A stretch of 64,000 bases of DNA from Nocardioidaceae bacterium (GTDB lineage: Bacteria > Actinomycetota > Actinomycetes > Propionibacteriales > Nocardioidaceae), in the NCBI GenBank assembly GCA_017744365.1, contig JAGIBL010000004.1:186001-250000 (forward strand), written 5' to 3'. Numbering within the stretch: position 1 is the first letter of the stretch; the number at the start of each line of letters is the position of its first letter. Under the pieces are notes generated by a model. It searched no databases and had not been told where the DNA came from. It saw nothing but the letters and a program-made list of their open reading frames with translations. Below are positions 1 to 64,000 of this stretch, one piece after another. Both the position numbers and the translations under genes were made by a program.

Positions 1-24
1 GAGCGACGCTAGCCTCCCGTCTTC

Positions 25-85
25 TCAACCAAGTGGTTGACAACCGAGGAGGTGATGAGGCATGGTTGTTCAACCAAGAAGTTGA
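25..85. promoter_or_regulatory. Twin inverted-repeat operator upstream of arsR-type gene
   Basis: Two related dyads lie 45 bp apart: TCAACCAAGTGGTTGA at 25-40, with perfect 7-bp arms, and TCAACCAAGAAGTTGA at 70-85, with 5-bp arms. Both precede the ribosome-binding site of the ArsR-family gene. ArsR-type repressors usually bind such dyads and regulate themselves, so this is the likely operator. The binding is inferred. Confidence 0.6.
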
Positions 86-99
86 GTAAGGAGCTCGGC

Positions 100-480
100 A
101 TGAGCGCAGTCCCGGTGCCCGACGACCAGCTGTCCAAGGTCTTCAGCGCACTCGCCGACCCGACCCGTCGCGACATCGTCGCCCGGCTGACCGTCGCCGA
201 CGCCACCGTCGGCGAGCTGGGTGCCCCGTACGACGTGTCGCTGCAGGCGGTCTCCAAGCACATCAAGGTGCTCGAGGACGCCGGGTTGGTGAGTCGCAGC
301 AAGGACGCGCAGCGCCGTCCGGTGCACCTGGAAGCGGAGGTGTTCGACCTGATGACCAAGTGGATCGAGCGCTACCGGCGCCAGGCCGAGGAGCGGTACC
401 GCCGCCTCGACGCCGTGCTGGCGCAGATGGACGACGAAAGCGCTGCGAAGCAACGGGGGAGCGCCAGCGACCGACCGTAA
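100..480 (+). CDS. ArsR/SmtB-family winged-helix transcriptional regulator
   Basis: The predicted protein has 126 residues. The ATG at 100 is preferred because AAGGAG lies 7-10 nt upstream. An in-frame ATG at 37 would place the start inside the operator. The helix-turn-helix region (DPTRRDIVARL, then LQAVSKHIKVLEDAGLV) is typical of ArsR proteins paired with SRPBCC/AHSA1 genes. No cysteine metal site is visible, so it is probably not a metal sensor. The downstream gene at 532 is the expected partner, and the two probably form one autoregulated transcript. The ligand is unknown. Confidence 0.85.
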   Translation: MSAVPVPDDQLSKVFSALADPTRRDIVARLTVADATVGELGAPYDVSLQAVSKHIKVLEDAGLVSRSKDAQRRPVHLEAEVFDLMTKWIERYRRQAEERYRRLDAVLAQMDDESAAKQRGSASDRP

Positions 481-531
481 GCAGCGCGGCGGCGGGCGTC
501 GCCACCACCCCACCCACCGAGGAGGAGCACG

Positions 532-1017
532 ATGAGCACCATGACCCACCCCGAGACCACCATCAACGTCCCCGAGGGCCTGCCGATCGTCGAGATCGTC
601 CGGGAGTTCGACGCGCCGGCGGCGAAGGTCTACCGCGCGCACGTCGACCCCGAGGTCGCGATGGTCTGGATGGGCCCGGACGACATCACCAGCGAGGTCG
701 ACTACTGGGATGCCCGCACCGGCGGCAGCTGGCGCTACGTGTCCCGGCGCGGCGAGGACGAGTTCGCCTTCTACGGCTCGTTCCACGAGCTGGTGCCCGG
801 GGAGCGGATCGTGCAGACCTTCACCTTCGAGGGATTCCCGGACGGGGTCTCGCTGGAGGTCATGCGCCTCGAGGACCTGCCGGGCGGCCGGTGCCGGCTG
901 GTCGCGACCAGCGTGTGCGAGACGGTCGAGGGCCGCGACGGCTTCGTCGCCAGCGGCATGGAGACCGGGGTCGTCCAGGGGTACAACCGGCTGGACGAGA
1001 TGCTGCCGACCCTCTGA
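532..1017 (+). CDS. SRPBCC (AHSA1-type) domain protein
   Basis: The protein has 161 residues and starts at an ATG behind GAGGAGGAG. The opening VEIVREFDAPAAKVYRAHVD and the following WMGPDDI / GGSWRYVS / TFTFEGFPDG pattern are typical of AHSA1-like START/Bet v1-fold proteins, which bind small hydrophobic ligands. It fills the usual partner position behind an ArsR regulator. The real substrate of such pairs is rarely known, and nothing here identifies it. There is no signal peptide, so it is cytoplasmic. Confidence 0.8.
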   Translation: MSTMTHPETTINVPEGLPIVEIVREFDAPAAKVYRAHVDPEVAMVWMGPDDITSEVDYWDARTGGSWRYVSRRGEDEFAFYGSFHELVPGERIVQTFTFEGFPDGVSLEVMRLEDLPGGRCRLVATSVCETVEGRDGFVASGMETGVVQGYNRLDEMLPTL

Positions 1018-1044
1018 GCAAGATCACCCCAAAACAACTCAAGA

Positions 1045-1073
1045 GTGACAAAACGGACATTTCAGGCTAAGGT
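1045..1073 (+). promoter_or_regulatory. Probable SigA-type promoter for the GH16 gene
   Basis: GTGACA at 1045-1050 and TAAGGT at 1068-1073 are separated by 17 bp, in a locally AT-richer stretch upstream of the GH16 start at 1136. This is a reasonable housekeeping promoter match, not experimentally supported. Confidence 0.45.
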
Positions 1074-1135
1074 CTCCCTGGGACGTGGGGGACCCGGGCG
1101 GTGCTTGCCCCCTCCACGACGAGGGAGGGACAAGC

Positions 1136-2281
1136 ATGAGGAAGCTCGTGGCCGGCCTGGTGCTGGCACTGGCGGGGACGCTCACCGTCACCGCTCCGGC
1201 CCACGCGGGAGCGGCCCGCTGGGTCAGCCTGAAGGCTCCGACCGTGCGTACCGTCGGGCAGACCGTGGTGCTCCAGGGTCGCGTCGCCGGCAGGGCCAAG
1301 GTCGTGCGCATCGACCGCAAGGCCGGCACCCGCTGGGTCAAGGTCCGCAAGGTGCGCGTCAGCCATGGCCGCTACTCGCTGGCGATCCACCCGGCGGTGC
1401 GCACGACCCGCTACCGCGCGGCCGCGCTGAGCACGAGCAGCACCACGTACAGCGCCGCGCGCACGGTCAAGGTGGTCAGCGCCGCCAAGCCCAGGCCGCC
1501 GGTCTCGTCCGACGCGTGCGGCGTGCGTCCCGCCAAGGCCGACGGGTCGCTGTGGGCGTGCACCTTCGCCGACGACTTCTCCGGTACGACGCTGGACCGG
1601 ACCAAGTGGATGCCGCAGACGCAGTTCACGTCCGGGGTCCAGGCCGCGCACGCCTGCTACCTCGACGACCCGTCGGTCATCAGCCAGTCCAACGGTGCCC
1701 TCAACCTGACCCTGCGCAAGGTGGAGACGCCGGTCTCGTGCTCGTTCGGCGGCAGCAGGCAGCCGAGCAGCTACGTCTCCGGCAGCGTGATGACCTACCA
1801 CCTGTTCTCGCAGCAGTACGGGCGCTTCGAGGCCCGGATCAAGAACGCCGCGTCCGGTGTCCCGGGGCTGCACGAGGCGTTCTGGCTCTGGCCCGACGAC
1901 CGGGTGGCGAGCACCGCCGTGTGGCCGGTGGCGGGGGAGATCGACATCGCGGAGACGTACTCGTCCCACCCGAACCTGGCGATCCCGTTCCTGCACTACT
2001 CGGCCGACGCCTACGGGCCGGTGCCGGGCACGAACACCGCCTGGAACTGCACCGCCTACCGCGGCGTGTGGAACACCTACACCCTGGAGTGGAGCGCGAG
2101 CCGGCTCGAGATCAAGGTCAACGGGAAGACCTGCCTGGTCAACACCTCGGGCGACCAGGCCTTCCAGAAGCCGTACATCATGGCGCTGACCCAGCTCATG
2201 GGCGCCAGCGGCAACGAGTACGACGGCAGGGCCCCGCTGCCGGCCACCATGAACGTCGACTACGTCCGCGTCTGGAAATAG
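1136..2281 (+). CDS. Secreted glycoside hydrolase family 16 protein (beta-glucanase type)
   Basis: The protein has 381 residues, starting at the ATG behind GAGGGAGGG. Residues 1-22 form a signal peptide (MRKLVAGLVLALAGTLTVTA, cleavage near AHA-G). Residues about 25-125 form a beta-sandwich-like lead region with Arg/Lys-rich WVKVRKVRV strands, and the GH16 jelly roll follows from about 135. The catalytic motif GEIDIAE gives nucleophile E268, helper D270 and acid/base E273. GH16 enzymes cleave beta-1,3/1,4-glucans, laminarin or agar-type polymers; the exact substrate cannot be read here. It resembles the second GH16 at 32004, but the N-terminal regions differ. Confidence 0.88.
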   Translation: MRKLVAGLVLALAGTLTVTAPAHAGAARWVSLKAPTVRTVGQTVVLQGRVAGRAKVVRIDRKAGTRWVKVRKVRVSHGRYSLAIHPAVRTTRYRAAALSTSSTTYSAARTVKVVSAAKPRPPVSSDACGVRPAKADGSLWACTFADDFSGTTLDRTKWMPQTQFTSGVQAAHACYLDDPSVISQSNGALNLTLRKVETPVSCSFGGSRQPSSYVSGSVMTYHLFSQQYGRFEARIKNAASGVPGLHEAFWLWPDDRVASTAVWPVAGEIDIAETYSSHPNLAIPFLHYSADAYGPVPGTNTAWNCTAYRGVWNTYTLEWSASRLEIKVNGKTCLVNTSGDQAFQKPYIMALTQLMGASGNEYDGRAPLPATMNVDYVRVWK

Positions 2282-2293
2282 GGCAGCGCCGCC

Positions 2294-3460
2294 TCAGAAC
2301 GGTTCGACCAGCAGGCAGACGCCCTGGCCGGCGACCCGGGTGAGCACGATGGTGCCCTCGGCGTCACCGGCCAGGGCGAGCCGCTTCCGGAGCTGCTCGG
2401 GGACGACGTCGACGCCGCGCTTCTTGATCGTCAGCCGGCCGATGCCGCGCTCGCGCAGCGCGGTGCGCAGCTGCTTCTCCCGGTAGGGCAGCTCCTCGAG
2501 CACCCGGTAGGAGCGCGCGAACGGGGTCCGGTAGGACGCGTCCGAGGTCACGTAGGCGATGTGCTCGTCGACCAGCCCGCCGTCCACCCCGGCCGCGACC
2601 GCGGTGACCAGGTGCGCCCGGACCACGGCTCCATCGGGCTCGTAGAGGTACTCGCCGACAGGGCGGACGGGGGCACCTGGGTCGTCTTCCTCGGTGAGGG
2701 TCGCCAGGCCGCCGTCGCGGATCACCGTCGCGCGGCGTCGTACGGATGCGAGCCGGCCGGACCAGAGCGCGGCCTCCTTGACCTCGCCGTGGTCGGAGAC
2801 CCACTCGGCCTCGACGCGCTCGGGCACCAGGTCGTGCGGGATCCCCGGCGCCACCTTCACGCAGGCGTCCCGGTGCAGCAGCGAGACCACGAACGGCCAC
2901 GGCGGCGTCCACGCGCCCGCGTCGAAGGTCCGCCCGGCCGGCCCGCGGCGGGCCGGGTCGGCGAACGCGACGTCGAAGCCGCTGTGGTCGACGGCTGTGG
3001 CGTCGGCGACGGTGACCGCGCCGCCCAGCCCGAGCGAGGCCAGGTTCGCGCGGGCCACCTCGACCCGGACCGGGTCCAGGTCGACGCCGGCCGCGGTGAT
3101 CCCGGCGCGGGCCGCGGCGAGCAGGTCGCCGCCGATCCCGCAGCCGAGGTCGACCAGGGTCTCGGTGCTGGCCGCGAGCAGCCGGGCCGCCCGGTGCGCG
3201 GCGACCGCCGGCCGGGTGGCCTGCTCGAGGCCGTCGGGGGTGAAGTACATCCGGGCGGCGTCCGGGCCGAACTTGTCGAGCGCCCTGGCCCGGAGGTCCG
3301 CCTGGGTCAGCGCGGCGGCCACCTGCTCCGGCGTACCGTGGGACCGCAGCGCGGTGCTCGCTCGCAACGGGTCCGGTTCCGCGGCCACGATCTCGGCCGC
3401 CCGCCCGAGCAGGGCCTGGCCGTCGTCGGTCAGCAGCCACCGGAAGGCGTCGAGATCCAC
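2294..3460 (-). CDS. Class I SAM methyltransferase with THUMP-like C-terminal domain
   Basis: The protein has 388 residues. The SAM-binding motif VDLGCGIGGDLLAAARAG sits near residue 102, followed by GVDLDPVRVEVARANL and a DVAFADPARRGPAGRTF motif typical of nucleic-acid methyltransferases. The last roughly 70 residues (EYLYEPDGAVVRAHLV onward, with a TIKKRGVDVVPEQLRKRL segment) match the THUMP-like domain found on this actinobacterial family. It probably methylates RNA, but the target is unknown. It is divergent from groES, with the CIRCE control region between them, and convergent with the GH16 gene. Confidence 0.8.
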   Translation of the reverse strand: MDLDAFRWLLTDDGQALLGRAAEIVAAEPDPLRASTALRSHGTPEQVAAALTQADLRARALDKFGPDAARMYFTPDGLEQATRPAVAAHRAARLLAASTETLVDLGCGIGGDLLAAARAGITAAGVDLDPVRVEVARANLASLGLGGAVTVADATAVDHSGFDVAFADPARRGPAGRTFDAGAWTPPWPFVVSLLHRDACVKVAPGIPHDLVPERVEAEWVSDHGEVKEAALWSGRLASVRRRATVIRDGGLATLTEEDDPGAPVRPVGEYLYEPDGAVVRAHLVTAVAAGVDGGLVDEHIAYVTSDASYRTPFARSYRVLEELPYREKQLRTALRERGIGRLTIKKRGVDVVPEQLRKRLALAGDAEGTIVLTRVAGQGVCLLVEPF

Positions 3461-3469
3461 GGGCCCAGT

Positions 3470-3512
3470 CTGGCACTCTGTGAGGGCGAGTGCTAAGTTC
3501 TAGCTGGCACTC
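3470..3512. promoter_or_regulatory. CIRCE element (HrcA operator) of groES-groEL
   Basis: CTGGCACTC (3470-3478), nine bases, then GAGTGCTAA (3488-3496) match CIRCE (TTAGCACTC-N9-GAGTGCTAA) with two changes in the left arm. A third arm, CTGGCACTC, recurs at 3504-3512, so a second overlapping dyad is possible. HrcA binding at CIRCE represses chaperonin genes without heat stress. It lies about 150 nt upstream of groES, so the leader is long. Confidence 0.9.
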
Positions 3513-3646
3513 TCCTGGTGAGGCTGCCAGCGCCTGCGTCCGGCGTACGACCCCCGCGACGGCGTACGACGAGCAGCAGGCGGCAAACGTGATTCACCAC
3601 CAACGCTGTGCAGGACCAACAACGTGTGAAAGTGGAGGTCGACAAC

Positions 3647-3940
3647 GTGTCGGTCAACATCAAGCCCCTCGAGGACCGGATCGTCGTTCAGCCGATCGAC
3701 GCCGAGCAGACCACGGCCTCGGGCCTGGTCATCCCGGACACCGCGAAGGAGAAGCCCCAGGAGGGCGAGGTCGTCGCGATCGGTCCCGGCCGCATCGACG
3801 ACAACGGCAACCGCGTCCCGCTGGACGTCGCCGTGGGCGACAAGGTCGTCTACAGCAAGTACGGCGGCACCGAGCTCAAGTACGGCGGCTCGGAGTACCT
3901 GATCCTCTCCGCCCGCGACGTGCTCGCGGTCGTTTCCTGA
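3647..3940 (+). CDS. groES: Co-chaperonin GroES (Hsp10)
   Basis: The protein has 97 residues, the normal GroES length. The GTG at 3647 is chosen because GGAGG lies 8 nt upstream and the protein then opens [14 protein letters not shown], the conserved GroES start. The mobile loop lies around residues 18-33 ([17 protein letters not shown]), and the roof and core motifs GEVVAIGPG and YSKYGGTE are intact. It caps the GroEL ring and is first in a two-gene operon with groEL, 77 bp apart, under CIRCE control. Confidence 0.97.
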
Positions 3941-4014
3941 AGATCGTTCATTCGGCCGTGTGCCTGAGGACGCCGCCGTGCGACCTCAGGCACACGCCTG
4001 TTTCGAGGAGTTAG

Positions 4015-5643
<1,629 letters not shown>

Positions 5644-5654
5644 TCCACCAAGCA

Positions 5655-5730
5655 CGCCGACCCGGCGCAAAGGTGCACGTACACGAGCACCTTTGCGCCG
5701 GGTCGGCGCAATTACGTGCGCCTTTGCACC
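5655..5730. repeat. Three alternating copies of an 18-mer; 22-bp perfect stem, probable bidirectional terminator
   Basis: Positions 5655-5676 and 5687-5708 are perfectly complementary over 22 bp, with a 10-nt loop. The unit GGYGCAAAGGYGCACGTA occurs on the plus strand at 5664-5681 and on the minus strand at 5682-5699 (diverged last bases) and 5713-5730. It lies between the convergent groEL and tetR genes, ending 3 nt before the tetR stop. There is no T-tract, but actinobacterial terminators often lack one. The third copy suggests a dispersed repeat as well as a terminator. Confidence 0.8.
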
Positions 5731-5733
5731 AGG

Positions 5734-6363
5734 TCAGCGGTCGACGGCGGCGAGGACCTGGGGGTCGAGCTCGCCGAAGACGGTCGTGAAGAGGCGCAGG
5801 CAGCGGTCGGTCATCTCGTCCGGGGTCACCTCCGGGTGGTCGAGCCACCAGGTGACCAGGGCGCGGAACATCGCCTCCCAGACCGCGTGCATCGCCGAGG
5901 TGTCCTCGGGATCCTCGTTGCCGGCCAGGCGCATCAGCTCGGCGACGCCCTCCTCGCCGAGGGCGAACAGCCGCTTCTCGTAGTCGGCGAGCGCCTCGTG
6001 CCCGGCGCCGTCGGCCGGCGCGGTCGGGTCGAAGACGAGGCGCCACATCCACGGTTGCGGCGCCAGCGCGCGGAACATCCCGTCCAGGGTGGCGATCGCC
6101 CGGGCCAGTCCGACCGTCCCGGTGCGCGAGGAGCGCTCGAACTCGGCCCAGAGCACGTCCGCGGCGTACCGGACGCAGACCTCGTGCAGCCCGTCCTTGG
6201 ATCCGAAGTAGTTGTAGATCAGCGGCTTGGAGATGCCGGCCGCGTCGGCCACGTCCGCCACCGACGTGCCGGCATAGCCGTTCTCGCCGAAGGCACGGCA
6301 GGCGACCTCCACGATCTGCGCCTCGCGGTCGGCGCGCGCAACCCCCTTGGTGCCGGCACTCAT
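5734..6363 (-). CDS. TetR-family transcriptional regulator
   Basis: The protein has 209 residues. Translation is set at the ATG at 6363, where MSAGTKGVARADREAQIVEV opens the family N-terminus and a -10-like TAGACT ends 7 nt upstream. The TetR helix-turn-helix lies at residues about 28-57 (YAGTSVADVADAAGISKPLIYNYF). The ligand domain is of ordinary length. It is divergent from the sterol-desaturase-type gene at 6443, with two nested dyads between them, so it likely represses both that gene and itself. Confidence 0.88.
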   Translation of the reverse strand: MSAGTKGVARADREAQIVEVACRAFGENGYAGTSVADVADAAGISKPLIYNYFGSKDGLHEVCVRYAADVLWAEFERSSRTGTVGLARAIATLDGMFRALAPQPWMWRLVFDPTAPADGAGHEALADYEKRLFALGEEGVAELMRLAGNEDPEDTSAMHAVWEAMFRALVTWWLDHPEVTPDEMTDRCLRLFTTVFGELDPQVLAAVDR

Positions 6364-6382
6364 GCAGCCGAGTCTAGCCAGA

Positions 6383-6419
6383 GATATGAACCCGTGGTAA
6401 CTTACCCAGGAGTCATATC
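6383..6419. promoter_or_regulatory. Nested dyads in the tetR/desaturase intergenic region
   Basis: An outer perfect inverted repeat, GATATGA (6383-6389) and TCATATC (6413-6419), encloses an inner palindrome, GGTAACTTACC, at 6396-6406. The inner site has the size of a TetR operator. Both sit between divergent starts 79 bp apart. Binding is inferred from position and symmetry. Confidence 0.55.
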
Positions 6420-6442
6420 CCTGAGCAACCGCGAGGCCCGGC

Positions 6443-7315
6443 ATGCACGACCTGCTCGACCCGATGAAGAACCCGGTCACCTACGCCATCCCGTTCTTCC
6501 TGCTCACCATCCTCATCGAGCTCGCCGCGCTGAAGTGGCTCGACCACGACGACAACGCGTCGGGCTACTACGCACGCGACACCCGCACGAGCATGAGCAT
6601 GGGGCTCGGCTCGATCTTCTTCCTCACCGCCTTCAAGGTCGGCTCGTTCTTCGTCTTCAACGCGATCTACGTGCACCTGGCGCCGTACCAGCTGCCCACC
6701 GACACCTGGTGGTACTGGCTGCTGGTGATCTTCGGGCTGGACTTCTTCTACTACTGGAACCACCGCTTCGTGCACCGGGTCAACATCGGCTGGGCCGCGC
6801 ACCAGGCGCACCACTCCAGCGAGTACATGAACTTCGGCACCGCGCTGCGACAGAAGTGGAACCCCTGGTTCGAGTTCTTCTTCTGGCTGCCGCTGCCCTT
6901 CCTGGGCTTCGCGCCGTGGACGCTGTACGTCTCCTTCGGCTTCAACCTGATCTACCAGTTCTTCGTGCACACCGAGCTGGTCGACAAGATGTGGCGGCCG
7001 ATCGAGCTGGTGATGAACACGCCTTCGCACCACCGGGTGCACCACGGGTCGGACCCCGAGTACCTCGACAAGAACTACGCCGGCATCTTCATCGTCTGGG
7101 ACCGGCTCTTCGGCACCTTCGTCGCGGAGAAGCAGCGGCCGACCTATGGGCTGACCAAGGCGGTCGAGACCTTCAACCTGCTCGAGCTCGAGTACGGCGA
7201 CTACGCGCAGATCGTGCGCAACGTCCGGCACGCCGGCTCCTTGCGCGAGCGGCTCGGCTACCTGCTCGGACCGCCGGGCTGGGAGCCCGAGGTGACCAAC
7301 GGCACGAACCGGTAG
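6443..7315 (+). CDS. Sterol desaturase / fatty-acid hydroxylase superfamily membrane protein
   Basis: The protein has 290 residues. Membrane segments are visible around residues 12-32, 55-78, 90-106 and 145-172. The di-iron His motifs of the superfamily are present: HRFVHR at 107-112, HQAHH at 120-124 and HRVHH at 197-201. Such enzymes use O2 to hydroxylate or desaturate lipids, carotenoids or sterol-like substrates. The substrate here is unknown, and there is no carotenoid or sterol gene nearby. The divergent TetR is its probable regulator. Its 3' end overlaps the opposing methyltransferase gene by 58 nt. Confidence 0.85.
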   Translation: MHDLLDPMKNPVTYAIPFFLLTILIELAALKWLDHDDNASGYYARDTRTSMSMGLGSIFFLTAFKVGSFFVFNAIYVHLAPYQLPTDTWWYWLLVIFGLDFFYYWNHRFVHRVNIGWAAHQAHHSSEYMNFGTALRQKWNPWFEFFFWLPLPFLGFAPWTLYVSFGFNLIYQFFVHTELVDKMWRPIELVMNTPSHHRVHHGSDPEYLDKNYAGIFIVWDRLFGTFVAEKQRPTYGLTKAVETFNLLELEYGDYAQIVRNVRHAGSLRERLGYLLGPPGWEPEVTNGTNR

Positions 7316-7848
7316 GCGCCGCCGACCACGACGTCGTCGGCGCCGTCGGCGCGCACCAGCAGGGTCATCCGCCCGGCGACCGGCAGCACCATCCGGCCGG
7401 GGTCGGCGAGCTGGCCGGCCAGCTCGTGGGGGAAGCGGGAGGCCTCGGCGGAGACCAGGATCCGGTCGTACGGCGCCTGCCGCGGATCGCCGAGCACGCC
7501 CGGCTCCGGCTCGCGCACCGACGCCCACCCGTACGACGTGCGCCGCACGTTCTCCTCGCCCCAGGCGGCCAGCTCGGGCACCACCTCGACCCCGACCACC
7601 AGTCCCTCGGGGCCGACCAGGTGGCCGAGCAGCGCGGTCGTCCAGCCCGAGCCCGCGCCCACGTCGAGGACCCGCTGGCCGGGGTGCACGTCGAGCAGCC
7701 GGAGCATGTCCGCGACGGTGCGCGGCTGCGAGTTGGTCTGGCCGTGCCCGATCGCGATCGGGCCGTCGTGCGAGGCCCGGTGCCGGGCACCCTCGGGCAG
7801 GAACCCCTCCCGGGGCACCGCCTGGAACGCCGCCGTGACCGCGTCCAT
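7258..7848 (-). CDS. Protein-L-isoaspartate methyltransferase-like SAM methyltransferase
   Basis: The protein has 196 residues from the ATG at 7848 (MDAVTAAFQAVPREGFLPEG). The PCMT-type pattern is present: FLPEGARHRASHDGPIAIGHGQTNSQP, then VLDVGAGSGWTTALLGHLVG near residue 62 and DRILVSAEASRFPHELAGQL. PCMT repairs isoaspartyl damage in proteins, but actinobacteria have several shortened PCMT-like relatives of unclear substrate. The gene is convergent with the desaturase and overlaps it by 58 nt. Confidence 0.75.
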   Translation of the reverse strand: MDAVTAAFQAVPREGFLPEGARHRASHDGPIAIGHGQTNSQPRTVADMLRLLDVHPGQRVLDVGAGSGWTTALLGHLVGPEGLVVGVEVVPELAAWGEENVRRTSYGWASVREPEPGVLGDPRQAPYDRILVSAEASRFPHELAGQLADPGRMVLPVAGRMTLLVRADGADDVVVGGAYRFVPLVTSGSQPGGPSR

Positions 7849-7939
7849 CGTCCGAGTCAAACACACCCGTGAAGGAAAGTTGACGTCGCCGAAACACCCG
7901 AGCCGCCGCCGCGCAACACGATCCCGGCACTCTCGTCGC

Positions 7940-10272
<2,333 letters not shown>

Positions 10273-10275
10273 GCC

Positions 10276-10439
10276 AGGGCGTGTCTCTCAACCCCGTTGT
10301 CGGCTGCGCGCCGCCATCCGCGGCACCTGGCCGCGTTGTCGTCGGTCGACGGCCAAACCCGGGCCGCCTCCCTCCTCCGCCTTGCCATGCACCACGCCTG
10401 ACGACGCTCGCTACGACAGTGGGTTGAGAGGCACGCCCT
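10276..10439. repeat. Copy 1 of a ~160-bp repeat with self-complementary ends
   Basis: The left end AGGGCGTGTCTCTCAACCC (10276-10294) and the right end (10421-10439) are complementary over 19 bp with a single G-U-type pair. The interior 10302-10417 matches 48187-48302 at 105 of 116 positions. It fills the gap between convergent guaB and the chemoreceptor gene, and its right end overlaps the chemoreceptor stop codon. It may act as a bidirectional terminator, MITE or structured RNA. No open frame inside looks coding. Confidence 0.85.
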
Positions 10440-12054
10440 AAACGCTGAACGCCGCCACCGCCGTGTTGAGATCGGTGGCGATGCGCGCGAGCTCCTCGGC
10501 GGCCTGAGCGGTGTGCGTGGCGCCCGAGGTCGTCTCCGCGGCCGCGCCGGCGATCCCGGCGACGTTGGCGGCGATCTCGGAGGAGCCGCTGGAGACCTCG
10601 TGGACGTTGCGGACCGTCTCGTTGGTGGTGGCGGTCTGCTCCTCGACGGCCGCGGCGATGGTCACCTGGATCTCGTTGATCTGCCGGATCCAGGTGGTGA
10701 TCTCGCCGATGGCGTCCGCGGAGGCCTGCGCGTCGGCCTGGGTGCTCTCGACCCGGGTGGCGATGTCCTCCGAGGCGCGGGACGCGGCCTGGGCGAGGTC
10801 CTTGACCTCGTTGGCGACGACGGCGAATCCCTTGCCGGCCGCGCCGGCGCGGGCGGCCTCGATGGTCGCGTTCAGCGCCAGCAGGTTGGTCTGCTCGGCG
10901 ATCGAGGTGATCATCCGGACGACGGAACCGATCTCCTCCGACGACTCACCCAGCCGGACCACGGTGGCACCGGCCGCGTCCGCGGCGGCGACCGCCTTGC
11001 CCGCGACGGTCGCGGCCTGGCTGGCACTGCTGGCGATCTCGCGGATCGACGCGCTCATCTCCTCGCCGCCGGCAGCGACCGCAGCGATGTTGCGGCTGAT
11101 CTGCTCCGCGGCGGCGGAGACGACCTGGGTCTGCGTCGAGGACTCCTCGGCCGACGAGCTCACCTGGCCCGACACCGCGGACAGCTCCTGGGAGGAGGCC
11201 GCGAGCTGGTGCGCGTGCGCGGTGATGCCGGCGATCACCGCGCCGACCTTGTCCATCGACTCGTTCAGGGCGCTGCCCATCCGGCCCATCTCGCTGGTGT
11301 CCGAGACGGTGACCCGCTCGGTGAGCCGTCCGGCCGCGAGCTGGCCCAGGACGCGGACGGTCTCCGCGAGCGGCCGGGTCAGGGCGCGGGTCAGCAGCCA
11401 GGCCAGGGCGACCGCGGCGGCCAGGGCCAGCAGCGCGAACACGACGATCAGGGTCCGCGACGTGGACGCGGCGCTCGTCGCGGCCGCCGCGGTGGCGACG
11501 CGCTCGGCCGTCACCTCGTCGGCCAGCCGGGCGGCATCGTCGGCAATGGTCTGGAAGACCCGCACCTCGTCGACGGCGACCAGCTGGTTCGCCCTGACGA
11601 TCCCCGCGCGGGTGCGGTCGCGGTAGCCGGCGATGACCGCACCGTCCAGCTCCATGAACCTGTCGAAGGACGTCTCGATCTCGCGGAGCAGGCGTACCTG
11701 TGACGCGGTCAGGTCGTGCCGGCGGACGACCGCGATCTGCCGGCGGAACGCAGCGGCGGAGTCGAGGAACGCCTTGCGGGATCCGGCATCGTCGCTGGTG
11801 GCGTCCTCGGCCCCGCGCAGCGCGTCGAAGCCGTACATGGTCTGCCAGCCGTTGAGGTCCGCGGACTGGAACTTCAGCTGCAGCACGTCGCCGACGACCT
11901 CGCCGGCCGCGCTCAGGCGCCTGGCGTCGCGCTGATGGCTCCCGGCCCCGACGAGCCCGACCGCGCCGACGGTCAGCAGCAGCAGGCAGACGAGGCCGAA
12001 CGAGGCGAGCAGCTTGCCGCGGACGGACAGGTTGCGCAGGACCGCGAGGGACAT
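10438..12054 (-). CDS. Methyl-accepting chemotaxis protein
   Basis: The protein has 538 residues. TM1 spans about 17-37. An extracellular helical sensor region of about 160 residues follows. TM2 (TLIVVFALLALAAAVALAWL) spans 201-220, HAMP about 220-273 and the signalling coiled coil about 290-538. The conserved hairpin tip EQTNLLALNATIEAARAG lies at about 387-404 and would contact CheA/CheW. The sensor resembles a four-helix-bundle type, ligand unknown. No che or flagellar genes are in the window, but the protein implies a motile organism. The final stop codon lies in the flanking repeat. Confidence 0.95.
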   Translation of the reverse strand: MSLAVLRNLSVRGKLLASFGLVCLLLLTVGAVGLVGAGSHQRDARRLSAAGEVVGDVLQLKFQSADLNGWQTMYGFDALRGAEDATSDDAGSRKAFLDSAAAFRRQIAVVRRHDLTASQVRLLREIETSFDRFMELDGAVIAGYRDRTRAGIVRANQLVAVDEVRVFQTIADDAARLADEVTAERVATAAAATSAASTSRTLIVVFALLALAAAVALAWLLTRALTRPLAETVRVLGQLAAGRLTERVTVSDTSEMGRMGSALNESMDKVGAVIAGITAHAHQLAASSQELSAVSGQVSSSAEESSTQTQVVSAAAEQISRNIAAVAAGGEEMSASIREIASSASQAATVAGKAVAAADAAGATVVRLGESSEEIGSVVRMITSIAEQTNLLALNATIEAARAGAAGKGFAVVANEVKDLAQAASRASEDIATRVESTQADAQASADAIGEITTWIRQINEIQVTIAAAVEEQTATTNETVRNVHEVSSGSSEIAANVAGIAGAAAETTSGATHTAQAAEELARIATDLNTAVAAFSV

Positions 12055-12153
12055 GGGGGAACCTCTTTCGAGACTGTGAGCACGACTCTGGTTCCCCCTC
12101 CATCGGCACGGCCGACGGTGCCTTAACCGGCTTCGTTCAGTCTCGATAAACGC

Positions 12154-12534
12154 TCAGTCTCGGTAGAGGCAGAACGGATGCCCGGCCGGGTCGAGCATCA
12201 CCCGGACGTCGTCCTGCGGCTGGTCGAACGCCAGGGTCGCGCCGAGGGCGAGCGCGTCCTCGACGGCCGCGTCCACGTCGGCGACCCCGATGTCCAGGTG
12301 CAGCTGCATCGTCTGCTGGTCCGGCTCGGAGGGCCAGGCCGGCGGCCGGTGGTGGACGTCGACCGCGAACGCCAGGTAGTGCGTCGTGCCCGGGATCACG
12401 ATGGTGACCCAGCCCTCGCGCTCGCTGTGGATCTCCCAGCCGAACAGGTCGCTGTAGAACCGGGCCAGACCCGCCGGGTCGCGCGCCGAGAGCGCCGTTC
12501 CGACCCAGCCGGTGAGCCCGCGGATTCCCGCCAT
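12154..12534 (-). CDS. VOC (glyoxalase/bleomycin-resistance) family protein
   Basis: The protein has 126 residues from the ATG at 12534 (MAGIRGLTGWVGTALSARDP). The betaalphabetabetabeta pattern of VOC proteins is visible: ARDPAGLARFYSDLFGWEI, LHLDIGVADVDAAVEDALALGA and VMLDPAGHPFCLYRD. Candidate metal ligands include the His of QLHLDI and the terminal acidic residues. The substrate is unknown. It is divergent from guaB3 with only 25 bp between starts. Confidence 0.82.
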   Translation of the reverse strand: MAGIRGLTGWVGTALSARDPAGLARFYSDLFGWEIHSEREGWVTIVIPGTTHYLAFAVDVHHRPPAWPSEPDQQTMQLHLDIGVADVDAAVEDALALGATLAFDQPQDDVRVMLDPAGHPFCLYRD

Positions 12535-12559
12535 GTCCCCACGATGACAGAATCCACCC

Positions 12560-13666
12560 GTGACTGAGATCGAGATCGGCCGAGCCAAGCGCGGCCGGCG
12601 GGCGTACTCCTTCGACGACATCGCGATCGTGCCGAGCCGGCGCACCCGCGACCCCGAGGAGGTCTCGACCGCCTGGCAGATCGACGCGTACCGGTTCGAG
12701 CTGCCGATCATGGCTGCCCCGATGGACTCGGTGATGTCCCCGGAGAGCGCCATCGCGTTCGGCCGGCTGGGCGGTCTCGGCGTGCTCAACCTCGAGGGGC
12801 TCTGGACCCGGTACGACGACCCGGAGCCGATCCTGGAGGAGATCGTCCGGCTCGACCCGGCGGCGTCGGTACGGCGGATGCAGGAGGTCTACGCCGAGCC
12901 GATCAAGGCCGAGCTCATCACCGAGCGCCTGCGGCAGATGCGTGACGCCGGCGTGACCGTGGCCGGCTCCCTCTCCCCGCAGCGGACCAAGGAGTTCGCC
13001 AAGACCGTGGTCGACGCGGGCGTGGACATGTTCGTCATCCGCGGCACCACGGTCAGCGCCGAGCACGTCTCCGGGCAGGCCGAGCCGCTGAACCTCAAGG
13101 AGTTCATCTACGAGCTCGACGTCCCGGTCATCGTCGGCGGCTGCGCCACCTACCAGGCCGCGCTGCACCTGATGCGCACCGGCGCGGCCGGCGTCCTGGT
13201 CGGCTTCGGCGGCGGCGCCGCGCACACCACCCGGACCGTGCTCGGCGTCGCGGTGCCGATGGCGAGCGCGGTCGCGGACGTGGCCGCCGCCCGGCGCGAC
13301 TACATGGACGAGTCCGGTGGCCGCTACGTGCACGTGATCGCGGACGGCTCCATCGGCAAGAGCGGCGACATCGCCAAGGCCATCGCCTGCGGCGCCGACG
13401 CGGTGATGGTCGGCTCGCCGCTCGCCCGGGCCACCGACGCCCCGGGCCAGGGCTTCCACTGGGGCGCCGAGGCGCACCACGCCGAGCTGCCCCGCGGGGA
13501 GCGCGTCGAGATCGGCGCGGTCGGCACCCTCGAGGAGATCCTCTTCGGCCCCTCCCGCGTCGCCGACGGGACCATGAACCTCGTCGGTGCCCTGCGCCGC
13601 GCGATGGCGACCACCGGCTACACCGAGGTCAAGGAGTTCCAGCGGATCGAGGTCGTCGTTCAGTAG
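12560..13666 (+). CDS. guaB3: GuaB3-family IMP dehydrogenase-related protein
   Basis: The protein has 368 residues, lacking the CBS insertion, which fits the actinobacterial/cyanobacterial GuaB3 family. The GTG start has no Shine-Dalgarno; a CAGAAT hexamer ends exactly 6 nt upstream, suggesting a leaderless transcript. The catalytic loop reads GFGGGAAHTTRTVLG where GuaB has [15 protein letters not shown], so the catalytic Cys is replaced by His. Cyanobacterial GuaB3 has been reported as a GMP reductase, but the Cys loss here makes either activity uncertain. The phosphate-binding GADAVMVGSPLA region is kept. Confidence 0.9.
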   Translation: MTEIEIGRAKRGRRAYSFDDIAIVPSRRTRDPEEVSTAWQIDAYRFELPIMAAPMDSVMSPESAIAFGRLGGLGVLNLEGLWTRYDDPEPILEEIVRLDPAASVRRMQEVYAEPIKAELITERLRQMRDAGVTVAGSLSPQRTKEFAKTVVDAGVDMFVIRGTTVSAEHVSGQAEPLNLKEFIYELDVPVIVGGCATYQAALHLMRTGAAGVLVGFGGGAAHTTRTVLGVAVPMASAVADVAAARRDYMDESGGRYVHVIADGSIGKSGDIAKAIACGADAVMVGSPLARATDAPGQGFHWGAEAHHAELPRGERVEIGAVGTLEEILFGPSRVADGTMNLVGALRRAMATTGYTEVKEFQRIEVVVQ

Positions 13667-13709
13667 TCACTTCGTCCCCGGCGAGTAGTCAGCTCGTCCG
13701 GGCGAGTGG

Positions 13710-14099
13710 TCAGCTCAGCGACGCGATCAAGTCCCGCACCCGCGACCTGATCTCATCCCGGATCGCCCGGACCGCCTCGATGCCCTGGCCGGCCGGGTCG
13801 TCGAGCTTCCAGTCCTCGTAGCGCTTGCCCGGGTAGAACGCGCACGCGTCGCCACAGCCCATCGTGACGACCACGTCGGCCGTCCGGACCGCGGAGTCGG
13901 TGAGCAGCTGGGGCTGCGAGCCGGCGATGTCGATGCCAGTCTCGGCCATCGCGGCGACGGCGACCGGGTTGACCGACGCGGCCGGCTCGGATCCGGCGGA
14001 GAGCACCTGGATCCGGTCGCCGGCCAGGTGCTGGAGGAACCCGGCGGCCATCTGCGAGCGGCCGGCGTTGTGCACGCAGACGAAGAGCACGGAGGTCAT
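13710..14099 (-). CDS. arsC: Arsenate reductase (low-MW phosphatase fold, thioredoxin-type)
   Basis: The protein has 129 residues. The P-loop CVHNAGRS holds Cys8, and a second cysteine pair, Cys82 and Cys86 (GCGDAC), gives the three-cysteine relay of thioredoxin-coupled ArsC. The Asp region DWKLDDP near 96-102 supplies the acid. It reduces arsenate to arsenite. Its ATG overlaps the stop of the upstream aquaporin gene (ATGA), so it is the last gene of the arsR-aqpS-arsC operon. Confidence 0.93.
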   Translation of the reverse strand: MTSVLFVCVHNAGRSQMAAGFLQHLAGDRIQVLSAGSEPAASVNPVAVAAMAETGIDIAGSQPQLLTDSAVRTADVVVTMGCGDACAFYPGKRYEDWKLDDPAGQGIEAVRAIRDEIRSRVRDLIASLS

Positions 14100-14755
14100 G
14101 CGGGTTCTCCTTCGAGGGTGGGGAAGAGCAGCCGGACCAGCACCAGCCCGAGCAGGCCGCCGAGGACCTGCACCAGCACGAACATCGGGACCGACGACGG
14201 CGAGATCCCGGCGAAGGTGTCGGAGAACATCCGGCCGGCCGTGACCGCCGGGTTGGCGAAGCTGGTCGAGGACGTGAACCAGTACGCCGCCGCGATGTAG
14301 CCGCCGACGCCGTACGCGATCGTCTCGGTGCGTCGGGTGCGCAGTCCGCCGAAGACCACCAGCACCAGCCCGAGGGTGGCGACGACCTCGGCCAGCCAGA
14401 GGTGCCCGGCCGAGCGGTCGTGACCCGACCAGCTGACGGCGTCGAGGTCGAACATCAGGTTCGCGACGACGGCGCCGAGGATCGCGCCGGCGACCTGGGC
14501 CAGCGCGAGCAGCGCGGCGGCGGACCAGGAGAGCAGTCCCAGTGCCGCCTCGACCACCGTCACCACCGGGTTGAACGAGGCCGAGACCGGCTGCAGCGTC
14601 AGGATCAGGGCCACCAGCACGGCACCGGTGGCGATGCTGTTCTCCAGCAGCCGCAGTCCCGGGTCCGTCGAGGGCCGCGAGGCGGCGATGCCCGAGCCGA
14701 TCACGGTCGCCACCAGGAACGCGGTCCCGGTCAGCTCGGCGAGAGCGCGCCTCAC
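14096..14755 (-). CDS. aqpS: MIP-family channel (AqpS-type aquaglyceroporin, arsenite exit)
   Basis: The protein has 219 residues from the GTG at 14755, which overlaps the arsR stop (GTGA). It has six hydrophobic segments and the two half-helix motifs of aquaporins: NPV in SASFNPVVTVVEA and NPA in SFANPAVTAGRMFSDTF. In Sinorhizobium an aquaglyceroporin, AqpS, sits between arsR and arsC and releases arsenite downhill. The same order here supports that role. No ArsB or Acr3 pump is present in the operon, so efflux would be passive. The symbol is by analogy. Confidence 0.85.
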   Translation of the reverse strand: MRRALAELTGTAFLVATVIGSGIAASRPSTDPGLRLLENSIATGAVLVALILTLQPVSASFNPVVTVVEAALGLLSWSAAALLALAQVAGAILGAVVANLMFDLDAVSWSGHDRSAGHLWLAEVVATLGLVLVVFGGLRTRRTETIAYGVGGYIAAAYWFTSSTSFANPAVTAGRMFSDTFAGISPSSVPMFVLVQVLGGLLGLVLVRLLFPTLEGEPA

Positions 14756-15105
14756 AGGCCGCCTCCGATGAGCGTCGCCAGGTCGGCCAGCGCGTCGCGC
14801 CGTACGCGGTAGAACACCCAGACGCCGCGCTTGCTGCGGTCCAGCAGGCCCACCTCGTGCAGCACCTTGAGGTGGTGGCTGATCGTCGGCTGGGAGAGGT
14901 CGAAGGCGTCGTTGAGGTCGCAGACGCAGGCCTCGCCGCCCTCGTGCCCCGCCACCAGCGAGAGCAGCCGCAGCCGTACGGGATCGGCGAGTGCCTTGAG
15001 CAGCGGCGCGATCCGGTCGGCGACCTCCTCGGTCAGCGGCGCGGAGACCAGCGGCGAGCAGCAGGCGACGGCCTCGACCGGGGTCAGCGTCAGGGACTTC
15101 GACAT
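14752..15105 (-). CDS. arsR: Arsenic-responsive ArsR repressor
   Basis: The protein has 117 residues. The metal-binding pair CVC (Cys60, Cys62) lies at the start of the DNA-recognition helix (ACVCDLNDAFDLSQPTISHHLKVL) as in classical ArsR, and there is an extra Cys15-Cys16 pair near the N-terminus. Arsenite binding would release the operator. It is first in the arsR-aqpS-arsC operon. A CAATAT hexamer ends 6 nt before the ATG, so the message is probably leaderless, and the hexamer is embedded in the palindrome TCAATATTGA. Confidence 0.93.
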   Translation of the reverse strand: MSKSLTLTPVEAVACCSPLVSAPLTEEVADRIAPLLKALADPVRLRLLSLVAGHEGGEACVCDLNDAFDLSQPTISHHLKVLHEVGLLDRSKRGVWVFYRVRRDALADLATLIGGGL

Positions 15106-15167
15106 GCATCAATATTGACAGACATCGATATCTGCGTCCATCGTGAGACATCGACCGTCATCGATGG
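15106..15167. promoter_or_regulatory. Divergent ars control region with ArsR-type dyads
   Basis: TCAATATTGA at 15109-15118 is a perfect palindrome covering the presumed arsR -10. CATCGA recurs at 15123-15128, 15149-15154 and 15159-15164, and CCATCG (15138-15143) faces CGATGG (15162-15167). The sites lie between arsR (leftward) and the mini-ORF at 15180 (rightward), so one ArsR-bound region could control both directions. The rightward promoter is not clearly visible. Confidence 0.6.
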
Positions 15168-15179
15168 AAGGAGATCGCG

Positions 15180-15203
15180 ATGTGCGACTGTGGCTGCTGC
15201 TGA
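15180..15203 (+). CDS. Seven-residue Cys-rich mini-ORF (MCDCGCC)
   Basis: ATG TGC GAC TGT GGC TGC TGC TGA encodes MCDCGCC, four cysteines in seven residues. A strong Shine-Dalgarno, GGAAGGAG (15166-15173), lies 6 nt upstream, better than at most genes in this window. It faces away from arsR across the shared control region and is followed by a small GC hairpin before glpD. It could be a translated metal-chelating peptide, or a leader peptide whose translation senses Cys-tRNA or thiol stress. No homologue is recognised. The tight ribosome-binding site and extreme composition argue against chance, but expression is unproven. Confidence 0.55.
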   Translation: MCDCGCC

Positions 15204-15222
15204 GCACCTGAGGTTCCGGTCC

Positions 15223-15243
15223 GGGGCCTGCCAGACTGGCCCC
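15223..15243 (+). terminator. Hairpin between the mini-ORF and glpD
   Basis: GGGGCC (15223-15228) pairs with GGCCCC (15238-15243) across a 9-nt loop, ending directly before the glpD ATG. It could terminate or attenuate transcripts from the ars control region. The loop also contains CAGACT, the presumed glpD -10, so the dyad may be partly coincidental. Confidence 0.4.
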
Positions 15244-16953
15244 ATGAGCCTGATCGCCGACCTCGGACCGGACTCACGCGCCACCGCGCTCGCCGCGATG
15301 GCCGGCACGGAGGTCGACGTCCTGGTGGTCGGTGGCGGCGTGGTCGGCGCCGGGGTCGCGCTGGACGCGATCACCCGCGGGCTCTCCACCGCGCTCGTCG
15401 AGCAGCGCGACTACGCCAGCGGCACCTCCAGCCGCAGCAGCAAGCTCGTCCACGGCGGCCTGCGCTACCTGGAGATGTTCGACTTCGGGCTCGTTCGCGA
15501 GGCGCTGCAGGAGCGCGGCCTGCTGCTCACCCGGATCGCGCCGCACCTGGTCCGGCCGGTGCCGTTCCTCTACCCGCTGCACAAGACCTGGGAGCGCCCG
15601 TACGTCGGCGCCGGACTGGCCCTGTACGACGGCATGGCCATGGTGGGCAAGTACGACATGGGCGTGCCCAAGCACAAGCACCTGTTCCGCCGCCAGGTCG
15701 CCCGGATGGCCCCCGACCTGCGCACCGACCACCTCACCGGCGCGATCCGGTACTACGACTGCCAGGTCGACGACGCCCGGCTGGTCATGAACATCGCCCG
15801 CACCGCCGCCGCGTACGGCGCCCACGTCGCCTCGCGGACCAAGGTCACCGGGTTCCTGCGCGAGGGCGAGCGGGTGGTCGGCGCCGCGCTGCGCGATCTC
15901 GAGAACGACGTGGATCTGGAGGTCCGCGCGAAGGTCGTGGTCAACGCGGCCGGTGTCTGGACCGACGAGATCCAGGACCTGGTCGGCGGCCGCGGCGCGC
16001 TGCGCGTCGAGGCCAGCAAGGGCATCCACCTGGTGGTGCCGCGCGACCGGATCCGCAGCGAGGCCGGGTTCATCACCAAGACCGAGAAGTCGGTGCTGTT
16101 CGTGATCCCGTGGGGCCGGCACTGGATCATCGGCACCACCGACACTCCCTGGAACCTGGACCTGGCGCACCCGGCGGCCAGCAAGGCCGACATCGACTAC
16201 GTGCTGGGGCACGTCAACACGCTGCTCAAGGACCCGCTGGACCACGAGGACGTCGAGGGTGTCTACGCCGGGCTGCGGCCGCTGCTGCGCGGCGAGGTCG
16301 AGGCCACCTCCAAGATCAGCCGGGAGCACACCGTGGTCGCGCCGGTCCCGGGCCTGGTGCTGATCGCGGGCGGCAAGCTCACGACGTACCGGGTGATGGC
16401 CAAGGACGCGATCGACGTGGCCGCGCGCTCGCTGGACGGGGGAGTCCGGGAGAGCATCACCGACCGGGTGCCGCTGCTCGGCGCGCACGGCTTCGAGACC
16501 CGGACCAACCAGCGCGCCACCCTCGCCCGGGCGAGCGGCCTGCACATCTCCCGGATCGACCACCTGCTCGGCCGGTACGGCGGCATGGTCGACGAGGTGC
16601 TCGCGCTGCTCACCGAGCGTCCCGAGCTGGCCGAGCCGCTCATTCACGCCGACGACTACCTGGTCGCCGAGGTCGTCTACGCGGCCACTCACGAGGGCGC
16701 CCGGCACCTCGACGACGTGCTCACCCGTCGTACGCGGATCTCCATCGAGACCTTCGACCGCGGCGTCCTGGCCGCCCCGCAGGTGGCCGACCTGATGGCC
16801 GGCGCACTCGGCTGGGACCAGGCCCGCGTCGAGGAGGAGGTGGACCACTACCTGCGCCGGGTCGAGGCCGAGCGCCAGTCCCAGCAGATGCTCACCGACC
16901 AGGAGGCCGACGAGGCGCGGGTGCAGGCGCCCGAGGGGCCCTGGGCGGTGTGA
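15244..16953 (+). CDS. glpD: Aerobic glycerol-3-phosphate dehydrogenase (FAD)
   Basis: The protein has 569 residues. The FAD dinucleotide-binding motif VDVLVVGGGVVGAGVALDA lies near residues 24-42, followed by GTSSRSSKLVHGGLRYLE, the GlpD signature. The C-terminal DAO_C domain (about 400-540) is complete. It oxidises glycerol-3-phosphate to dihydroxyacetone phosphate and feeds electrons to quinone at the membrane. CAGACT ends 6 nt before the ATG with no Shine-Dalgarno, suggesting a leaderless start. No glpK or glpF lies alongside; the neighbouring aquaporin belongs to the ars operon. Confidence 0.95.
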   Translation: MSLIADLGPDSRATALAAMAGTEVDVLVVGGGVVGAGVALDAITRGLSTALVEQRDYASGTSSRSSKLVHGGLRYLEMFDFGLVREALQERGLLLTRIAPHLVRPVPFLYPLHKTWERPYVGAGLALYDGMAMVGKYDMGVPKHKHLFRRQVARMAPDLRTDHLTGAIRYYDCQVDDARLVMNIARTAAAYGAHVASRTKVTGFLREGERVVGAALRDLENDVDLEVRAKVVVNAAGVWTDEIQDLVGGRGALRVEASKGIHLVVPRDRIRSEAGFITKTEKSVLFVIPWGRHWIIGTTDTPWNLDLAHPAASKADIDYVLGHVNTLLKDPLDHEDVEGVYAGLRPLLRGEVEATSKISREHTVVAPVPGLVLIAGGKLTTYRVMAKDAIDVAARSLDGGVRESITDRVPLLGAHGFETRTNQRATLARASGLHISRIDHLLGRYGGMVDEVLALLTERPELAEPLIHADDYLVAEVVYAATHEGARHLDDVLTRRTRISIETFDRGVLAAPQVADLMAGALGWDQARVEEEVDHYLRRVEAERQSQQMLTDQEADEARVQAPEGPWAV

Positions 16954-16970
16954 CCCGGTATGAATGACGC

Positions 16971-17390
16971 ATGACTTGCTCCATCGCGCACACCACCGTC
17001 GACGCCCGGCACGCCTACACGCTCTCGGAGTGGTGGAAGCAGCTCCTCGGCTACACCGACATCCCCGGCGACCCGAACCTGCCCGAGCACCCCGAGTGCA
17101 TGATCCAGAGCCCGGACGGCAGCCACCGGGTCCTGTTCATCACCGTGCCCGACGAGCGGGTCGTGAAGAACCGGCTGCACTTCGACCTGCGGCCCCACGA
17201 GCGGACTCGCGACGACGAGGTGGAGTGGGCGATCTCGATCGGTGCCACCCAGGTCGCCGACCACCGCGGCATCCACGGCCCCGGCTCGGGCTGGGTGATC
17301 CTCGCGGACCCGGAGGGCAACGAGTTCTGCATCCTGCGCAGCCAGGCCGAGCTGGACGCCGCCCAGGGGACCCAGCAGCAGGAGGGCTAG
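16971..17390 (+). CDS. VOC family protein
   Basis: The protein has 139 residues. It has a VOC pattern with YTLSEWWKQLLGYTDIPGDPN, a central HFDLRPHERTRDDEVEWAISIGA repeat and a closing GSGWVILADPEGNEFCILRS. The metal-site His of LHFDL and the Glu of GNEFC are in place. The substrate is unknown. A TATGAA hexamer ends 6 nt before the ATG, another leaderless-type start. Its last codons lie in a 15-bp tandem duplication that also reaches the corA stop. Confidence 0.82.
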   Translation: MTCSIAHTTVDARHAYTLSEWWKQLLGYTDIPGDPNLPEHPECMIQSPDGSHRVLFITVPDERVVKNRLHFDLRPHERTRDDEVEWAISIGATQVADHRGIHGPGSGWVILADPEGNEFCILRSQAELDAAQGTQQQEG

Positions 17391-17405
17391 CAGCAGGAGG
17401 GCTAG
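17376..17405. repeat. Perfect 15-bp tandem duplication at convergent stop codons
   Basis: CAGCAGGAGGGCTAG occurs twice head to tail (17376-17390, 17391-17405). The first unit holds the VOC stop codon and the second covers the corA stop on the other strand. The duplication separates two genes that would otherwise share the same bases. Confidence 0.95.
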
Positions 17406-18553
17406 ATCCAGCCGCGGCGCTTGAACACCAGGAACAGTCCGACGCTGACCACCGCCATCAGCAGCACCGCGAACGGATAGCCCAGCTGCCAGTGCAGCTC
17501 GGGCATGTGGTCGAAGTTCATCCCGTAGACCGTGCCGATCAGCGTCGGCGCGAACAGGATCGCCGCCCAGGCCGAGATCCGCTTGACCTCCTCGTTCTGG
17601 TCGAGGCTGGACTCGGTGAGTGCCTTCATCTCCTCGTTCTGCTGCTGCGCGACCAGCGTCGCGTTCACGGTGAGGATGTCGCGCAGCAGGTGCCGGAAGG
17701 CGTCGACCTGCTCGATGACCTGGGTGAGGTGGTCGTCGACGTCGCGCAGGTAGCGCTGCAGCTCCTCGTCGGTGCGGTACTTGGCGAACCCGGCGACGAG
17801 CTGGCGCACCACGACGGCCAGCGGCCGGGTGGCCCGCTCGAACTCGATCACCTCGCGGGTCAGCTCGTAGATGCGCCGTGACACCTGCGGGTCGCCGCGG
17901 AAGACCTCGGTCTCGATCTCGTCGATGTCGTTCTCCAGGCCCGCGACCACCGGCGCGTAGCCGTCGACGATGCGGTCCAGGATCGCGTAGAGGATCGCCT
18001 CCGGGCCGAGGCGGAGCAGGTCCGGGTTGCTCTCCAGCCGGCGGCGCACCGCGGACAGGTCCGGCGCCTCGCTGTGCCGCACGGTGATGACGAAGTCCGG
18101 GCCGACGAACAGGTGCACCTCGCCGAACTCCACCTCCTCGACGTCGTCGAGGTAGCGGGCCGCGCGCAGCACCACGAACAGGGTGTCGTCGTACCGCTCA
18201 AGCTTGGGCCGCTGGTGGGCGACGATCGCGTCCTCGACGGCCAGCTCGTGCAGGTCGAACTCGGAGGCCAGCGAGGCGAGCTCGTGCTGGTCGGGCCGGT
18301 ACAGCCCGATCCAGGCGATCGCGTCCTCGTGCTGGTGCAGCGCCTGGTAGGTGTCGGCCAGCGTGGTGGGCGACTCGATCCGGTCCCCGTCGAGGTAGAC
18401 GGCGCTGTCGACCAGGCTGAGCCCCGCGGAGCGCGCGGCGCTCGTGGGGTCGGAGGGGTCGGCCGGGGAGCTCGCGGGGAGCGGCGCGGCGGCGTGCAGC
18501 CGGCGGCCGCGGCTGGTGAGCGAGCGGAGCGGGTTGAACGAGCGGTCGGACAT
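17402..18553 (-). CDS. corA: CorA-family magnesium/cobalt transporter
   Basis: The protein has 383 residues. A long acidic/helical cytoplasmic domain is followed by two C-terminal membrane helices. The signature YGMNF (GMN at 344-346) sits at the end of TM1 and TM2 spans about 359-377, ending in a basic KRRGWI tail. This is the CorA pentameric Mg2+/Co2+ channel layout. The N-terminal ~45 residues are Pro/Ala/Ser-rich and probably disordered. A TATCCT -10-like element at 18579-18584 on the minus strand lies upstream of the start. Confidence 0.93.
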   Translation of the reverse strand: MSDRSFNPLRSLTSRGRRLHAAAPLPASSPADPSDPTSAARSAGLSLVDSAVYLDGDRIESPTTLADTYQALHQHEDAIAWIGLYRPDQHELASLASEFDLHELAVEDAIVAHQRPKLERYDDTLFVVLRAARYLDDVEEVEFGEVHLFVGPDFVITVRHSEAPDLSAVRRRLESNPDLLRLGPEAILYAILDRIVDGYAPVVAGLENDIDEIETEVFRGDPQVSRRIYELTREVIEFERATRPLAVVVRQLVAGFAKYRTDEELQRYLRDVDDHLTQVIEQVDAFRHLLRDILTVNATLVAQQQNEEMKALTESSLDQNEEVKRISAWAAILFAPTLIGTVYGMNFDHMPELHWQLGYPFAVLLMAVVSVGLFLVFKRRGWI

Positions 18554-18652
18554 GACGGAACCTCTCGGGTCGCGGACCAGGATAGGCCCGCCACGCGGCA
18601 GGTCGTCCGCCGTTCAGACGTTCTTCACCACGCGTTGCCTCCAGGGGGCACC

Positions 18653-19450
18653 ATGGCCCGCATGACCACCGAGGCCGACGCCGCGCGCGACCACACCCTG
18701 CGGGTCGTCCTCGCCGCGCTCCTGGTGGTCGGCGTGCTGCTCGGGCTGGTCGTCTTCGCGGTGCTCCGGTTCGGTGGCGGCGTTGCCGGCGCCGAGTCGT
18801 TCACGACGTACCAGCCGGCGCCCGCACCGGCCGCGCTGCCGCCGGTGCGCACCCAGGAGCCCTCCCGCTCGGCGAACCGGCAGGTGCTGGTCGACCCGGC
18901 CTGGGTGAGCACGGTCGCGGCGAAGGCCGGCATCCCGGCCCCGGCGCTGCGGGCGTACGCCGACTCGGAGATCCGGCTGAGCCGCGAGAAGCCCGGCTGC
19001 CACCTCGGCTGGAACACCCTGGCCGGCATCGGCTGGATCGAGTCCCAGCACGGCACCCTCGGTGGCCGCACGCTGCGCGAGGACGGGTACTCGCTGCCGA
19101 CCACGATCCTCGGCCCGGCGCTGGACGGGCAGCGGTTCGCCGCGATCCGGTCCACGCCCTCCTCGGCCCGGTGGCACGGCGACACCGTCTGGGAGCACGC
19201 CGTCGGCCCGCTGCAGTTCCTGTCGTCGACGTGGGACAGGTGGGGTGCCGACGGGGACGGCGACGGCAAGGCCGACCCGCGTGACCTCGACGACGCCGCG
19301 CTGGCCGCCGGCCGCTACCTGTGCGCGGACGCCCACGACCTGGCCACCGACGCCGGCTGGTCGCGCGCGGTGCACTCCTACAACCACGACGACCAGTACG
19401 TCGTGAACGTGGCGGGCGCGGCCTCCTCCTACGCTTCGCGGGCTCGGTAG
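18653..19450 (+). CDS. Membrane-anchored lytic transglycosylase-like protein
   Basis: The protein has 265 residues from the ATG behind GGGGG. A single membrane segment (VVLAALLVVGVLLGLVVFAV) at about 17-36 acts as an uncleaved signal anchor. A Pro-rich stretch follows, then a lysozyme-like domain with WNTLAGIGWIESQHG, where the Glu of ESQ is the likely catalytic acid, and VGPLQFLSSTWDRWGADGDGDG. This is the MltB/SLT-type fold that cleaves peptidoglycan glycan strands. The DGDGDG segment could bind calcium. It precedes mfd, whose -10-like TAGTCT overlaps its stop codon. Confidence 0.82.
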   Translation: MARMTTEADAARDHTLRVVLAALLVVGVLLGLVVFAVLRFGGGVAGAESFTTYQPAPAPAALPPVRTQEPSRSANRQVLVDPAWVSTVAAKAGIPAPALRAYADSEIRLSREKPGCHLGWNTLAGIGWIESQHGTLGGRTLREDGYSLPTTILGPALDGQRFAAIRSTPSSARWHGDTVWEHAVGPLQFLSSTWDRWGADGDGDGKADPRDLDDAALAAGRYLCADAHDLATDAGWSRAVHSYNHDDQYVVNVAGAASSYASRAR

Positions 19451-19453
19451 TCT
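19448..19453 (+). promoter_or_regulatory. -10-like element for mfd
   Basis: TAGTCT at 19448-19453 overlaps the stop codon of the preceding gene and lies 63 nt before the mfd GTG. It has the same TAGNCT form as elements upstream of guaB and eno. No convincing -35 is visible. Confidence 0.4.
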
Positions 19454-19516
19454 GGAGCCCTCACCCCCTCTCGCGCCGAGAAGGGGGCATTGCTGCGTTC
19501 CCCAAGGAGTCCTCTC

Positions 19517-23070
<3,554 letters not shown>

Positions 23071-23074
<4 letters not shown>

Positions 23075-23757
23075 AGCGCCTGGTCCTGACCGCCGTCGTC
23101 GGCGTCGCCCTGCTCCCGCTCTCCGGCTGTGCCCAGACCGGCAACGACGCGGCCCAGGTGGGCGACGAGACGGTGTCGACCTCCGACGTGAACTTCCTGA
23201 CCAAGATGCAGTGCGACGCGCTCGACAAGGCCGCGAAGGACCCGGCTTCGGCCGGCCAGGTGCAGCCTGCCTCGCGGCGGCAGGTCCGCGCGGACATGCT
23301 CAACGCTCTCGTCGACTCCGAGGTGAGTGCCCAGCTCGCGGCCAAGTCCGGCGGCACCTACGACCGGGCCACGCTGCGCCAGCTGATGGACCAGATCGAG
23401 CCCGCCGTGAAGTCCGCGCCGGAGAAGGACCGGGAGCGGTTCCGCGACCTGATCGGCGACTTCTACCGCGGCCAGCTGCAGGTCTTCGAGCTCGCCAAGC
23501 AGAAGCTCGCGCTCCAGGGCGTCGCCAACCCGAGCGACGACGAGGTCCAGAACGCGATCTCCTCGATCCTGGCCGACTTCCGCAAGGAGGTCGGGGTGAA
23601 GATCAACCCCGTGTACGGCGCCGACGCCAGCGGGACGGCCGGCAAGAAGGACCCGTCGATCTCGGTCGCGGTGTCGTCGTACGCGAAGCAGGCGGCCACC
23701 TCGCCGCAGGCGCCGGACTTCATCACCGGGCTGCCCTCGCGGCAGCGTTGTGGCTGA
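23071..23757 (+). CDS. SurA N-terminal-domain lipoprotein
   Basis: The protein has 228 residues from the GTG overlapping the mfd stop (GTGA). A lipobox LSGC places the lipidated cysteine at residue 20. The remainder (VGDETVSTSDVNFLTKMQCD, RRQVRADMLNALVDSEV, LQGVANPSDDEVQNAI) matches the SurA-type chaperone helical region, but no PpiC parvulin domain follows. It probably chaperones exported proteins at the outer membrane face. The mfd-surA-like-mazG-eno order is characteristic of actinobacteria. It overlaps mazG by 8 bp. Confidence 0.82.
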
Positions 23758-24370
23758 GTCGTCCTCGCTCGTCGAGCTCGCGTCGGTGATGGCGCGGCTC
23801 CGGCGCGAGTGCGCCTGGAAGGCCGGCCAGACCCACGAGTCGCTGGTGCGCTACCTGGTCGAGGAGACCTACGAGACCATCGAGGCGATCGAGGCCGGCG
23901 ACGCTGAAGGGGACCACGGGCACCTGCGTGAGGAGCTGGGCGACCTGCTGCTGCAGGTCTACTTCCACGCCGCCATCGCCGCCGAGCGCTCAGAGTTCGG
24001 CATCGAGGACGTCGCAGCCGACCTGGTCGCCAAGCTGCGCCGTCGCAACCCGCACGTCTTCGGGACCGAGGCCGAGCGCGCCGCCGCGCACGACCCCGAG
24101 TCGATCAACGAGCAGTGGGAGCGGATCAAGGCCGAGGAGAAGCAGCGCCGCGACGTGATGGAGGGTGTGCCGGCCGAGCTGCCCGCGCTGCTGCGCGCGG
24201 TCAAGGCGCTGGACCGCCTGGAGCGGGCGGGCGTGCCGCTGCCCTCGGGTTCGGCGGCCTCCGACGACCTCGGTGACCGCCTGCTCGCCCTCGTGATCGA
24301 GGCGCGGGAGGCCGGCATCGACCCCGAGCAGGCGCTGCGGTCCACCGTCCGGAGGGTCTCCCAGGGTTGA
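23750..24370 (+). CDS. mazG: MazG nucleotide pyrophosphohydrolase
   Basis: The protein has 206 residues from a GTG. The metal-binding helices EETYETIEAIEAGD and HLREELGDLLLQVYFHA carry the EExxE and ExxD residues of MazG. It hydrolyses NTPs or dNTPs to monophosphates, sanitising the pool or moderating stress signals. A single MazG domain plus a helical C-terminal tail (DLGDRLLALVIEAREAG) matches the actinobacterial form. It is translationally linked to the lipoprotein upstream. Confidence 0.92.
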   Translation: MAESSSLVELASVMARLRRECAWKAGQTHESLVRYLVEETYETIEAIEAGDAEGDHGHLREELGDLLLQVYFHAAIAAERSEFGIEDVAADLVAKLRRRNPHVFGTEAERAAAHDPESINEQWERIKAEEKQRRDVMEGVPAELPALLRAVKALDRLERAGVPLPSGSAASDDLGDRLLALVIEAREAGIDPEQALRSTVRRVSQG

Positions 24371-24384
24371 GGCAGGCGCCCGGA

Positions 24385-25704
<1,320 letters not shown>

Positions 25705-25706
25705 GG

Positions 25707-26255
25707 ATGGCGAATCGCCGGCCCGACCCGCGCGGGGGACGTCCCCGCAACATCCGTCCCGGTCAACGGGGCGGGACGGGTCGCGCCCGGCAGACCGCCG
25801 AGGAGGCCCGGCCGCGGCCGCGGTTCACCAACCGGGCGGCGATCCTGCTGGTCGTCTTCGCGGTGCTGGTGGTCTCCTACGCCTCCTCGATGCGGGCCTA
25901 CCTGCAGCAGCGCTTGCACATCGACGACCTGCACCGCCAGATCGCGGCGTCCCAGGCGGACATCGCCGACGCCCAGCGCGAGAAGCGCCGCTGGCAGGAC
26001 CCGGCGTACGTCGAGCAGCAGGCCCGCGAGCGGTTCGGCTGGGTGCTGCCGGGGGAGACGGCCTACCAGGTGCTCGACGCCAACGGGAACCCGCTGACCC
26101 GCGACGACGAGCTCACCGACCCGAGCACGGTCGCGCCGCCGAAGCCGCAGGCGTGGTGGTCGAAGGTGTACGACTCGGTCGACGCCGCGGACCATCCGGA
26201 GAAGCGGATCAAGCCCAAGCCGGCCACGAAGATCACGCCGGACCCGGCCCCGTGA
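25707..26255 (+). CDS. FtsB/DivIC-family septum formation initiator
   Basis: The protein has 182 residues. A basic, Pro/Gly/Arg-rich cytoplasmic head (1-48) precedes one membrane helix (AAILLVVFAVLVVSYASSM, about 47-66). A short coiled coil follows (LHIDDLHRQIAASQADIADAQREKRRW), then VEQQARERFGWVLPGETAYQVL, the DivIC signature. It would scaffold the divisome with FtsL and FtsQ. Downstream of eno is its normal actinobacterial position. The last 50 residues are Pro/Lys-rich and extracytoplasmic. Confidence 0.9.
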   Translation: MANRRPDPRGGRPRNIRPGQRGGTGRARQTAEEARPRPRFTNRAAILLVVFAVLVVSYASSMRAYLQQRLHIDDLHRQIAASQADIADAQREKRRWQDPAYVEQQARERFGWVLPGETAYQVLDANGNPLTRDDELTDPSTVAPPKPQAWWSKVYDSVDAADHPEKRIKPKPATKITPDPAP

Positions 26256-26740
26256 CGTCCATCGATCCCTCCGACGAGCAGGCGATCGAGGCCCAGCTCG
26301 GCCGGCCGCCCCGCGCCATCCACGCGATCGGGCACCGGTGCCCGTGCGGCAACCCGGACGTGGTCACCACCGAGCCGCGGCTTCCCGACGGGACGCCGTT
26401 CCCGACGACGTTCTACCTGACCTGCCCCCGGGCGGCCTCGCTGATCGGCACCCTGGAGGCGTCGGGGCTGATGAAGGAGATGAGCGACCGGCTCGCCTCC
26501 GACGAGTCGCTGGCCGCCGCCTACCGGCAGGCGCACGAGGCCTATCTCGCCGCCCGCGAGGCCATCGGCCACGTGGACGAGATCGAGGGCGTCTCCGCCG
26601 GCGGGATGCCGGCCCGGGTGAAGTGCCTGCACGTGCTCGCCGGCCAGGCGCTCGCCCAGGGGCGCGGGGTGAACCCGCTCGGCGACGAGGTGCTCGACCT
26701 GCTCGGTGAGTGGTGGGCGTCCGGGCCGTGCGTGCCATGA
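26252..26740 (+). CDS. DUF501 domain protein
   Basis: The protein has 162 residues from the GTG overlapping the divIC stop (GTGA). The family pattern GHRCPCGNPDVVTTEPRLPDGTPFPT, then FYLTCPRAASLIGTLEASG, is clear and its cysteines may bind metal. A C-terminal VKCLHVLAGQALAQGRGVNPLGDEVL motif is typical. The function is unknown. Genes of this family nearly always lie between divIC and ppx in actinobacteria, which suggests a role tied to envelope growth or phosphate metabolism. Confidence 0.9.
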   Translation: MTSIDPSDEQAIEAQLGRPPRAIHAIGHRCPCGNPDVVTTEPRLPDGTPFPTTFYLTCPRAASLIGTLEASGLMKEMSDRLASDESLAAAYRQAHEAYLAAREAIGHVDEIEGVSAGGMPARVKCLHVLAGQALAQGRGVNPLGDEVLDLLGEWWASGPCVP

Positions 26741-27654
26741 CAAGGGTGGGTGCCTTCGACTGCGGCACCAACTCGCTGCGCTTGCTGATCGCCGACCTCG
26801 ACCCGGCGACGGGTTCGCTGGACCAGCACGTCCGCGAGATGCGCATCGTCCGGCTCGGCCAGGGCGTCGACAAGACCGGCCGGATCAGCGCCGAGTCGAT
26901 GCACCGCGCCCTGGACGCGCTCGACGAGTACGCGATGCTCGTCGAGGAGTACCACCCGGACCGGATCCGGTTCTGCGCCACCTCCGCGGCCCGCGACGCC
27001 GAGAACGCCGCCGAGTTCACCGAGGCGGTGCGCGAGCGGATCGGCGTCGAGGTCGAGATCATCGACGGGGACGAGGAAGCGCGGGCCTCGTACGACGGTG
27101 CGACCCGGGTCCTCGGAGAGGCGCCGGAACCGGTCCTCGTCCTCGACATCGGCGGCGGCTCCACCGAGCTGATCCTCGGCACCCGGGACGACGGCGTCCT
27201 GGACGCGCACTCCCTGGACATCGGCTCGGTCCGGCTGACCGAGCGGCACCTGCACTCCGACCCGCCGACGGCCGCCGAGGTGGACGCGCTGCGGGCCGAC
27301 GTGGACGCGGTGCTCGACACCTGCCGGGTCAACCCGGCCCGGGCCGGCACGGTGGTCGGGGTCGCCGGCACGGTCACGACCGTGGCGGCCGGGGTGCTCG
27401 GGCTGTCGTCGTACGAGCCGGAACGGGTGCACCTGGCCCGCCTGGCCGTGCCCGACGTGCTCGCCGACGTCGAGGCGCTGCTCGCGATGACGGTCGCTGA
27501 ACGACGCGCGCTGGGGTACATGCACCCTGGACGCGCCGACGTGATCGGCGCGGGTGCCGTGATCCTGGAGCGGATCCTGCGTCGAGGAAAGGTGGAGACT
27601 CTGGTCGTCTCCGAGTCCGACATCCTCGACGGAATCGCCTGGAGCGTGGCATGA
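26737..27654 (+). CDS. ppx: Ppx/GppA-family exopolyphosphatase
   Basis: The protein has 305 residues from the ATG that overlaps the DUF501 stop (ATGA), opening MTRVGAFDCGTNSLRLLIAD, the ASKHA phosphate-1 motif. Other motifs are FCATSAARDAEN and LDIGGGSTELILG. It hydrolyses polyphosphate or pppGpp. It is the short form, without the C-terminal HD extension. It is linked to the next gene by an ATGA overlap. Confidence 0.92.
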   Translation: MTRVGAFDCGTNSLRLLIADLDPATGSLDQHVREMRIVRLGQGVDKTGRISAESMHRALDALDEYAMLVEEYHPDRIRFCATSAARDAENAAEFTEAVRERIGVEVEIIDGDEEARASYDGATRVLGEAPEPVLVLDIGGGSTELILGTRDDGVLDAHSLDIGSVRLTERHLHSDPPTAAEVDALRADVDAVLDTCRVNPARAGTVVGVAGTVTTVAAGVLGLSSYEPERVHLARLAVPDVLADVEALLAMTVAERRALGYMHPGRADVIGAGAVILERILRRGKVETLVVSESDILDGIAWSVA

Positions 27655-28655
27655 ATCTTCTGAAGACGGCGGTGCAGAGCTTCCTGCGGCACCAGTGCAC
27701 CGACATGGCGGCGGCGCTGACCTACTACGCGGTGTTCGCGATCTTCCCGGCCGTGCTGGCGATGGCGTCGCTGCTGTCCGTGGTCGGCGAGGCGGACTCG
27801 GTCTTCAGCACCGTGCACGACGTGCTCAAGCCGCTGCTCTCCGACTCGGTGCTGCGCGACGTCGAGCCGACGATCCACAAGCTCACCCACGTGCAGGGCG
27901 CGCCGGTCACACTGGCGGTCGGAGCGGCGGTGGCGCTGTGGTCCGCGTCGGGCTACGTCGGCGCCTTCTCCCGGGCGATGAACCGGATCCTCGACGTCGA
28001 GGAGACCCGCCCCTTCTGGAAGCTCCGTCCGTACATGCTGCTGGTCACCCTCGTCGTGATCGTGCTCAACGCCGCCGCCCTGGTGATGATCGTGGCGACC
28101 GGTCCGATCGCGGACTCGGTGGGCGACAAGATCGGCATCGGCCGCGACACGCTGCGGATCTGGGACATCGCCAAGTGGCCGGTGCTCGCGATCGTCGTGG
28201 TGATCGTGGTGGCGCTGCTCTACCACGCCACCCCGAACCGCAAGCTCGGCCGGATCCGCACGCTGACCCCCGGCGCGTTCGTGGCGCTGCTGGTCTGGGC
28301 GGCGGCCTCGACTGGCTTCGCGTTCTACGTGGCCAACTTCGCCTCCTACAACAAGACCTACGGATCGATCGCGGGCGTCATCGTGGGGCTGTTCTGGCTC
28401 TGGCTGACCAACGTGGCGCTGCTCTTCGGCGCCGAGCTCGACGCGGCCCGGGAGGCGCGCAGCGTGCCGGCGGCGATGACCGCGGTCTCCGGTCCCGAGC
28501 ACGAGGTGGTGGCGGTTCCGTCTGCTGGGTCTGCGCACGTCCCGCCGGTCCCGGCCGCGCTGGTGCCGGCACGGCGTACGTCGGAGCAGTTCCCGCACCG
28601 GGTCGGCGAGCCCGTCTACGGGCCGAGGACACAGCCGGTGCCCGAGGAGGACTGA
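27651..28655 (+). CDS. YihY/BrkB-family inner-membrane protein
   Basis: The protein has 334 residues. Six membrane segments of the YihY family are visible, with the N-terminal signature LLKTAVQSFLRHQCTDMAAALTYY near residues 2-25 and the conserved GSIAGVIVGLFWLWLTNVALLFGAELDA at about 240-267. The last 65 residues are a soluble Pro/Arg-rich tail. The function is uncertain; earlier labels as RNase BN are not supported for this family. It is translationally coupled to ppx. Confidence 0.88.
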   Translation: MNLLKTAVQSFLRHQCTDMAAALTYYAVFAIFPAVLAMASLLSVVGEADSVFSTVHDVLKPLLSDSVLRDVEPTIHKLTHVQGAPVTLAVGAAVALWSASGYVGAFSRAMNRILDVEETRPFWKLRPYMLLVTLVVIVLNAAALVMIVATGPIADSVGDKIGIGRDTLRIWDIAKWPVLAIVVVIVVALLYHATPNRKLGRIRTLTPGAFVALLVWAAASTGFAFYVANFASYNKTYGSIAGVIVGLFWLWLTNVALLFGAELDAAREARSVPAAMTAVSGPEHEVVAVPSAGSAHVPPVPAALVPARRTSEQFPHRVGEPVYGPRTQPVPEED

Positions 28656-29486
28656 GTGCTCGAGCACCCGGTCACCCGGCAGCCGTTCCCGAGCCCGGTA
28701 CCGCCCGGGACCGGGTGGCCGGACGACCCGGCTGCCCCGGACACGCCGGTGGCCCATTCGGCCGCGGACGTCCGGCGCCTCGCCGGCACCGACTCGCTCG
28801 ACGATCTCGATGCGCGGGTCTCGGTGTGCGCGGCCTGCCCGCGGCTGGTCACCTGGCGCGAGGAGGTGGCCGCGACGAAGCGGGCCTCCTTCGCCGACCA
28901 GCCCTACTGGGGTCGCCCGATCGCCGGCTGGGGCGCGCCGGACCCGGCCATCCTCATCATCGGGCTGGCCCCGGCGGCGAACGGCGGCAACCGCACCGGC
29001 CGGATCTTCACCGGCGACTCCTCGGGGGACTGGCTGTTCGCGGCGCTGCATGCCACCGGCCTGGCCGTGCAGGAGACGTCCGTGCACGCAGGCGACGGGC
29101 AGCGGCTGGTCCATGCGCGGATGGTCGCGACGGTCCGGTGCGCGCCGCCGCAGAACAAGCCGACCCCGGAGGAGCGCGACACGTGTGCTCCCTGGATCGC
29201 CCACGAGGTCGCGCTGCTCGCGCCCTCGGCACGCGTGGTCGTCTGCCTCGGCTCGTTCGGCTGGGCGGGCGCGCTGCGGGCGCTGGGGGAGGCCGGGTAC
29301 GTCGTCCCCCGGCCGCGCCCGAAGTTCGGCCACGGCGTCGAGGTATCGCTCACGGGGCCGTCAGGGTCGGTCACCGTCCTGGGCTGCTACCACCCGTCGC
29401 AGCACAACACGTTCACCGGCAGGCTGACCCACCAGATGCTGGAGGACCTGTTCCTCCGGGCCCGGGAGATCGCGGGCCTGGGGTGA
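28656..29486 (+). CDS. Type-5 uracil-DNA glycosylase (UDGb)
   Basis: The protein has 276 residues from a GTG 5 nt after GAGGAGG and directly behind the yihY stop. Four cysteines (C58, C61, C162, C177) match the 4Fe-4S ligands of UDG families 4 and 5. Motif A is GLAPAANGGNRTG (103-115), lacking the polar catalytic residue of family 4, which is typical of family 5. Motif C HPSQHN is near 240. Such enzymes remove uracil, hypoxanthine and other lesions in high-GC genomes. Its 3' end overlaps the opposing DUF222 gene by 74 nt. Confidence 0.88.
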   Translation: MLEHPVTRQPFPSPVPPGTGWPDDPAAPDTPVAHSAADVRRLAGTDSLDDLDARVSVCAACPRLVTWREEVAATKRASFADQPYWGRPIAGWGAPDPAILIIGLAPAANGGNRTGRIFTGDSSGDWLFAALHATGLAVQETSVHAGDGQRLVHARMVATVRCAPPQNKPTPEERDTCAPWIAHEVALLAPSARVVVCLGSFGWAGALRALGEAGYVVPRPRPKFGHGVEVSLTGPSGSVTVLGCYHPSQHNTFTGRLTHQMLEDLFLRAREIAGLG

Positions 29487-30747
29487 GGTCGCGGGTGCCG
29501 GTCCCGTCCCGTAGATAGACGTGGTTCATGGGGCTTCGCCACAGGTAGGACCCGGGCTGGAGCATGGTGTAGGTCCAGGTCGAGAACGTCTTGAGCCGAT
29601 GGTGTCCGCGGCACAGGGGTGCCAGGTTGAGGTCGCCGGTGCTGCCGCCGAGGATCCATTCGAGGATGTGGTCGATGTCGGCGTGGCGGGCTCGTTTGGT
29701 GCAGTACGGCGCGACGCAGCCGAGGTCGCGGAGGATGACCTGTTCGCGCAGCCGGTCGGGGATCTCGTAGGAGGCCACGGACACGTGCTGGTTGAGGTCG
29801 ATCACCGGCCGCACGATGACCTGGGACTCCGGGGCGCCGCACCAGGCGGCGACCTGCGCGGCGGTGACCAGGATGTTCGGGGACTCGACGCGCCCAACTC
29901 CGTGCGGTTCGCCGAGGGCGCGGTCGGAGAGGTGCAGATGCAACACGATCTGCCGGGTCTTCCGGGTCCTCGTCTCGACGGGCTCGACGTCCGGGGAGGC
30001 GAACCCGAGGAACTGGTCCCCGCGGGCCAGCGCACCGAGCGCCAGCGAGCGTCGCACGTCCAGCGATTCGGTCGACCCCAGTGCCTTCTGCTGCTCGGCC
30101 CCGGCTTGGAGTGCCTTGTCCAGGTCCAGCGCGTCGGGCAGGTCGAGCTCAGCCTGCAGGAGTGAGGTGCCGGCAAAGGAGACTTGCTGGTGGTTGATCG
30201 TGACGTGCCGCCCATCGGCAGCCTTCTCGGCCATCTCGGCGGCGGTCTGAGGCATGAACCGGGCGATCGCCTCATCGACCAGCCGGTCCAGGGCGGCGTT
30301 CCCGATCCGGGGTGCGTACTGCGCCACCTGCCCGTCCACGAACGCCGCTGCCTCGGGCGAGAGCGCGATGGTCTTGTCCGCGACCCGGCGTGCCCGCCAC
30401 GCGGGCAGCGACCCGGACTGGACCCGCTCCCACAACCGGGGAAGACGGTGGAACAGTTCCAGCGCATGCGCGACCAGGTACCGACCCGCCTCGGGCGTGA
30501 GCCCCAGCGCCGCAGCGATCTCGTAGAGGCAGAACTCCGAGACCAGCGGCGCACCGTCACCCGCGATCGGGATCGGCGAGTCACCCCACGTCGCCACCCC
30601 GCCCTCACCAAGCGTCCCGACCACGTGCAGATGAGCCCACGCCAGCGCCTGCGCGAGTACCTCGGCCTCAGCCGCATCGGCGGTAGACCGCGCCCGTCGA
30701 GCAGCAGCCAGCACGGCTGCCGCATCGAGGGTCTGCGTCGAGGTCAT
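29413..30747 (-). CDS. DUF222 / HNH endonuclease (13E12 repeat family)
   Basis: The protein has 444 residues. A long helical DUF222 region (about 1-250) precedes an HNH domain at about 335-390 with CVAPYC, DHILEW, GG-T-DLNLAPLC and GHHRLK. This family is greatly expanded in actinobacteria and proposed to be mobile, but its substrate is unknown. Residues 251-259 (VEPVETRT region) are encoded by a dispersed repeat. A TAGATT hexamer ends 6 nt before the ATG, suggesting leaderless translation. The Pro/Gly-rich final 30 residues run antisense into the UDG gene. Confidence 0.88.
   Translation of the reverse strand: MTSTQTLDAAAVLAAARRARSTADAAEAEVLAQALAWAHLHVVGTLGEGGVATWGDSPIPIAGDGAPLVSEFCLYEIAAALGLTPEAGRYLVAHALELFHRLPRLWERVQSGSLPAWRARRVADKTIALSPEAAAFVDGQVAQYAPRIGNAALDRLVDEAIARFMPQTAAEMAEKAADGRHVTINHQQVSFAGTSLLQAELDLPDALDLDKALQAGAEQQKALGSTESLDVRRSLALGALARGDQFLGFASPDVEPVETRTRKTRQIVLHLHLSDRALGEPHGVGRVESPNILVTAAQVAAWCGAPESQVIVRPVIDLNQHVSVASYEIPDRLREQVILRDLGCVAPYCTKRARHADIDHILEWILGGSTGDLNLAPLCRGHHRLKTFSTWTYTMLQPGSYLWRSPMNHVYLRDGTGTRDLTPGPRSPGPGGTGPPASGGSACR
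29971..29994. repeat. Dispersed TCTCGACRRGCTCGAC-type repeat inserted in the DUF222 gene
   Basis: CGTCTCGACGGGCTCGACG plus TCCGG differs from the mfd copy (19861) at 4 of 24 bases. Read on the minus strand it encodes the DVEPVETR segment that marks such insertions. It is in frame and does not break the gene. Confidence 0.6.
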
Positions 30748-30832
30748 GTCATGAATCTAGGCACGACCACCGACAATTCCCTTGGAAACAAGGCGAAACC
30801 CGACGCACCAGCGGATGTGGAAGACTTCCCCC

Positions 30833-31348
30833 ATGCCACTCCTCGCCGTCACCGTGCTGGGTCACGACCGCCCGGGGATCATCGCCGAGACCACCGGAGC
30901 GCTGGCCGGACTGGGCCTCAACATCGAGGACTCCACGATGACTCTGCTGCGCGGTCACTTCGCGATGATGCTCATCACCGGCGGTCCGGCCGACGCGGCC
31001 ACCGTCGAGGAGGCGCTGGCCGGACTGACCTCGGACGGGTCGCTGTCGGTCTCGGTGCGCGAGGTGCCCGCCGAGCGGGGGACACCCGCCGGCTCGACGT
31101 ACCTGCTCAGCGTGCACGGGGGAGACCGGCCCGGGATCGTCTCGACGCTGGCCGGCGAGGTGGCCAAGGTGGGCGGGAACATCACCGACCTGACCACGCG
31201 GCTGGCCGGTGACCTCTACGTCCTCTCGGCCGAGGTCGACCTGCCGGAGGCGACCGACGTACCGGCGCTGACGTCGGCGCTGCGCGCGGCGGCCGGTGGG
31301 CTCGGTGTCGAGGTGTCGCTGCTGCCGCTGGAGAGCGACGACCTGTGA
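30833..31348 (+). CDS. Tandem ACT-domain protein (GcvR-like)
   Basis: The protein has 171 residues with two ACT domains, each opening with a DRPGI motif: VTVLGHDRPGIIAETTGALA (about 5-24) and VHGGDRPGIVSTLAGEVAKVGGNI (about 91-114). This matches the glycine-cleavage repressor GcvR group, which binds glycine or related amino acids. No GcvA-type partner is nearby. AAGACT ends 6 nt before the ATG, suggesting a leaderless start. It lies 10 nt ahead of def. Confidence 0.85.
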   Translation: MPLLAVTVLGHDRPGIIAETTGALAGLGLNIEDSTMTLLRGHFAMMLITGGPADAATVEEALAGLTSDGSLSVSVREVPAERGTPAGSTYLLSVHGGDRPGIVSTLAGEVAKVGGNITDLTTRLAGDLYVLSAEVDLPEATDVPALTSALRAAAGGLGVEVSLLPLESDDL

Positions 31349-31358
31349 CCGCGGGCCG

Positions 31359-31904
31359 ATGACGAACGATCCGCTCGGCACGCTGGCCGGGCTGCCCGAG
31401 GGGCGGGTGCTGCCGGTGGTGACCGCGCCCGACCCGGTGCTGGCCCGCGCCGGCAGCGAGGTCGACCCGGCCGACCCGGCGATCGTCCAGCTCGCCGCCG
31501 ACCTGGTCGCCACCATGCGTGTCTCGCCCGGCTGCGTCGGCCTGGCGGCGCCGCAGGTCGGCGTGAGCGTCAAGGTGTTCTGCGTCGACGTGGCCCAGCA
31601 CCCGAAGACCCGGACCCAGCACGGCACCTTCGTTCTCTGCAACGCGGTGGTGGAGAGCGCGACCCGGAACGAGAAGGCCCGCGAGGGCTGCATGTCGGTG
31701 CCCGACTTCACCGGCGACGTCAAGCGAGCGACGCGGATCGTCGTACGAGGCCAGGCGCCGGGGACCGGCGCCGAGGTGAGGATCGAGACGGACGCCTTCG
31801 AGGCTCGCGCCCTCCAGCACGAGATCGACCACTGCGATGGCCTGCTCTTCCTCGACCGCGCCGCCGGCGCGCACGCGATCCACCCGCGCAAGACCTACTT
31901 ATGA
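31359..31904 (+). CDS. def: Peptide deformylase
   Basis: The protein has 181 residues from the ATG at 31359. It removes the formyl group from new proteins. The three signatures are intact: GCVGLAAPQ (58-66), EGCMS with metal ligand Cys111 (109-113) and HEIDH (154-158), whose His residues bind Fe2+/Zn2+ and Glu is catalytic. The Val/Cys in motif 1 (GCVGLAAPQ rather than G-G-GLAA) is a common variant. Its last codons are 13 bp from the tRNA gene. Confidence 0.95.
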   Translation: MTNDPLGTLAGLPEGRVLPVVTAPDPVLARAGSEVDPADPAIVQLAADLVATMRVSPGCVGLAAPQVGVSVKVFCVDVAQHPKTRTQHGTFVLCNAVVESATRNEKAREGCMSVPDFTGDVKRATRIVVRGQAPGTGAEVRIETDAFEARALQHEIDHCDGLLFLDRAAGAHAIHPRKTYL

Positions 31905-31917
31905 TCGCCGAGCACCA

Positions 31918-31991
31918 GCCCCGGTATCCCAATCGGCAGAGGAAGCGGTCTTAAAAACCGCTCAGTGTGGGTTCGACCCCCACCCGGGGCA
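31918..31991 (+). tRNA. tRNA with UAA anticodon (Leu by anticodon), class-I variable loop
   Basis: The cloverleaf is complete over 74 nt. Acceptor GCCCCGG/CCGGGGC pairs perfectly. The D arm has only 3 bp with GG in the loop. Anticodon stem GCGGT/ACCGC encloses CTTAAAA, giving UAA. The variable loop is just 5 nt (TCAGT), and the T arm is GTGGG-TTCGACC-CCCAC. Discriminator A is followed by CC but no encoded CCA. Canonical leucine tRNAs, including the bldA type, have a long variable arm, so charging identity is uncertain. It stands alone between def and a GH16 gene. Confidence 0.85.
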
Positions 31992-32003
31992 CCGCCGACG
32001 CCG

Positions 32004-33248
32004 CTACTTCCAGATCCGCACGTAGTCGACCTGCGTGGTCAGCCGGTCCGGCACCACCGCGGGGTCGTACTCGTTGCCGATGTCGCCCATGGCCTGGTTC
32101 ATCGCCAGGTAGAACGGCTTGTCGAAGGGCGAGTACTTCCCCTGGCCCGCCCGGGCGACCGAGGAGTAGTCGTCGGTGAAGCAGACCTCGCCGTTGACCA
32201 GCACGGTGATCCGGCCCGGCGCCCACTCGACGCCGTAGGTGTTGAACGCGTCCAGGTCGATCGGGCAGCGGGCGTGGGTCACGTTCTTGTTGGTCCCGCG
32301 CGCGGTCTCGCCCGGCAGGTAGTGCAGGTAGGGCCGGTTCACGCCCGCGGTGTAGCTGTACAGCTCGGCGAAGTCGATCTCGCCGGACGCCGGCCAGGCG
32401 CCGTACGAGTTCTTCTTGGGCCACAGCCAGAACGACTGCTGGGACCCGGGCACCTGCAGGCCGGGGATCTTGGCGCGCACCTCGTACTTGCCGTACGTCT
32501 GCGAGAACGTCTGGAAGTGCATCACCTGGCCGAAGGCGAACTTCGACCTCTTGCCGTGCCCGCAGCGCACCGTCGCGGGCAGCTCGACCAGGGAGAGCTC
32601 CAGGTTGCCGCCGGTCACCGCGATGGTCTCCGGCGTGTCCTCGGCGCAGGCGTACCGCTGGCGCGTGCCGGTGGTGAAGCCGCTGGTCCGGGTCACCTGC
32701 GGCACCCAGTAGCGCCGGTCCAGGGTGCTGCCGTCGAACTCGTCGTCGAAGGTGCAGGTCCAGGTGCTGCCGTCGGCCTTGAGCGGCGCCTGGCCACCGC
32801 AGGTCGGGGCGACCGGCGCCGCGGAGGCGACGATGTCGATGACGAAGCTGGCGCTCTTGCCCTCCTGGTAGGTCCCGGTGGCCGGCATCCGCGCCCAGTA
32901 CTTGTACGAGCCGAGGAAGTCGCGGCCGGTGACCGTGAGGGTGGCCTGCAGGTTCTCGTCGAGCACCGCGCTGCTGACCTTGTTGAAGCCGAGGCCGTGC
33001 GGGCCCGCGGTGTCCAGCTCGATCCGGTTGCCGGGCAGCGCCGGCGCGCCGGCCTGGACGGTGACGGTGCCGCGCTCGCGCAGCGCCAGCTCACCGGGCC
33101 TCGTGGTCACGGTGATCTGCGGACGGCTGAGCACGGGGTGGCTGCCGACCAGCTCCTTGCCGGGCAGGTCGACCAGACCCAGCTGGGTACCGGCGACGAG
33201 AGCGGCCGCGACCGCCGCGGTGGCGAGCAGCAGCATGACGCGGAACAT
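32004..33248 (-). CDS. Secreted glycoside hydrolase family 16 protein (second copy)
   Basis: The protein has 414 residues from the ATG at 33248, behind GGGGG. The signal sequence or anchor is FRVMLLLATAAVAAALVAG (2-20). Residues 35-140 form an Ig-like beta region (ELALRERGTVTVQAGAPALPG) and the GH16 domain follows from about 150. The catalytic motif GEIDFAE gives E290, D292 and E295. The paralogue at 1136 shares the GH16 part, with similar LKADGSTWTCTFDDEF and YVRIWK ends, but not the front domain. The substrate is probably a beta-glucan-type polymer. It is convergent with the tRNA. Confidence 0.88.
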   Translation of the reverse strand: MFRVMLLLATAAVAAALVAGTQLGLVDLPGKELVGSHPVLSRPQITVTTRPGELALRERGTVTVQAGAPALPGNRIELDTAGPHGLGFNKVSSAVLDENLQATLTVTGRDFLGSYKYWARMPATGTYQEGKSASFVIDIVASAAPVAPTCGGQAPLKADGSTWTCTFDDEFDGSTLDRRYWVPQVTRTSGFTTGTRQRYACAEDTPETIAVTGGNLELSLVELPATVRCGHGKRSKFAFGQVMHFQTFSQTYGKYEVRAKIPGLQVPGSQQSFWLWPKKNSYGAWPASGEIDFAELYSYTAGVNRPYLHYLPGETARGTNKNVTHARCPIDLDAFNTYGVEWAPGRITVLVNGEVCFTDDYSSVARAGQGKYSPFDKPFYLAMNQAMGDIGNEYDPAVVPDRLTTQVDYVRIWK

Positions 33249-33332
33249 GGTGACCCCCATCGACCGGTGGCGGGTGCACGCCACGATCGCTCAGGCTACG
33301 GAACCTGGCACCGCCACCGGCTCGATTGGGGC

Positions 33333-33349
33333 CCCGGGCGTCTCCCGGG
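33333..33349. terminator. Candidate GC hairpin after the nuclease gene
   Basis: CCCGGG at 33333-33338 and 33344-33349 are complementary across a 5-nt loop, 10 nt beyond the stop of the leftward nuclease/nucleotidase gene. The stem is short and there is no T-tract, so the call is weak. Confidence 0.35.
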
Positions 33350-33358
33350 CGTGTCGCG

Positions 33359-36300
33359 TCAGTAGGCGACCGTCCCCGTCGCAGTGCCGGCGAGGTAGTT
33401 CGCCGTGGCCGCCGAGGTCACCGTGTAGCGCGACTGGAGCAGCAGCAGGAGGTTGCCGCCGTCCGTGCAGGTGACCGCGCCGGTCGCGTCGGTCGTCCCC
33501 GTGCACCTGAGCGTGCGCCCGAAGCTGTCCTTCGCGGTCGCCGTCACCGGGACACCCACCGCCGCAGTGCCGGTGACCGCGTTGCGAACCGTGCCCCTGA
33601 AGGTGAACCGGCCGGTGAGCAGCGACTTGAGGAACGAGACCTCCTGGGCCGTGATCGTCACCGGTGCCTTCGTCACCGTCAGCGTGCCGGCGACGTACGA
33701 GATCGCGTAGTCCTCGCCGGCGTCGCCGCCGGAGCAGACGATCGGGTAGGTCCCGGCGTCGCTGTGCGGACCGGCGACGCCGCAGGTCGGCGCGGTGACG
33801 AACCCGTCGCCGCTGCGGAAGCCGGTCGCGGTGAAGGTGAACGCGGGGTCGCTCTCGCCGTACGTGATCGTCTTGTCCTCCGCGGTGACCTTCACCGGCG
33901 CCCCGACCACGGTGGTCAGCGGCAGGCCGACCAGCGTGCCGGTCGGGTTCGCCACCACGGTGACGGTGGCCGAGGCGATGTCCTCGGGCACCGTGAACGT
34001 GATCGCCGCGGTCCCGCCGGCCACCGGGAAGGTGCCGATCTTGCGGGAGGTGCCGGCCGAGCGCAGGTACGCCGTCACGCTGGTGTTCGCGGGCGAGCCG
34101 AGGGAGGTCAGGTCCAGCTTGGAGAGCGTGAACGAGACCGCCTGGCCCGCCGTCACCGTGCCGGGCAGCCCGTTCTCGACCACCTGCTGGCGGGCGAAGT
34201 CGGGGCTCAGGCCCGGGTGGTGCTGGAGGTAGGAGATCCACAGGTCGCGGTCGACGAGGCCGGTGTCCGCGGGCGTGCCCTGGGCGAAGGCGGCGAAGTT
34301 GTCACCGCCGGTGCCGAGGAACGAGAACGTGGAGACCGTGTAGACGTGCGCTGGGTCGAGCGGCTCGCCGTCCACGACCACCGAGGTGATCCGCGAGCCG
34401 GCCGGCCTGGTCGGGTCCTGGGTCACCCGCACGTTGTCGGACAGGCCCAGCGCCAGGAACGGTCGCGACGCACCGGACGGCTGCCACTGCTGCTCGAGCA
34501 CCGACCGCAGCTGGGCGCCGGTCAGCTTGACCGTCCAGATGTTGTTGACGAACGGCAGCACCGCGTTGGCCTCGGCGTAGGTGATCACGCCGTCGGCGTC
34601 GTACTTGAGGTCGGCCCGCAGACCGCCCGGGTTGACGATGCCGAGGTCGGCGTGGATGTCGCTGGGCAGCCCGTCGCGCAGCGCGTTGGCGACCAGGTCA
34701 CCGATCGTCGACTCCGAGCCGCGGTCCTCGGTGGTGCCGTTGAACGCGCGGGTGATGTCGGCGGTGACGCTGCCGACCGGCTGGCTGCCGATCGCGGCGG
34801 CCTGCGCGAGCGCGGCGTCGACGATCGTCTTGACCTGCGCCACCCGCGGGTACTGCGCGACCAGGGTGGCGTCCGCGACCGTCGTCCGGGCCACGTTCCG
34901 CACGGTGTACGACGTCACGCCGCCGGTGCCCGGGTCCACGACGAGCTGCACCTGCCCGACGTTGTTGCCGTACTCGCCCGTCTGGATGATCGGGCGGGTC
35001 CGGCCGGGCTGGCCGGGCACCGGGGCGTCCCATGCGTAGGCCTGGTGGGTGTGGCCGTTGAAGATCGCGTCCACCGCCGGGTCCAGGTTCGCCATCTGCG
35101 CGAACTCACCGCCCTTGGCGACCTCGGCGGCGTAGCTCGACCCGAGTCCCTGGGTGGCGCCGGCGTGGAAGCTGGCCACGATCACGTCGGCCTCGCCGTT
35201 GGCCGGGTCACCGTCGCTGAGCTCGTGCGCGACCCGGTTGACCGCGTCCACGGGGTTGCCGAAATCGATCTCGGTGATGCCCCCGGGGCTGACCAGCGAC
35301 CTGGTCTCCTCGGTGACCGCGCCGATGACCGCGACCTTGACGCCCTGCACGGTGAACGTCGCGTACTCGGGCAGGACCGGGTCCTGGGTGCCCTTGGCGT
35401 AGACGTTCGCGCCGAGGTAGTCCCACTGCGCGTTGCGGCTGCCCGGCGCGCCGATCACCCGGTCGCGCAGGTCGTGCCAGCCGCGGTCGAACTCGTGGTT
35501 GCCCACCGCCGAGGCGTCCAGCCCGAGTGCGTTGAACATGTCGATCGTCGGCTGGTCGTTCTGGGAGGCCGAGGCGAACTCGGAGGCGCCGATCAGGTCG
35601 CCGGCGCCGATGAGCAGGGTCTTGTCGGCCCCGCCCTGCTCGGTGAGCTGCTCGACCGTGCCCGCCCACTTGACCGTGTTGGCGTTGATCCGGCCGTGGA
35701 AGTCGTTGACCCCCAGCAGGTTCAGCGTCACCGGCGCCGGCGCCGCGGCGACGTCGAGGCCGACGATCTCCGGGTCGTGGTCGGAGGCCCGGAACATGTT
35801 CGGCTGGTAGAGGTCGGAGACGTTGTAGTTGGTCCGGCTGTACTCCCAGGCCACCGACTCACCGGAGTTGATGCCCCACACGTCCGCGCCGGCGACCAGC
35901 CCGCGGGCCGCGTCGTTGGCGAGCACGTGGTCCAGCGAGCCCGACATGCCGTCGAAGCTGTAGGTCCACTCGTTCGGGTCGTCGGAGTTCACCAGCTGGT
36001 AGCCGGCGCCCTCGAGGACCTGGATCGGGTCCTCCTTCGAGTAGGAGTTGAAGTCGCCGGTGAGGAAGACCTTGTCGGTCCCACGCGCGGCGGCGAAGTC
36101 GTTCGCGAACGGGACCAGGGCCTGGGCCTGCGCGATCCGGTCCGGGTTGGCGTTGCCCTGGCCGGTGCCGTCGTCGGTGCCGGAGCCCTTGGACTTGAAG
36201 TGGTTGACCACGACAGCGAACGTCGAGGAGTCCGCGGCGCCCTTCGGCTTGAAGGCCTGGGCCAGCGGCTCGCGCGCGTTGCCGAACGCGGCACTGCCGA

Positions 36301-38206
36301 CGAGCACCTTTGAGGCGCCGACCAGCGAGATCGTGCCGGGGTTGTAGATGAACGCGGTCCGGATCACGTCCTGCTCGGCCAGCGGCGGCAGGTCGGCCGC
36401 GTCGGGGGAGGGTGCGTAGGCCCACCGCGTCGAGCCGGCGGCGGCGTTGAGCGCGGTGACCAGGGAGGCGAGCGCGTCGTCACGGTCGATCCCGAACTGC
36501 GCCGAGTTCTCGATCTCCTCCAGCGAGACCACGTCCGCACCGAGCGCGTTGATCGCGGCGACGATCTTGGTCTGCTGGCGGGTCAGGTCGTCGGCCTCGG
36601 CGGCACCGCGCGGGCCGGTGGCGCCGCAGTCGTTGACGGTGTTGTGGTTGCCGTCGCGGTCGTCGAAGAAGGTGCAGGTGTGCCCGGCCGCGGCGTAGTC
36701 GACGCCCAGGGTGTTGAAGTAGTTGAGCACGTTGAAGGTGGCCAGGCGGATGTTGCCCGGCACTGCCTCGGGCGCCTCGTTGCGGGTGTCGGTGAAGCCG
36801 ACGACCGAGGTGCCGGTGCCGGTTACCCGCTGCTGCGGCTGGAACTTCCACAGGTTGTTGCGCCAGTCCAGGATCACCGGCGCGCTGAACGTCGCCCGCG
36901 CACCGACCCGGACCGGGTTCGAGGGCGCCAGCCAGGGCAGCGGGATCGCCTTGTTCGTGGCGTTCGACAGGAAGTTGATCGAGGCACCGTCGTCGAGGGT
37001 GACCTTGCGCGCCGCGTTGTCCGCGGTCACCGCGACGATGGCGGCGGTGTCCTGCGCGTCGGCCACCTCGGTCGGGGTGAGCAGCGGCTTGGTGCCGGTG
37101 GCCAGCCCGATCTCGGCGAACTGGTTGGTGCCGAAGGTGTTGGTGACCGTGAAGGTGTCGGTCGGGGCGAGCAGCTCGCCCTCGTGCTTCTCCCGGTCGG
37201 CCTCGGTGGCCGGGTACGGCATCGAGCGCGGCGTGACCGGGGCGGCCGAGCCGGAGGCCGGTACGACGCCGCCCGCGGCGGGCGTGATCTCGGTGAGCCC
37301 GTTGAACTCGCTGACCACGCCGGTGACGTCGACGTGGTCGCCGAGCGCGACGGTGCCCGCACCCGAGTTCGCGCCGAAGACGAAGATCGCGTCCGAGGCG
37401 TCCGGGGTCGCGTCGGTGCCGCCGCCGGTGCCCGGGGTCTGGATGTAGATGCCGTTGAAGCCGCCGGTCGGGTACGCCGCGGTCACGATGCCGGTGGTGT
37501 GCACGGTCTGGCCGACCAGCGCGCTGGCGGCGCCGGTGCCCTGGATCTCGGCGATGGTCTTGTCGCCGCCGGTGCCCCCGCCCGGGCTGCCGCTGTTCTG
37601 CGGGTCCGGCGCGGCGGAGCTGAAGTCCGCGGCGTTGTTGTCGGTGTCGGCGCCGGCCGCGCTGCGGGTCGCCGCGGTGGAGTTGGTGAGGTTGGCGCCC
37701 ATGGTGGCGCCCTCGAACGTGTTGTTGCCGGTGCCGTAGCCGACCATGTCGATCAGGCCCGCGTTGCCGGCTACGTTCCCAGTGCCGGTGAAGCTGCTGC
37801 CGTTGATCAGCAGCACCTGGCCGGCGGTCCCGCTCATCGAGAAGGTGGTGGTCGCGTCCGGGGTGGGCAGCGCCGGCAGCGCGGTGTTCGCGCCGTCCGA
37901 GCCGTTGATGAGGAAGTGGCCGTGCGCGGCGACGGAGCCGCTCAGCGCGACGGCCGCGCCGCCCGCACTGCCGCTGGCGGAGCGGTACTGCACGCTCTTG
38001 CCGGCCAGCGAGATCGCGGCGTCGGTGGGGTTGTAGAGCTCGATGAAGTCCGAGCGGAACGGGGCGCTGGTGTTGCCGCCCCCTCCGTAGACCTCGCTGA
38101 TGACCAGACCGGTGCCGTCCGGGGAGGCAGTGGCAGGCGCGGCGTGCAACGTGGCCGCAGCCACCGCGAGCCCGAGAACCGCAGCGATGCGGGAGCGTCC
38201 GTGCAT
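33359..38206 (-). CDS. Secreted multidomain extracellular nuclease / 5'-nucleotidase
   Basis: The protein has 1615 residues from the ATG at 38206, with a signal peptide (HGRSRIAAVLGLAVAAATLH, about 2-27). Order: lamin-tail domain (about 30-165), OB-like region (about 225-330), ExeM-type endonuclease/exonuclease/phosphatase domain (about 480-805, with ATFNVLNYFN, LTGDFNSYSK and ASDHDPEIVG), metallophosphoesterase (about 825-1060, VNDFHGRIN, GNHEFDRG, NGHTHQAY), 5'-nucleotidase C-terminal domain (about 1110-1320), an MBG-type beta domain (ITYGESDPAFTF, about 1445) and an Ig-like tail. It could degrade extracellular DNA and release phosphate and nucleosides. No sortase motif is seen. Confidence 0.9.
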   Translation of the reverse strand: MHGRSRIAAVLGLAVAAATLHAAPATASPDGTGLVISEVYGGGGNTSAPFRSDFIELYNPTDAAISLAGKSVQYRSASGSAGGAAVALSGSVAAHGHFLINGSDGANTALPALPTPDATTTFSMSGTAGQVLLINGSSFTGTGNVAGNAGLIDMVGYGTGNNTFEGATMGANLTNSTAATRSAAGADTDNNAADFSSAAPDPQNSGSPGGGTGGDKTIAEIQGTGAASALVGQTVHTTGIVTAAYPTGGFNGIYIQTPGTGGGTDATPDASDAIFVFGANSGAGTVALGDHVDVTGVVSEFNGLTEITPAAGGVVPASGSAAPVTPRSMPYPATEADREKHEGELLAPTDTFTVTNTFGTNQFAEIGLATGTKPLLTPTEVADAQDTAAIVAVTADNAARKVTLDDGASINFLSNATNKAIPLPWLAPSNPVRVGARATFSAPVILDWRNNLWKFQPQQRVTGTGTSVVGFTDTRNEAPEAVPGNIRLATFNVLNYFNTLGVDYAAAGHTCTFFDDRDGNHNTVNDCGATGPRGAAEADDLTRQQTKIVAAINALGADVVSLEEIENSAQFGIDRDDALASLVTALNAAAGSTRWAYAPSPDAADLPPLAEQDVIRTAFIYNPGTISLVGASKVLVGSAAFGNAREPLAQAFKPKGAADSSTFAVVVNHFKSKGSGTDDGTGQGNANPDRIAQAQALVPFANDFAAARGTDKVFLTGDFNSYSKEDPIQVLEGAGYQLVNSDDPNEWTYSFDGMSGSLDHVLANDAARGLVAGADVWGINSGESVAWEYSRTNYNVSDLYQPNMFRASDHDPEIVGLDVAAAPAPVTLNLLGVNDFHGRINANTVKWAGTVEQLTEQGGADKTLLIGAGDLIGASEFASASQNDQPTIDMFNALGLDASAVGNHEFDRGWHDLRDRVIGAPGSRNAQWDYLGANVYAKGTQDPVLPEYATFTVQGVKVAVIGAVTEETRSLVSPGGITEIDFGNPVDAVNRVAHELSDGDPANGEADVIVASFHAGATQGLGSSYAAEVAKGGEFAQMANLDPAVDAIFNGHTHQAYAWDAPVPGQPGRTRPIIQTGEYGNNVGQVQLVVDPGTGGVTSYTVRNVARTTVADATLVAQYPRVAQVKTIVDAALAQAAAIGSQPVGSVTADITRAFNGTTEDRGSESTIGDLVANALRDGLPSDIHADLGIVNPGGLRADLKYDADGVITYAEANAVLPFVNNIWTVKLTGAQLRSVLEQQWQPSGASRPFLALGLSDNVRVTQDPTRPAGSRITSVVVDGEPLDPAHVYTVSTFSFLGTGGDNFAAFAQGTPADTGLVDRDLWISYLQHHPGLSPDFARQQVVENGLPGTVTAGQAVSFTLSKLDLTSLGSPANTSVTAYLRSAGTSRKIGTFPVAGGTAAITFTVPEDIASATVTVVANPTGTLVGLPLTTVVGAPVKVTAEDKTITYGESDPAFTFTATGFRSGDGFVTAPTCGVAGPHSDAGTYPIVCSGGDAGEDYAISYVAGTLTVTKAPVTITAQEVSFLKSLLTGRFTFRGTVRNAVTGTAAVGVPVTATAKDSFGRTLRCTGTTDATGAVTCTDGGNLLLLLQSRYTVTSAATANYLAGTATGTVAY

Positions 38207-38326
38207 GAGGCGTCGTCCTCCAGGGTCGAGTGCTGTGGCGCTCATGCAAGGGCGACGGGATTACCTCAGCGTGGATCGAACGTGAATGGTGACTGTCGAC
38301 CGGGCGAGCGGTCAAGGGGAATCCGC

Positions 38327-39229
38327 TCAGAGTGCCGGCGTGTACTCGTTCACCCGCTCGCGCAGCGACGCGACGTTGCTGTGGAACCGGTCCAGCTCGA
38401 GCAACCCGAGGGCGCGCTCGGCGTGCCGGCGGGCGAGCTCGGTGGCGCCGCGGCGGGTCTCGGTGGCGCTCGCGTGCCAGTACGCCGTGCCGAGCCGGGC
38501 ACCGTCGTCGAGGTTGCCGGCCGCGTCGAGCGCCTGCAGGCACAGCGACCGGGCCTCGGCCTGGTCGCCGAGCGCGAGCTGCACGTCGGCGAGCGCGAGC
38601 ACCAGCTCGATGGACTCGGGCAGGCCGTGCAGGCCGTACTGCTCGACCAGGTCCAGGCCGAGCTCGCCGACCTTGACCGCCTGCTCGAGCTCGCCCTGGG
38701 CCAGGTAGGCCCGGCACAGCGCGGTCCGCAGCTGCAGCGACCGGCCGGCCAGAGCGCCGGAGTCCAGGAGCCGCTGCAGGGTCCGGGCGGCTGCCGCGGG
38801 GCGGCCCGCGTCCAGCATCGCCATGGCCCGGATCCGGTCGGCCTCGTCGGTCAGGTCGGTCAGCGGGGTCTCGCCGAACTCGTCGACGACCCGGCTGGCC
38901 ATCGCGGACGCGGCGGTGGTCCGCCCGGAGGCGAGCAGCAGGTCCGCTCGGGACAGCGCCAGGGACAGCTCGTCGAGCCGGTCCCGGTCGATGCCGAGCA
39001 CCAGGGCCTCCACGGTGGTCTCGGCGCGCGTCGCGATGTGCTGCAGCAGCTCGACTCCGGGTCGTCGCTGGCCGGCCTCGATCCGGCAGATGTAGGCCGA
39101 GGAAGCGGCCGGGTCGCCGAGCTCGGCCTGGGTGAGCCCGCGCACCAGGCGGGCGTTGCGAATCCGGGAGCCCAGGACGATCGGGTCGATCGTCCGACTG
39201 AGCAACCGCAGGTGCTGGTCCAGCGACAT
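38327..39229 (-). CDS. XRE-type helix-turn-helix regulator with helical (TPR-like) C-terminus
   Basis: The protein has 300 residues. The ATG at 39229 follows GGAGGGG. An N-terminal XRE domain (IRNARLVRGLTQAELGDPAASSAYICRIEAGQRRPG, about residues 22-57) is followed by about 230 residues of paired helices resembling tetratricopeptide repeats. The next gene upstream (39336) is a paralogue with the same lead (SRTIDP / SRSIDP, then LG-RIRNAR). The TPR part may sense a peptide or protein. A perfect 18-bp dyad lies in the promoter region. The target is unknown. Confidence 0.8.
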   Translation of the reverse strand: MSLDQHLRLLSRTIDPIVLGSRIRNARLVRGLTQAELGDPAASSAYICRIEAGQRRPGVELLQHIATRAETTVEALVLGIDRDRLDELSLALSRADLLLASGRTTAASAMASRVVDEFGETPLTDLTDEADRIRAMAMLDAGRPAAAARTLQRLLDSGALAGRSLQLRTALCRAYLAQGELEQAVKVGELGLDLVEQYGLHGLPESIELVLALADVQLALGDQAEARSLCLQALDAAGNLDDGARLGTAYWHASATETRRGATELARRHAERALGLLELDRFHSNVASLRERVNEYTPAL

Positions 39230-39283
39230 GAGAATCCCCTCCGCGTCCGGTAGACCAAGATGGTCAACCGTGAGACGACTACT

Positions 39284-39301
39284 TGTCAACTGATGTTGAC
39301 A
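39284..39301. promoter_or_regulatory. Perfect 18-bp dyad between paired XRE regulators
   Basis: TGTCAACTGATGTTGACA has 7-bp perfect arms around a 4-bp centre. A related half site GGTCAACC lies at 39262-39269. It sits 55 bp upstream of the start of the XRE-TPR gene at 38327-39229 and just after the stop of its paralogue, so it is a probable operator of one or both regulators. Confidence 0.6.
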
Positions 39302-39335
39302 GATCTCGCCTGGCGACGCGGAGGGGATCCGGGGG

Positions 39336-40700
39336 TCAGCGAGCGGCCTCGGCCTTCCGCTGGTGGTTGCGCGGGGCGACCAGACCGGTGGAGGCCGCGG
39401 CCCGGCGGTAGGCGTCGCTGGCGTCGTCGCGCTCGCCGATCTCGTCGAGCAGGCCGCCGAGCTCGAACCAGAACTGGGCGGCGTCCCGGTCGGCGGCCTC
39501 GACGTCACCGGCCAGCCGGATGGCCTCCCGGTACGCCGTCCGGGCATCGGCCTTGCGGCCCTGCTCGGCGGCGATCTGGCCCTCCAGCACGTGCGACTCG
39601 GCGGCCACGATCGGGGCGGCGTCCCCGGCCGCGGTCCGGCTGGCGGTGGCCAGCGTGGCGGCGGCGTCGAAGTCGCGGCGCAGGAACCGGCTGCGTGCCT
39701 GCGCGAGCAGGTTCTGCCCCCGGTCGACGGCGTCCGCGGTGGCCCAGGCGAGCTCGCCCTCGGCCTTCTCCAGAGCCGCGATCGCGCTGTCCAGGTCGGG
39801 GTCGTCGCCCTGGAGCAACAGCGTGCCCAGCTCGGTGCGCAGCCGGCCGAGGTGGCGCGCCTCGTCGCCCAGCTCGGCGAGCCGGAGGGCCTTCTCGGCC
39901 AGCGGCAGTGCCGCCTCGTGCGAGCCCTGGGCGGAGAGACGCTCGGCGGCGCGGGCGTAGGCGTCCACCTTGCCGGTACCGCTGCCGAGCGCGTCCGAGG
40001 ACTCGATGGCGGCGCGGCAGACCCGCAGCGCGTCGTCGACGTCGCCGCGGGCGGCGTGCGCGCCGGCCAGGATCGCGGCCAGCTCGATCGCCTCGCCGAG
40101 TCCGCCGAGCTTGTGCTCGTCGACGAGAGCCTGAGCCCGCTCGCCGACCTCGATGGCGCGGATCTGGTCGCCGGCGTCGCGGTGGCAGCGGGTCAGCGAG
40201 ACCAGCACCCGCAGCGTGCGCGCGTCCGCGGTCTGCTCGTCGATCAGCGACTCCAGCAGCAGGATCGCCTCGTCGAGGTCGCCGGCCGCCTCCAGGCCCA
40301 GGGCGCGCACGTACGACGCACGCCGGTGGACCTGGGGCAGGATCGTCTCGCTGGTCGCGTTCTGCACGCCGGCGACCTTGGCCAGCGCGGTCTTCGCGTT
40401 GCCGGCCCGGATCGCCAGCTCGGCGAAGTCGAGCTCGACGTGCAGCTCGGCCTCCTGGTTCTTGGTCACCCCGAGGAGGAGCTCCTCGAGGGTGGTGCTC
40501 ATCCGCCCGGCCATGCGCTCCAGCAGGCCCGCCTCGGGACGGCGCTGGCCGTCCTCGATGCGGGAGATGTACGCCGTCGAGACGTCCTCACCCGCGACCT
40601 GGGACTGGGTCATGCCCGCGGCGATCCGCGCATTCCTGATGCGTTGCCCGAGGAGTGCAGGGTCGATCGAGCGGCTCAACGCCGCGAGTTGTGTGTCCAT
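39336..40700 (-). CDS. XRE-type helix-turn-helix regulator with long TPR array
   Basis: The protein has 454 residues from the ATG at 40700 (MDTQLAALSRSIDPALLGQR); another ATG at 40709 would add three residues. An XRE domain (IRNARIAAGMTQSQVAGEDVSTAYISRIEDGQRRPE, about 20-55) precedes about nine helical repeats (for example AIEVGERAQALVDEHKLGGL). It is a longer paralogue of the following gene and probably arose by duplication. The two are co-directional, 106 bp apart. It may control growth-phase or developmental genes, but nothing in the sequence identifies targets. Confidence 0.8.
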   Translation of the reverse strand: MDTQLAALSRSIDPALLGQRIRNARIAAGMTQSQVAGEDVSTAYISRIEDGQRRPEAGLLERMAGRMSTTLEELLLGVTKNQEAELHVELDFAELAIRAGNAKTALAKVAGVQNATSETILPQVHRRASYVRALGLEAAGDLDEAILLLESLIDEQTADARTLRVLVSLTRCHRDAGDQIRAIEVGERAQALVDEHKLGGLGEAIELAAILAGAHAARGDVDDALRVCRAAIESSDALGSGTGKVDAYARAAERLSAQGSHEAALPLAEKALRLAELGDEARHLGRLRTELGTLLLQGDDPDLDSAIAALEKAEGELAWATADAVDRGQNLLAQARSRFLRRDFDAAATLATASRTAAGDAAPIVAAESHVLEGQIAAEQGRKADARTAYREAIRLAGDVEAADRDAAQFWFELGGLLDEIGERDDASDAYRRAAASTGLVAPRNHQRKAEAAR

Positions 40701-40781
40701 AACGGACATTGTGCCTTGGTGTGCCTGATGCTTGTCCAGCACCCGCGGCGAATTCATGTGAATCTCTTGGACTCGCGGCGC

Positions 40782-41768
40782 CTACACAGGCAGATCGGGA
40801 GCACCGGGGAGGTCCCGGAGGACGCCCGGGAGCAGCCGGATCGCGTCGGGCGGCAGCGCCCGCAGCAGCGGGACCAGGTCCAGCCAGAGACCGTCGGCGA
40901 ACGCGGCCGTGACGATGCCGCGCAGCACCTCCTCGGAGTGGAAGCAGGTCATCGACGCCAGCCGCATCCGGCTGTCCGGGCTCATCGTCCGCACCACCGG
41001 GAGCAGCACGCTCCACAGGTCCGCCTCCAGGACCGCGGCGACCAGGCCGGCCACGACCTCCTCCTCCATCGCGGCCACCTGGTCGGCGATCGGCCCGCGG
41101 CGCTCCTCGGAGAGCTGGTCGAGCAGGTCCAGGGCCTCGGGCCACAGGTCGTTCTCGGCCGCGCAGCGCAGCACGCCGGGCAGCCGTTCCGGGGGCAGCA
41201 GCCCGACCGCGTGGTCGAGCGCCTCCTTGTGCTCGAGCACGAACGCGGTGCGCAGCATCGCCTCGTCGGACAGCGCCCCCATCGCCGCGCCGATGGAGGC
41301 GTCCGGGACGAAGCCGAGGAACCGGCCCATGGTCACGTGCTCGCCGCGCCGGCCCAGCTCGCGGGCGACCGGCTCGACCAGCGAGGTGGGAACACCGGCG
41401 ATGATCGCGGCGACCCGGCGCGGGTCCAGCTCGACGGTGGCGTCGGCCAGGAAGTCCGGCGAGAGCCGCTTGGCGACGTCGATCGCCTTGCCGGGGTCCA
41501 CGCTGCCGGCCGCGCGGGCGCAGAGCAGCGGACCGAAGGCGCGCTCCGCGACGGTCGCCACCAGGGGCGAGGGCAGCAGCTTGGCGGCGGCGCCGAGCCG
41601 GGCCAGCAGCGGGGCGCCGGTGTCGAAGAGCAGGTCGGTGGCCTTCTCGCGCAGCCCGCGCAGCTCGGCGGCGGGGACCTGGTCGAGGAATTCCAGCTCG
41701 CCGGGCGCCAGGCCGAGCAGCCGCTCCAGCTTGAGCACCTCGGCCTGGGTCTGGAGCACCGCGCTCAC
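40782..41768 (-). CDS. Conserved helical protein of unknown function (operon with TetR)
   Basis: The protein has 328 residues, all predicted helical, with repeating units such as AGELEFLDQVPAAELRGLRE, PDFLADATVELDPRRVAAII and ERLPGVLRCAAENDLWPEALDLL that suggest an alpha-solenoid. There is no signal peptide or membrane segment. It is last of four leftward genes (43291 to 40782) joined by overlaps or 1-bp gaps, and its ATG overlaps the stop of the 75-residue gene (ATGA). I do not recognise a function. The context (TetR, divergent endoglycoceramidase-like gene) hints at lipid or envelope handling. Confidence 0.75.
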   Translation of the reverse strand: MSAVLQTQAEVLKLERLLGLAPGELEFLDQVPAAELRGLREKATDLLFDTGAPLLARLGAAAKLLPSPLVATVAERAFGPLLCARAAGSVDPGKAIDVAKRLSPDFLADATVELDPRRVAAIIAGVPTSLVEPVARELGRRGEHVTMGRFLGFVPDASIGAAMGALSDEAMLRTAFVLEHKEALDHAVGLLPPERLPGVLRCAAENDLWPEALDLLDQLSEERRGPIADQVAAMEEEVVAGLVAAVLEADLWSVLLPVVRTMSPDSRMRLASMTCFHSEEVLRGIVTAAFADGLWLDLVPLLRALPPDAIRLLPGVLRDLPGAPDLPV

Positions 41769-41992
41769 CCGAACAGCACCTTCCTCACCGGGCCGCGCAG
41801 CAGCTTGGGCACGAAGTCCAGGCCGCTGTCGGTGGCCTCGCGCAGCGCCTGCTTCTGGCGGGCCCGGGCGGCGTCGACCGCGTCGGCCAGCCGGGCGTGC
41901 TGCTCCTCGGTGAGGGCTCCCAGCGCCGGCGGCAGCGACCCGCCGTACAGGGTCTCCAGGCGTGCACGCGCCTCGGTGCTCGGCTCGGGCAT
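41765..41992 (-). CDS. Small protein of unknown function in the TetR operon
   Basis: The protein has 75 residues: helical, rich in Ala, Arg and Leu (RLETLYGGSLPPALGALTEE near the front), ending in a basic, hydrophobic tail (DFVPKLLRGPVRKVLFG) that could touch membranes. It lies between the TetR gene (1-bp gap) and the alpha-solenoid gene (ATGA overlap), so it is probably co-translated with both. I recognise no family. Confidence 0.65.
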   Translation of the reverse strand: MPEPSTEARARLETLYGGSLPPALGALTEEQHARLADAVDAARARQKQALREATDSGLDFVPKLLRGPVRKVLFG

Positions 41993-41993
41993 C

Positions 41994-42623
41994 TCAGCGG
42001 ATCAGCAGCGTGATGGCCAGGTCGGCGAGCTGGTGCTCGAAGGCCTCCACCTCGTCGGGGCTCGCGTCCGCCGAGCGGGTGACCCAGTCGACGACGATCG
42101 AGTTGACCGCGCCGGCCAATGCCAGCGTGGCGAACCGGAAGTCGCGGTCCCGGGCCTCGCCGCGCTCGACCGCGGCGGCGCCCTCCTCCTCGACCAGGGC
42201 GATCAGCGCCTCCCGGTCGTCCAGCTCGCGGTCGGCCACCCGCGGGCCGGCGCCGGTGCACTCGAGGAAGGCGATCCGGGTGGCCCGCACGTCCTCGATC
42301 ATCGGGCCCAGGTAGGCGATCACGGCGCGGGGCAGCCGGACCTCGATGTGCTCGCCCTGCGTCTCGGCCAGCGACTCCAGGGCGCGCTCGAACGCGCCGG
42401 TCATGATCTCGCCGTACACGTCGAGGAAGGCGGCCTCCTTGTTGTCGTACAGGACGTAGAAGTGCCGGGTGGAGACCCGCGACTCCGCGCAGAGCCGCTC
42501 GATGGACGTGCCGGTGAAGCCGAGGGTGCCGAACAGCTCGCGTCCGGTGTCCAGCAGCCGGCGCCGGCGCTCGGCGTCGCGCTGGTCGGGGGAGAGGCCG
42601 GAGTAGACGCGCTCGGAGGTCAC
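41994..42623 (-). CDS. TetR-family regulator of the unknown-function operon
   Basis: The protein has 209 residues. The TetR DNA-binding domain lies at about 19-68 (RRLLDTGRELFGTLGFTGTS, then RVSTRHFYVLYDNKEAAFLD). The ligand domain is of normal size, with acidic central helices. Its ATG overlaps the stop of the upstream 223-residue gene. It likely binds the AACGAG-AA-CTCGTT dyad at 43315 and so controls its own operon and the divergent GH5. The inducer is unknown, possibly a lipid or acyl compound. Confidence 0.85.
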   Translation of the reverse strand: MTSERVYSGLSPDQRDAERRRRLLDTGRELFGTLGFTGTSIERLCAESRVSTRHFYVLYDNKEAAFLDVYGEIMTGAFERALESLAETQGEHIEVRLPRAVIAYLGPMIEDVRATRIAFLECTGAGPRVADRELDDREALIALVEEEGAAAVERGEARDRDFRFATLALAGAVNSIVVDWVTRSADASPDEVEAFEHQLADLAITLLIR

Positions 42624-43291
42624 CCGCGCTCCCCGGGGGGCACGCGGTCCTGCGGACCGTTCGGCATGAACTGCGAGGCCAGGTGCTCCCAGGCGTTGTC
42701 GATGACGGTGACGAGGTCGATCCGCATGGCCTTGCGCACGTGCGGCTTCTCCAGCTCGCGGTCGACGAACCGGACGATGAACCGGCGCAGCTCGCCGTCC
42801 AGGCCGGTCAGCTTCTGCAGCACCGTTGCCCGGCGGCTGTCCGAGGCGATGGTCATCTCGACATCGTCAGGGGAGGGCGGGGTGATGTGCCAGAGGATGG
42901 TCAGCGGCTGGACCAGCTCCATGGTCAGCCGGAGCGGCAGCAGCACGTCGGCGTCGAAGCGGAGCATGTCCACGCCGAGGTCGAGGTGGAAGGAGACGTG
43001 CACCGGCAGGTTGACCTGGTAGCCGACCACGTCGGGCAGCGCGTCGCCGTACGCCGTCCCGAAGGTGCCGGCCGCGGTGACCTTGGCGACCTTGCGGCCG
43101 GGCCCGGCGCCGATCGGCCCGAGCCGGAACTCGTCCCCGAGGACCCGGTTGATCGACTCCATCACCCGGTCGCGGTGCAGCACCAGGTTCATGAACCGCA
43201 TCCCGAACTCGTCGTACCCGATGGCGACCTCGGGAGCCGCCTCGGGCTCGGCCGCGTCCAGGTCCTCGGGCTCCAGGGCTGCGTCGGTCAT
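42620..43291 (-). CDS. Conserved protein of unknown function, first gene of the TetR operon
   Basis: The protein has 223 residues. An acidic lead (EPEDLDAAEPEAAPEV) precedes a mixed fold with GYDEFGMRFMNLVLHRDRVM, then beta-rich stretches (YQVNLPVHVSFHLDLGVDML) and RFIVRFVDRELEKPHVRKAM. The alternating hydrophobic strands could bind a lipid, but no known family is evident. TACGAT ends 6 nt before the ATG, suggesting a leaderless transcript with the dyad just upstream. The gene is divergent from the endoglycoceramidase-like gene, 46 bp between starts. Confidence 0.75.
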   Translation of the reverse strand: MTDAALEPEDLDAAEPEAAPEVAIGYDEFGMRFMNLVLHRDRVMESINRVLGDEFRLGPIGAGPGRKVAKVTAAGTFGTAYGDALPDVVGYQVNLPVHVSFHLDLGVDMLRFDADVLLPLRLTMELVQPLTILWHITPPSPDDVEMTIASDSRRATVLQKLTGLDGELRRFIVRFVDRELEKPHVRKAMRIDLVTVIDNAWEHLASQFMPNGPQDRVPPGERG

Positions 43292-43297
43292 CGAACG

Positions 43298-43328
43298 ATC
43301 GTAGTAACCCGCAGAACGAGAACTCGTT
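43298..43328. promoter_or_regulatory. Divergent promoter region with TetR-type dyad
   Basis: AACGAG-AA-CTCGTT (43315-43328) is a perfect 6-2-6 dyad. On the minus strand TACGAT (43303-43298) is a -10-like element 6 nt before the ATG at 43291, so the dyad covers about -24 to -37 of that promoter. On the plus strand it ends 9 nt before the GH5 ATG. One repressor could block both. Confidence 0.65.
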
Positions 43329-43337
43329 TCAGTTCAC

Positions 43338-44786
43338 ATGAGGAAGGTCACCCTCCTGCTCCTTGCCCTCGTCCTGGCCGCCGTGGTCACGCCCGGGCCC
43401 GCGCACGCGGACGGGCCGGCGCCCCGGCTGCACCGCGAGGGCCGGTACCTGGTCGACGAGCACGGCCGGCTGGTGATCGTGCACGGGCTGAACTTCGTCT
43501 GGAAGCGTGCGCCGTACGCACCGCCGGACACCCCGGCCGGCTTCACCGCCGCCGACGCGGACTGGCTCTACGAGCACGGCTTCAACGGCGCCCGCCTCGG
43601 CGTGCTCTGGGCCGGCGTCAACCCGACCGCGCCCGGCGTCGCCGACGCCTCCTACTTCGCGAAGTGGGACCGGGTGGTCGACCTGATGGCCGGCAAGGGC
43701 ATCTGGATGCAGTTCGACATGCACCAGGACATGTGGCACGAGACGTACGGCGGCGAGGGCGTGCCGGGCTGGGCGGCGAAGCGGCCGCTGCCCTGGTCGC
43801 TGCTGCCGTACCTGCCGGTGCCGTTCCCGTACGGCTACTGGATCCCCGAGGTCTCGGCGGTCTTCGACGGCTTCTGGGCCAACAAGGGCGGGCTGCTGGA
43901 CCACTGGGTGACGTTCTGGAAGCAGGTCGCCGGGCACTACCGGAGCCAGCCGTACTCGATGGGCTACGACCTCGTCAACGAGCCGTGGGTCGGGCTGGAG
44001 TGGGCGACCTGTGCGATCGCCGGCTGCCCGGGCAGCTACAAGGAGCTGCAGCGCGCGCAGGACAAGGCCCTGGCCGGGATCAGGACCGTCGACCCGACCG
44101 GCCTGGTCTGGTACGAGCCGCAGCAGCTCTCGGCCGGCCTGCTGATGCCGACCTGGCTGCAGGGTGTCGCCGGCGAGCAGAACCTCGGCCTGTCCTGGCA
44201 CAACTACTGCAGCGCGACGTTCCTGGCCAGCTTCGGGATCCCGTTCGACGCGACCGAGACGTGCACGAGCTTCACCCGCAACCGCGAGCGCAACGCCCTC
44301 GACCAGGCCGCCCGGATGGACGCGGTCCCGCTGATGAGCGAGTGGGGCGCGACCGACAACGCCCGGGCGCTGGAGATCGACGCCGACGCCGCCGACGAGA
44401 ACCAGATGAGCTGGTTGTACTGGGCCTACAAGCGCTGGGACGACCCGACCACCGCGGACACCGCGCAGGGACTGTTCCACGACGACGCCGACCTGACCTC
44501 GGTGAAGACCGACAAGCTGCGCCGGCTGGTCCGGACCTACCCGCAGGCCACTGCCGGGCGGGACCTGCGCTACCGCTACGACCAGGCCACCGGTGCGTTC
44601 ACGATGACCTACCGCGGCGACGCCGCCATCGACGCGCCGACCCGGATCTTCGTCAGCCCGGTCACCGCGCCGCACGGGTACGACGTGGTGACCAGTGCCG
44701 GGACGGTGACGAAGAACGGCTCGTACGTCGACGTCGACGCGGACACGAACGACGTGGTGACGATCTCGGTCACGCCGCGTCCCTGA
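43338..44786 (+). CDS. Secreted GH5 glycosidase, endoglycoceramidase-like
   Basis: The protein has 482 residues, with signal peptide MRKVTLLLLALVLAAVVTPG and cleavage near AHA-D (24). GH5 catalytic residues: acid/base Glu216 in NEPW and nucleophile Glu335 in SEWGATDN. The FDMHQDMW motif (about 126-133) and VHGLNFVWKRAPY opening match the endoglycoceramidase/EGCase branch known from Rhodococcus, which cuts glycans from glycosphingolipids. Actual substrates may be steryl glucosides or other glycolipids. It is divergent from the TetR operon, with a shared dyad. Confidence 0.85.
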   Translation: MRKVTLLLLALVLAAVVTPGPAHADGPAPRLHREGRYLVDEHGRLVIVHGLNFVWKRAPYAPPDTPAGFTAADADWLYEHGFNGARLGVLWAGVNPTAPGVADASYFAKWDRVVDLMAGKGIWMQFDMHQDMWHETYGGEGVPGWAAKRPLPWSLLPYLPVPFPYGYWIPEVSAVFDGFWANKGGLLDHWVTFWKQVAGHYRSQPYSMGYDLVNEPWVGLEWATCAIAGCPGSYKELQRAQDKALAGIRTVDPTGLVWYEPQQLSAGLLMPTWLQGVAGEQNLGLSWHNYCSATFLASFGIPFDATETCTSFTRNRERNALDQAARMDAVPLMSEWGATDNARALEIDADAADENQMSWLYWAYKRWDDPTTADTAQGLFHDDADLTSVKTDKLRRLVRTYPQATAGRDLRYRYDQATGAFTMTYRGDAAIDAPTRIFVSPVTAPHGYDVVTSAGTVTKNGSYVDVDADTNDVVTISVTPRP

Positions 44787-44911
44787 GAGCACCGCCGGTG
44801 ATCGGGAACCAACCGCTCTCGCAATCCGTTGGAGTAGCAGCGTCTCGGTAGTATCGCGACGTGAGCCTGGCAGCCAGATCGGCGGGCCAGGAGGCCTCCA
44901 AGGAGGAGACC

Positions 44912-45763
44912 ATGCAGAGCAGCAACCCCGTCTTCACGCGGTCCGAGGGCTTCAACGGCCGCGGGGGCACCGCGTACGCCGACTTCGGCGCCGCCCCGAC
45001 CAGCCCGAGCACGCACGAGCCCTACGGCAGCACGCTGACCGGCAGCGGCCGGATGACCATCGACACGGTCGTGCAGAAGACCGCGATCACCTTGGGCGTC
45101 GTCGTCCTGGCCGCGGCCGCCACCTGGATCCTGACCGGCGACGTCGTCACCCAGAACGCGTTCGGCGACCCGGTGCTCGACTCCGGCAAGACCCAGCTCC
45201 TGTACACGCTGAGCGCGGTCGGGGCACTCGGCGGCTTCGCGCTGGCGATGGTGAACTCGTTCAAGCGGGTCATCAGCCCGGCACTCGTGATCGGTTACGC
45301 GGCCCTCGAGGGCGTGTTCATCGGCGCGATGAGCAAGACGTTCCAGCTCGCGTTCGGGGACGGTGTCGTCACCGGTGCCGTTCTCGGCACGGTGGCGGCG
45401 GTGGCCGGCACGCTGACGGCGTACAAGGTCTTCGACATCCGGGTGGGCGACAAGTTCCGCAAGTGGGTGATCGCGGCGATGTTCGGCTTCGTCGCCGTCA
45501 CCCTTCTCGACTTCGTCCTGCACTTCTTCAAGGCCGACCTCGGCTTCAACGGCTTCGGTGGCCTGGGCCTGGTGATGAGCTTCGTGGGCCTCGGCCTCGG
45601 TGTCCTGATGCTGATCCTCGACTTCGACTTCGTCGAGCAGGGGATCGCCGCGGGTCTGCCGGAGCGCGAGTCGTGGCGCGCGGCCTTCGGCTTCACCGTG
45701 ACCATCGTGTGGATCTACATCGAGCTGCTGCGGATCCTGGCGATCCTGCGCGGGAACGACTAG
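44912..45763 (+). CDS. Bax inhibitor-1 / YccA-like membrane protein
   Basis: The protein has 283 residues from the ATG at 44912, preceded by AAGGAGGAG. The product opens QSSNPVFTRSEGFNG, as in actinobacterial members. Seven membrane segments are visible between about residue 62 and the end, with LLYTLSAVGALGGFALAMVN and a conserved C-terminal region DFDFVEQGIAAGLPERESWR. The family forms pH-sensitive calcium leak channels in some bacteria. A TAGTAT hexamer at 44849 lies 6 nt before an in-frame GTG at 44861, so a leaderless longer form (300 residues) is possible. Its stop overlaps the convergent SGNH gene. Confidence 0.9.
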   Translation: MQSSNPVFTRSEGFNGRGGTAYADFGAAPTSPSTHEPYGSTLTGSGRMTIDTVVQKTAITLGVVVLAAAATWILTGDVVTQNAFGDPVLDSGKTQLLYTLSAVGALGGFALAMVNSFKRVISPALVIGYAALEGVFIGAMSKTFQLAFGDGVVTGAVLGTVAAVAGTLTAYKVFDIRVGDKFRKWVIAAMFGFVAVTLLDFVLHFFKADLGFNGFGGLGLVMSFVGLGLGVLMLILDFDFVEQGIAAGLPERESWRAAFGFTVTIVWIYIELLRILAILRGND

Positions 45764-46800
45764 TCCCGCACCAGCTCCTCCGAAGCGCCCGTCTCCTCGG
45801 AGGCGGGCGCTTCCGCGTCCACGGGGGTGTGCCGGCGGCGGCGCATCAGGGTGACCCAGAGCCCGCCCCGGCCACGGCTGGACCCGTCGACCTCGGTGCC
45901 CCCGAGCTCGGTGCCCGGCGTCTGGCTGGCCCGGACCGCGGCCTTCGAGATCGGCAGCACGCCCTCGCCGCGGCGCGGCTCCGGGACGTCGTCCGGACCG
46001 AGCCCGAGGGCGGCCAGGGTCGAGGGGAGCAGCACGCCGACCAGCGAGGCGTAGCCGGCGGCGCTGGGATGAAAGCGGTCCGGCCCGAACAGCAGCGCCG
46101 GGGCCGCGTCGAACTCGGGGCCGAGGATCGAGCCGAGCGAGACGGTGCGTCCACCGGCCTCGACCACGGCGATCGTCTGCGCGGCCGCGAGCCGGCGCGA
46201 CCAGCTGCGCGCGACCTGGCGCAGCGGCTGCGGGATCGGGCGCACGGTGCCGAGGTCGGGGCAGGTGCCCACGACGACTGCCACCCCGGCGTCGACGAGC
46301 TGGCGGACCGCCTCGGACAGGTAGCGCACCGACTCCTGAGGCGACATCCGGTGGGTCACGTCGTTGGCGCCGATGAGGATCACCGCGACGTTCGGCTCGA
46401 CCGCCAACGCACCGGCGACCTGGTCGCCAAGCTCGCTCGACTTGGCTCCGGACTTGCAGAACTCGCGCAGGTGCACCCGCCGGTTCGCCGCGGCCGCGAT
46501 GCCCGAGCCGAGCAGGGCGCCCGGGGTCTCCTCGACGGTGAAGACGCCGTACCCGGCGGCGCTGGAGTCCCCGAGCAGGGCCACCTTGATCGCCGGTCCG
46601 GGACGACCTCGTCCGTACCAGCCGGTGGCGTCGGGCACCCGGGCGTCGATCCTGCCGATCGCCTTGCGGGCCACCTTCGCCTCGGCGCGGAGCACGCCGT
46701 ACAGGGAGGCGCCGAGCAGGGACAGCCCGCCGCCGCCGTACGCCGCCGCGGCTGCCAGCTTCCGAGCTGCTGCTGCCTTTCCCACGATCACGCGGGCCAT
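45760..46800 (-). CDS. SGNH/GDSL hydrolase
   Basis: The protein has 346 residues. Motifs of the SGNH fold: GDSSAAG with catalytic Ser79, Gly in SGAKSSELG, GAND with Asn146 and DRFHP for the Asp/His pair. A hydrophobic N-terminal stretch (LAAAAAYGGGGLSLLGASLY, about 15-34) may anchor it in the membrane. It is a likely esterase or lipase with unknown substrate. The Arg-rich C-terminal 60 residues are disordered. Its stop shares CTAG with the convergent Bax1-I gene. Confidence 0.87.
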   Translation of the reverse strand: MARVIVGKAAAARKLAAAAAYGGGGLSLLGASLYGVLRAEAKVARKAIGRIDARVPDATGWYGRGRPGPAIKVALLGDSSAAGYGVFTVEETPGALLGSGIAAAANRRVHLREFCKSGAKSSELGDQVAGALAVEPNVAVILIGANDVTHRMSPQESVRYLSEAVRQLVDAGVAVVVGTCPDLGTVRPIPQPLRQVARSWSRRLAAAQTIAVVEAGGRTVSLGSILGPEFDAAPALLFGPDRFHPSAAGYASLVGVLLPSTLAALGLGPDDVPEPRRGEGVLPISKAAVRASQTPGTELGGTEVDGSSRGRGGLWVTLMRRRRHTPVDAEAPASEETGASEELVRD

Positions 46801-46833
46801 CCTAGGGAGGAGGCCCAGGCGCGGGCTCGAGGA

Positions 46834-48114
46834 TTACTGCGCGGCGATGTGGGTCCTCGCCCAGACGATCGGGTGGTCGGTGAGCCGCTGCGTCTTCGGC
46901 GTCCAGTCGTAGCCGTACTGGCTGAACCGCGCCGGTCCGGCCGCGAGCACCCAGTCGATGCCGTAATTCTTGGCGGGCATCGAGCAGGTCATCGACGGGA
47001 TGCTGTTGGGCGCGAGCATCAGCTTGCCCTGCGTGAGCGGGCAGAACGCGGGCGCACGGTCGTTGAGGTCGCCGGTCAGGAAGACCGCCTTGCCGGAGGC
47101 GCGCAGCTCGACGATCTTGGCGCGCTCGATGGCGATCGCCTTCTGGCGCCACTGCGTCTGGTTGCCCCACGGCGCGACCGAGGCCGGGTTGTGCACGTTG
47201 ATGAAGTACGCCTCCCGACCGCTCTGCCGGTGGCGGAGCAGCACGATCGGCATCTTGCGGGGGTGGCCGTCGAAGTACGGCACGTCGAAGGTGGTCGCGC
47301 TGACCAGCTCCATGGTGCTGTTGCGCCAGATGATCGAGTTCTCGGTGTCGGTCTTGTAGGCCGTGGCCGGGAAGATCCCGTACGTCGAGCCGGCGGTGGC
47401 CAGGAACGAGGCGCGCTGCGGCTTCTGGAACTCCTGCAGCCCGACCACGTCGACGCCGTAGGTGCCGAGCAGCGCGACCTGCCGCGGGGTCCGCCAGGCG
47501 TAGGTCGGGTAGCGGCTGCCGGCCGGGGTGTGGCTGGCGCCGAGGGTGTTGAAGCTGGCCAGCACGAAGCCGGTGTTGTCGAAGAGCCAGCGGGTCGGCA
47601 TCGGCTTGCCGACGTAGGTGTCCAGGAACTTCGACGGGTTCAGCGTCCTGGTGCCGTACGCCGAGGTGACCGCGAAGTAGAGCGAGCAGGACTTCGCGAT
47701 GCCGAGGTGGCCGACGTAGCCGATCGGCTGGCCGGCCTGGACGAGCTGGCCGGTCTTCACCGTGGCGGCGCGCATGTAGCCGTAGCTCGTGGTGAGCGAG
47801 CGCCGGCTCGCGACGATGCGGACGAGGTTCGGTCCGGCCGTCCGCGAGGAGGTGACCACGGCGGTCCCCGGGTGCGCGGCGCGGACCACGTTGGTGCAGG
47901 ACGCCTTGATCTCGGTGCCGGGCCGCTTGCCGAAGGTGCGCTGGTCGACCGCGCGGCCACCGGCCACCGGGAAGATCACGTTGGGCGCGTACGACGTGCG
48001 CCGGCTGGCGGGGACGATCGTGGCGTCCGCCCCGGTGACCACCAGGGCCGGGACGGCGATCGAGCCCGCGACGACCGCGGCCCCCAGGATGCGGCCGAGA
48101 CGGCTGCCCATCAT
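46834..48114 (-). CDS. Secreted M23-like / endonuclease-exonuclease-phosphatase fusion
   Basis: The protein has 426 residues from the ATG at 48114 behind GGAG. A signal peptide (GSRLGRILGAAVVAGSIAVP) is followed by a degenerate peptidase-M23 beta domain (about 45-155). The segment SYGYMRAATVKTGQLVQAGQ, then PIGYVGHLGIAKSCSLYFAV keeps the Gly turns, but the HxH zinc site is replaced by SLY. From about 180, an EEP domain has ASFNTLGASHTPAG, GLQEFQ, FLTGDLND and TDHPIVW. It is probably a nuclease or phosphodiesterase, and the M23-like part may bind peptidoglycan. Confidence 0.82.
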   Translation of the reverse strand: MMGSRLGRILGAAVVAGSIAVPALVVTGADATIVPASRRTSYAPNVIFPVAGGRAVDQRTFGKRPGTEIKASCTNVVRAAHPGTAVVTSSRTAGPNLVRIVASRRSLTTSYGYMRAATVKTGQLVQAGQPIGYVGHLGIAKSCSLYFAVTSAYGTRTLNPSKFLDTYVGKPMPTRWLFDNTGFVLASFNTLGASHTPAGSRYPTYAWRTPRQVALLGTYGVDVVGLQEFQKPQRASFLATAGSTYGIFPATAYKTDTENSIIWRNSTMELVSATTFDVPYFDGHPRKMPIVLLRHRQSGREAYFINVHNPASVAPWGNQTQWRQKAIAIERAKIVELRASGKAVFLTGDLNDRAPAFCPLTQGKLMLAPNSIPSMTCSMPAKNYGIDWVLAAGPARFSQYGYDWTPKTQRLTDHPIVWARTHIAAQ

Positions 48115-48163
48115 GTGCTCTCCTGACACTCTGTGGGCCGCTTCCCCGACGACCCGCCTTCAA

Positions 48164-48322
48164 GGCGCCTCTGTCGAACCCTCGCCGGCTGCGCGTCGCC
48201 ATGCGCGGCGCCTGGCTGCGTTGTCGTCAGTCGGCGGCCAACACCGGGCCGCCTTCCTCCTCCGCCTTGCCATCCACCACGCCTGACGGCGCTCGCTACG
48301 ACGCGGACTCGACAGACCCGCC
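48164..48322. repeat. Copy 2 of the ~160-bp repeat with self-complementary ends
   Basis: Left end GGCGCCTCTGTCGAACCC (48164-48181) and right end GGACTCGACAGACCCGCC (48305-48322) pair at 14 of 18 positions. The interior 48187-48302 is 105/116 identical to copy 1. The end sequences differ from copy 1 but remain mutually complementary, which suggests selection for structure. It sits between the EEP gene and cbs. Confidence 0.85.
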
Positions 48323-48481
48323 TCGGAAGTATGACCCAGATTCGCGTGAAATTTGAGACCTGTGTGAAAAAAAGTGCCTCATGTGGCGTGTTGGTGCTTG
48401 AAAATGACAACGATGTAACACTCAAAAGTGTCCGATTTGCGACGTTCTCTGGTTCGGCCGGCCGCGCACTATGTTGAGCCC

Positions 48482-49849
48482 ATGGACTACGCGAACTCCT
48501 TGCTCGACCTGATCGGCAACACCCCGCTGGTCAAGCTCGGCACGACCGTCGGCGACGCGAAACCGCTCGTGCTCGCGAAGGTCGAGTACCTCAACCCCGG
48601 CGGCTCGGTGAAGGACCGGATCGCCCGCCGGATGATCGACGCGGCCGAGGCCTCCGGCGAGCTCCAGCCCGGCGGCACGATCGTCGAGCCGACCTCCGGC
48701 AACACCGGCGTCGGGCTGGCCCTGGTCGCCCAGCAGCGCGGCTACAAGTGCGTGTTCGTCTGCCCGGACAAGGTCAGCGAGGACAAGCGCAACGTGCTCA
48801 AGGCGTACGGCGCCGAGGTGGTCGTCTGCCCGACCGCCGTGGCCCCCGAGCACCCGGACTCCTACTACTCCGTCTCCGACCGGCTCTCCTCGCAGCCGGG
48901 CGCGTGGAAGCCGGACCAGTACTCCAACCCGAACAACCCGCGCTCGCACTACGAGGACACCGGTCCGGAGATCTGGCGGCAGACCGACGGGAAGATCACG
49001 CACTTCGTGTGCGGCATGGGCACCGGCGGCACCATCTCGGGCGTCGGCAGGTTCTTGAAGGAGCAGAACCCGGACATCCAGGTGATCGGTGCCGACCCCG
49101 CGGGATCTGTCTACTCCGGCGGCACCGGCCGGCCCTACCTGGTCGAGGGCGTCGGTGAGGACTTCTGGCCGGACACCTACGACCGGACCGTCGCCGACCG
49201 GGTCATCGAGGTCTCCGACGCGGACTCGTTCGCCTTCACTCGCCGGCTGGCCCGCGAGGAGGGCCTGCTGGTCGGCGGCTCGTCGGGGATGGCGGCGTTC
49301 GCGGCGGCCCAGCTGGCGAACGAGATCGATGACCCCGAAGCCGTGATCGTGGTGCTGCTGCCCGACTCCGGTCGCGGCTACCTGACCAAGGTCTTCAACG
49401 ACGAGTGGCTGGCCCGCTACGGGTTCCTGCCGCCCGAGGGCGACCAGACCGTCGGCGAGGTGCTCAAGGCCAAGAGCGGCCAGATGCCGGACCTGGTGCA
49501 CACCCATCCGACCGAGACCGTCGCGGAGGCGATCAAGATCCTGCAGGAGTACGGCGTCTCGCAGATGCCCGTGGTCCGGGCCGAGCCGCCGGTGATGGCG
49601 GCGGAGGTCGCCGGGTCGGTCTCCGAGCGCGCGCTGCTCGACGCGCTGTTCGCGGGGAAGGCCAAGCTGGCCGACCAGGTCGAGGCGCACATGAGCCCGG
49701 CGCTGCCCACGATCGGCGCCTCCGAGGGAGTCGCGGGCGCCATCGCCGCGCTCGAAGGGGCCGACGCGCTGCTCGTCCAGGAGGACGGCCGGCCGGTCGG
49801 CGTGCTCACCCGCGCGGATCTACTTACGTTCATTGCCGCGTTCCGTTAG
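48482..49849 (+). CDS. cbs: Cystathionine beta-synthase
   Basis: The protein has 455 residues. It condenses serine (or O-acetylserine) with homocysteine to cystathionine, using PLP on Lys44 (NPGGSVKDR). The phosphate-binding loop EPTSGNTGVG and GMGTGGTISGVG are intact. Two CBS domains fill residues about 340-455. No Shine-Dalgarno is seen; TATGTT (48470-48475) ends 6 nt before the ATG, suggesting leaderless translation. The leader is unusually AT-rich for this genome. Confidence 0.95.
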   Translation: MDYANSLLDLIGNTPLVKLGTTVGDAKPLVLAKVEYLNPGGSVKDRIARRMIDAAEASGELQPGGTIVEPTSGNTGVGLALVAQQRGYKCVFVCPDKVSEDKRNVLKAYGAEVVVCPTAVAPEHPDSYYSVSDRLSSQPGAWKPDQYSNPNNPRSHYEDTGPEIWRQTDGKITHFVCGMGTGGTISGVGRFLKEQNPDIQVIGADPAGSVYSGGTGRPYLVEGVGEDFWPDTYDRTVADRVIEVSDADSFAFTRRLAREEGLLVGGSSGMAAFAAAQLANEIDDPEAVIVVLLPDSGRGYLTKVFNDEWLARYGFLPPEGDQTVGEVLKAKSGQMPDLVHTHPTETVAEAIKILQEYGVSQMPVVRAEPPVMAAEVAGSVSERALLDALFAGKAKLADQVEAHMSPALPTIGASEGVAGAIAALEGADALLVQEDGRPVGVLTRADLLTFIAAFR

Positions 49850-49883
49850 CGGTGATTTGTCCGGTGCACTAGTGTGTGTTCAC

Positions 49884-50003
49884 GGTCGCGAACTCCGTAC
49901 CCCACATGGACGCGACCAAGGATCCGTTTGGGTGCAGCGTGAGGTCTCCTCACGCGCAACGGATCAGGTGGCGGGGTGATCCTGGGAGGGGTACCCCGCC
50001 ACC
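49884..50003 (+). ncRNA. Candidate structured RNA / 5' leader with three perfect stems
   Basis: Three stems follow each other between cbs and yigZ: GGTCGCG/CGCGACC (49884-49890, 49911-49917, 20-nt loop); GATCCGTT/AACGGATC (49921-49928, 49958-49965) enclosing GCGTGAGG-TCT-CCTCACGC; and GGTGGCGGGGT/ACCCCGCCACC (49967-49977, 49993-50003). The third could refold as GGGGTACCCC. It ends 39 nt before the yigZ ATG. I match it to no known riboswitch. It may be a cis-regulatory leader, an independent RNA, or tandem terminators for cbs. Confidence 0.5.
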
Positions 50004-50042
50004 GCCCCGTTCTCCACCTTTCTCGGCCAGCACGGGAGCGTC

Positions 50043-50675
50043 ATGGGCTACCGCACGATCGCCTCGCACGGCGAAGCCGAGATCGAGGTCTCCCGGTCCC
50101 GGTTCCGCTGCGAGCTCGTCCGCGTCGAGGACGAGCTGACCGCGCGCGGCGTCATCGACGGCATCCGGCGCGAGCACTGGAACGCCCGGCACCACTGCTC
50201 GGCGTTCATCCTCGGACCCGACCGCGCGATCGAGCGGTCCAGTGACGACGGCGAGCCCTCCGGCACCGGCGGTGCGCCCATGCTCGAGGTGCTCCGCGGC
50301 AACAAGGTCAGCGACGTGGTCGCGGTGGTCACCCGCTGGTTCGGCGGCACCCTGCTCGGCACCGGCGGTCTCTCCCGCGCGTACGCCGACGCGGTGCGCG
50401 CCGCCCTGGAGGCCACCGAGATCGTCGAACGGGTCGAGCAGGAGCTCTGCGACGTCACCGTCGACCTGGCCGCCGCCGGCCGGCTCGAGCACGAGCTGCG
50501 CTCACGCGGGACCAACGTCCTCAACATCGAGTACACCGACGTCGCGACGCTCTCGCTGGCGCTGCCCCTGGTCACGGTGCCGATCGCCGAGGAGATCGTC
50601 GCCGAGCTGACCGAGGGCGAGGCTCACCTGGTGCGCCGCGGGATGCGCTGGGTGGACGCGCCGCTCAGCTCGTGA
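50043..50675 (+). CDS. YigZ / IMPACT-family protein
   Basis: The protein has 210 residues. The IMPACT domain (about 1-120) includes HHCSAFILG, SSDDGEPSGTGGAPML and VVAVVTRWFGGTLLGTGGLSRAY, the family signature. A C-terminal DUF1949 ferredoxin-like domain follows. Bacterial members bind RNA or ribosomal components and are linked to translation control; the exact activity is not settled. The gene overlaps the convergent GH2 gene by 11 bp. Its leader is the folded stretch at 49884-50003. Confidence 0.9.
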   Translation: MGYRTIASHGEAEIEVSRSRFRCELVRVEDELTARGVIDGIRREHWNARHHCSAFILGPDRAIERSSDDGEPSGTGGAPMLEVLRGNKVSDVVAVVTRWFGGTLLGTGGLSRAYADAVRAALEATEIVERVEQELCDVTVDLAAAGRLEHELRSRGTNVLNIEYTDVATLSLALPLVTVPIAEEIVAELTEGEAHLVRRGMRWVDAPLSS

Positions 50676-52353
50676 AGCCCGGGCTCCTGAACGCCAGCCT
50701 CATCGCGTCCAGCACCGCCCGCACGTTGTCGGCCGGGATCTTGAGCACCTCGCGGTCCGCGGTGAGGAACCCGTTGAGCTCGTCCTCGACGTCGGCCAGC
50801 TGGGTGTAGACCGTCGCGCTGAGCCCGGCCGCGATCGCCGGCCCGATCTGCTCCAGGTGCAGCGCGGTGAACGCCCGCTCCAGCTCCGCGGGCGTCTCCA
50901 TGTGCCGGTAGCCGAATTCCTCATCGCTGCGGTCGTGGCCCTCGCTGCGCAGGCTGTAGCCGCCGTACTCGGTCAGAGCGTGCACCCGCCGCTCCCGCCG
51001 GCGCCGCTTCAGCCGGAAGGGGCGCAGGTAGGAGTGGTAGGACTTCACGTCGCCACCGCCCTGGTCGATCCAGCCACTGACGTGGTTGACCGGCCGGGTC
51101 GGGTCGAGCACCTTCACCTCGGCGGCGATCTCGTTCGCGTCGAACTGGCCCCAGCCCTCGTTGAACGGCGTCCACGCCACCACGCACGGGCTGCTGCCGA
51201 GCAGGGCCACGGTCCGGCGGACCTCCTCGCGGAACTCGGCGCGGGCGGCGGCGTCGTCGCGGAAGTACACGCCGTACAGGCGATCCGGGATCCGCACCGG
51301 TCGGCGTGCGGGCAGGTCGGCGACCAGGTGGCGGTAGCGGCCACCGCCGTTGACCATGTCCTGCCAGACCAGCATCCCGAGCCGGTCGCAGTGGTGGTAC
51401 CAGCGCAGCGGCTCGATCTTCACGTGCTTGCGCAGCATCGTGAAGCCCAGCTCCTTCATCGTGCTGATGTCGTGCACCATCGCGGCGTCGCTCGGCGGGG
51501 TGAGCAGGCCGTCGGGCCAGTACCCCTGGTCGAGCACGCCGAGGTGCGCGAAAGGCCTTCCGTTGAGGGTGAAACGGCGCCCGCCGCGCTCGTCGGTGGT
51601 GGTGCCGAGCTCGCGGAGCGCGCCGTACGAGCGGACGCGGTCGTCGCCGTACGCGATCTCGAAGTCGTGCAGCACGGGGTCCTCGGGCGTCCAGGGCCGC
51701 GGGTCGACCGGCGCGACCACGTCGGTCCTGGTGTTCCCGCGCGAGGTGGTGAGGGTGACCGTGAAGGTGCCGGCGCCGAGGTCCGGGACGACGTCCAGCG
51801 AGGCGACGTACTCCTCGGGGACCGCCTCGAGCCAGACCGTCTGCCAGATCCCGGACTGCGCCGTGTACCAGATCCGGCCGGCGTCGAGGCGCTGCTTGCC
51901 GCGGGCGTGCGGGCCGGTCTCGGAGAGGTCGCGCACCCGCAGCTCGATCGCCTGCGTGCCGGGCGTCAGGGCCTCGGTGATGTCGAGGGTGAAGGGCAGG
52001 TAGCCGCCGGTGTGGCTGCCGACCTCGGTGCCGTTGACCCAGACGGTGCAGGACTGGTCGACCGCGCCGAAGTGCAGCAGCACCCGGTCGCCTGCGGGTG
52101 CGGTGACGCCCGTACGGCGGTACCAGAGCCACTCGTCGGGCTGCAGCTGCCGGCCGACCCCGGAGAGCGGTGCCTCGGGGGAGAACGGCACCACGATCTC
52201 GCCGTCCCACTCCCGCGGCAGCGTGTCGGTCCCGAACGCGTACTGCCAGCGGCCGTTGAGGTTCAGCCAGGGGGTGTCCCGAACGAGCTGTGGCCGCGGG
52301 TGCTCGGGGAGCGGGTGGTCCGGATCGAGGTCACGTCCCCACCGCGTCAGCAC
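50665..52353 (-). CDS. Glycoside hydrolase family 2 protein
   Basis: The protein has 562 residues: a sugar-binding jelly roll (about 20-180, with LLHFGAVDQSCTVWVNGTEV), an Ig-like sandwich (to about 255) and a TIM barrel. Catalytic acid/base Glu399 lies in FNEGWGQFDA and a likely nucleophile Glu462 in ALTEYGGYS. No signal peptide is seen, so it probably acts inside the cell on imported sugars. The specificity (beta-galactosidase, glucuronidase or mannosidase) cannot be told from motifs. It is convergent with yigZ. Confidence 0.88.
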   Translation of the reverse strand: MLTRWGRDLDPDHPLPEHPRPQLVRDTPWLNLNGRWQYAFGTDTLPREWDGEIVVPFSPEAPLSGVGRQLQPDEWLWYRRTGVTAPAGDRVLLHFGAVDQSCTVWVNGTEVGSHTGGYLPFTLDITEALTPGTQAIELRVRDLSETGPHARGKQRLDAGRIWYTAQSGIWQTVWLEAVPEEYVASLDVVPDLGAGTFTVTLTTSRGNTRTDVVAPVDPRPWTPEDPVLHDFEIAYGDDRVRSYGALRELGTTTDERGGRRFTLNGRPFAHLGVLDQGYWPDGLLTPPSDAAMVHDISTMKELGFTMLRKHVKIEPLRWYHHCDRLGMLVWQDMVNGGGRYRHLVADLPARRPVRIPDRLYGVYFRDDAAARAEFREEVRRTVALLGSSPCVVAWTPFNEGWGQFDANEIAAEVKVLDPTRPVNHVSGWIDQGGGDVKSYHSYLRPFRLKRRRRERRVHALTEYGGYSLRSEGHDRSDEEFGYRHMETPAELERAFTALHLEQIGPAIAAGLSATVYTQLADVEDELNGFLTADREVLKIPADNVRAVLDAMRLAFRSPGFTS

Positions 52354-52362
52354 CCGGGCAGG

Positions 52363-53232
52363 TTACCGACCCACCTCGCGCTGGATGCCGACCCCGACCA
52401 GCTTGTCGGGGTTGCGGACCAGGTAGATCTCGGTGATCTTGCCGTCGACGGCCAGCCCGGTGCCGACCGAGTCCAGCTCGCCGTCGACGTACAGCATGAT
52501 CGCCGGGGCGCCGTTGACCACCGCCCACTCCACGTCGAGCTGCGACCCGACCGGGACCACCGCGGCCAGGAACCGCGCCACCTTGTCGGCGCCGGAGATC
52601 GGGTTGAGCGCGGCCTTCCTCTTGCCGCCGCCGTCGGTGCGCAGGACCACGTCGGGGGCGAGCAGCTCCAGCAGTGGCTCGACCTGGCCGGTGCTGGCCG
52701 CGGCGAAGAACTCCGCGATGATCTGCTCGCTGTTCTCCGGGCGCTCGATCCGCGGGCGGCGTGCCTGCACGTGGTTGCGGGCCCGGGAGGCGAGCTGGCG
52801 GACGGCCGCCTCGGTGCGCTCGGTCATGGTGGCGATCTCGCCGTAGTCGAAGCCGAAGATCTCGCGCAGCACGAACACCGCGCGCTCCAGCGGCGTCAGG
52901 GTCTCGAGCACGACGAGCATCGCGAACGAGACCGAGTCCGCCAGCTCGACGTCCTCGAGCACGTCGGGCGCGGTGACCAGGGGCTCGGGCAGCCAGGTGC
53001 CGACGTAGGTCTCGCGCTGCCGCTGCAGGGTGCGCAGGCGGTTCAGCGACTGGCGGGTGACGATGCGGACCAGGTACGCGCGCGGGTCGCGGACCTCGTC
53101 GTGCAGCACGGTCTCCCAGCGCAGCCAGGAATCCTGGAGCACGTCCTCGGCGTCCGCGGTGCTGCCGAGCATCTCGTAGGCGACCGCGAACAGGAGGCCG
53201 CGGTGCTCGGTGAAGAGAGCCTCGGCGCTCAC
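52363..53232 (-). CDS. sigJ: ECF41-type RNA polymerase sigma factor (SigJ-like)
   Basis: The protein has 289 residues from the GTG overlapping the upstream AhpD-like stop (GTGA). Sigma region 2 (LFAVAYEMLGSTADAEDVLQDSWLRW) and region 4 (LTPLERAVFVLREIFGFDYGEI) precede a SnoaL-like C-terminal extension (from about 175) carrying DGGGK and NPDKL, hallmarks of ECF41. In this group the extension, not a separate anti-sigma factor, modulates activity. The adjacent carboxymuconolactone decarboxylase-like gene is its standard partner. Confidence 0.93.
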   Translation of the reverse strand: MSAEALFTEHRGLLFAVAYEMLGSTADAEDVLQDSWLRWETVLHDEVRDPRAYLVRIVTRQSLNRLRTLQRQRETYVGTWLPEPLVTAPDVLEDVELADSVSFAMLVVLETLTPLERAVFVLREIFGFDYGEIATMTERTEAAVRQLASRARNHVQARRPRIERPENSEQIIAEFFAAASTGQVEPLLELLAPDVVLRTDGGGKRKAALNPISGADKVARFLAAVVPVGSQLDVEWAVVNGAPAIMLYVDGELDSVGTGLAVDGKITEIYLVRNPDKLVGVGIQREVGR

Positions 53233-53822
53233 CGCGGCTTCAGCTCGCACTGCGCCTTGAATCCCTGGCTGGTCAGGCCGAGCGCGCTGTTGAACCGGGA
53301 CCGTTCGTTCTCCACGGCCACCATCATGGTCAGCTCCACGAAGCCATCCTCGCCGAGGTCCGCGCGCAGGGCGTCGGCCATCTCGTCGGTCACCTCGGGC
53401 GGCGTCACCGTCATCGCCTCGGTGTACTCCAGGACACGCCGCTCGACCGGGGTGAAGCGGCTCGACTCGCGCCAGAACGGGACCTCCTCGAGCTTGCTGG
53501 TGTCGAGCCCCTTGCTGTGCGCGGCGTAGTAGCCGAAGTCCATGCACCAGCTGCAGCCGATCTGCGAGGCGCTGGCCATCTGGGCGAGGACCTTGAGGTC
53601 CGGGTCGAGCCGGTCCCACCGGGCGACCTTGCCCTCGAACTTCATCACCGCCCACAGGATCGGCTTGTGGTGCTGCAGCACCAGGGCGTTGTCGAGGACG
53701 TCGCCGTAGGTGCGCCGGGAGTACCAGCCCATCAGCTTGCCGAACAGGCCCTTGCCCTCCTGCACCGGCACCCGGATGCCCTCGCGGCGCTGCTCGGTGG
53801 TGGCGTAGGTGGTGGCGTTCAT
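53229..53822 (-). CDS. AhpD-like / carboxymuconolactone decarboxylase-family protein
   Basis: The protein has 197 residues. The AhpD-type redox motif is CSWC in SASQIGCSWCMDFGYYAAHS (about residues 86-105), with the proton-relay His further along. It could reduce peroxides or alkyl compounds with thiol electrons. It lies first in the operon with the ECF41 sigma gene, and a promoter with the ECF41 consensus lies upstream. Confidence 0.88.
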   Translation of the reverse strand: MNATTYATTEQRREGIRVPVQEGKGLFGKLMGWYSRRTYGDVLDNALVLQHHKPILWAVMKFEGKVARWDRLDPDLKVLAQMASASQIGCSWCMDFGYYAAHSKGLDTSKLEEVPFWRESSRFTPVERRVLEYTEAMTVTPPEVTDEMADALRADLGEDGFVELTMMVAVENERSRFNSALGLTSQGFKAQCELKPR

Positions 53823-53855
53823 CGTGCTCTCCTTCGGTCGGGTCTCGTCCGTGAA

Positions 53856-53882
53856 GACACCGGCCGGTCCCGGGCTGTGACA
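53856..53882 (-). promoter_or_regulatory. ECF41-type promoter of the ahpD-sigma operon
   Basis: On the minus strand, TGTCACA (53882-53876), a 16-nt spacer, then TGTC (53859-53856) closely match the ECF41 consensus TGTCACA-N16-CGTC. It lies 33 nt upstream of the ATG at 53822. This supports autoregulation by the sigma factor encoded in the operon. Confidence 0.75.
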
Positions 53883-54010
53883 TGGGTCGGGCAGGAAATT
53901 CGCGTCAGGTTCGGGCGGTTCAGGTTGCCCGGCGGTGCGCCAGCGTGTTCAATCGCGGAAAATGTGCCGCGGGCATGGGGCCCGCCACGTGTCGTTTGGG
54001 GAGTTGTTCG

Positions 54011-54886
54011 ATGAGGGTTGGGATGCGAACGCGGGCCGCGGTGCTCGCGCTGGGGATGATCGGGGCCGGCCTGGTGGCCGCCGCGGGACCGGCGGAGGCG
54101 GCGACGCCGTCCTGCTGGACGTATGTGATCGGCGTGAACGGCAGCAACAAGGTCGTGAACCGCATCCTGCACGGCACGCAGCAGACCAAGCAGTGGGTCT
54201 CCGCGGACGCGCTGGCGATGCCGGCCGAGTCGATCGTCTCGTTCGGCGCCGAGGATGTCCCCGGCGGCACCAAGTCCCGTTACCACGTGTACTACCCGGG
54301 CCGGCGGCCCGCCGAGGTTGACGTCACCAAGCTGGACGCCTCGCCGACCCTGTCCACGAAGCTCGTCGGCCTGTTCTCCCGCGCCTCCAGCGCCAGGCAC
54401 GTCACCGGCGGCGCCAAGTACTTCGGCTACGGGGTGGACGCGCGCGGCAATCTCAAGCGCTGGATGCGCCTCGACGACGGCACTGGTCACCAGTACCTCG
54501 GCGATGCCCGACTCGTCGCGCGCAACATGGGCGGCATCAGGTCGCTGTCGTACGTGACGTCGTTCAAGACCAGCAGTGGCTGGCGAGACGTGCTGTACGG
54601 CACCACGCGCGCAGGCGCCCTCAAGCAGTTCCAGATCCCGTGGCGCTCGCCGGGCCGGCCGAAGATCACCGTGCTCAGGAAGACCGGCTTCGCCGCGGTG
54701 ACCGGGCTGTCGCTGTCCGCCTGTGGTACCAACCCCGCCTACGCCTCCCTGATCGCGATCGACCGGACGCACAACCGTGCTCGCTGGTACACCCTGCGCA
54801 GCTCGTTCAACCCCAAGCCCAGCAACCTGGTGAACCGCGGCCTCGTGGCGCGGGGAGCGGACTGGCGGCTGCACGCCACCAGCTGA
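54011..54886 (+). CDS. Secreted protein of unknown function (beta-rich)
   Basis: The protein has 291 residues from the ATG at 54011, behind GGGGAG. The signal peptide (RVGMRTRAAVLALGMIGAGL, cleavage near AEA-A at about 33) is clear. The mature part repeats aromatic/Gly turns (YFGYGVDARGNLKRWMRLDD, VLYGTTRAGALKQFQIPW) that suggest a beta-propeller or tachylectin-like fold. This is inference; I do not recognise the family. The next gene also encodes a secreted protein of similar size. Confidence 0.7.
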   Translation: MRVGMRTRAAVLALGMIGAGLVAAAGPAEAATPSCWTYVIGVNGSNKVVNRILHGTQQTKQWVSADALAMPAESIVSFGAEDVPGGTKSRYHVYYPGRRPAEVDVTKLDASPTLSTKLVGLFSRASSARHVTGGAKYFGYGVDARGNLKRWMRLDDGTGHQYLGDARLVARNMGGIRSLSYVTSFKTSSGWRDVLYGTTRAGALKQFQIPWRSPGRPKITVLRKTGFAAVTGLSLSACGTNPAYASLIAIDRTHNRARWYTLRSSFNPKPSNLVNRGLVARGADWRLHATS

Positions 54887-54944
54887 TGCAACCTTTCGGC
54901 GGGTGACCGCGTCCTGGGGGCGACAACGACCTCCAGGAGACACG

Positions 54945-55907
54945 ATGACCCGCTCGACCACGATGCTGCGCCGGCTCGCCCTCACCACGGGGCTGGCCGG
55001 CGCAGCCGCGTTCGCTCTCGCTCCGGCCGCCGAGGCCGGGGCGCCGACCCGGATCGACGCCGAGTACTGGGGCGTGACCTGCGTCACCGCGCTCGAGGAC
55101 GGGCAGACCCTCTTCCTGTTCGGATCGGGCACGACCGACGGCACCGAGGGTGGGGTGGGCGCCTTCGTCGAGGACGCGGACGGGACCCTGGTCGCCGAAG
55201 GCAACGCCACCGCGTTCGGGTTCGGGCCCGCCTTCACCGCCGAGGTCGACCTGGGCGGCCGGGCCTTCACGGTCGCCGCCGACGTCACCGCGACGGGCAG
55301 CGTCACCGAGCCGGTCGACGAGCGCGACGGCAACCGCTGGACCAAGGGCGTCACCACCCGGACCGAGCTCGCGCTCACCCCGGCCACGGCGACGTACGAC
55401 GGCGTGCCGGTCGAGCTGGGCCCGCAGGCCTGCAACGGCGACGTGAACGCGTTCGACGTACGGACCACGAACCCGTCCGCGTACGTCCACCGCGACACCG
55501 ACTTCGACTCCGAGATCTGCGCGGTCGAGGGACTGGCGGACGCGGAGGTCCGCGTCACCGGGCAGCTGCCGAACGCCTACGTCGAGGTCGTCCTCGACCA
55601 CGGGGACGGCCACGCCGAGAAGGCCCAGGGCGAGGTCCGGGTGCGCGGCGGGCGAGGCGCGCTCGTCACCGACCTCGTGGACCTCGGCACCGGCGAGGTC
55701 CGGACCGCGGCGACGGTCGGGCTGGTGCTCGAGCGTCTCGGCAGTCGTACCCGCGAGGTCGACGGGGCCGGCGGTGCCACCGAGCGGCGCACGCTGACGT
55801 CGTACGCGGAGACCGTCACGGTCGCGCTCGCCGACGGTCGCCAGGGCATCGCGCGGTGCCGCGGGATCGCGGTCGACACCCAGTTGCGGATCGCGCCGGC
55901 GCACTAG
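54945..55907 (+). CDS. Secreted protein of unknown function
   Basis: The protein has 320 residues from the ATG at 54945 behind AGGAG. The signal peptide (TTMLRRLALTTGLAGAAAFA, cleavage near AEA-G) is clear. The mature region is beta-rich and acidic, with TELALTPATATYDGVPVELG and DTDFDSEICAVEGLADAEVR. Cysteines near YWGVTCV and GPQACNGDV may form disulphides. I recognise no family. It lies 58 bp after the previous secreted protein and may be cotranscribed. Confidence 0.7.
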   Translation: MTRSTTMLRRLALTTGLAGAAAFALAPAAEAGAPTRIDAEYWGVTCVTALEDGQTLFLFGSGTTDGTEGGVGAFVEDADGTLVAEGNATAFGFGPAFTAEVDLGGRAFTVAADVTATGSVTEPVDERDGNRWTKGVTTRTELALTPATATYDGVPVELGPQACNGDVNAFDVRTTNPSAYVHRDTDFDSEICAVEGLADAEVRVTGQLPNAYVEVVLDHGDGHAEKAQGEVRVRGGRGALVTDLVDLGTGEVRTAATVGLVLERLGSRTREVDGAGGATERRTLTSYAETVTVALADGRQGIARCRGIAVDTQLRIAPAH

Positions 55908-55986
55908 CAGTTTCGAAATTCCCGAGTGGCGCCCTCCCGTTCCGGGTCTGGACGGTCTAGCATCTCGCCGTCGAGAGGAGGGCGAC

Positions 55987-56367
55987 GTGAACGAGCTGCG
56001 CCCGGCGCCGGGTCGTCGTCGCGCCCACGTTCCCGCGCAACGGCGCAACGGTGCTCCGGCGCCCGCATCGATGCTGGCGTCGATGTGGTCGGCGGTCTCG
56101 TCGGTGCACACGGTGCTGGAGCCGCGCCGGCGCTACTTCGAGACGACCGAGGCAGACGACCAGCTCGGCGAGCAGCTCACCGTGCTGCCGATCGTGGACG
56201 GCTGGCACCCGGTGACCGTGGCCGAGGCCGAGGAGCTGACCTACCTGCTCGGGGTGTACGCCGAGGTCGGCGACCAGGAGACCCGGGACGAAGCGGCCAG
56301 AATGGTCAGCGTGCTGATCTACTCGATGGCCGAGGAGCGCGCCGCGCGCCGGCCCGGGTCGCGATGA
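55987..56367 (+). CDS. Small conserved protein of unknown function
   Basis: The protein has 126 residues from a GTG behind GAGGAGG; TAGCAT at 55959-55964 may be its -10. An Arg/Pro-rich head precedes a helical domain with FETTEADDQLGEQLTVLPIV, then EAEELTYLLGVYAEVGDQET. I do not recognise the family. It overlaps the DUF4031 gene by ATGA, so the two are probably translated together. Confidence 0.65.
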   Translation: MNELRPAPGRRRAHVPAQRRNGAPAPASMLASMWSAVSSVHTVLEPRRRYFETTEADDQLGEQLTVLPIVDGWHPVTVAEAEELTYLLGVYAEVGDQETRDEAARMVSVLIYSMAEERAARRPGSR

Positions 56368-56630
56368 CGATCCTGATCGACCTGCCGCAGGTTCCTTCGC
56401 GCGGGCGGCTGTGGTCGCACCTGGCCTCGGACACCTCGTACGACGAGCTGCACGCATTCGCGGCGGCGCTGGGCATCCCGGCGCGGGGCTTCGACGGTGA
56501 CCACTACGACGTGCCGGCGGAGTACTTCGACGCCGCGGTCGAGGCCGGTGCCACCGTGGTCCGCAGCCGCGAGCTGGTCCAGCGGCTCAGCGAGGCAGGT
56601 CTTCGCCGCCGGAAGCGGCCAGCTCGCTGA
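56364..56630 (+). CDS. DUF4031 domain protein
   Basis: The protein has 88 residues, opening MTILIDLPQVPSRGRLWSHL and continuing with TSYDELHAFAAALGIPARGF, then DGDHYDVPAEYFDAAVEAGA, the DUF4031 pattern. The function is unknown. It is joined to the preceding gene by an ATGA overlap. Its 3' end overlaps the convergent HD-domain gene by 44 nt. Confidence 0.8.
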   Translation: MTILIDLPQVPSRGRLWSHLASDTSYDELHAFAAALGIPARGFDGDHYDVPAEYFDAAVEAGATVVRSRELVQRLSEAGLRRRKRPAR

Positions 56631-57186
56631 TCTCGCGCGCCAGGTTCTCCCGTGCGCGCGGGTCCCAGGCCCGGCGGGCGTGCTCGGTGCGGAACAGGCT
56701 CTCGCGGGCCAGGAGCTCGGTGAGGACCGCGAGCCGGCCGGCCCGGAAGTCCTCATCGGGGACGTGCGCGAAGTCCCGGCGGACGCCGGCGGCGTACTCG
56801 GCGTAGCGGTCCGGGTCGGCGGCCAGGATGGCCAGGTCGGCGTCGCAGAGCACGGCACCCGCGTGGTCGCCGGGAGCCGGGTCGTGGTCGCTGGTGAGCC
56901 GGACCAGTCGAGCCACCTCGGTCACGTCGACGTCCTCACCGGCCAGCTCGGTCTCGGCGAGCAGGGCCGAGCGCTCCTCGTCGTCCGCGCCGCCGTCGTA
57001 GACCGCGTCGTGGAACCAGGCCGCGAGGACGATCGCGGGGCTGTCGCCCTCGCCGAGCTCGTCGATCCGGGCGAGCACCTCGGCCAGGTGCCGCTGGTCG
57101 TGGTAGCCGCGGTCGTCGCCGTACGACGCGAGCAGCCGGTCGCGCAGGTCGGTGCGCCCCGGAAGCGGCCAGGGGAGCTCGCTCAC
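56587..57186 (-). CDS. HD-domain metal-dependent phosphohydrolase
   Basis: The protein has 199 residues from the GTG overlapping the DUF1801 stop (GTGA). HD-type ligands appear in order: His in YHDQRHLAEVL, HD in AAWFHDAVYD, and Asp in LCDADLAIL. The family hydrolyses phosphate esters or nucleotides; the substrate is unknown. It is the second gene of a leftward pair with DUF1801 and overlaps the DUF4031 gene by 44 nt. Confidence 0.85.
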   Translation of the reverse strand: MSELPWPLPGRTDLRDRLLASYGDDRGYHDQRHLAEVLARIDELGEGDSPAIVLAAWFHDAVYDGGADDEERSALLAETELAGEDVDVTEVARLVRLTSDHDPAPGDHAGAVLCDADLAILAADPDRYAEYAAGVRRDFAHVPDEDFRAGRLAVLTELLARESLFRTEHARRAWDPRARENLAREISELAASGGEDLPR

Positions 57187-57521
57187 CGGTTGAGGGCCAC
57201 CGCTTCCCGGACCAGCTCGACGAAGTCCGCCGCGGGCAGCTCGTCGCCGTCGTACAGGTCGATCGCCCGGCGGGTGCCCCCGTCGAGACCGGCGTTGAAC
57301 AGGCCGCTCGGGTCGGCGAACGCGGCGCCCCGGGCGAAGGTGACCTTGACCTTGTCCTTGTAGGTCTCGACCGTGCAGACCAGGCCGTCGCAGGAGAAGG
57401 TGGGCACGCCGTCCGGGTTCGACGCCTTGCGCCACTTGGCCTCCTCGGTGGCCTCGGGGACGGCCTCGAGGATCAGGCTGCGGACGCGGTCGACGGTCTC
57501 GGCTCTCCAGTCGGTGGGCAT
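57183..57521 (-). CDS. DUF1801 domain protein
   Basis: The protein has 112 residues. DUF1801 pattern: VRSLILEAVPEATEEAKWRK, then TFSCDGLVCTVETYKDKVKVTFARG. The fold is the YdhG/YjbR-like small alpha/beta type; the function is unknown. TAGGGT ends 6 nt before the ATG, suggesting a leaderless start. It is coupled to the HD phosphohydrolase. Confidence 0.82.
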   Translation of the reverse strand: MPTDWRAETVDRVRSLILEAVPEATEEAKWRKASNPDGVPTFSCDGLVCTVETYKDKVKVTFARGAAFADPSGLFNAGLDGGTRRAIDLYDGDELPAADFVELVREAVALNR

Positions 57522-57625
57522 GTCCGCACCCTACTCAGCGCGACCCCCAGGAAACCGGAGTCACAGGGAACCAGGAATGTCCCTGCCCGCGTCCTACACT
57601 GCGGGGCAATCGAGTGGAGGTGCGG

Positions 57626-58657
57626 ATGAAGCGACGTGGCGTGATCCGGCGGGTGGTCCTGCCGGCACTCTGGCTGGTCATCGGGGGCTGCGTCGCGGCG
57701 AGCCTGGTCAAGCTGGCGTTCCTCGACGGTGCCGCCGCGGCCGGCGACGGAGACCGGCTCACGCCGACCGGGCGGGCACCCTCGCAGACGGTGGCGGTGG
57801 AGACCGGCGACGTGCGCAACACGCTGACCGTCGCCGGCACGATCGAGCTCGACCCGGCGATGTCGGCGCTCGCGCCCGCCGAGGGCGTGCTCGTCCAGAC
57901 CTACGTGGAGGAGGGCGACGTCGTCGAGGCCGGCGACCGCCTGTTCCAGGTCCGCAGCGAGACGATGCCGGAGACCACCGGCGAGGAGGAGGCACCGCCG
58001 GCGCCTCGTCGTACGTATGAGACCGTCACCGCCCCGGTGGGCGGGAAGGTCAGCGGCTTCGCCGTGGCGGTCGGCGACCCGGTGACCAAGGGAGCCGCGA
58101 TCGCCTCGGTGCAGCCGCACACGTTCAAGGCGGTCGGGAAGATCACCCCGCTGGACCGCTACCGGCTGCTGAACAAGCCGACCAAGGCTCGGGTCACGAT
58201 CAAGGGCGGCCCACGGCCGTTCACCTGCCGGCACCTCGCCATCGGCGATGCGGCCTCGGTCGTCGCCGCGCCGCCCAACCCGGAGGAGGGCCTCCCGGGC
58301 GGAGGCGACGGCGGCGACGCGGCCACCACGGTGACCTGCCGGGTGCCCGGCGGCGTCACCGTCTTCGACGGCCTGGACATGTCGATGGACGTCGCCGCCG
58401 GGTCGGCGCGCGGCGTCCTGGTGGTGCCGGTGACCGGGGTGCGCGGCCTGCTCGGCACCGGCACGGTCTGGATGCTCGGCGAGGACGGCCTGGAGACCGA
58501 GCGCCAGGTCCGGCTCGGGATCACCGACGGGAAGGTCGTCGAGGTGCGCTCCGGGCTCAAGGCCGGCGACACGGTGCTGCGCTACGTCCCCGGTTCGAGC
58601 GGCGGCGAGCCGGGACTGCCCGAGGGTGCCGTGGAGGGCGCGGTGGTCTACCAGTGA
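57626..58657 (+). CDS. HlyD/MacA-type periplasmic adaptor of an ABC exporter
   Basis: The protein has 343 residues from the ATG at 57626 behind GGAGG. One N-terminal membrane segment (VVLPALWLVIGGCVAASLVK) anchors it. A biotinyl-lipoyl-like region (TLTVAGTIELDPAMSALAPA, then EGDVVEAGDRLFQVRSE, with a second lipoyl half TVTAPVGGKVSGFAVAVGDP) and a C-terminal beta domain follow. It would link a MacB-type pump to the cell exterior. GTGA overlap with the ATPase gene makes a tight operon. Confidence 0.85.
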   Translation: MKRRGVIRRVVLPALWLVIGGCVAASLVKLAFLDGAAAAGDGDRLTPTGRAPSQTVAVETGDVRNTLTVAGTIELDPAMSALAPAEGVLVQTYVEEGDVVEAGDRLFQVRSETMPETTGEEEAPPAPRRTYETVTAPVGGKVSGFAVAVGDPVTKGAAIASVQPHTFKAVGKITPLDRYRLLNKPTKARVTIKGGPRPFTCRHLAIGDAASVVAAPPNPEEGLPGGGDGGDAATTVTCRVPGGVTVFDGLDMSMDVAAGSARGVLVVPVTGVRGLLGTGTVWMLGEDGLETERQVRLGITDGKVVEVRSGLKAGDTVLRYVPGSSGGEPGLPEGAVEGAVVYQ

Positions 58658-59358
58658 CGTCGGCCGAGCTGGTCCGCCTGGAGTCGGTCACCCGGACCGT
58701 GGTGCTGCCCGACGAGAGCGACCTGCACATCCTCACCGGGGTGGACCTGACGGTGCGCGAGGGCGACCACATCGGCATCGTCGGCCGCTCGGGCACCGGC
58801 AAGAGCACCCTGCTCAACCTGCTCGGCCTGCTGGACAAGCCGACCTCGGGCACGCTCACCTGGCAGGGCCGCGACACCGCCCGGCTCAAGGCGCGCGAGG
58901 CGGCCCGCATCCGCGGGCGCGACCTGGGCTTCGTCTTCCAGCAGTTCAACCTGCTGCCCGGCCGGACCGCGCTGGAGAACGTGATGGCACCGCTGATGTA
59001 CGCCAGCGGCCGGGAGTTCTGGCAGCGCCGGCGGCTGGCCTGGGAGACCCTCGAGCGCGTCGGCCTCGCCGACCGGGTGGACTCGATGCCGCAGACGCTG
59101 TCGGGCGGTGAGCAGCAGCGTGTCGCCATCGCGCGGGCGCTGGTGCGTTCGCCGCGGGTCGTCCTGGCCGACGAGCCGACCGGGGCGCTCGACGTCGAGA
59201 CCGGCCAGCAGGTGATGAGTCTGCTCGACGCCGCGACCCTGGAGTCCGGCGCCGCCCTGATCACGATCACCCACGACACCAACGTCGCGGCGATGGCGCG
59301 CGAGCACTTCCGGCTCGAGGGCGGCCGGCTGCACGCGCTGGCGGGCGTGCCGGCATGA
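58654..59358 (+). CDS. MacB-type ABC transporter ATP-binding protein
   Basis: The protein has 234 residues. Walker A GRSGTGKST (about 47-55), Q-loop FQQFNLL, signature LSGGEQQRVAIARAL, Walker B VVLADEPTGALD and the H-loop ITHDT are intact. The LolD/MacB subfamily is indicated. It is the middle gene of the adaptor-ATPase-permease operon, with GTGA upstream and ATGA downstream. Confidence 0.93.
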   Translation: MTSAELVRLESVTRTVVLPDESDLHILTGVDLTVREGDHIGIVGRSGTGKSTLLNLLGLLDKPTSGTLTWQGRDTARLKAREAARIRGRDLGFVFQQFNLLPGRTALENVMAPLMYASGREFWQRRRLAWETLERVGLADRVDSMPQTLSGGEQQRVAIARALVRSPRVVLADEPTGALDVETGQQVMSLLDAATLESGAALITITHDTNVAAMAREHFRLEGGRLHALAGVPA

Positions 59359-60575
59359 GCCAGCGGCTGGACCGGGCGGCGACCGGCTTCGTGGCCGCGG
59401 TCGTCGAGGCATGGCAGGAGCTGCGCATCCACAAGCTGCGGGTGCTGCTCTCGCTGGTCGGGGTGATGATCGCGGTGGCCTCGCTGACCGCGGCGATGGC
59501 GGCCGCCGCCATCGCCAAGCAGGTCGTGACCGAGCAGTACGAGCACGACGGCCGGCCGGCGCTGCTCGGGGTGTGGGCGCACCCGATGGGCGAGGGCGTG
59601 CCGCCGCTGCCCGAGGTGGTGCGGCCCGCGTTCTTCACCGCTGCCGAGAAGCTCGACATCCGCTACGCGTCGATGACCTCGTCGATGGGGATCGTGACCT
59701 CGCACGCCGGCCTGGAGCGCCAGGCCGAGATCCGGATCGTGGACCCGGCGTACGCGACCCTGCACCGGGTGGTGCCCAGCCGCGGTCGTTGGCTCGAGGA
59801 GGCGGATGCGCAGAACATGTCGCCGGCCGTGGTCGTGGGCGAGCGGCTGCTGCGCAAGCTCGGGCTCGCCGGCGCCGACCTGCCCGTGACCATCGAGCTC
59901 GGCGGCACGATCCCGGTCACCGCGACCGTCGTCGGCGCCACCCCGAAGGGGTTCTCCGGCTCGACGGTCTTCATGCTCGCCGACGCCTACCAGCACTGGT
60001 TCGGTGCCGACCAGCCGCTCATGGACGCGCAGTACGAGCTGTGGGTGCCGCCGAAGCGAGCGCGCCAGCTCTCCGCCGAGGCGCGGCGGGTGATCGCGGC
60101 CGAGCTGCCCGGCTACCAGGTCGACGTCAGCCGGATGGACTACCTCGCGTACGGCGACGAGGACCCGCTGCGCGAGGTCGCCATCGTGGTCAGCGTGATC
60201 GGCGGGGTGATCCTGCTGCTCGGGGCGCTGAGTCTGCTCAACGTCGCGTTGGTGACCATCCAGCAACGGGTCCGCGAGGTCGGCATCCGGCGCAGCTTCG
60301 GCGCGACCACGGGCCGGGTGTTCTTCTCGGTCCTGATGGAGAGCGTCGTCGCCACGGTCGTCGCCGGGGCCGTCGGGGTGATGCTCGCGGTTGCCCTCAT
60401 CAGCAACCCGTGGGTCGCCAAGCGGCTGATCGACCACGTCGACGACGTGCCCGCGTTCCCGTTCGAGGCGGCGCTGCTCGGGCTGGCCGTCTCGGTCGGG
60501 GTGGGCGCGCTGACCGGCGTCATCCCGGCCCTGGTCGCCGCCCGCGTCAAGATCGTCGACGCGATCCGGTTCTGA
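59355..60575 (+). CDS. MacB-type ABC transporter permease
   Basis: The protein has 406 residues. An N-terminal membrane helix (about 31-56) is followed by a large extracellular MacB_PCD domain, then three helices in the FtsX-like region (about 275-400, with NVALVTIQQRVREVGIRRSF). The tripartite set probably exports a small molecule or peptide such as an antibiotic; no biosynthetic genes are adjacent to say which. Confidence 0.9.
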   Translation: MSQRLDRAATGFVAAVVEAWQELRIHKLRVLLSLVGVMIAVASLTAAMAAAAIAKQVVTEQYEHDGRPALLGVWAHPMGEGVPPLPEVVRPAFFTAAEKLDIRYASMTSSMGIVTSHAGLERQAEIRIVDPAYATLHRVVPSRGRWLEEADAQNMSPAVVVGERLLRKLGLAGADLPVTIELGGTIPVTATVVGATPKGFSGSTVFMLADAYQHWFGADQPLMDAQYELWVPPKRARQLSAEARRVIAAELPGYQVDVSRMDYLAYGDEDPLREVAIVVSVIGGVILLLGALSLLNVALVTIQQRVREVGIRRSFGATTGRVFFSVLMESVVATVVAGAVGVMLAVALISNPWVAKRLIDHVDDVPAFPFEAALLGLAVSVGVGALTGVIPALVAARVKIVDAIRF

Positions 60576-60587
60576 GGCGGTGCCTCG

Positions 60588-60946
60588 TCAGGGGAGCGGC
60601 GGCATCGGCTTGAACCGCCGCACCTCCTGCGGCCAGCCGCACGCCTCGGCGACCTTGCCGGCCCACATCCTGGCGGCCTCCTCGTCGGGCACGTCGACCG
60701 CCGCGAATCCGCCGAGGTACTCCTTGGTCTCGGCGTAGGGACCGTCGGTGAACCGCAGCGTGCCGCTGGTGGCGTCCGCGCTGAAGGCCAGGTCGACGTC
60801 CTCCTCCAGGCCTCCGGAGAAGATGTAGACGCCGGCCTCCTGCATCTCGCGCATCACCGCCATCGCGAGCGGGCCGCGCCCGCGGAACCACTCCTCGTCG
60901 TGGTCGCCGACCCACTGCTGGTTGAAGTAGATGAGGTACTGGGCAT
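60588..60946 (-). pseudogene. YCII-related (DGPF) gene with a 1-base frameshift at codon 2
   Basis: The rest of the reading frame is intact: QYLIYFNQQWVGDHDEEWFR, then DGPYAETKEYLGGFAAVDVP, the YCII/DGPF signature. The expected start ATG-CCC at 60946-60941, behind GAAGGAGGAGCC, is out of frame by one base; ATGCC-CAG rather than ATGCCC-CAG would fit, as in the intact paralogue at 61718 (ATGCCCGAG behind GGAGGAGCC). Without that base the first in-frame ATG is at 60863, losing the N-terminal strand. It is either a real recent decay or a C-run sequencing error. Confidence 0.75.
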
Positions 60947-61047
60947 GGCTCCTCCTTCAGGGGTGCCCCGGTGGTCACCCTCCACTTTCTCCACGAACGG
61001 CGGCGGGCCGGTACGACACTCAGGTCTCGTTCGTGCCCAGCTGAGGG

Positions 61048-61281
61048 TCAGAAGTCCCCGGCGAATACCGGGGTCTGGGGCGGGACGACCGGTCCCGCCG
61101 GGCGGGCGCCGTCCTCGCTGGAGTCCTCCAGGAGGCGGGCGCGGAGATCGGAGACGAAATCAGGGCGAGGGGCGACCTCCGGCATGGCCCGGAGAGCGGC
61201 CACGACCTTCAGCAGCTCGACCAGGTCGTCGGGTACGGCTGAGCCGCCCACATCCCCGTCCGACCCGCCATAAATCGTCAC
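61048..61281 (-). CDS. Short protein resembling the start of DUF5667 proteins
   Basis: The protein has 77 residues. The segment LVELLKVVAALRAMPEVAPR, then PDFVSDLRARLLED resembles the N-terminal helix found on actinobacterial DUF5667 proteins encoded beside ECF sigma factors, but no membrane or extracellular part follows. No sigma gene adjoins it. It may be a remnant or a free-standing sigma-binding peptide. A perfect 17-bp dyad lies upstream at 61320. Function is inferred and uncertain. Confidence 0.5.
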   Translation of the reverse strand: MTIYGGSDGDVGGSAVPDDLVELLKVVAALRAMPEVAPRPDFVSDLRARLLEDSSEDGARPAGPVVPPQTPVFAGDF

Positions 61282-61319
61282 AAAAACGGACAGTAGTGGC
61301 CCGGTGTCAAGTTACTCAG

Positions 61320-61336
61320 CAGTTTTCAGAAAACTG
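61320..61336. promoter_or_regulatory. Perfect 17-bp dyad in an AT-rich spacer
   Basis: CAGTTTTCAGAAAACTG has 8-bp perfect arms around a single base. It lies between the stop of the YCII gene (61350) and the start of the short protein (61281), close to a minus-strand TTGACA at about 61305. An operator is more likely than a terminator because the stem is AT-rich. Confidence 0.5.
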
Positions 61337-61349
61337 ATGGGCGACTCTG

Positions 61350-61718
61350 TCAGATTTTCCGCGGAGAGGGATGCGGCGGGATCCCGAAGCGGTGCACCTG
61401 CTGCGGCCACCCGCACGCGACCGCGACCTTGGCGGCCCAGCCGCGGGCCGTCTCGTCATCGGGCACGTCGACGACGCAGAAGCCGCCGAGGTGCTCCTTG
61501 GTCTCGGCGTACGGGCCGTCGAGCACGACCGGCTTGCCGTCGACCAGGTCGACGCCGGCCACGACCGAGTCGTCGTCGAGACCGCCGCCGAACACCCACA
61601 CCCCGGCGGCCTTCATCTCCTCGACCAGCGCCGTCGAGGTGCGCCCGGCCTCCCGGATCTGTTCCTCGGTCAGGTCCGGGACCCACTCGGCGTTGAAGGC
61701 GATCAGGTACTCGGGCAT
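61350..61718 (-). CDS. YCII-related (DGPF) domain protein, intact copy
   Basis: The protein has 122 residues from the ATG at 61718 behind GAGGAGGAG. Signature VVLDGPYAETKEHLGGFCVV and opening MPEYLIAFNAEWVPD. Many YCII proteins are encoded beside ECF42 sigma factors, but none is adjacent here. It is homologous to the frameshifted copy 400 bp away and probably arose by duplication. The reaction is unknown; a dehydrochlorinase-like fold is proposed for the family. Confidence 0.85.
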   Translation of the reverse strand: MPEYLIAFNAEWVPDLTEEQIREAGRTSTALVEEMKAAGVWVFGGGLDDDSVVAGVDLVDGKPVVLDGPYAETKEHLGGFCVVDVPDDETARGWAAKVAVACGWPQQVHRFGIPPHPSPRKI

Positions 61719-61815
61719 GGCTCCTCCTCGGGCGGTGGCCGATCTGACCACCTTCTGCCATCGCAACGAACGAGGAAAGGCCAGCACGACAGCCGGTCCG
61801 GTCGCGGAGGTTCGA

Positions 61816-61980
61816 TCAGTCTCCCCAGGAGCGCGGAATGCCGGTGGGACCGCGACCCTTCGACGGCTTCCGTCGCGAGAGGCGCCGGCGTGGGTTGATC
61901 AGGTCGCCGTACTTGCGGTTGGAGCGGACGACCGTCGCGATCGCTACCGCCAGAAAGACGATCAGGAAGGTGAAGACCAT
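61816..61980 (-). CDS. Small single-helix membrane protein (54 residues)
   Basis: Reading leftward from the ATG at 61980, behind GGGGAG, the product is VFTFLIVFLAVAIATVV (about 2-18), a clear membrane helix, then a very basic tail (NRKYGDLINPRRRLSRRKPS) ending in SWGD and a TGA at 61816. The strong ribosome-binding site and helix-plus-basic-tail design support a real small protein. The function is unknown; the positive tail would face the cytoplasm. It lies between the YCII gene and the VapBC-like pair. Confidence 0.6.
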   Translation of the reverse strand: MVFTFLIVFLAVAIATVVRSNRKYGDLINPRRRLSRRKPSKGRGPTGIPRSWGD

Positions 61981-62148
61981 GGCTGCTCCCCGGATTCCGG
62001 GCGGCTACGTCCGTGGGGATTCTCCGACGCGGGCGGGGTCGCTTGAGGGATCCAGCATGATCGCCGATCCACGGCGGAGGCCAGCGAACGTGGTGGCCAT
62101 CACGGCCGCGTCGATCAGGCGCTGGGCACCTTGATCCCCGTCTCGCCA

Positions 62149-62562
62149 TCATTCGCCGACCAGGGCGAGGCGCTCCGTTGGTTGTCCGGTGACCTCCGCG
62201 ATGAGCTCGTAGTCCTTGTCGAGATGAAGGACGGTCAGCCCCGCGTCTTCGGCAATCGCGGCGACCAGCAGGTCAGGGATCGAAGGAGCTCGGTGGTGTC
62301 CTCGTGTAGCGAGATGACCCTGGATCTCGAGCGCGCGTTGTTCGGCCCTTGATGTCACGTACTGGACCGGCAGCCAGGACACAGGGGCTCCGTTGGTCAG
62401 GCGTCCCCAGTCTTCGCCCGACCTGGCGGAGTAGCCCACCTCCAGAAGGGTAGGCGTGGCGATCCTGACCACTGCTTGTTGGCAACGGTCGAGCCACGCT
62501 TGCGCATCGCGAGCCTCGGCGAGCCTGACCAGCGCGGACTTGTCGATGAGCCAGTCGGTCAC
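62149..62562 (-). CDS. vapC: PIN-domain toxin (VapC-like ribonuclease)
   Basis: The protein has 137 residues. The PIN acidic residues are visible: Asp7 in MTDWLIDKSALVRL, the Glu of TPTLLEVGYSA and the Asp pair in APSIPDLLVAAIAEDAGL, with LHLDKDYELIAEVTG near the end. VapC enzymes cut tRNA or rRNA and stop growth. Its ATG overlaps the antitoxin stop (ATGA), which is the classical toxin-antitoxin layout. Confidence 0.9.
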   Translation of the reverse strand: MTDWLIDKSALVRLAEARDAQAWLDRCQQAVVRIATPTLLEVGYSARSGEDWGRLTNGAPVSWLPVQYVTSRAEQRALEIQGHLATRGHHRAPSIPDLLVAAIAEDAGLTVLHLDKDYELIAEVTGQPTERLALVGE

Positions 62563-62786
62563 GACCAGGCGTCTCGCATGACCTGCTCGTCCTTCAGGTC
62601 GGCGGCCAGATCGGCAAACCGTGCGAAGTCCTCCATCGTGAGCGCCCGCTCGGGGGTCGATCGGCGAGCATCCTCGGCGATCTGGCGACGCAGATAGTCA
62701 TTCCTGGAAAGCCCGAGCTTCGATGCCTTTTCGTCGATCCGGCGCAGGTCGTCGTCGGGGACGTTGCGGATGAGTACGTCGGTCAT
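62559..62786 (-). CDS. vapB: Antitoxin of the VapBC-like pair (RHH type)
   Basis: The protein has 75 residues from the ATG at 62786 behind GGGAGG. The N-terminal ribbon-helix-helix pattern TDVLIRNVPDDDLRRIDEKA, then SKLGLSRNDYLRRQIAEDA indicates DNA binding, and the tail (MEDFARFADLAADLKDEQVM) would grip the toxin. It is probably autoregulated at the TGATATCA site upstream. An in-frame ATG at 62825 would lie in the operator and is less likely. Confidence 0.88.
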   Translation of the reverse strand: MTDVLIRNVPDDDLRRIDEKASKLGLSRNDYLRRQIAEDARRSTPERALTMEDFARFADLAADLKDEQVMRDAWS

Positions 62787-62805
62787 GCGACCACCTCCCG
62801 AGACC

Positions 62806-62824
62806 ATGATAGCAGTTGATATCA
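62806..62824. promoter_or_regulatory. Promoter/operator of the VapBC-like pair
   Basis: TGATATCA (62817-62824) is a perfect palindrome and TGATA recurs 10 bp away (62807-62811). TATCAT on the minus strand (62811-62806) fits a -10, giving a start site near 62799. Antitoxin binding here would repress the operon. Confidence 0.5.
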
Positions 62825-62953
62825 CCGCCCTGGGGTCAGTCGACGCTCGTCAAGATCGCTCGCGGGGACCTCTTCTGCCGGACGTACCCGTCACGCAGGT
62901 TGGCCCATCGTCATGCGACGCATTGAACCGGGGCAGCCGAACCTGCACAACGA

Positions 62954-62983
62954 CCCCAGCCACCTCCTTCGAGTTGGCCGGGG
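62954..62983. terminator. Candidate hairpin after msrA
   Basis: CCCCAGCCA (62954-62962) and TGGCCGGGG (62975-62983) pair at 8 of 9 positions across a 12-nt loop. It lies 18 nt beyond the msrA stop, in a 176-nt gene-free stretch in which nothing else stands out. It lacks a T-tract. Confidence 0.45.
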
Positions 62984-63000
62984 CCGGTTGTGTGACGGGG

Positions 63001-63645
63001 TCAGCCGCGCGGGACCTTGATGCCCGTCGCGCTGTGGCAGCGGTACCCGAAGGGGTTCTTGATCAGGTACTGCTGGTGGTAGTCCTCGGCGTAGTAGTAC
63101 GCCGGGGCCCGCTTGACCTCGGTGGTGATCGCGCCGTAGCCGCGCTTGGTCAGCTCGGGCTGGTAGCGCTCGGTGACCTCCTTCGCGACCTGGGCCTGCT
63201 CCTCGCTCGTGGTGTAGATCGCCGAGCGGTACTGGGTGCCGATGTCGTTGCCCTGGCGCATGCCCTGGGTCGGGTCGTGCACCTCGTAGAAGGCTGCCAC
63301 CAGGTCGCCGTACGAGACCTTGGCGGGGTCGTAGACCACGCGGACCGCCTCGGTGTGCCCGGTGCGGCCGCTGCAGACCTCCTCGTACGACGGGTGCGGC
63401 GTCGTACCGCCGGCGTAGCCGACCGAGGTCGACCAGACGCCCGGGATCTGCCAGAAGATCTCCTCCGCCCCCCAGAAGCAGCCGAGCCCGAACAGGGCCA
63501 CCTCGTAGCCCGCGGGGACCTCGTCGGTCACCAGCGGGGCGTCGAGCACCTTGTGCCGCTCGGCCAGCGCGAACGGGCGGTCCGCACGGCCGGCCAGGGC
63601 GTTCTCCGGCTCGACGATCTGGTTCTTGTACTTGCTGAACAGCAT
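63001..63645 (-). CDS. msrA: Peptide methionine-S-sulfoxide reductase A
   Basis: The protein has 214 residues from the ATG at 63645 behind GAGGAG. Catalytic Cys56 lies in GCFWGAEE. A Glu/Tyr substrate pocket (GYAGGTTPHPSYEEVCSGRT) and the C-terminal YHQQYLIKNPFGYRCH resolving-Cys region are present. It reduces S-methionine sulfoxide in proteins after oxidative damage. It stands alone, transcribed leftward. Confidence 0.96.
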   Translation of the reverse strand: MLFSKYKNQIVEPENALAGRADRPFALAERHKVLDAPLVTDEVPAGYEVALFGLGCFWGAEEIFWQIPGVWSTSVGYAGGTTPHPSYEEVCSGRTGHTEAVRVVYDPAKVSYGDLVAAFYEVHDPTQGMRQGNDIGTQYRSAIYTTSEEQAQVAKEVTERYQPELTKRGYGAITTEVKRAPAYYYAEDYHQQYLIKNPFGYRCHSATGIKVPRG

Positions 63646-63743
63646 CGTTGCTCCTCGCTGCCGGATCCGATCCGGCACTGCCTTCAACACTGCCGCACGA
63701 GGCCGTGTTCCCCCAGGCCCGGGGCTGACGAGGAGATGACGCC

Positions 63744-63998
63744 TCACCCGTGGTGGAGGGCGCACCAGGCGTCGCGACCCGGCGAGGACGAGGCCAGGAA
63801 GATCGGGACCAGCTTGATGAGCTGGGCCTGGTTCGCGGCGTACTCCTCGATCTCGCGCTCGACCACCGTGCGCAGCACCGGGTTCCCGCGCGTCGCGGCC
63901 AGCGCCTCCGCGTGCCGCCACACGACCTCGCGCCAGCCGCGCATGATCGTGCTCACCACGAGCTCGTCGACCGGGCCGAGGTCGAACCTGTTGAACAT
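63744..63998 (-). CDS. Small protein at the window edge
   Basis: The protein has 84 residues from the ATG at 63998, 3 nt from the window end, so an earlier start is possible. The helical sequence (VDELVVSTIMRGWREVVWRH, then EREIEEYAANQAQLIKLVPI) is typical of a short actinobacterial protein of unknown function. No motif is recognised and no ribosome-binding site can be seen because the upstream region is cut off. Confidence 0.6.
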   Translation of the reverse strand: MFNRFDLGPVDELVVSTIMRGWREVVWRHAEALAATRGNPVLRTVVEREIEEYAANQAQLIKLVPIFLASSSPGRDAWCALHHG

Positions 63999-64000
63999 CG

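Follow-up and report, generated by a model that had tools for sequence, protein, structure and literature searches.

Bacterial metallothioneins (e.g., MymT) and the phytochelatins of plants and fungi are short, cysteine-dense binders of metals and metalloids. Phytochelatins are not gene-encoded, whereas the actinobacterial ars-locus peptides described here are, and compared with metallothioneins these peptides are shorter and carry CC pairs together with acidic residues. The preliminary description of one of them, the seven-residue MCDCGCC, had stated that no recognised family covers it, and this held for the three longer counterparts searched against Pfam and NCBIfam, which matched 0 families at a maximum E-value of 10 (the length of the 7-mer precludes such a search). 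No report of such cysteine peptides in ars loci appeared in the available excerpts of the literature matches listed.

The arsenic-related enzyme family ArsI/CadI (NCBIfam NF041414, ArsI_CadI_VOC) shares with the mini-ORF encoding MCDCGCC the slot divergent from arsR, a second operator, and a Shine–Dalgarno (SD) sequence, and its tail contains Cys pairs like the GCC end of the peptide, which is a likeness of motif only. ArsI/CadI has a VOC catalytic domain that the mini-ORF, with its seven codons, lacks, and the peptides are free-standing with 7–30 residues. CC pairs near a terminus are also found in ArsR and ArsM-like proteins of the same loci (the N-terminus of the ArsR encoded next to the mini-ORF, which additionally contains CVCDL, and the starts of the ArsM-like proteins of loci L029 and L031, named by eye), but those vicinal cysteines sit in full-length proteins whereas the mini-ORF product would be a free peptide.

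Short actinobacterial ORFs with dense Cys codons have been described in mycobacteria as leaderless polycysteine sORFs with a role as cysteine attenuators (Canestrari et al. 2020, as cited in the excerpt of PMC9094748 consulted). In contrast to these leaderless sORFs, as that excerpt presents them, the mini-ORF is SD-led and located beside ArsR-like operators, and peptides of its kind have no constant downstream gene and no detected attenuator.

The arsR-Divergent Mini-ORF

The features surrounding the mini-ORF are listed in table 1 with their positions in the window, that is, the whole 64-kb stretch of DNA that was analyzed. Direct reading confirmed the sequence, the coordinates, and the cysteine content (four out of seven residues) given in the preliminary description (ATG-TGC-GAC-TGT-GGC-TGC-TGC-TGA), as well as the SD sequence, its spacing, and the orientation divergent from arsR, which starts at 15105 on the other strand. 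The aquaporin-like gene between arsR and arsC is presumably an AqpS-type channel with a putative role in arsenite transport.

Table 1. Features around the cysteine-rich mini-ORF (window positions)
Feature	Position	Strand	Evidence or remark
arsC, low-molecular-weight-phosphatase-type arsenate reductase	13710..14099	-	Pfam LMWPc 8e-23; NCBIfam ars_reduc_gluta 2e-29, under its cut-off
Aquaporin-like channel (MIP), GTG start	14096..14755	-	Pfam MIP 2.1e-16
arsR, ArsR/SmtB-family repressor	14752..15105	-	Pfam HTH_5 7.8e-16; NCBIfam HTH_metalloreg above cut-off
Further ArsR-like site	15096..15114	+	22.2 bits; over arsR start codon
First ArsR-like operator	15112..15131		20.5 bits at 15112-15130 (+); 21.0 bits at 15113-15131 (-)
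TTGACA, -35-like	15115-15120		Overlapped by first operator
Second ArsR-like operator ACATCGACCGTCATCGATG	15148..15166 (also given as 15148-15167)	+	24.9 bits; upstream of SD
Shine–Dalgarno sequence GGAAGGAG	15166..15173	+	6-nt spacer to mini-ORF ATG; direct reading
Cys-rich mini-ORF MCDCGCC, 7 codons plus stop	15180..15203	+	Direct reading
Hairpin	15223-15243		6-pair stem; ends at glpD start codon
glpD, glycerol-3-phosphate dehydrogenase	15244-16953	+	Downstream of mini-ORF; starts 40 nt after it

The mini-ORF is probably a real, ArsR-controlled gene for a Cys-rich microprotein that most likely binds As(III), and it would belong to a scattered set of CC-rich, mostly acidic peptides of 7–30 residues in actinobacterial arsR/aquaporin/arsC loci. 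The features computed for this reading are the position, the SD sequence, the operator-like sites, the recurrence of such genes, and the conservation of cysteines in the compared pairs; from them it is predicted that ArsR represses the gene and that the peptide is translated, binds As(III), and benefits the cell. The 24-mer of the mini-ORF occurs a single time in the 4.76-Mb genome, and a degenerate pattern for MCDCGCC matched 1 out of 24 genomes of the genus, which is the genome of the window itself. Seven codons are too few for a coding statistic on the window copy, and a peptide of this size may be degraded quickly.

Counterparts in Related ars Clusters

A first set consisted of the best 30 loci, including that of the window, from a search for ArsR in 58 genomes. 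An SD-led Cys mini-ORF was present in the same slot in five of these 30 arsR-divergent regions and encodes MCDCGCC (L002, the window), MDTCGCGCCGC (L004), MSENECCDCCGCC (L006), MAENECCDCCGCC (L007), and MDDCCTGTGCC (L008). The added sets comprised the best 80 of 233 named loci and a family set in which 119 out of 341 genomes contained a close ArsR. Overall, 211 loci correspond to 157 distinct divergent regions, of which 90 contain CadI (identified by its start motif), eight a mini-ORF, and 59 neither, where a few of the 59 are CadI genes with an unusual start (L133, L148, L191, and L192) and mini-ORFs inside CadI loci were left out of the count. The additional divergent peptides are MTDLEIACCADAAVAEASTDGCCGGIPCC (Nocardioides phosphati, L033/L112), MTEIEAACCARAGDDSDCCGGVPCC (L150), and MTTTHDDCCDPGCCGGCC (L198). 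Among the named genomes that carry such a gene are N. marmorisolisilvae (L035), Nocardioides sp. Root240 (L041), and N. phosphati (L033); for part of the relatives, the family or genus is assumed from identical loci of named records and from general taxonomy.

The strict scan (SD, ATG or GTG start, ≤30 amino acids, ≥4 Cys, and ≥20% Cys on both strands) was applied to all 157 distinct regions and matched seven, none of them with CadI. An SD-like sequence precedes the counterparts as well, and it is weak in L198, which was therefore missed by the strict scan. Together with the peptides inside ars clusters described below, a total of 15 distinct SD-led peptides were collected (eight divergent from arsR in the family of the window and seven within clusters of Sinomonas/Arthrobacter-type genomes), picked by reading the output of scans whose thresholds varied to some extent. 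They are 7–30 amino acids long with 21–57% Cys each, contain 36% Cys and 25% Asp plus Glu overall with few basic residues, and have CC at the C-terminal end in 14 out of 15 cases. A looser scan also listed chance-looking Cys ORFs; an SD-like match in L205 about 1 kb into the cluster was dropped because it was taken to lie inside a gene, and Cys ORFs without an SD were dropped in L027, L050, L066, L103, L110, L183, and L197.

Between L033 and L150 all six cysteines are kept while the length and the other residues changed, and a single codon within the ORF distinguishes L006 from L007; the conservation of cysteines thus rests on two pairs, of which only L033/L150 is able to show it. The preliminary description had proposed to look for conservation in related arsR regions, and this gave a mixed outcome that does not refute its interpretation: counterparts exist, although the majority of related ars loci contain no such peptide gene (related loci are not independent, and Fisher values on locus counts are optimistic). 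The peptide was present in zero out of seven plasmid and more distant, order-level ars loci. The search was centered on arsR, so that peptides in other settings would be missed.

In Sinomonas and Arthrobacter silvisoli the divergent slot is without a peptide gene, and an SD-led peptide is encoded directly after arsC on the arsR strand (MRTGCCDDGCCDDTECC, MAGGDDDCCCDDSCECC, MTTGCCENGCCDDDQDCC, MRTTGCCDDGCCEETECC, and MDPGCCTDTGCCTDTGCCDDNCCDDGQDCC). In four Sinomonas loci no ars gene was seen within a few hundred bases behind the peptide (unannotated reading), and in L083 the peptide gene is followed by a flavoprotein-like gene in the same orientation. A class-wide search for the motif CC[DE][DE]xCC matched 24 out of 394 genomes at 25 places, one of which is an SD-led Cys-rich ORF of ≤30 amino acids; MSTGCCDDECCEDGQDCC, located directly after the aquaporin gene, was found by this search. 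An ArsR search in the family of the MSTGCCDDECCEDGQDCC genome identified a close ArsR in 24 out of 245 genomes and yielded MDTCCCNNSCQNGCCEDQDCC, located directly after arsR. The 24 loci divide into seven with a peptide, eight with CadI, and nine with neither; matches of the scan in L260 and L261 (ORF inside arsR) and in L256 and L258 (Cys tail of CadI) were dropped. In the nine loci with neither, the stretch behind arsC (in L244, behind the aquaporin gene) contains no peptide.

Within the window, the mini-ORF is the sole match of the strict scan on both strands, and zero out of 416 other 300-nt tiles, each strand counted, match. Second-order Markov simulation produced four matches among 20,000 regions. 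Among the tiles of the relatives' loci outside the divergent region, four out of 3568 match, and all four are the ars-cluster peptides of Sinomonas that opened the second peptide group, so these tiles are not a clean background. An origin of the mini-ORF by chance is unlikely, and a chance ORF was rejected as an explanation on the basis of the recurrence in related ars loci and the background scans. The counterparts in related ars clusters indicate that the mini-ORF probably encodes a minimal arsenic-binding peptide.

ArsR-Like Operators and a Predicted Mode of Action

A matrix for the operator was built from the 60 nt before CadI starts (consensus ACATCGACAATCATCTATG). With this CadI-derived matrix, the ArsR-like sites noted earlier beside the mini-ORF were recovered at three places, and sites >12 bits occur in the window only within or at the edge of the intergenic region between arsR and the mini-ORF; zero out of 2,000 shuffles reached 16 bits. 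The operator count was based on 175 distinct regions in which CadI was identified by tblastn (103 with CadI anywhere in the locus, eight with a divergent peptide, and 64 others, which include loci whose peptide gene is located at another place in the cluster). A second ArsR-like site (≥8 bits) is present in seven out of eight divergent peptide loci, 100 out of 103 CadI loci, and four out of 64 others. The only site of L198 is the first operator because the peptide gene is so close to arsR. The four sites among the others are those of L029 and L031, which precede the ArsM-like genes, that of L024, which resembles a shifted first operator, and that of L210. At a stricter threshold of 21.35 bits, the second site is found in four out of eight divergent peptide regions, 57 out of 64 CadI regions, and zero out of 43 regions with neither. 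The site of L210 scores 19.8 bits, and no CadI, Cys ORF, or other nameable gene is located behind it. A consensus promoter scan of the intergenic region found no full sigma-70-type site, and a promoter role of TTGACA is accordingly putative.

As predicted from this arrangement, As(III) would cause ArsR to leave the operators that surround the divergent promoter, the promoter would fire, and the peptide would be synthesized from its own SD. Its paired cysteine thiols would then bind As(III) as a minimal buffer or carrier, and the peptide would act much like a free-standing version of the Cys–Cys tail of ArsI/CadI in the chromosomal slot of that enzyme. The very small arsenite-binding peptide considered in the preliminary description fits the comparative evidence, given the counterparts, the SD, the ArsR-like operator, and the cysteines kept in the one informative pair; the attenuation leader offered there as the alternative is unsupported.

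If it acts as such a chelator, the window copy would rank among the smallest known resistance genes, and genes this short are usually missed by annotation. If such peptides are made and functional, they would give the arsR/aquaporin/arsC arsenic system an additional layer that binds the metalloid directly, illustrate how little sequence a selected resistance gene may need, and supply short gene-encoded As(III) ligands that could be synthesized and tested right away. Their occurrence in two families and at several positions makes the function directly testable.

Relation to ArsI/CadI

The divergent peptides occupy the slot that usually holds ArsI/CadI. In L003 and L005, which are close to the window on the ars tree, CadI lies between arsR and glpD with a similar SD region ahead of it and ends 62 nt (L003) and 40 nt (L005) before glpD. 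Among 103 CadI tails, a set that includes a few broken or read-through ones (L019, L177, and L193), 91 have CC in the final four residues and 44 end exactly in CC. The mini-ORF can be read as a CadI tail minus the enzyme, in terms of motif likeness, the sequences being too short for homology.

The tree of the ars loci was calculated with FastTree from arsR, aquaporin, and arsC fragments of 126 loci (66 with CadI, 44 with neither, and 16 with a peptide), with identical rows dropped and loci without an aquaporin match dropped unless they carry a peptide. The peptide label requires 10 changes on this tree, at least six of which are forced by well-supported branches, indicating that the peptide gene arose or was lost repeatedly. 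It is tentatively suggested, as a reading with a real chance of being right, that actinobacterial ars loci repeatedly originate or retain free-standing, gene-encoded As(III) chelators of 7–30 residues, similar in function to ribosomally made phytochelatins, and that in the family of the window this would have happened in the CadI slot, probably with the tail kept and the enzyme lost.

The main rival explanation, considered unlikely, is a decaying remnant in which the catalytic domain of ArsI/CadI was deleted and the operator, SD, start codon, and Cys–Cys end were left without a function. Points in its favor are the shared slot, an SD and operator similar to those of CadI, and the CC ends of CadI tails. 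Furthermore, none of 16 genomes with a peptide, including that of the window, had a match to CadI at E ≤ 0.001 (both of two controls, run with the first eight genomes, were positive), but CadI was likewise unmatched in nine out of 12 further genomes (one had a strong match and two had weak ones), so the absence of CadI is not specific to peptide genomes. Mutual exclusion of peptide and CadI was rejected for the same reason. In several lineages, however, the SD-led frame has remained intact with a high content of Cys together with Asp, Glu, and Gly, L033 and L150 share all six cysteines, and the peptides of the Sinomonas/Arthrobacter type are located elsewhere than in the CadI slot. One relative (L177/G280) does contain a fragment of CadI, but this real fragment differs from the peptide genes in that its second operator is gone and its frame encodes no CC peptide. 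A remnant explains the slot but leaves the repeated clean CC frames and the other positions unexplained.

The fragment in L177 (G280:C292) matches CadI residues 57–92 and is divergent from arsR, and the genome contains another CadI copy elsewhere. In the CadI genes of L256 and L258, an ATG or GTG with an SD-like stretch is present at the start of the Cys tail and would give a free tail peptide of 19–20 amino acids, which may be due to chance. A gene for an FAD/NAD(P)-binding oxidoreductase-like protein (named by eye) with the tail VCGGSG...GCCAP is located next to arsR on the opposite strand in L047, L122, L128, and L186, suggesting another ars-linked enzyme with a CC tail.

An improbable alternative to As(III) binding as the role of the peptide is that it binds a thiophilic metal but has a different job, either as a carrier to the aquaporin or in binding Cd, Sb, or Bi. 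CC motifs lack specificity for As(III), and the annotation of the ArsI/CadI family describes a heavy metal resistance metalloenzyme, but 15 out of 15 peptides are located in ars loci, albeit in a search centered on arsR.

Downstream Genes and the Hairpin

The gene following the peptide varies. It is glpD in L002, L004, L006, and L007 at a distance of 34–42 nt, in L008/L041 an AlkB-like gene (named by eye) lies ~190 nt further on, in L198 the peptide stop is one base before the ATG of arsC, and in L033, L112, and L150 an opposing tRNA-Lys gene closely follows the peptide gene. The short distances to glpD and arsC would suit a mini-ORF that is translated and has its value in cis, through ribosome loading or mRNA protection for the next gene. 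This is very improbable, as it would leave unexplained both the Cys content and the loci in which an opposing tRNA closely follows.

The preliminary description had also proposed a leader peptide whose translation depends on charged Cys-tRNA and controls the hairpin in front of glpD. The 6-pair stem exists, but L004, L006, L007, and L005 do not share it, and the strong hairpin in L003 is a different one. Folding of the 131-nt region was no better than that of shuffled sequences (z 0.27; 118 out of 200 shuffles as good), the region contains no terminator-like site and no T-run after the hairpin, and a search of it against Rfam returned no match. An attenuation leader was rejected on the varied downstream context together with these negative results. 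A cysteine-sensing leader for glpD is therefore highly unlikely, despite the nearby glpD start and the polycysteine attenuators of mycobacteria, which according to the excerpt of PMC9094748 are leaderless where the mini-ORF is SD-led; furthermore, glpD is not a cysteine gene.

The stem may be part of the start region of glpD itself. The ATG of glpD has no clear SD, and an AGACT element is located 6 nt upstream (window 15223-15246), so glpD may be leaderless. Elements similar to AGACT precede glpD in some of the relatives.
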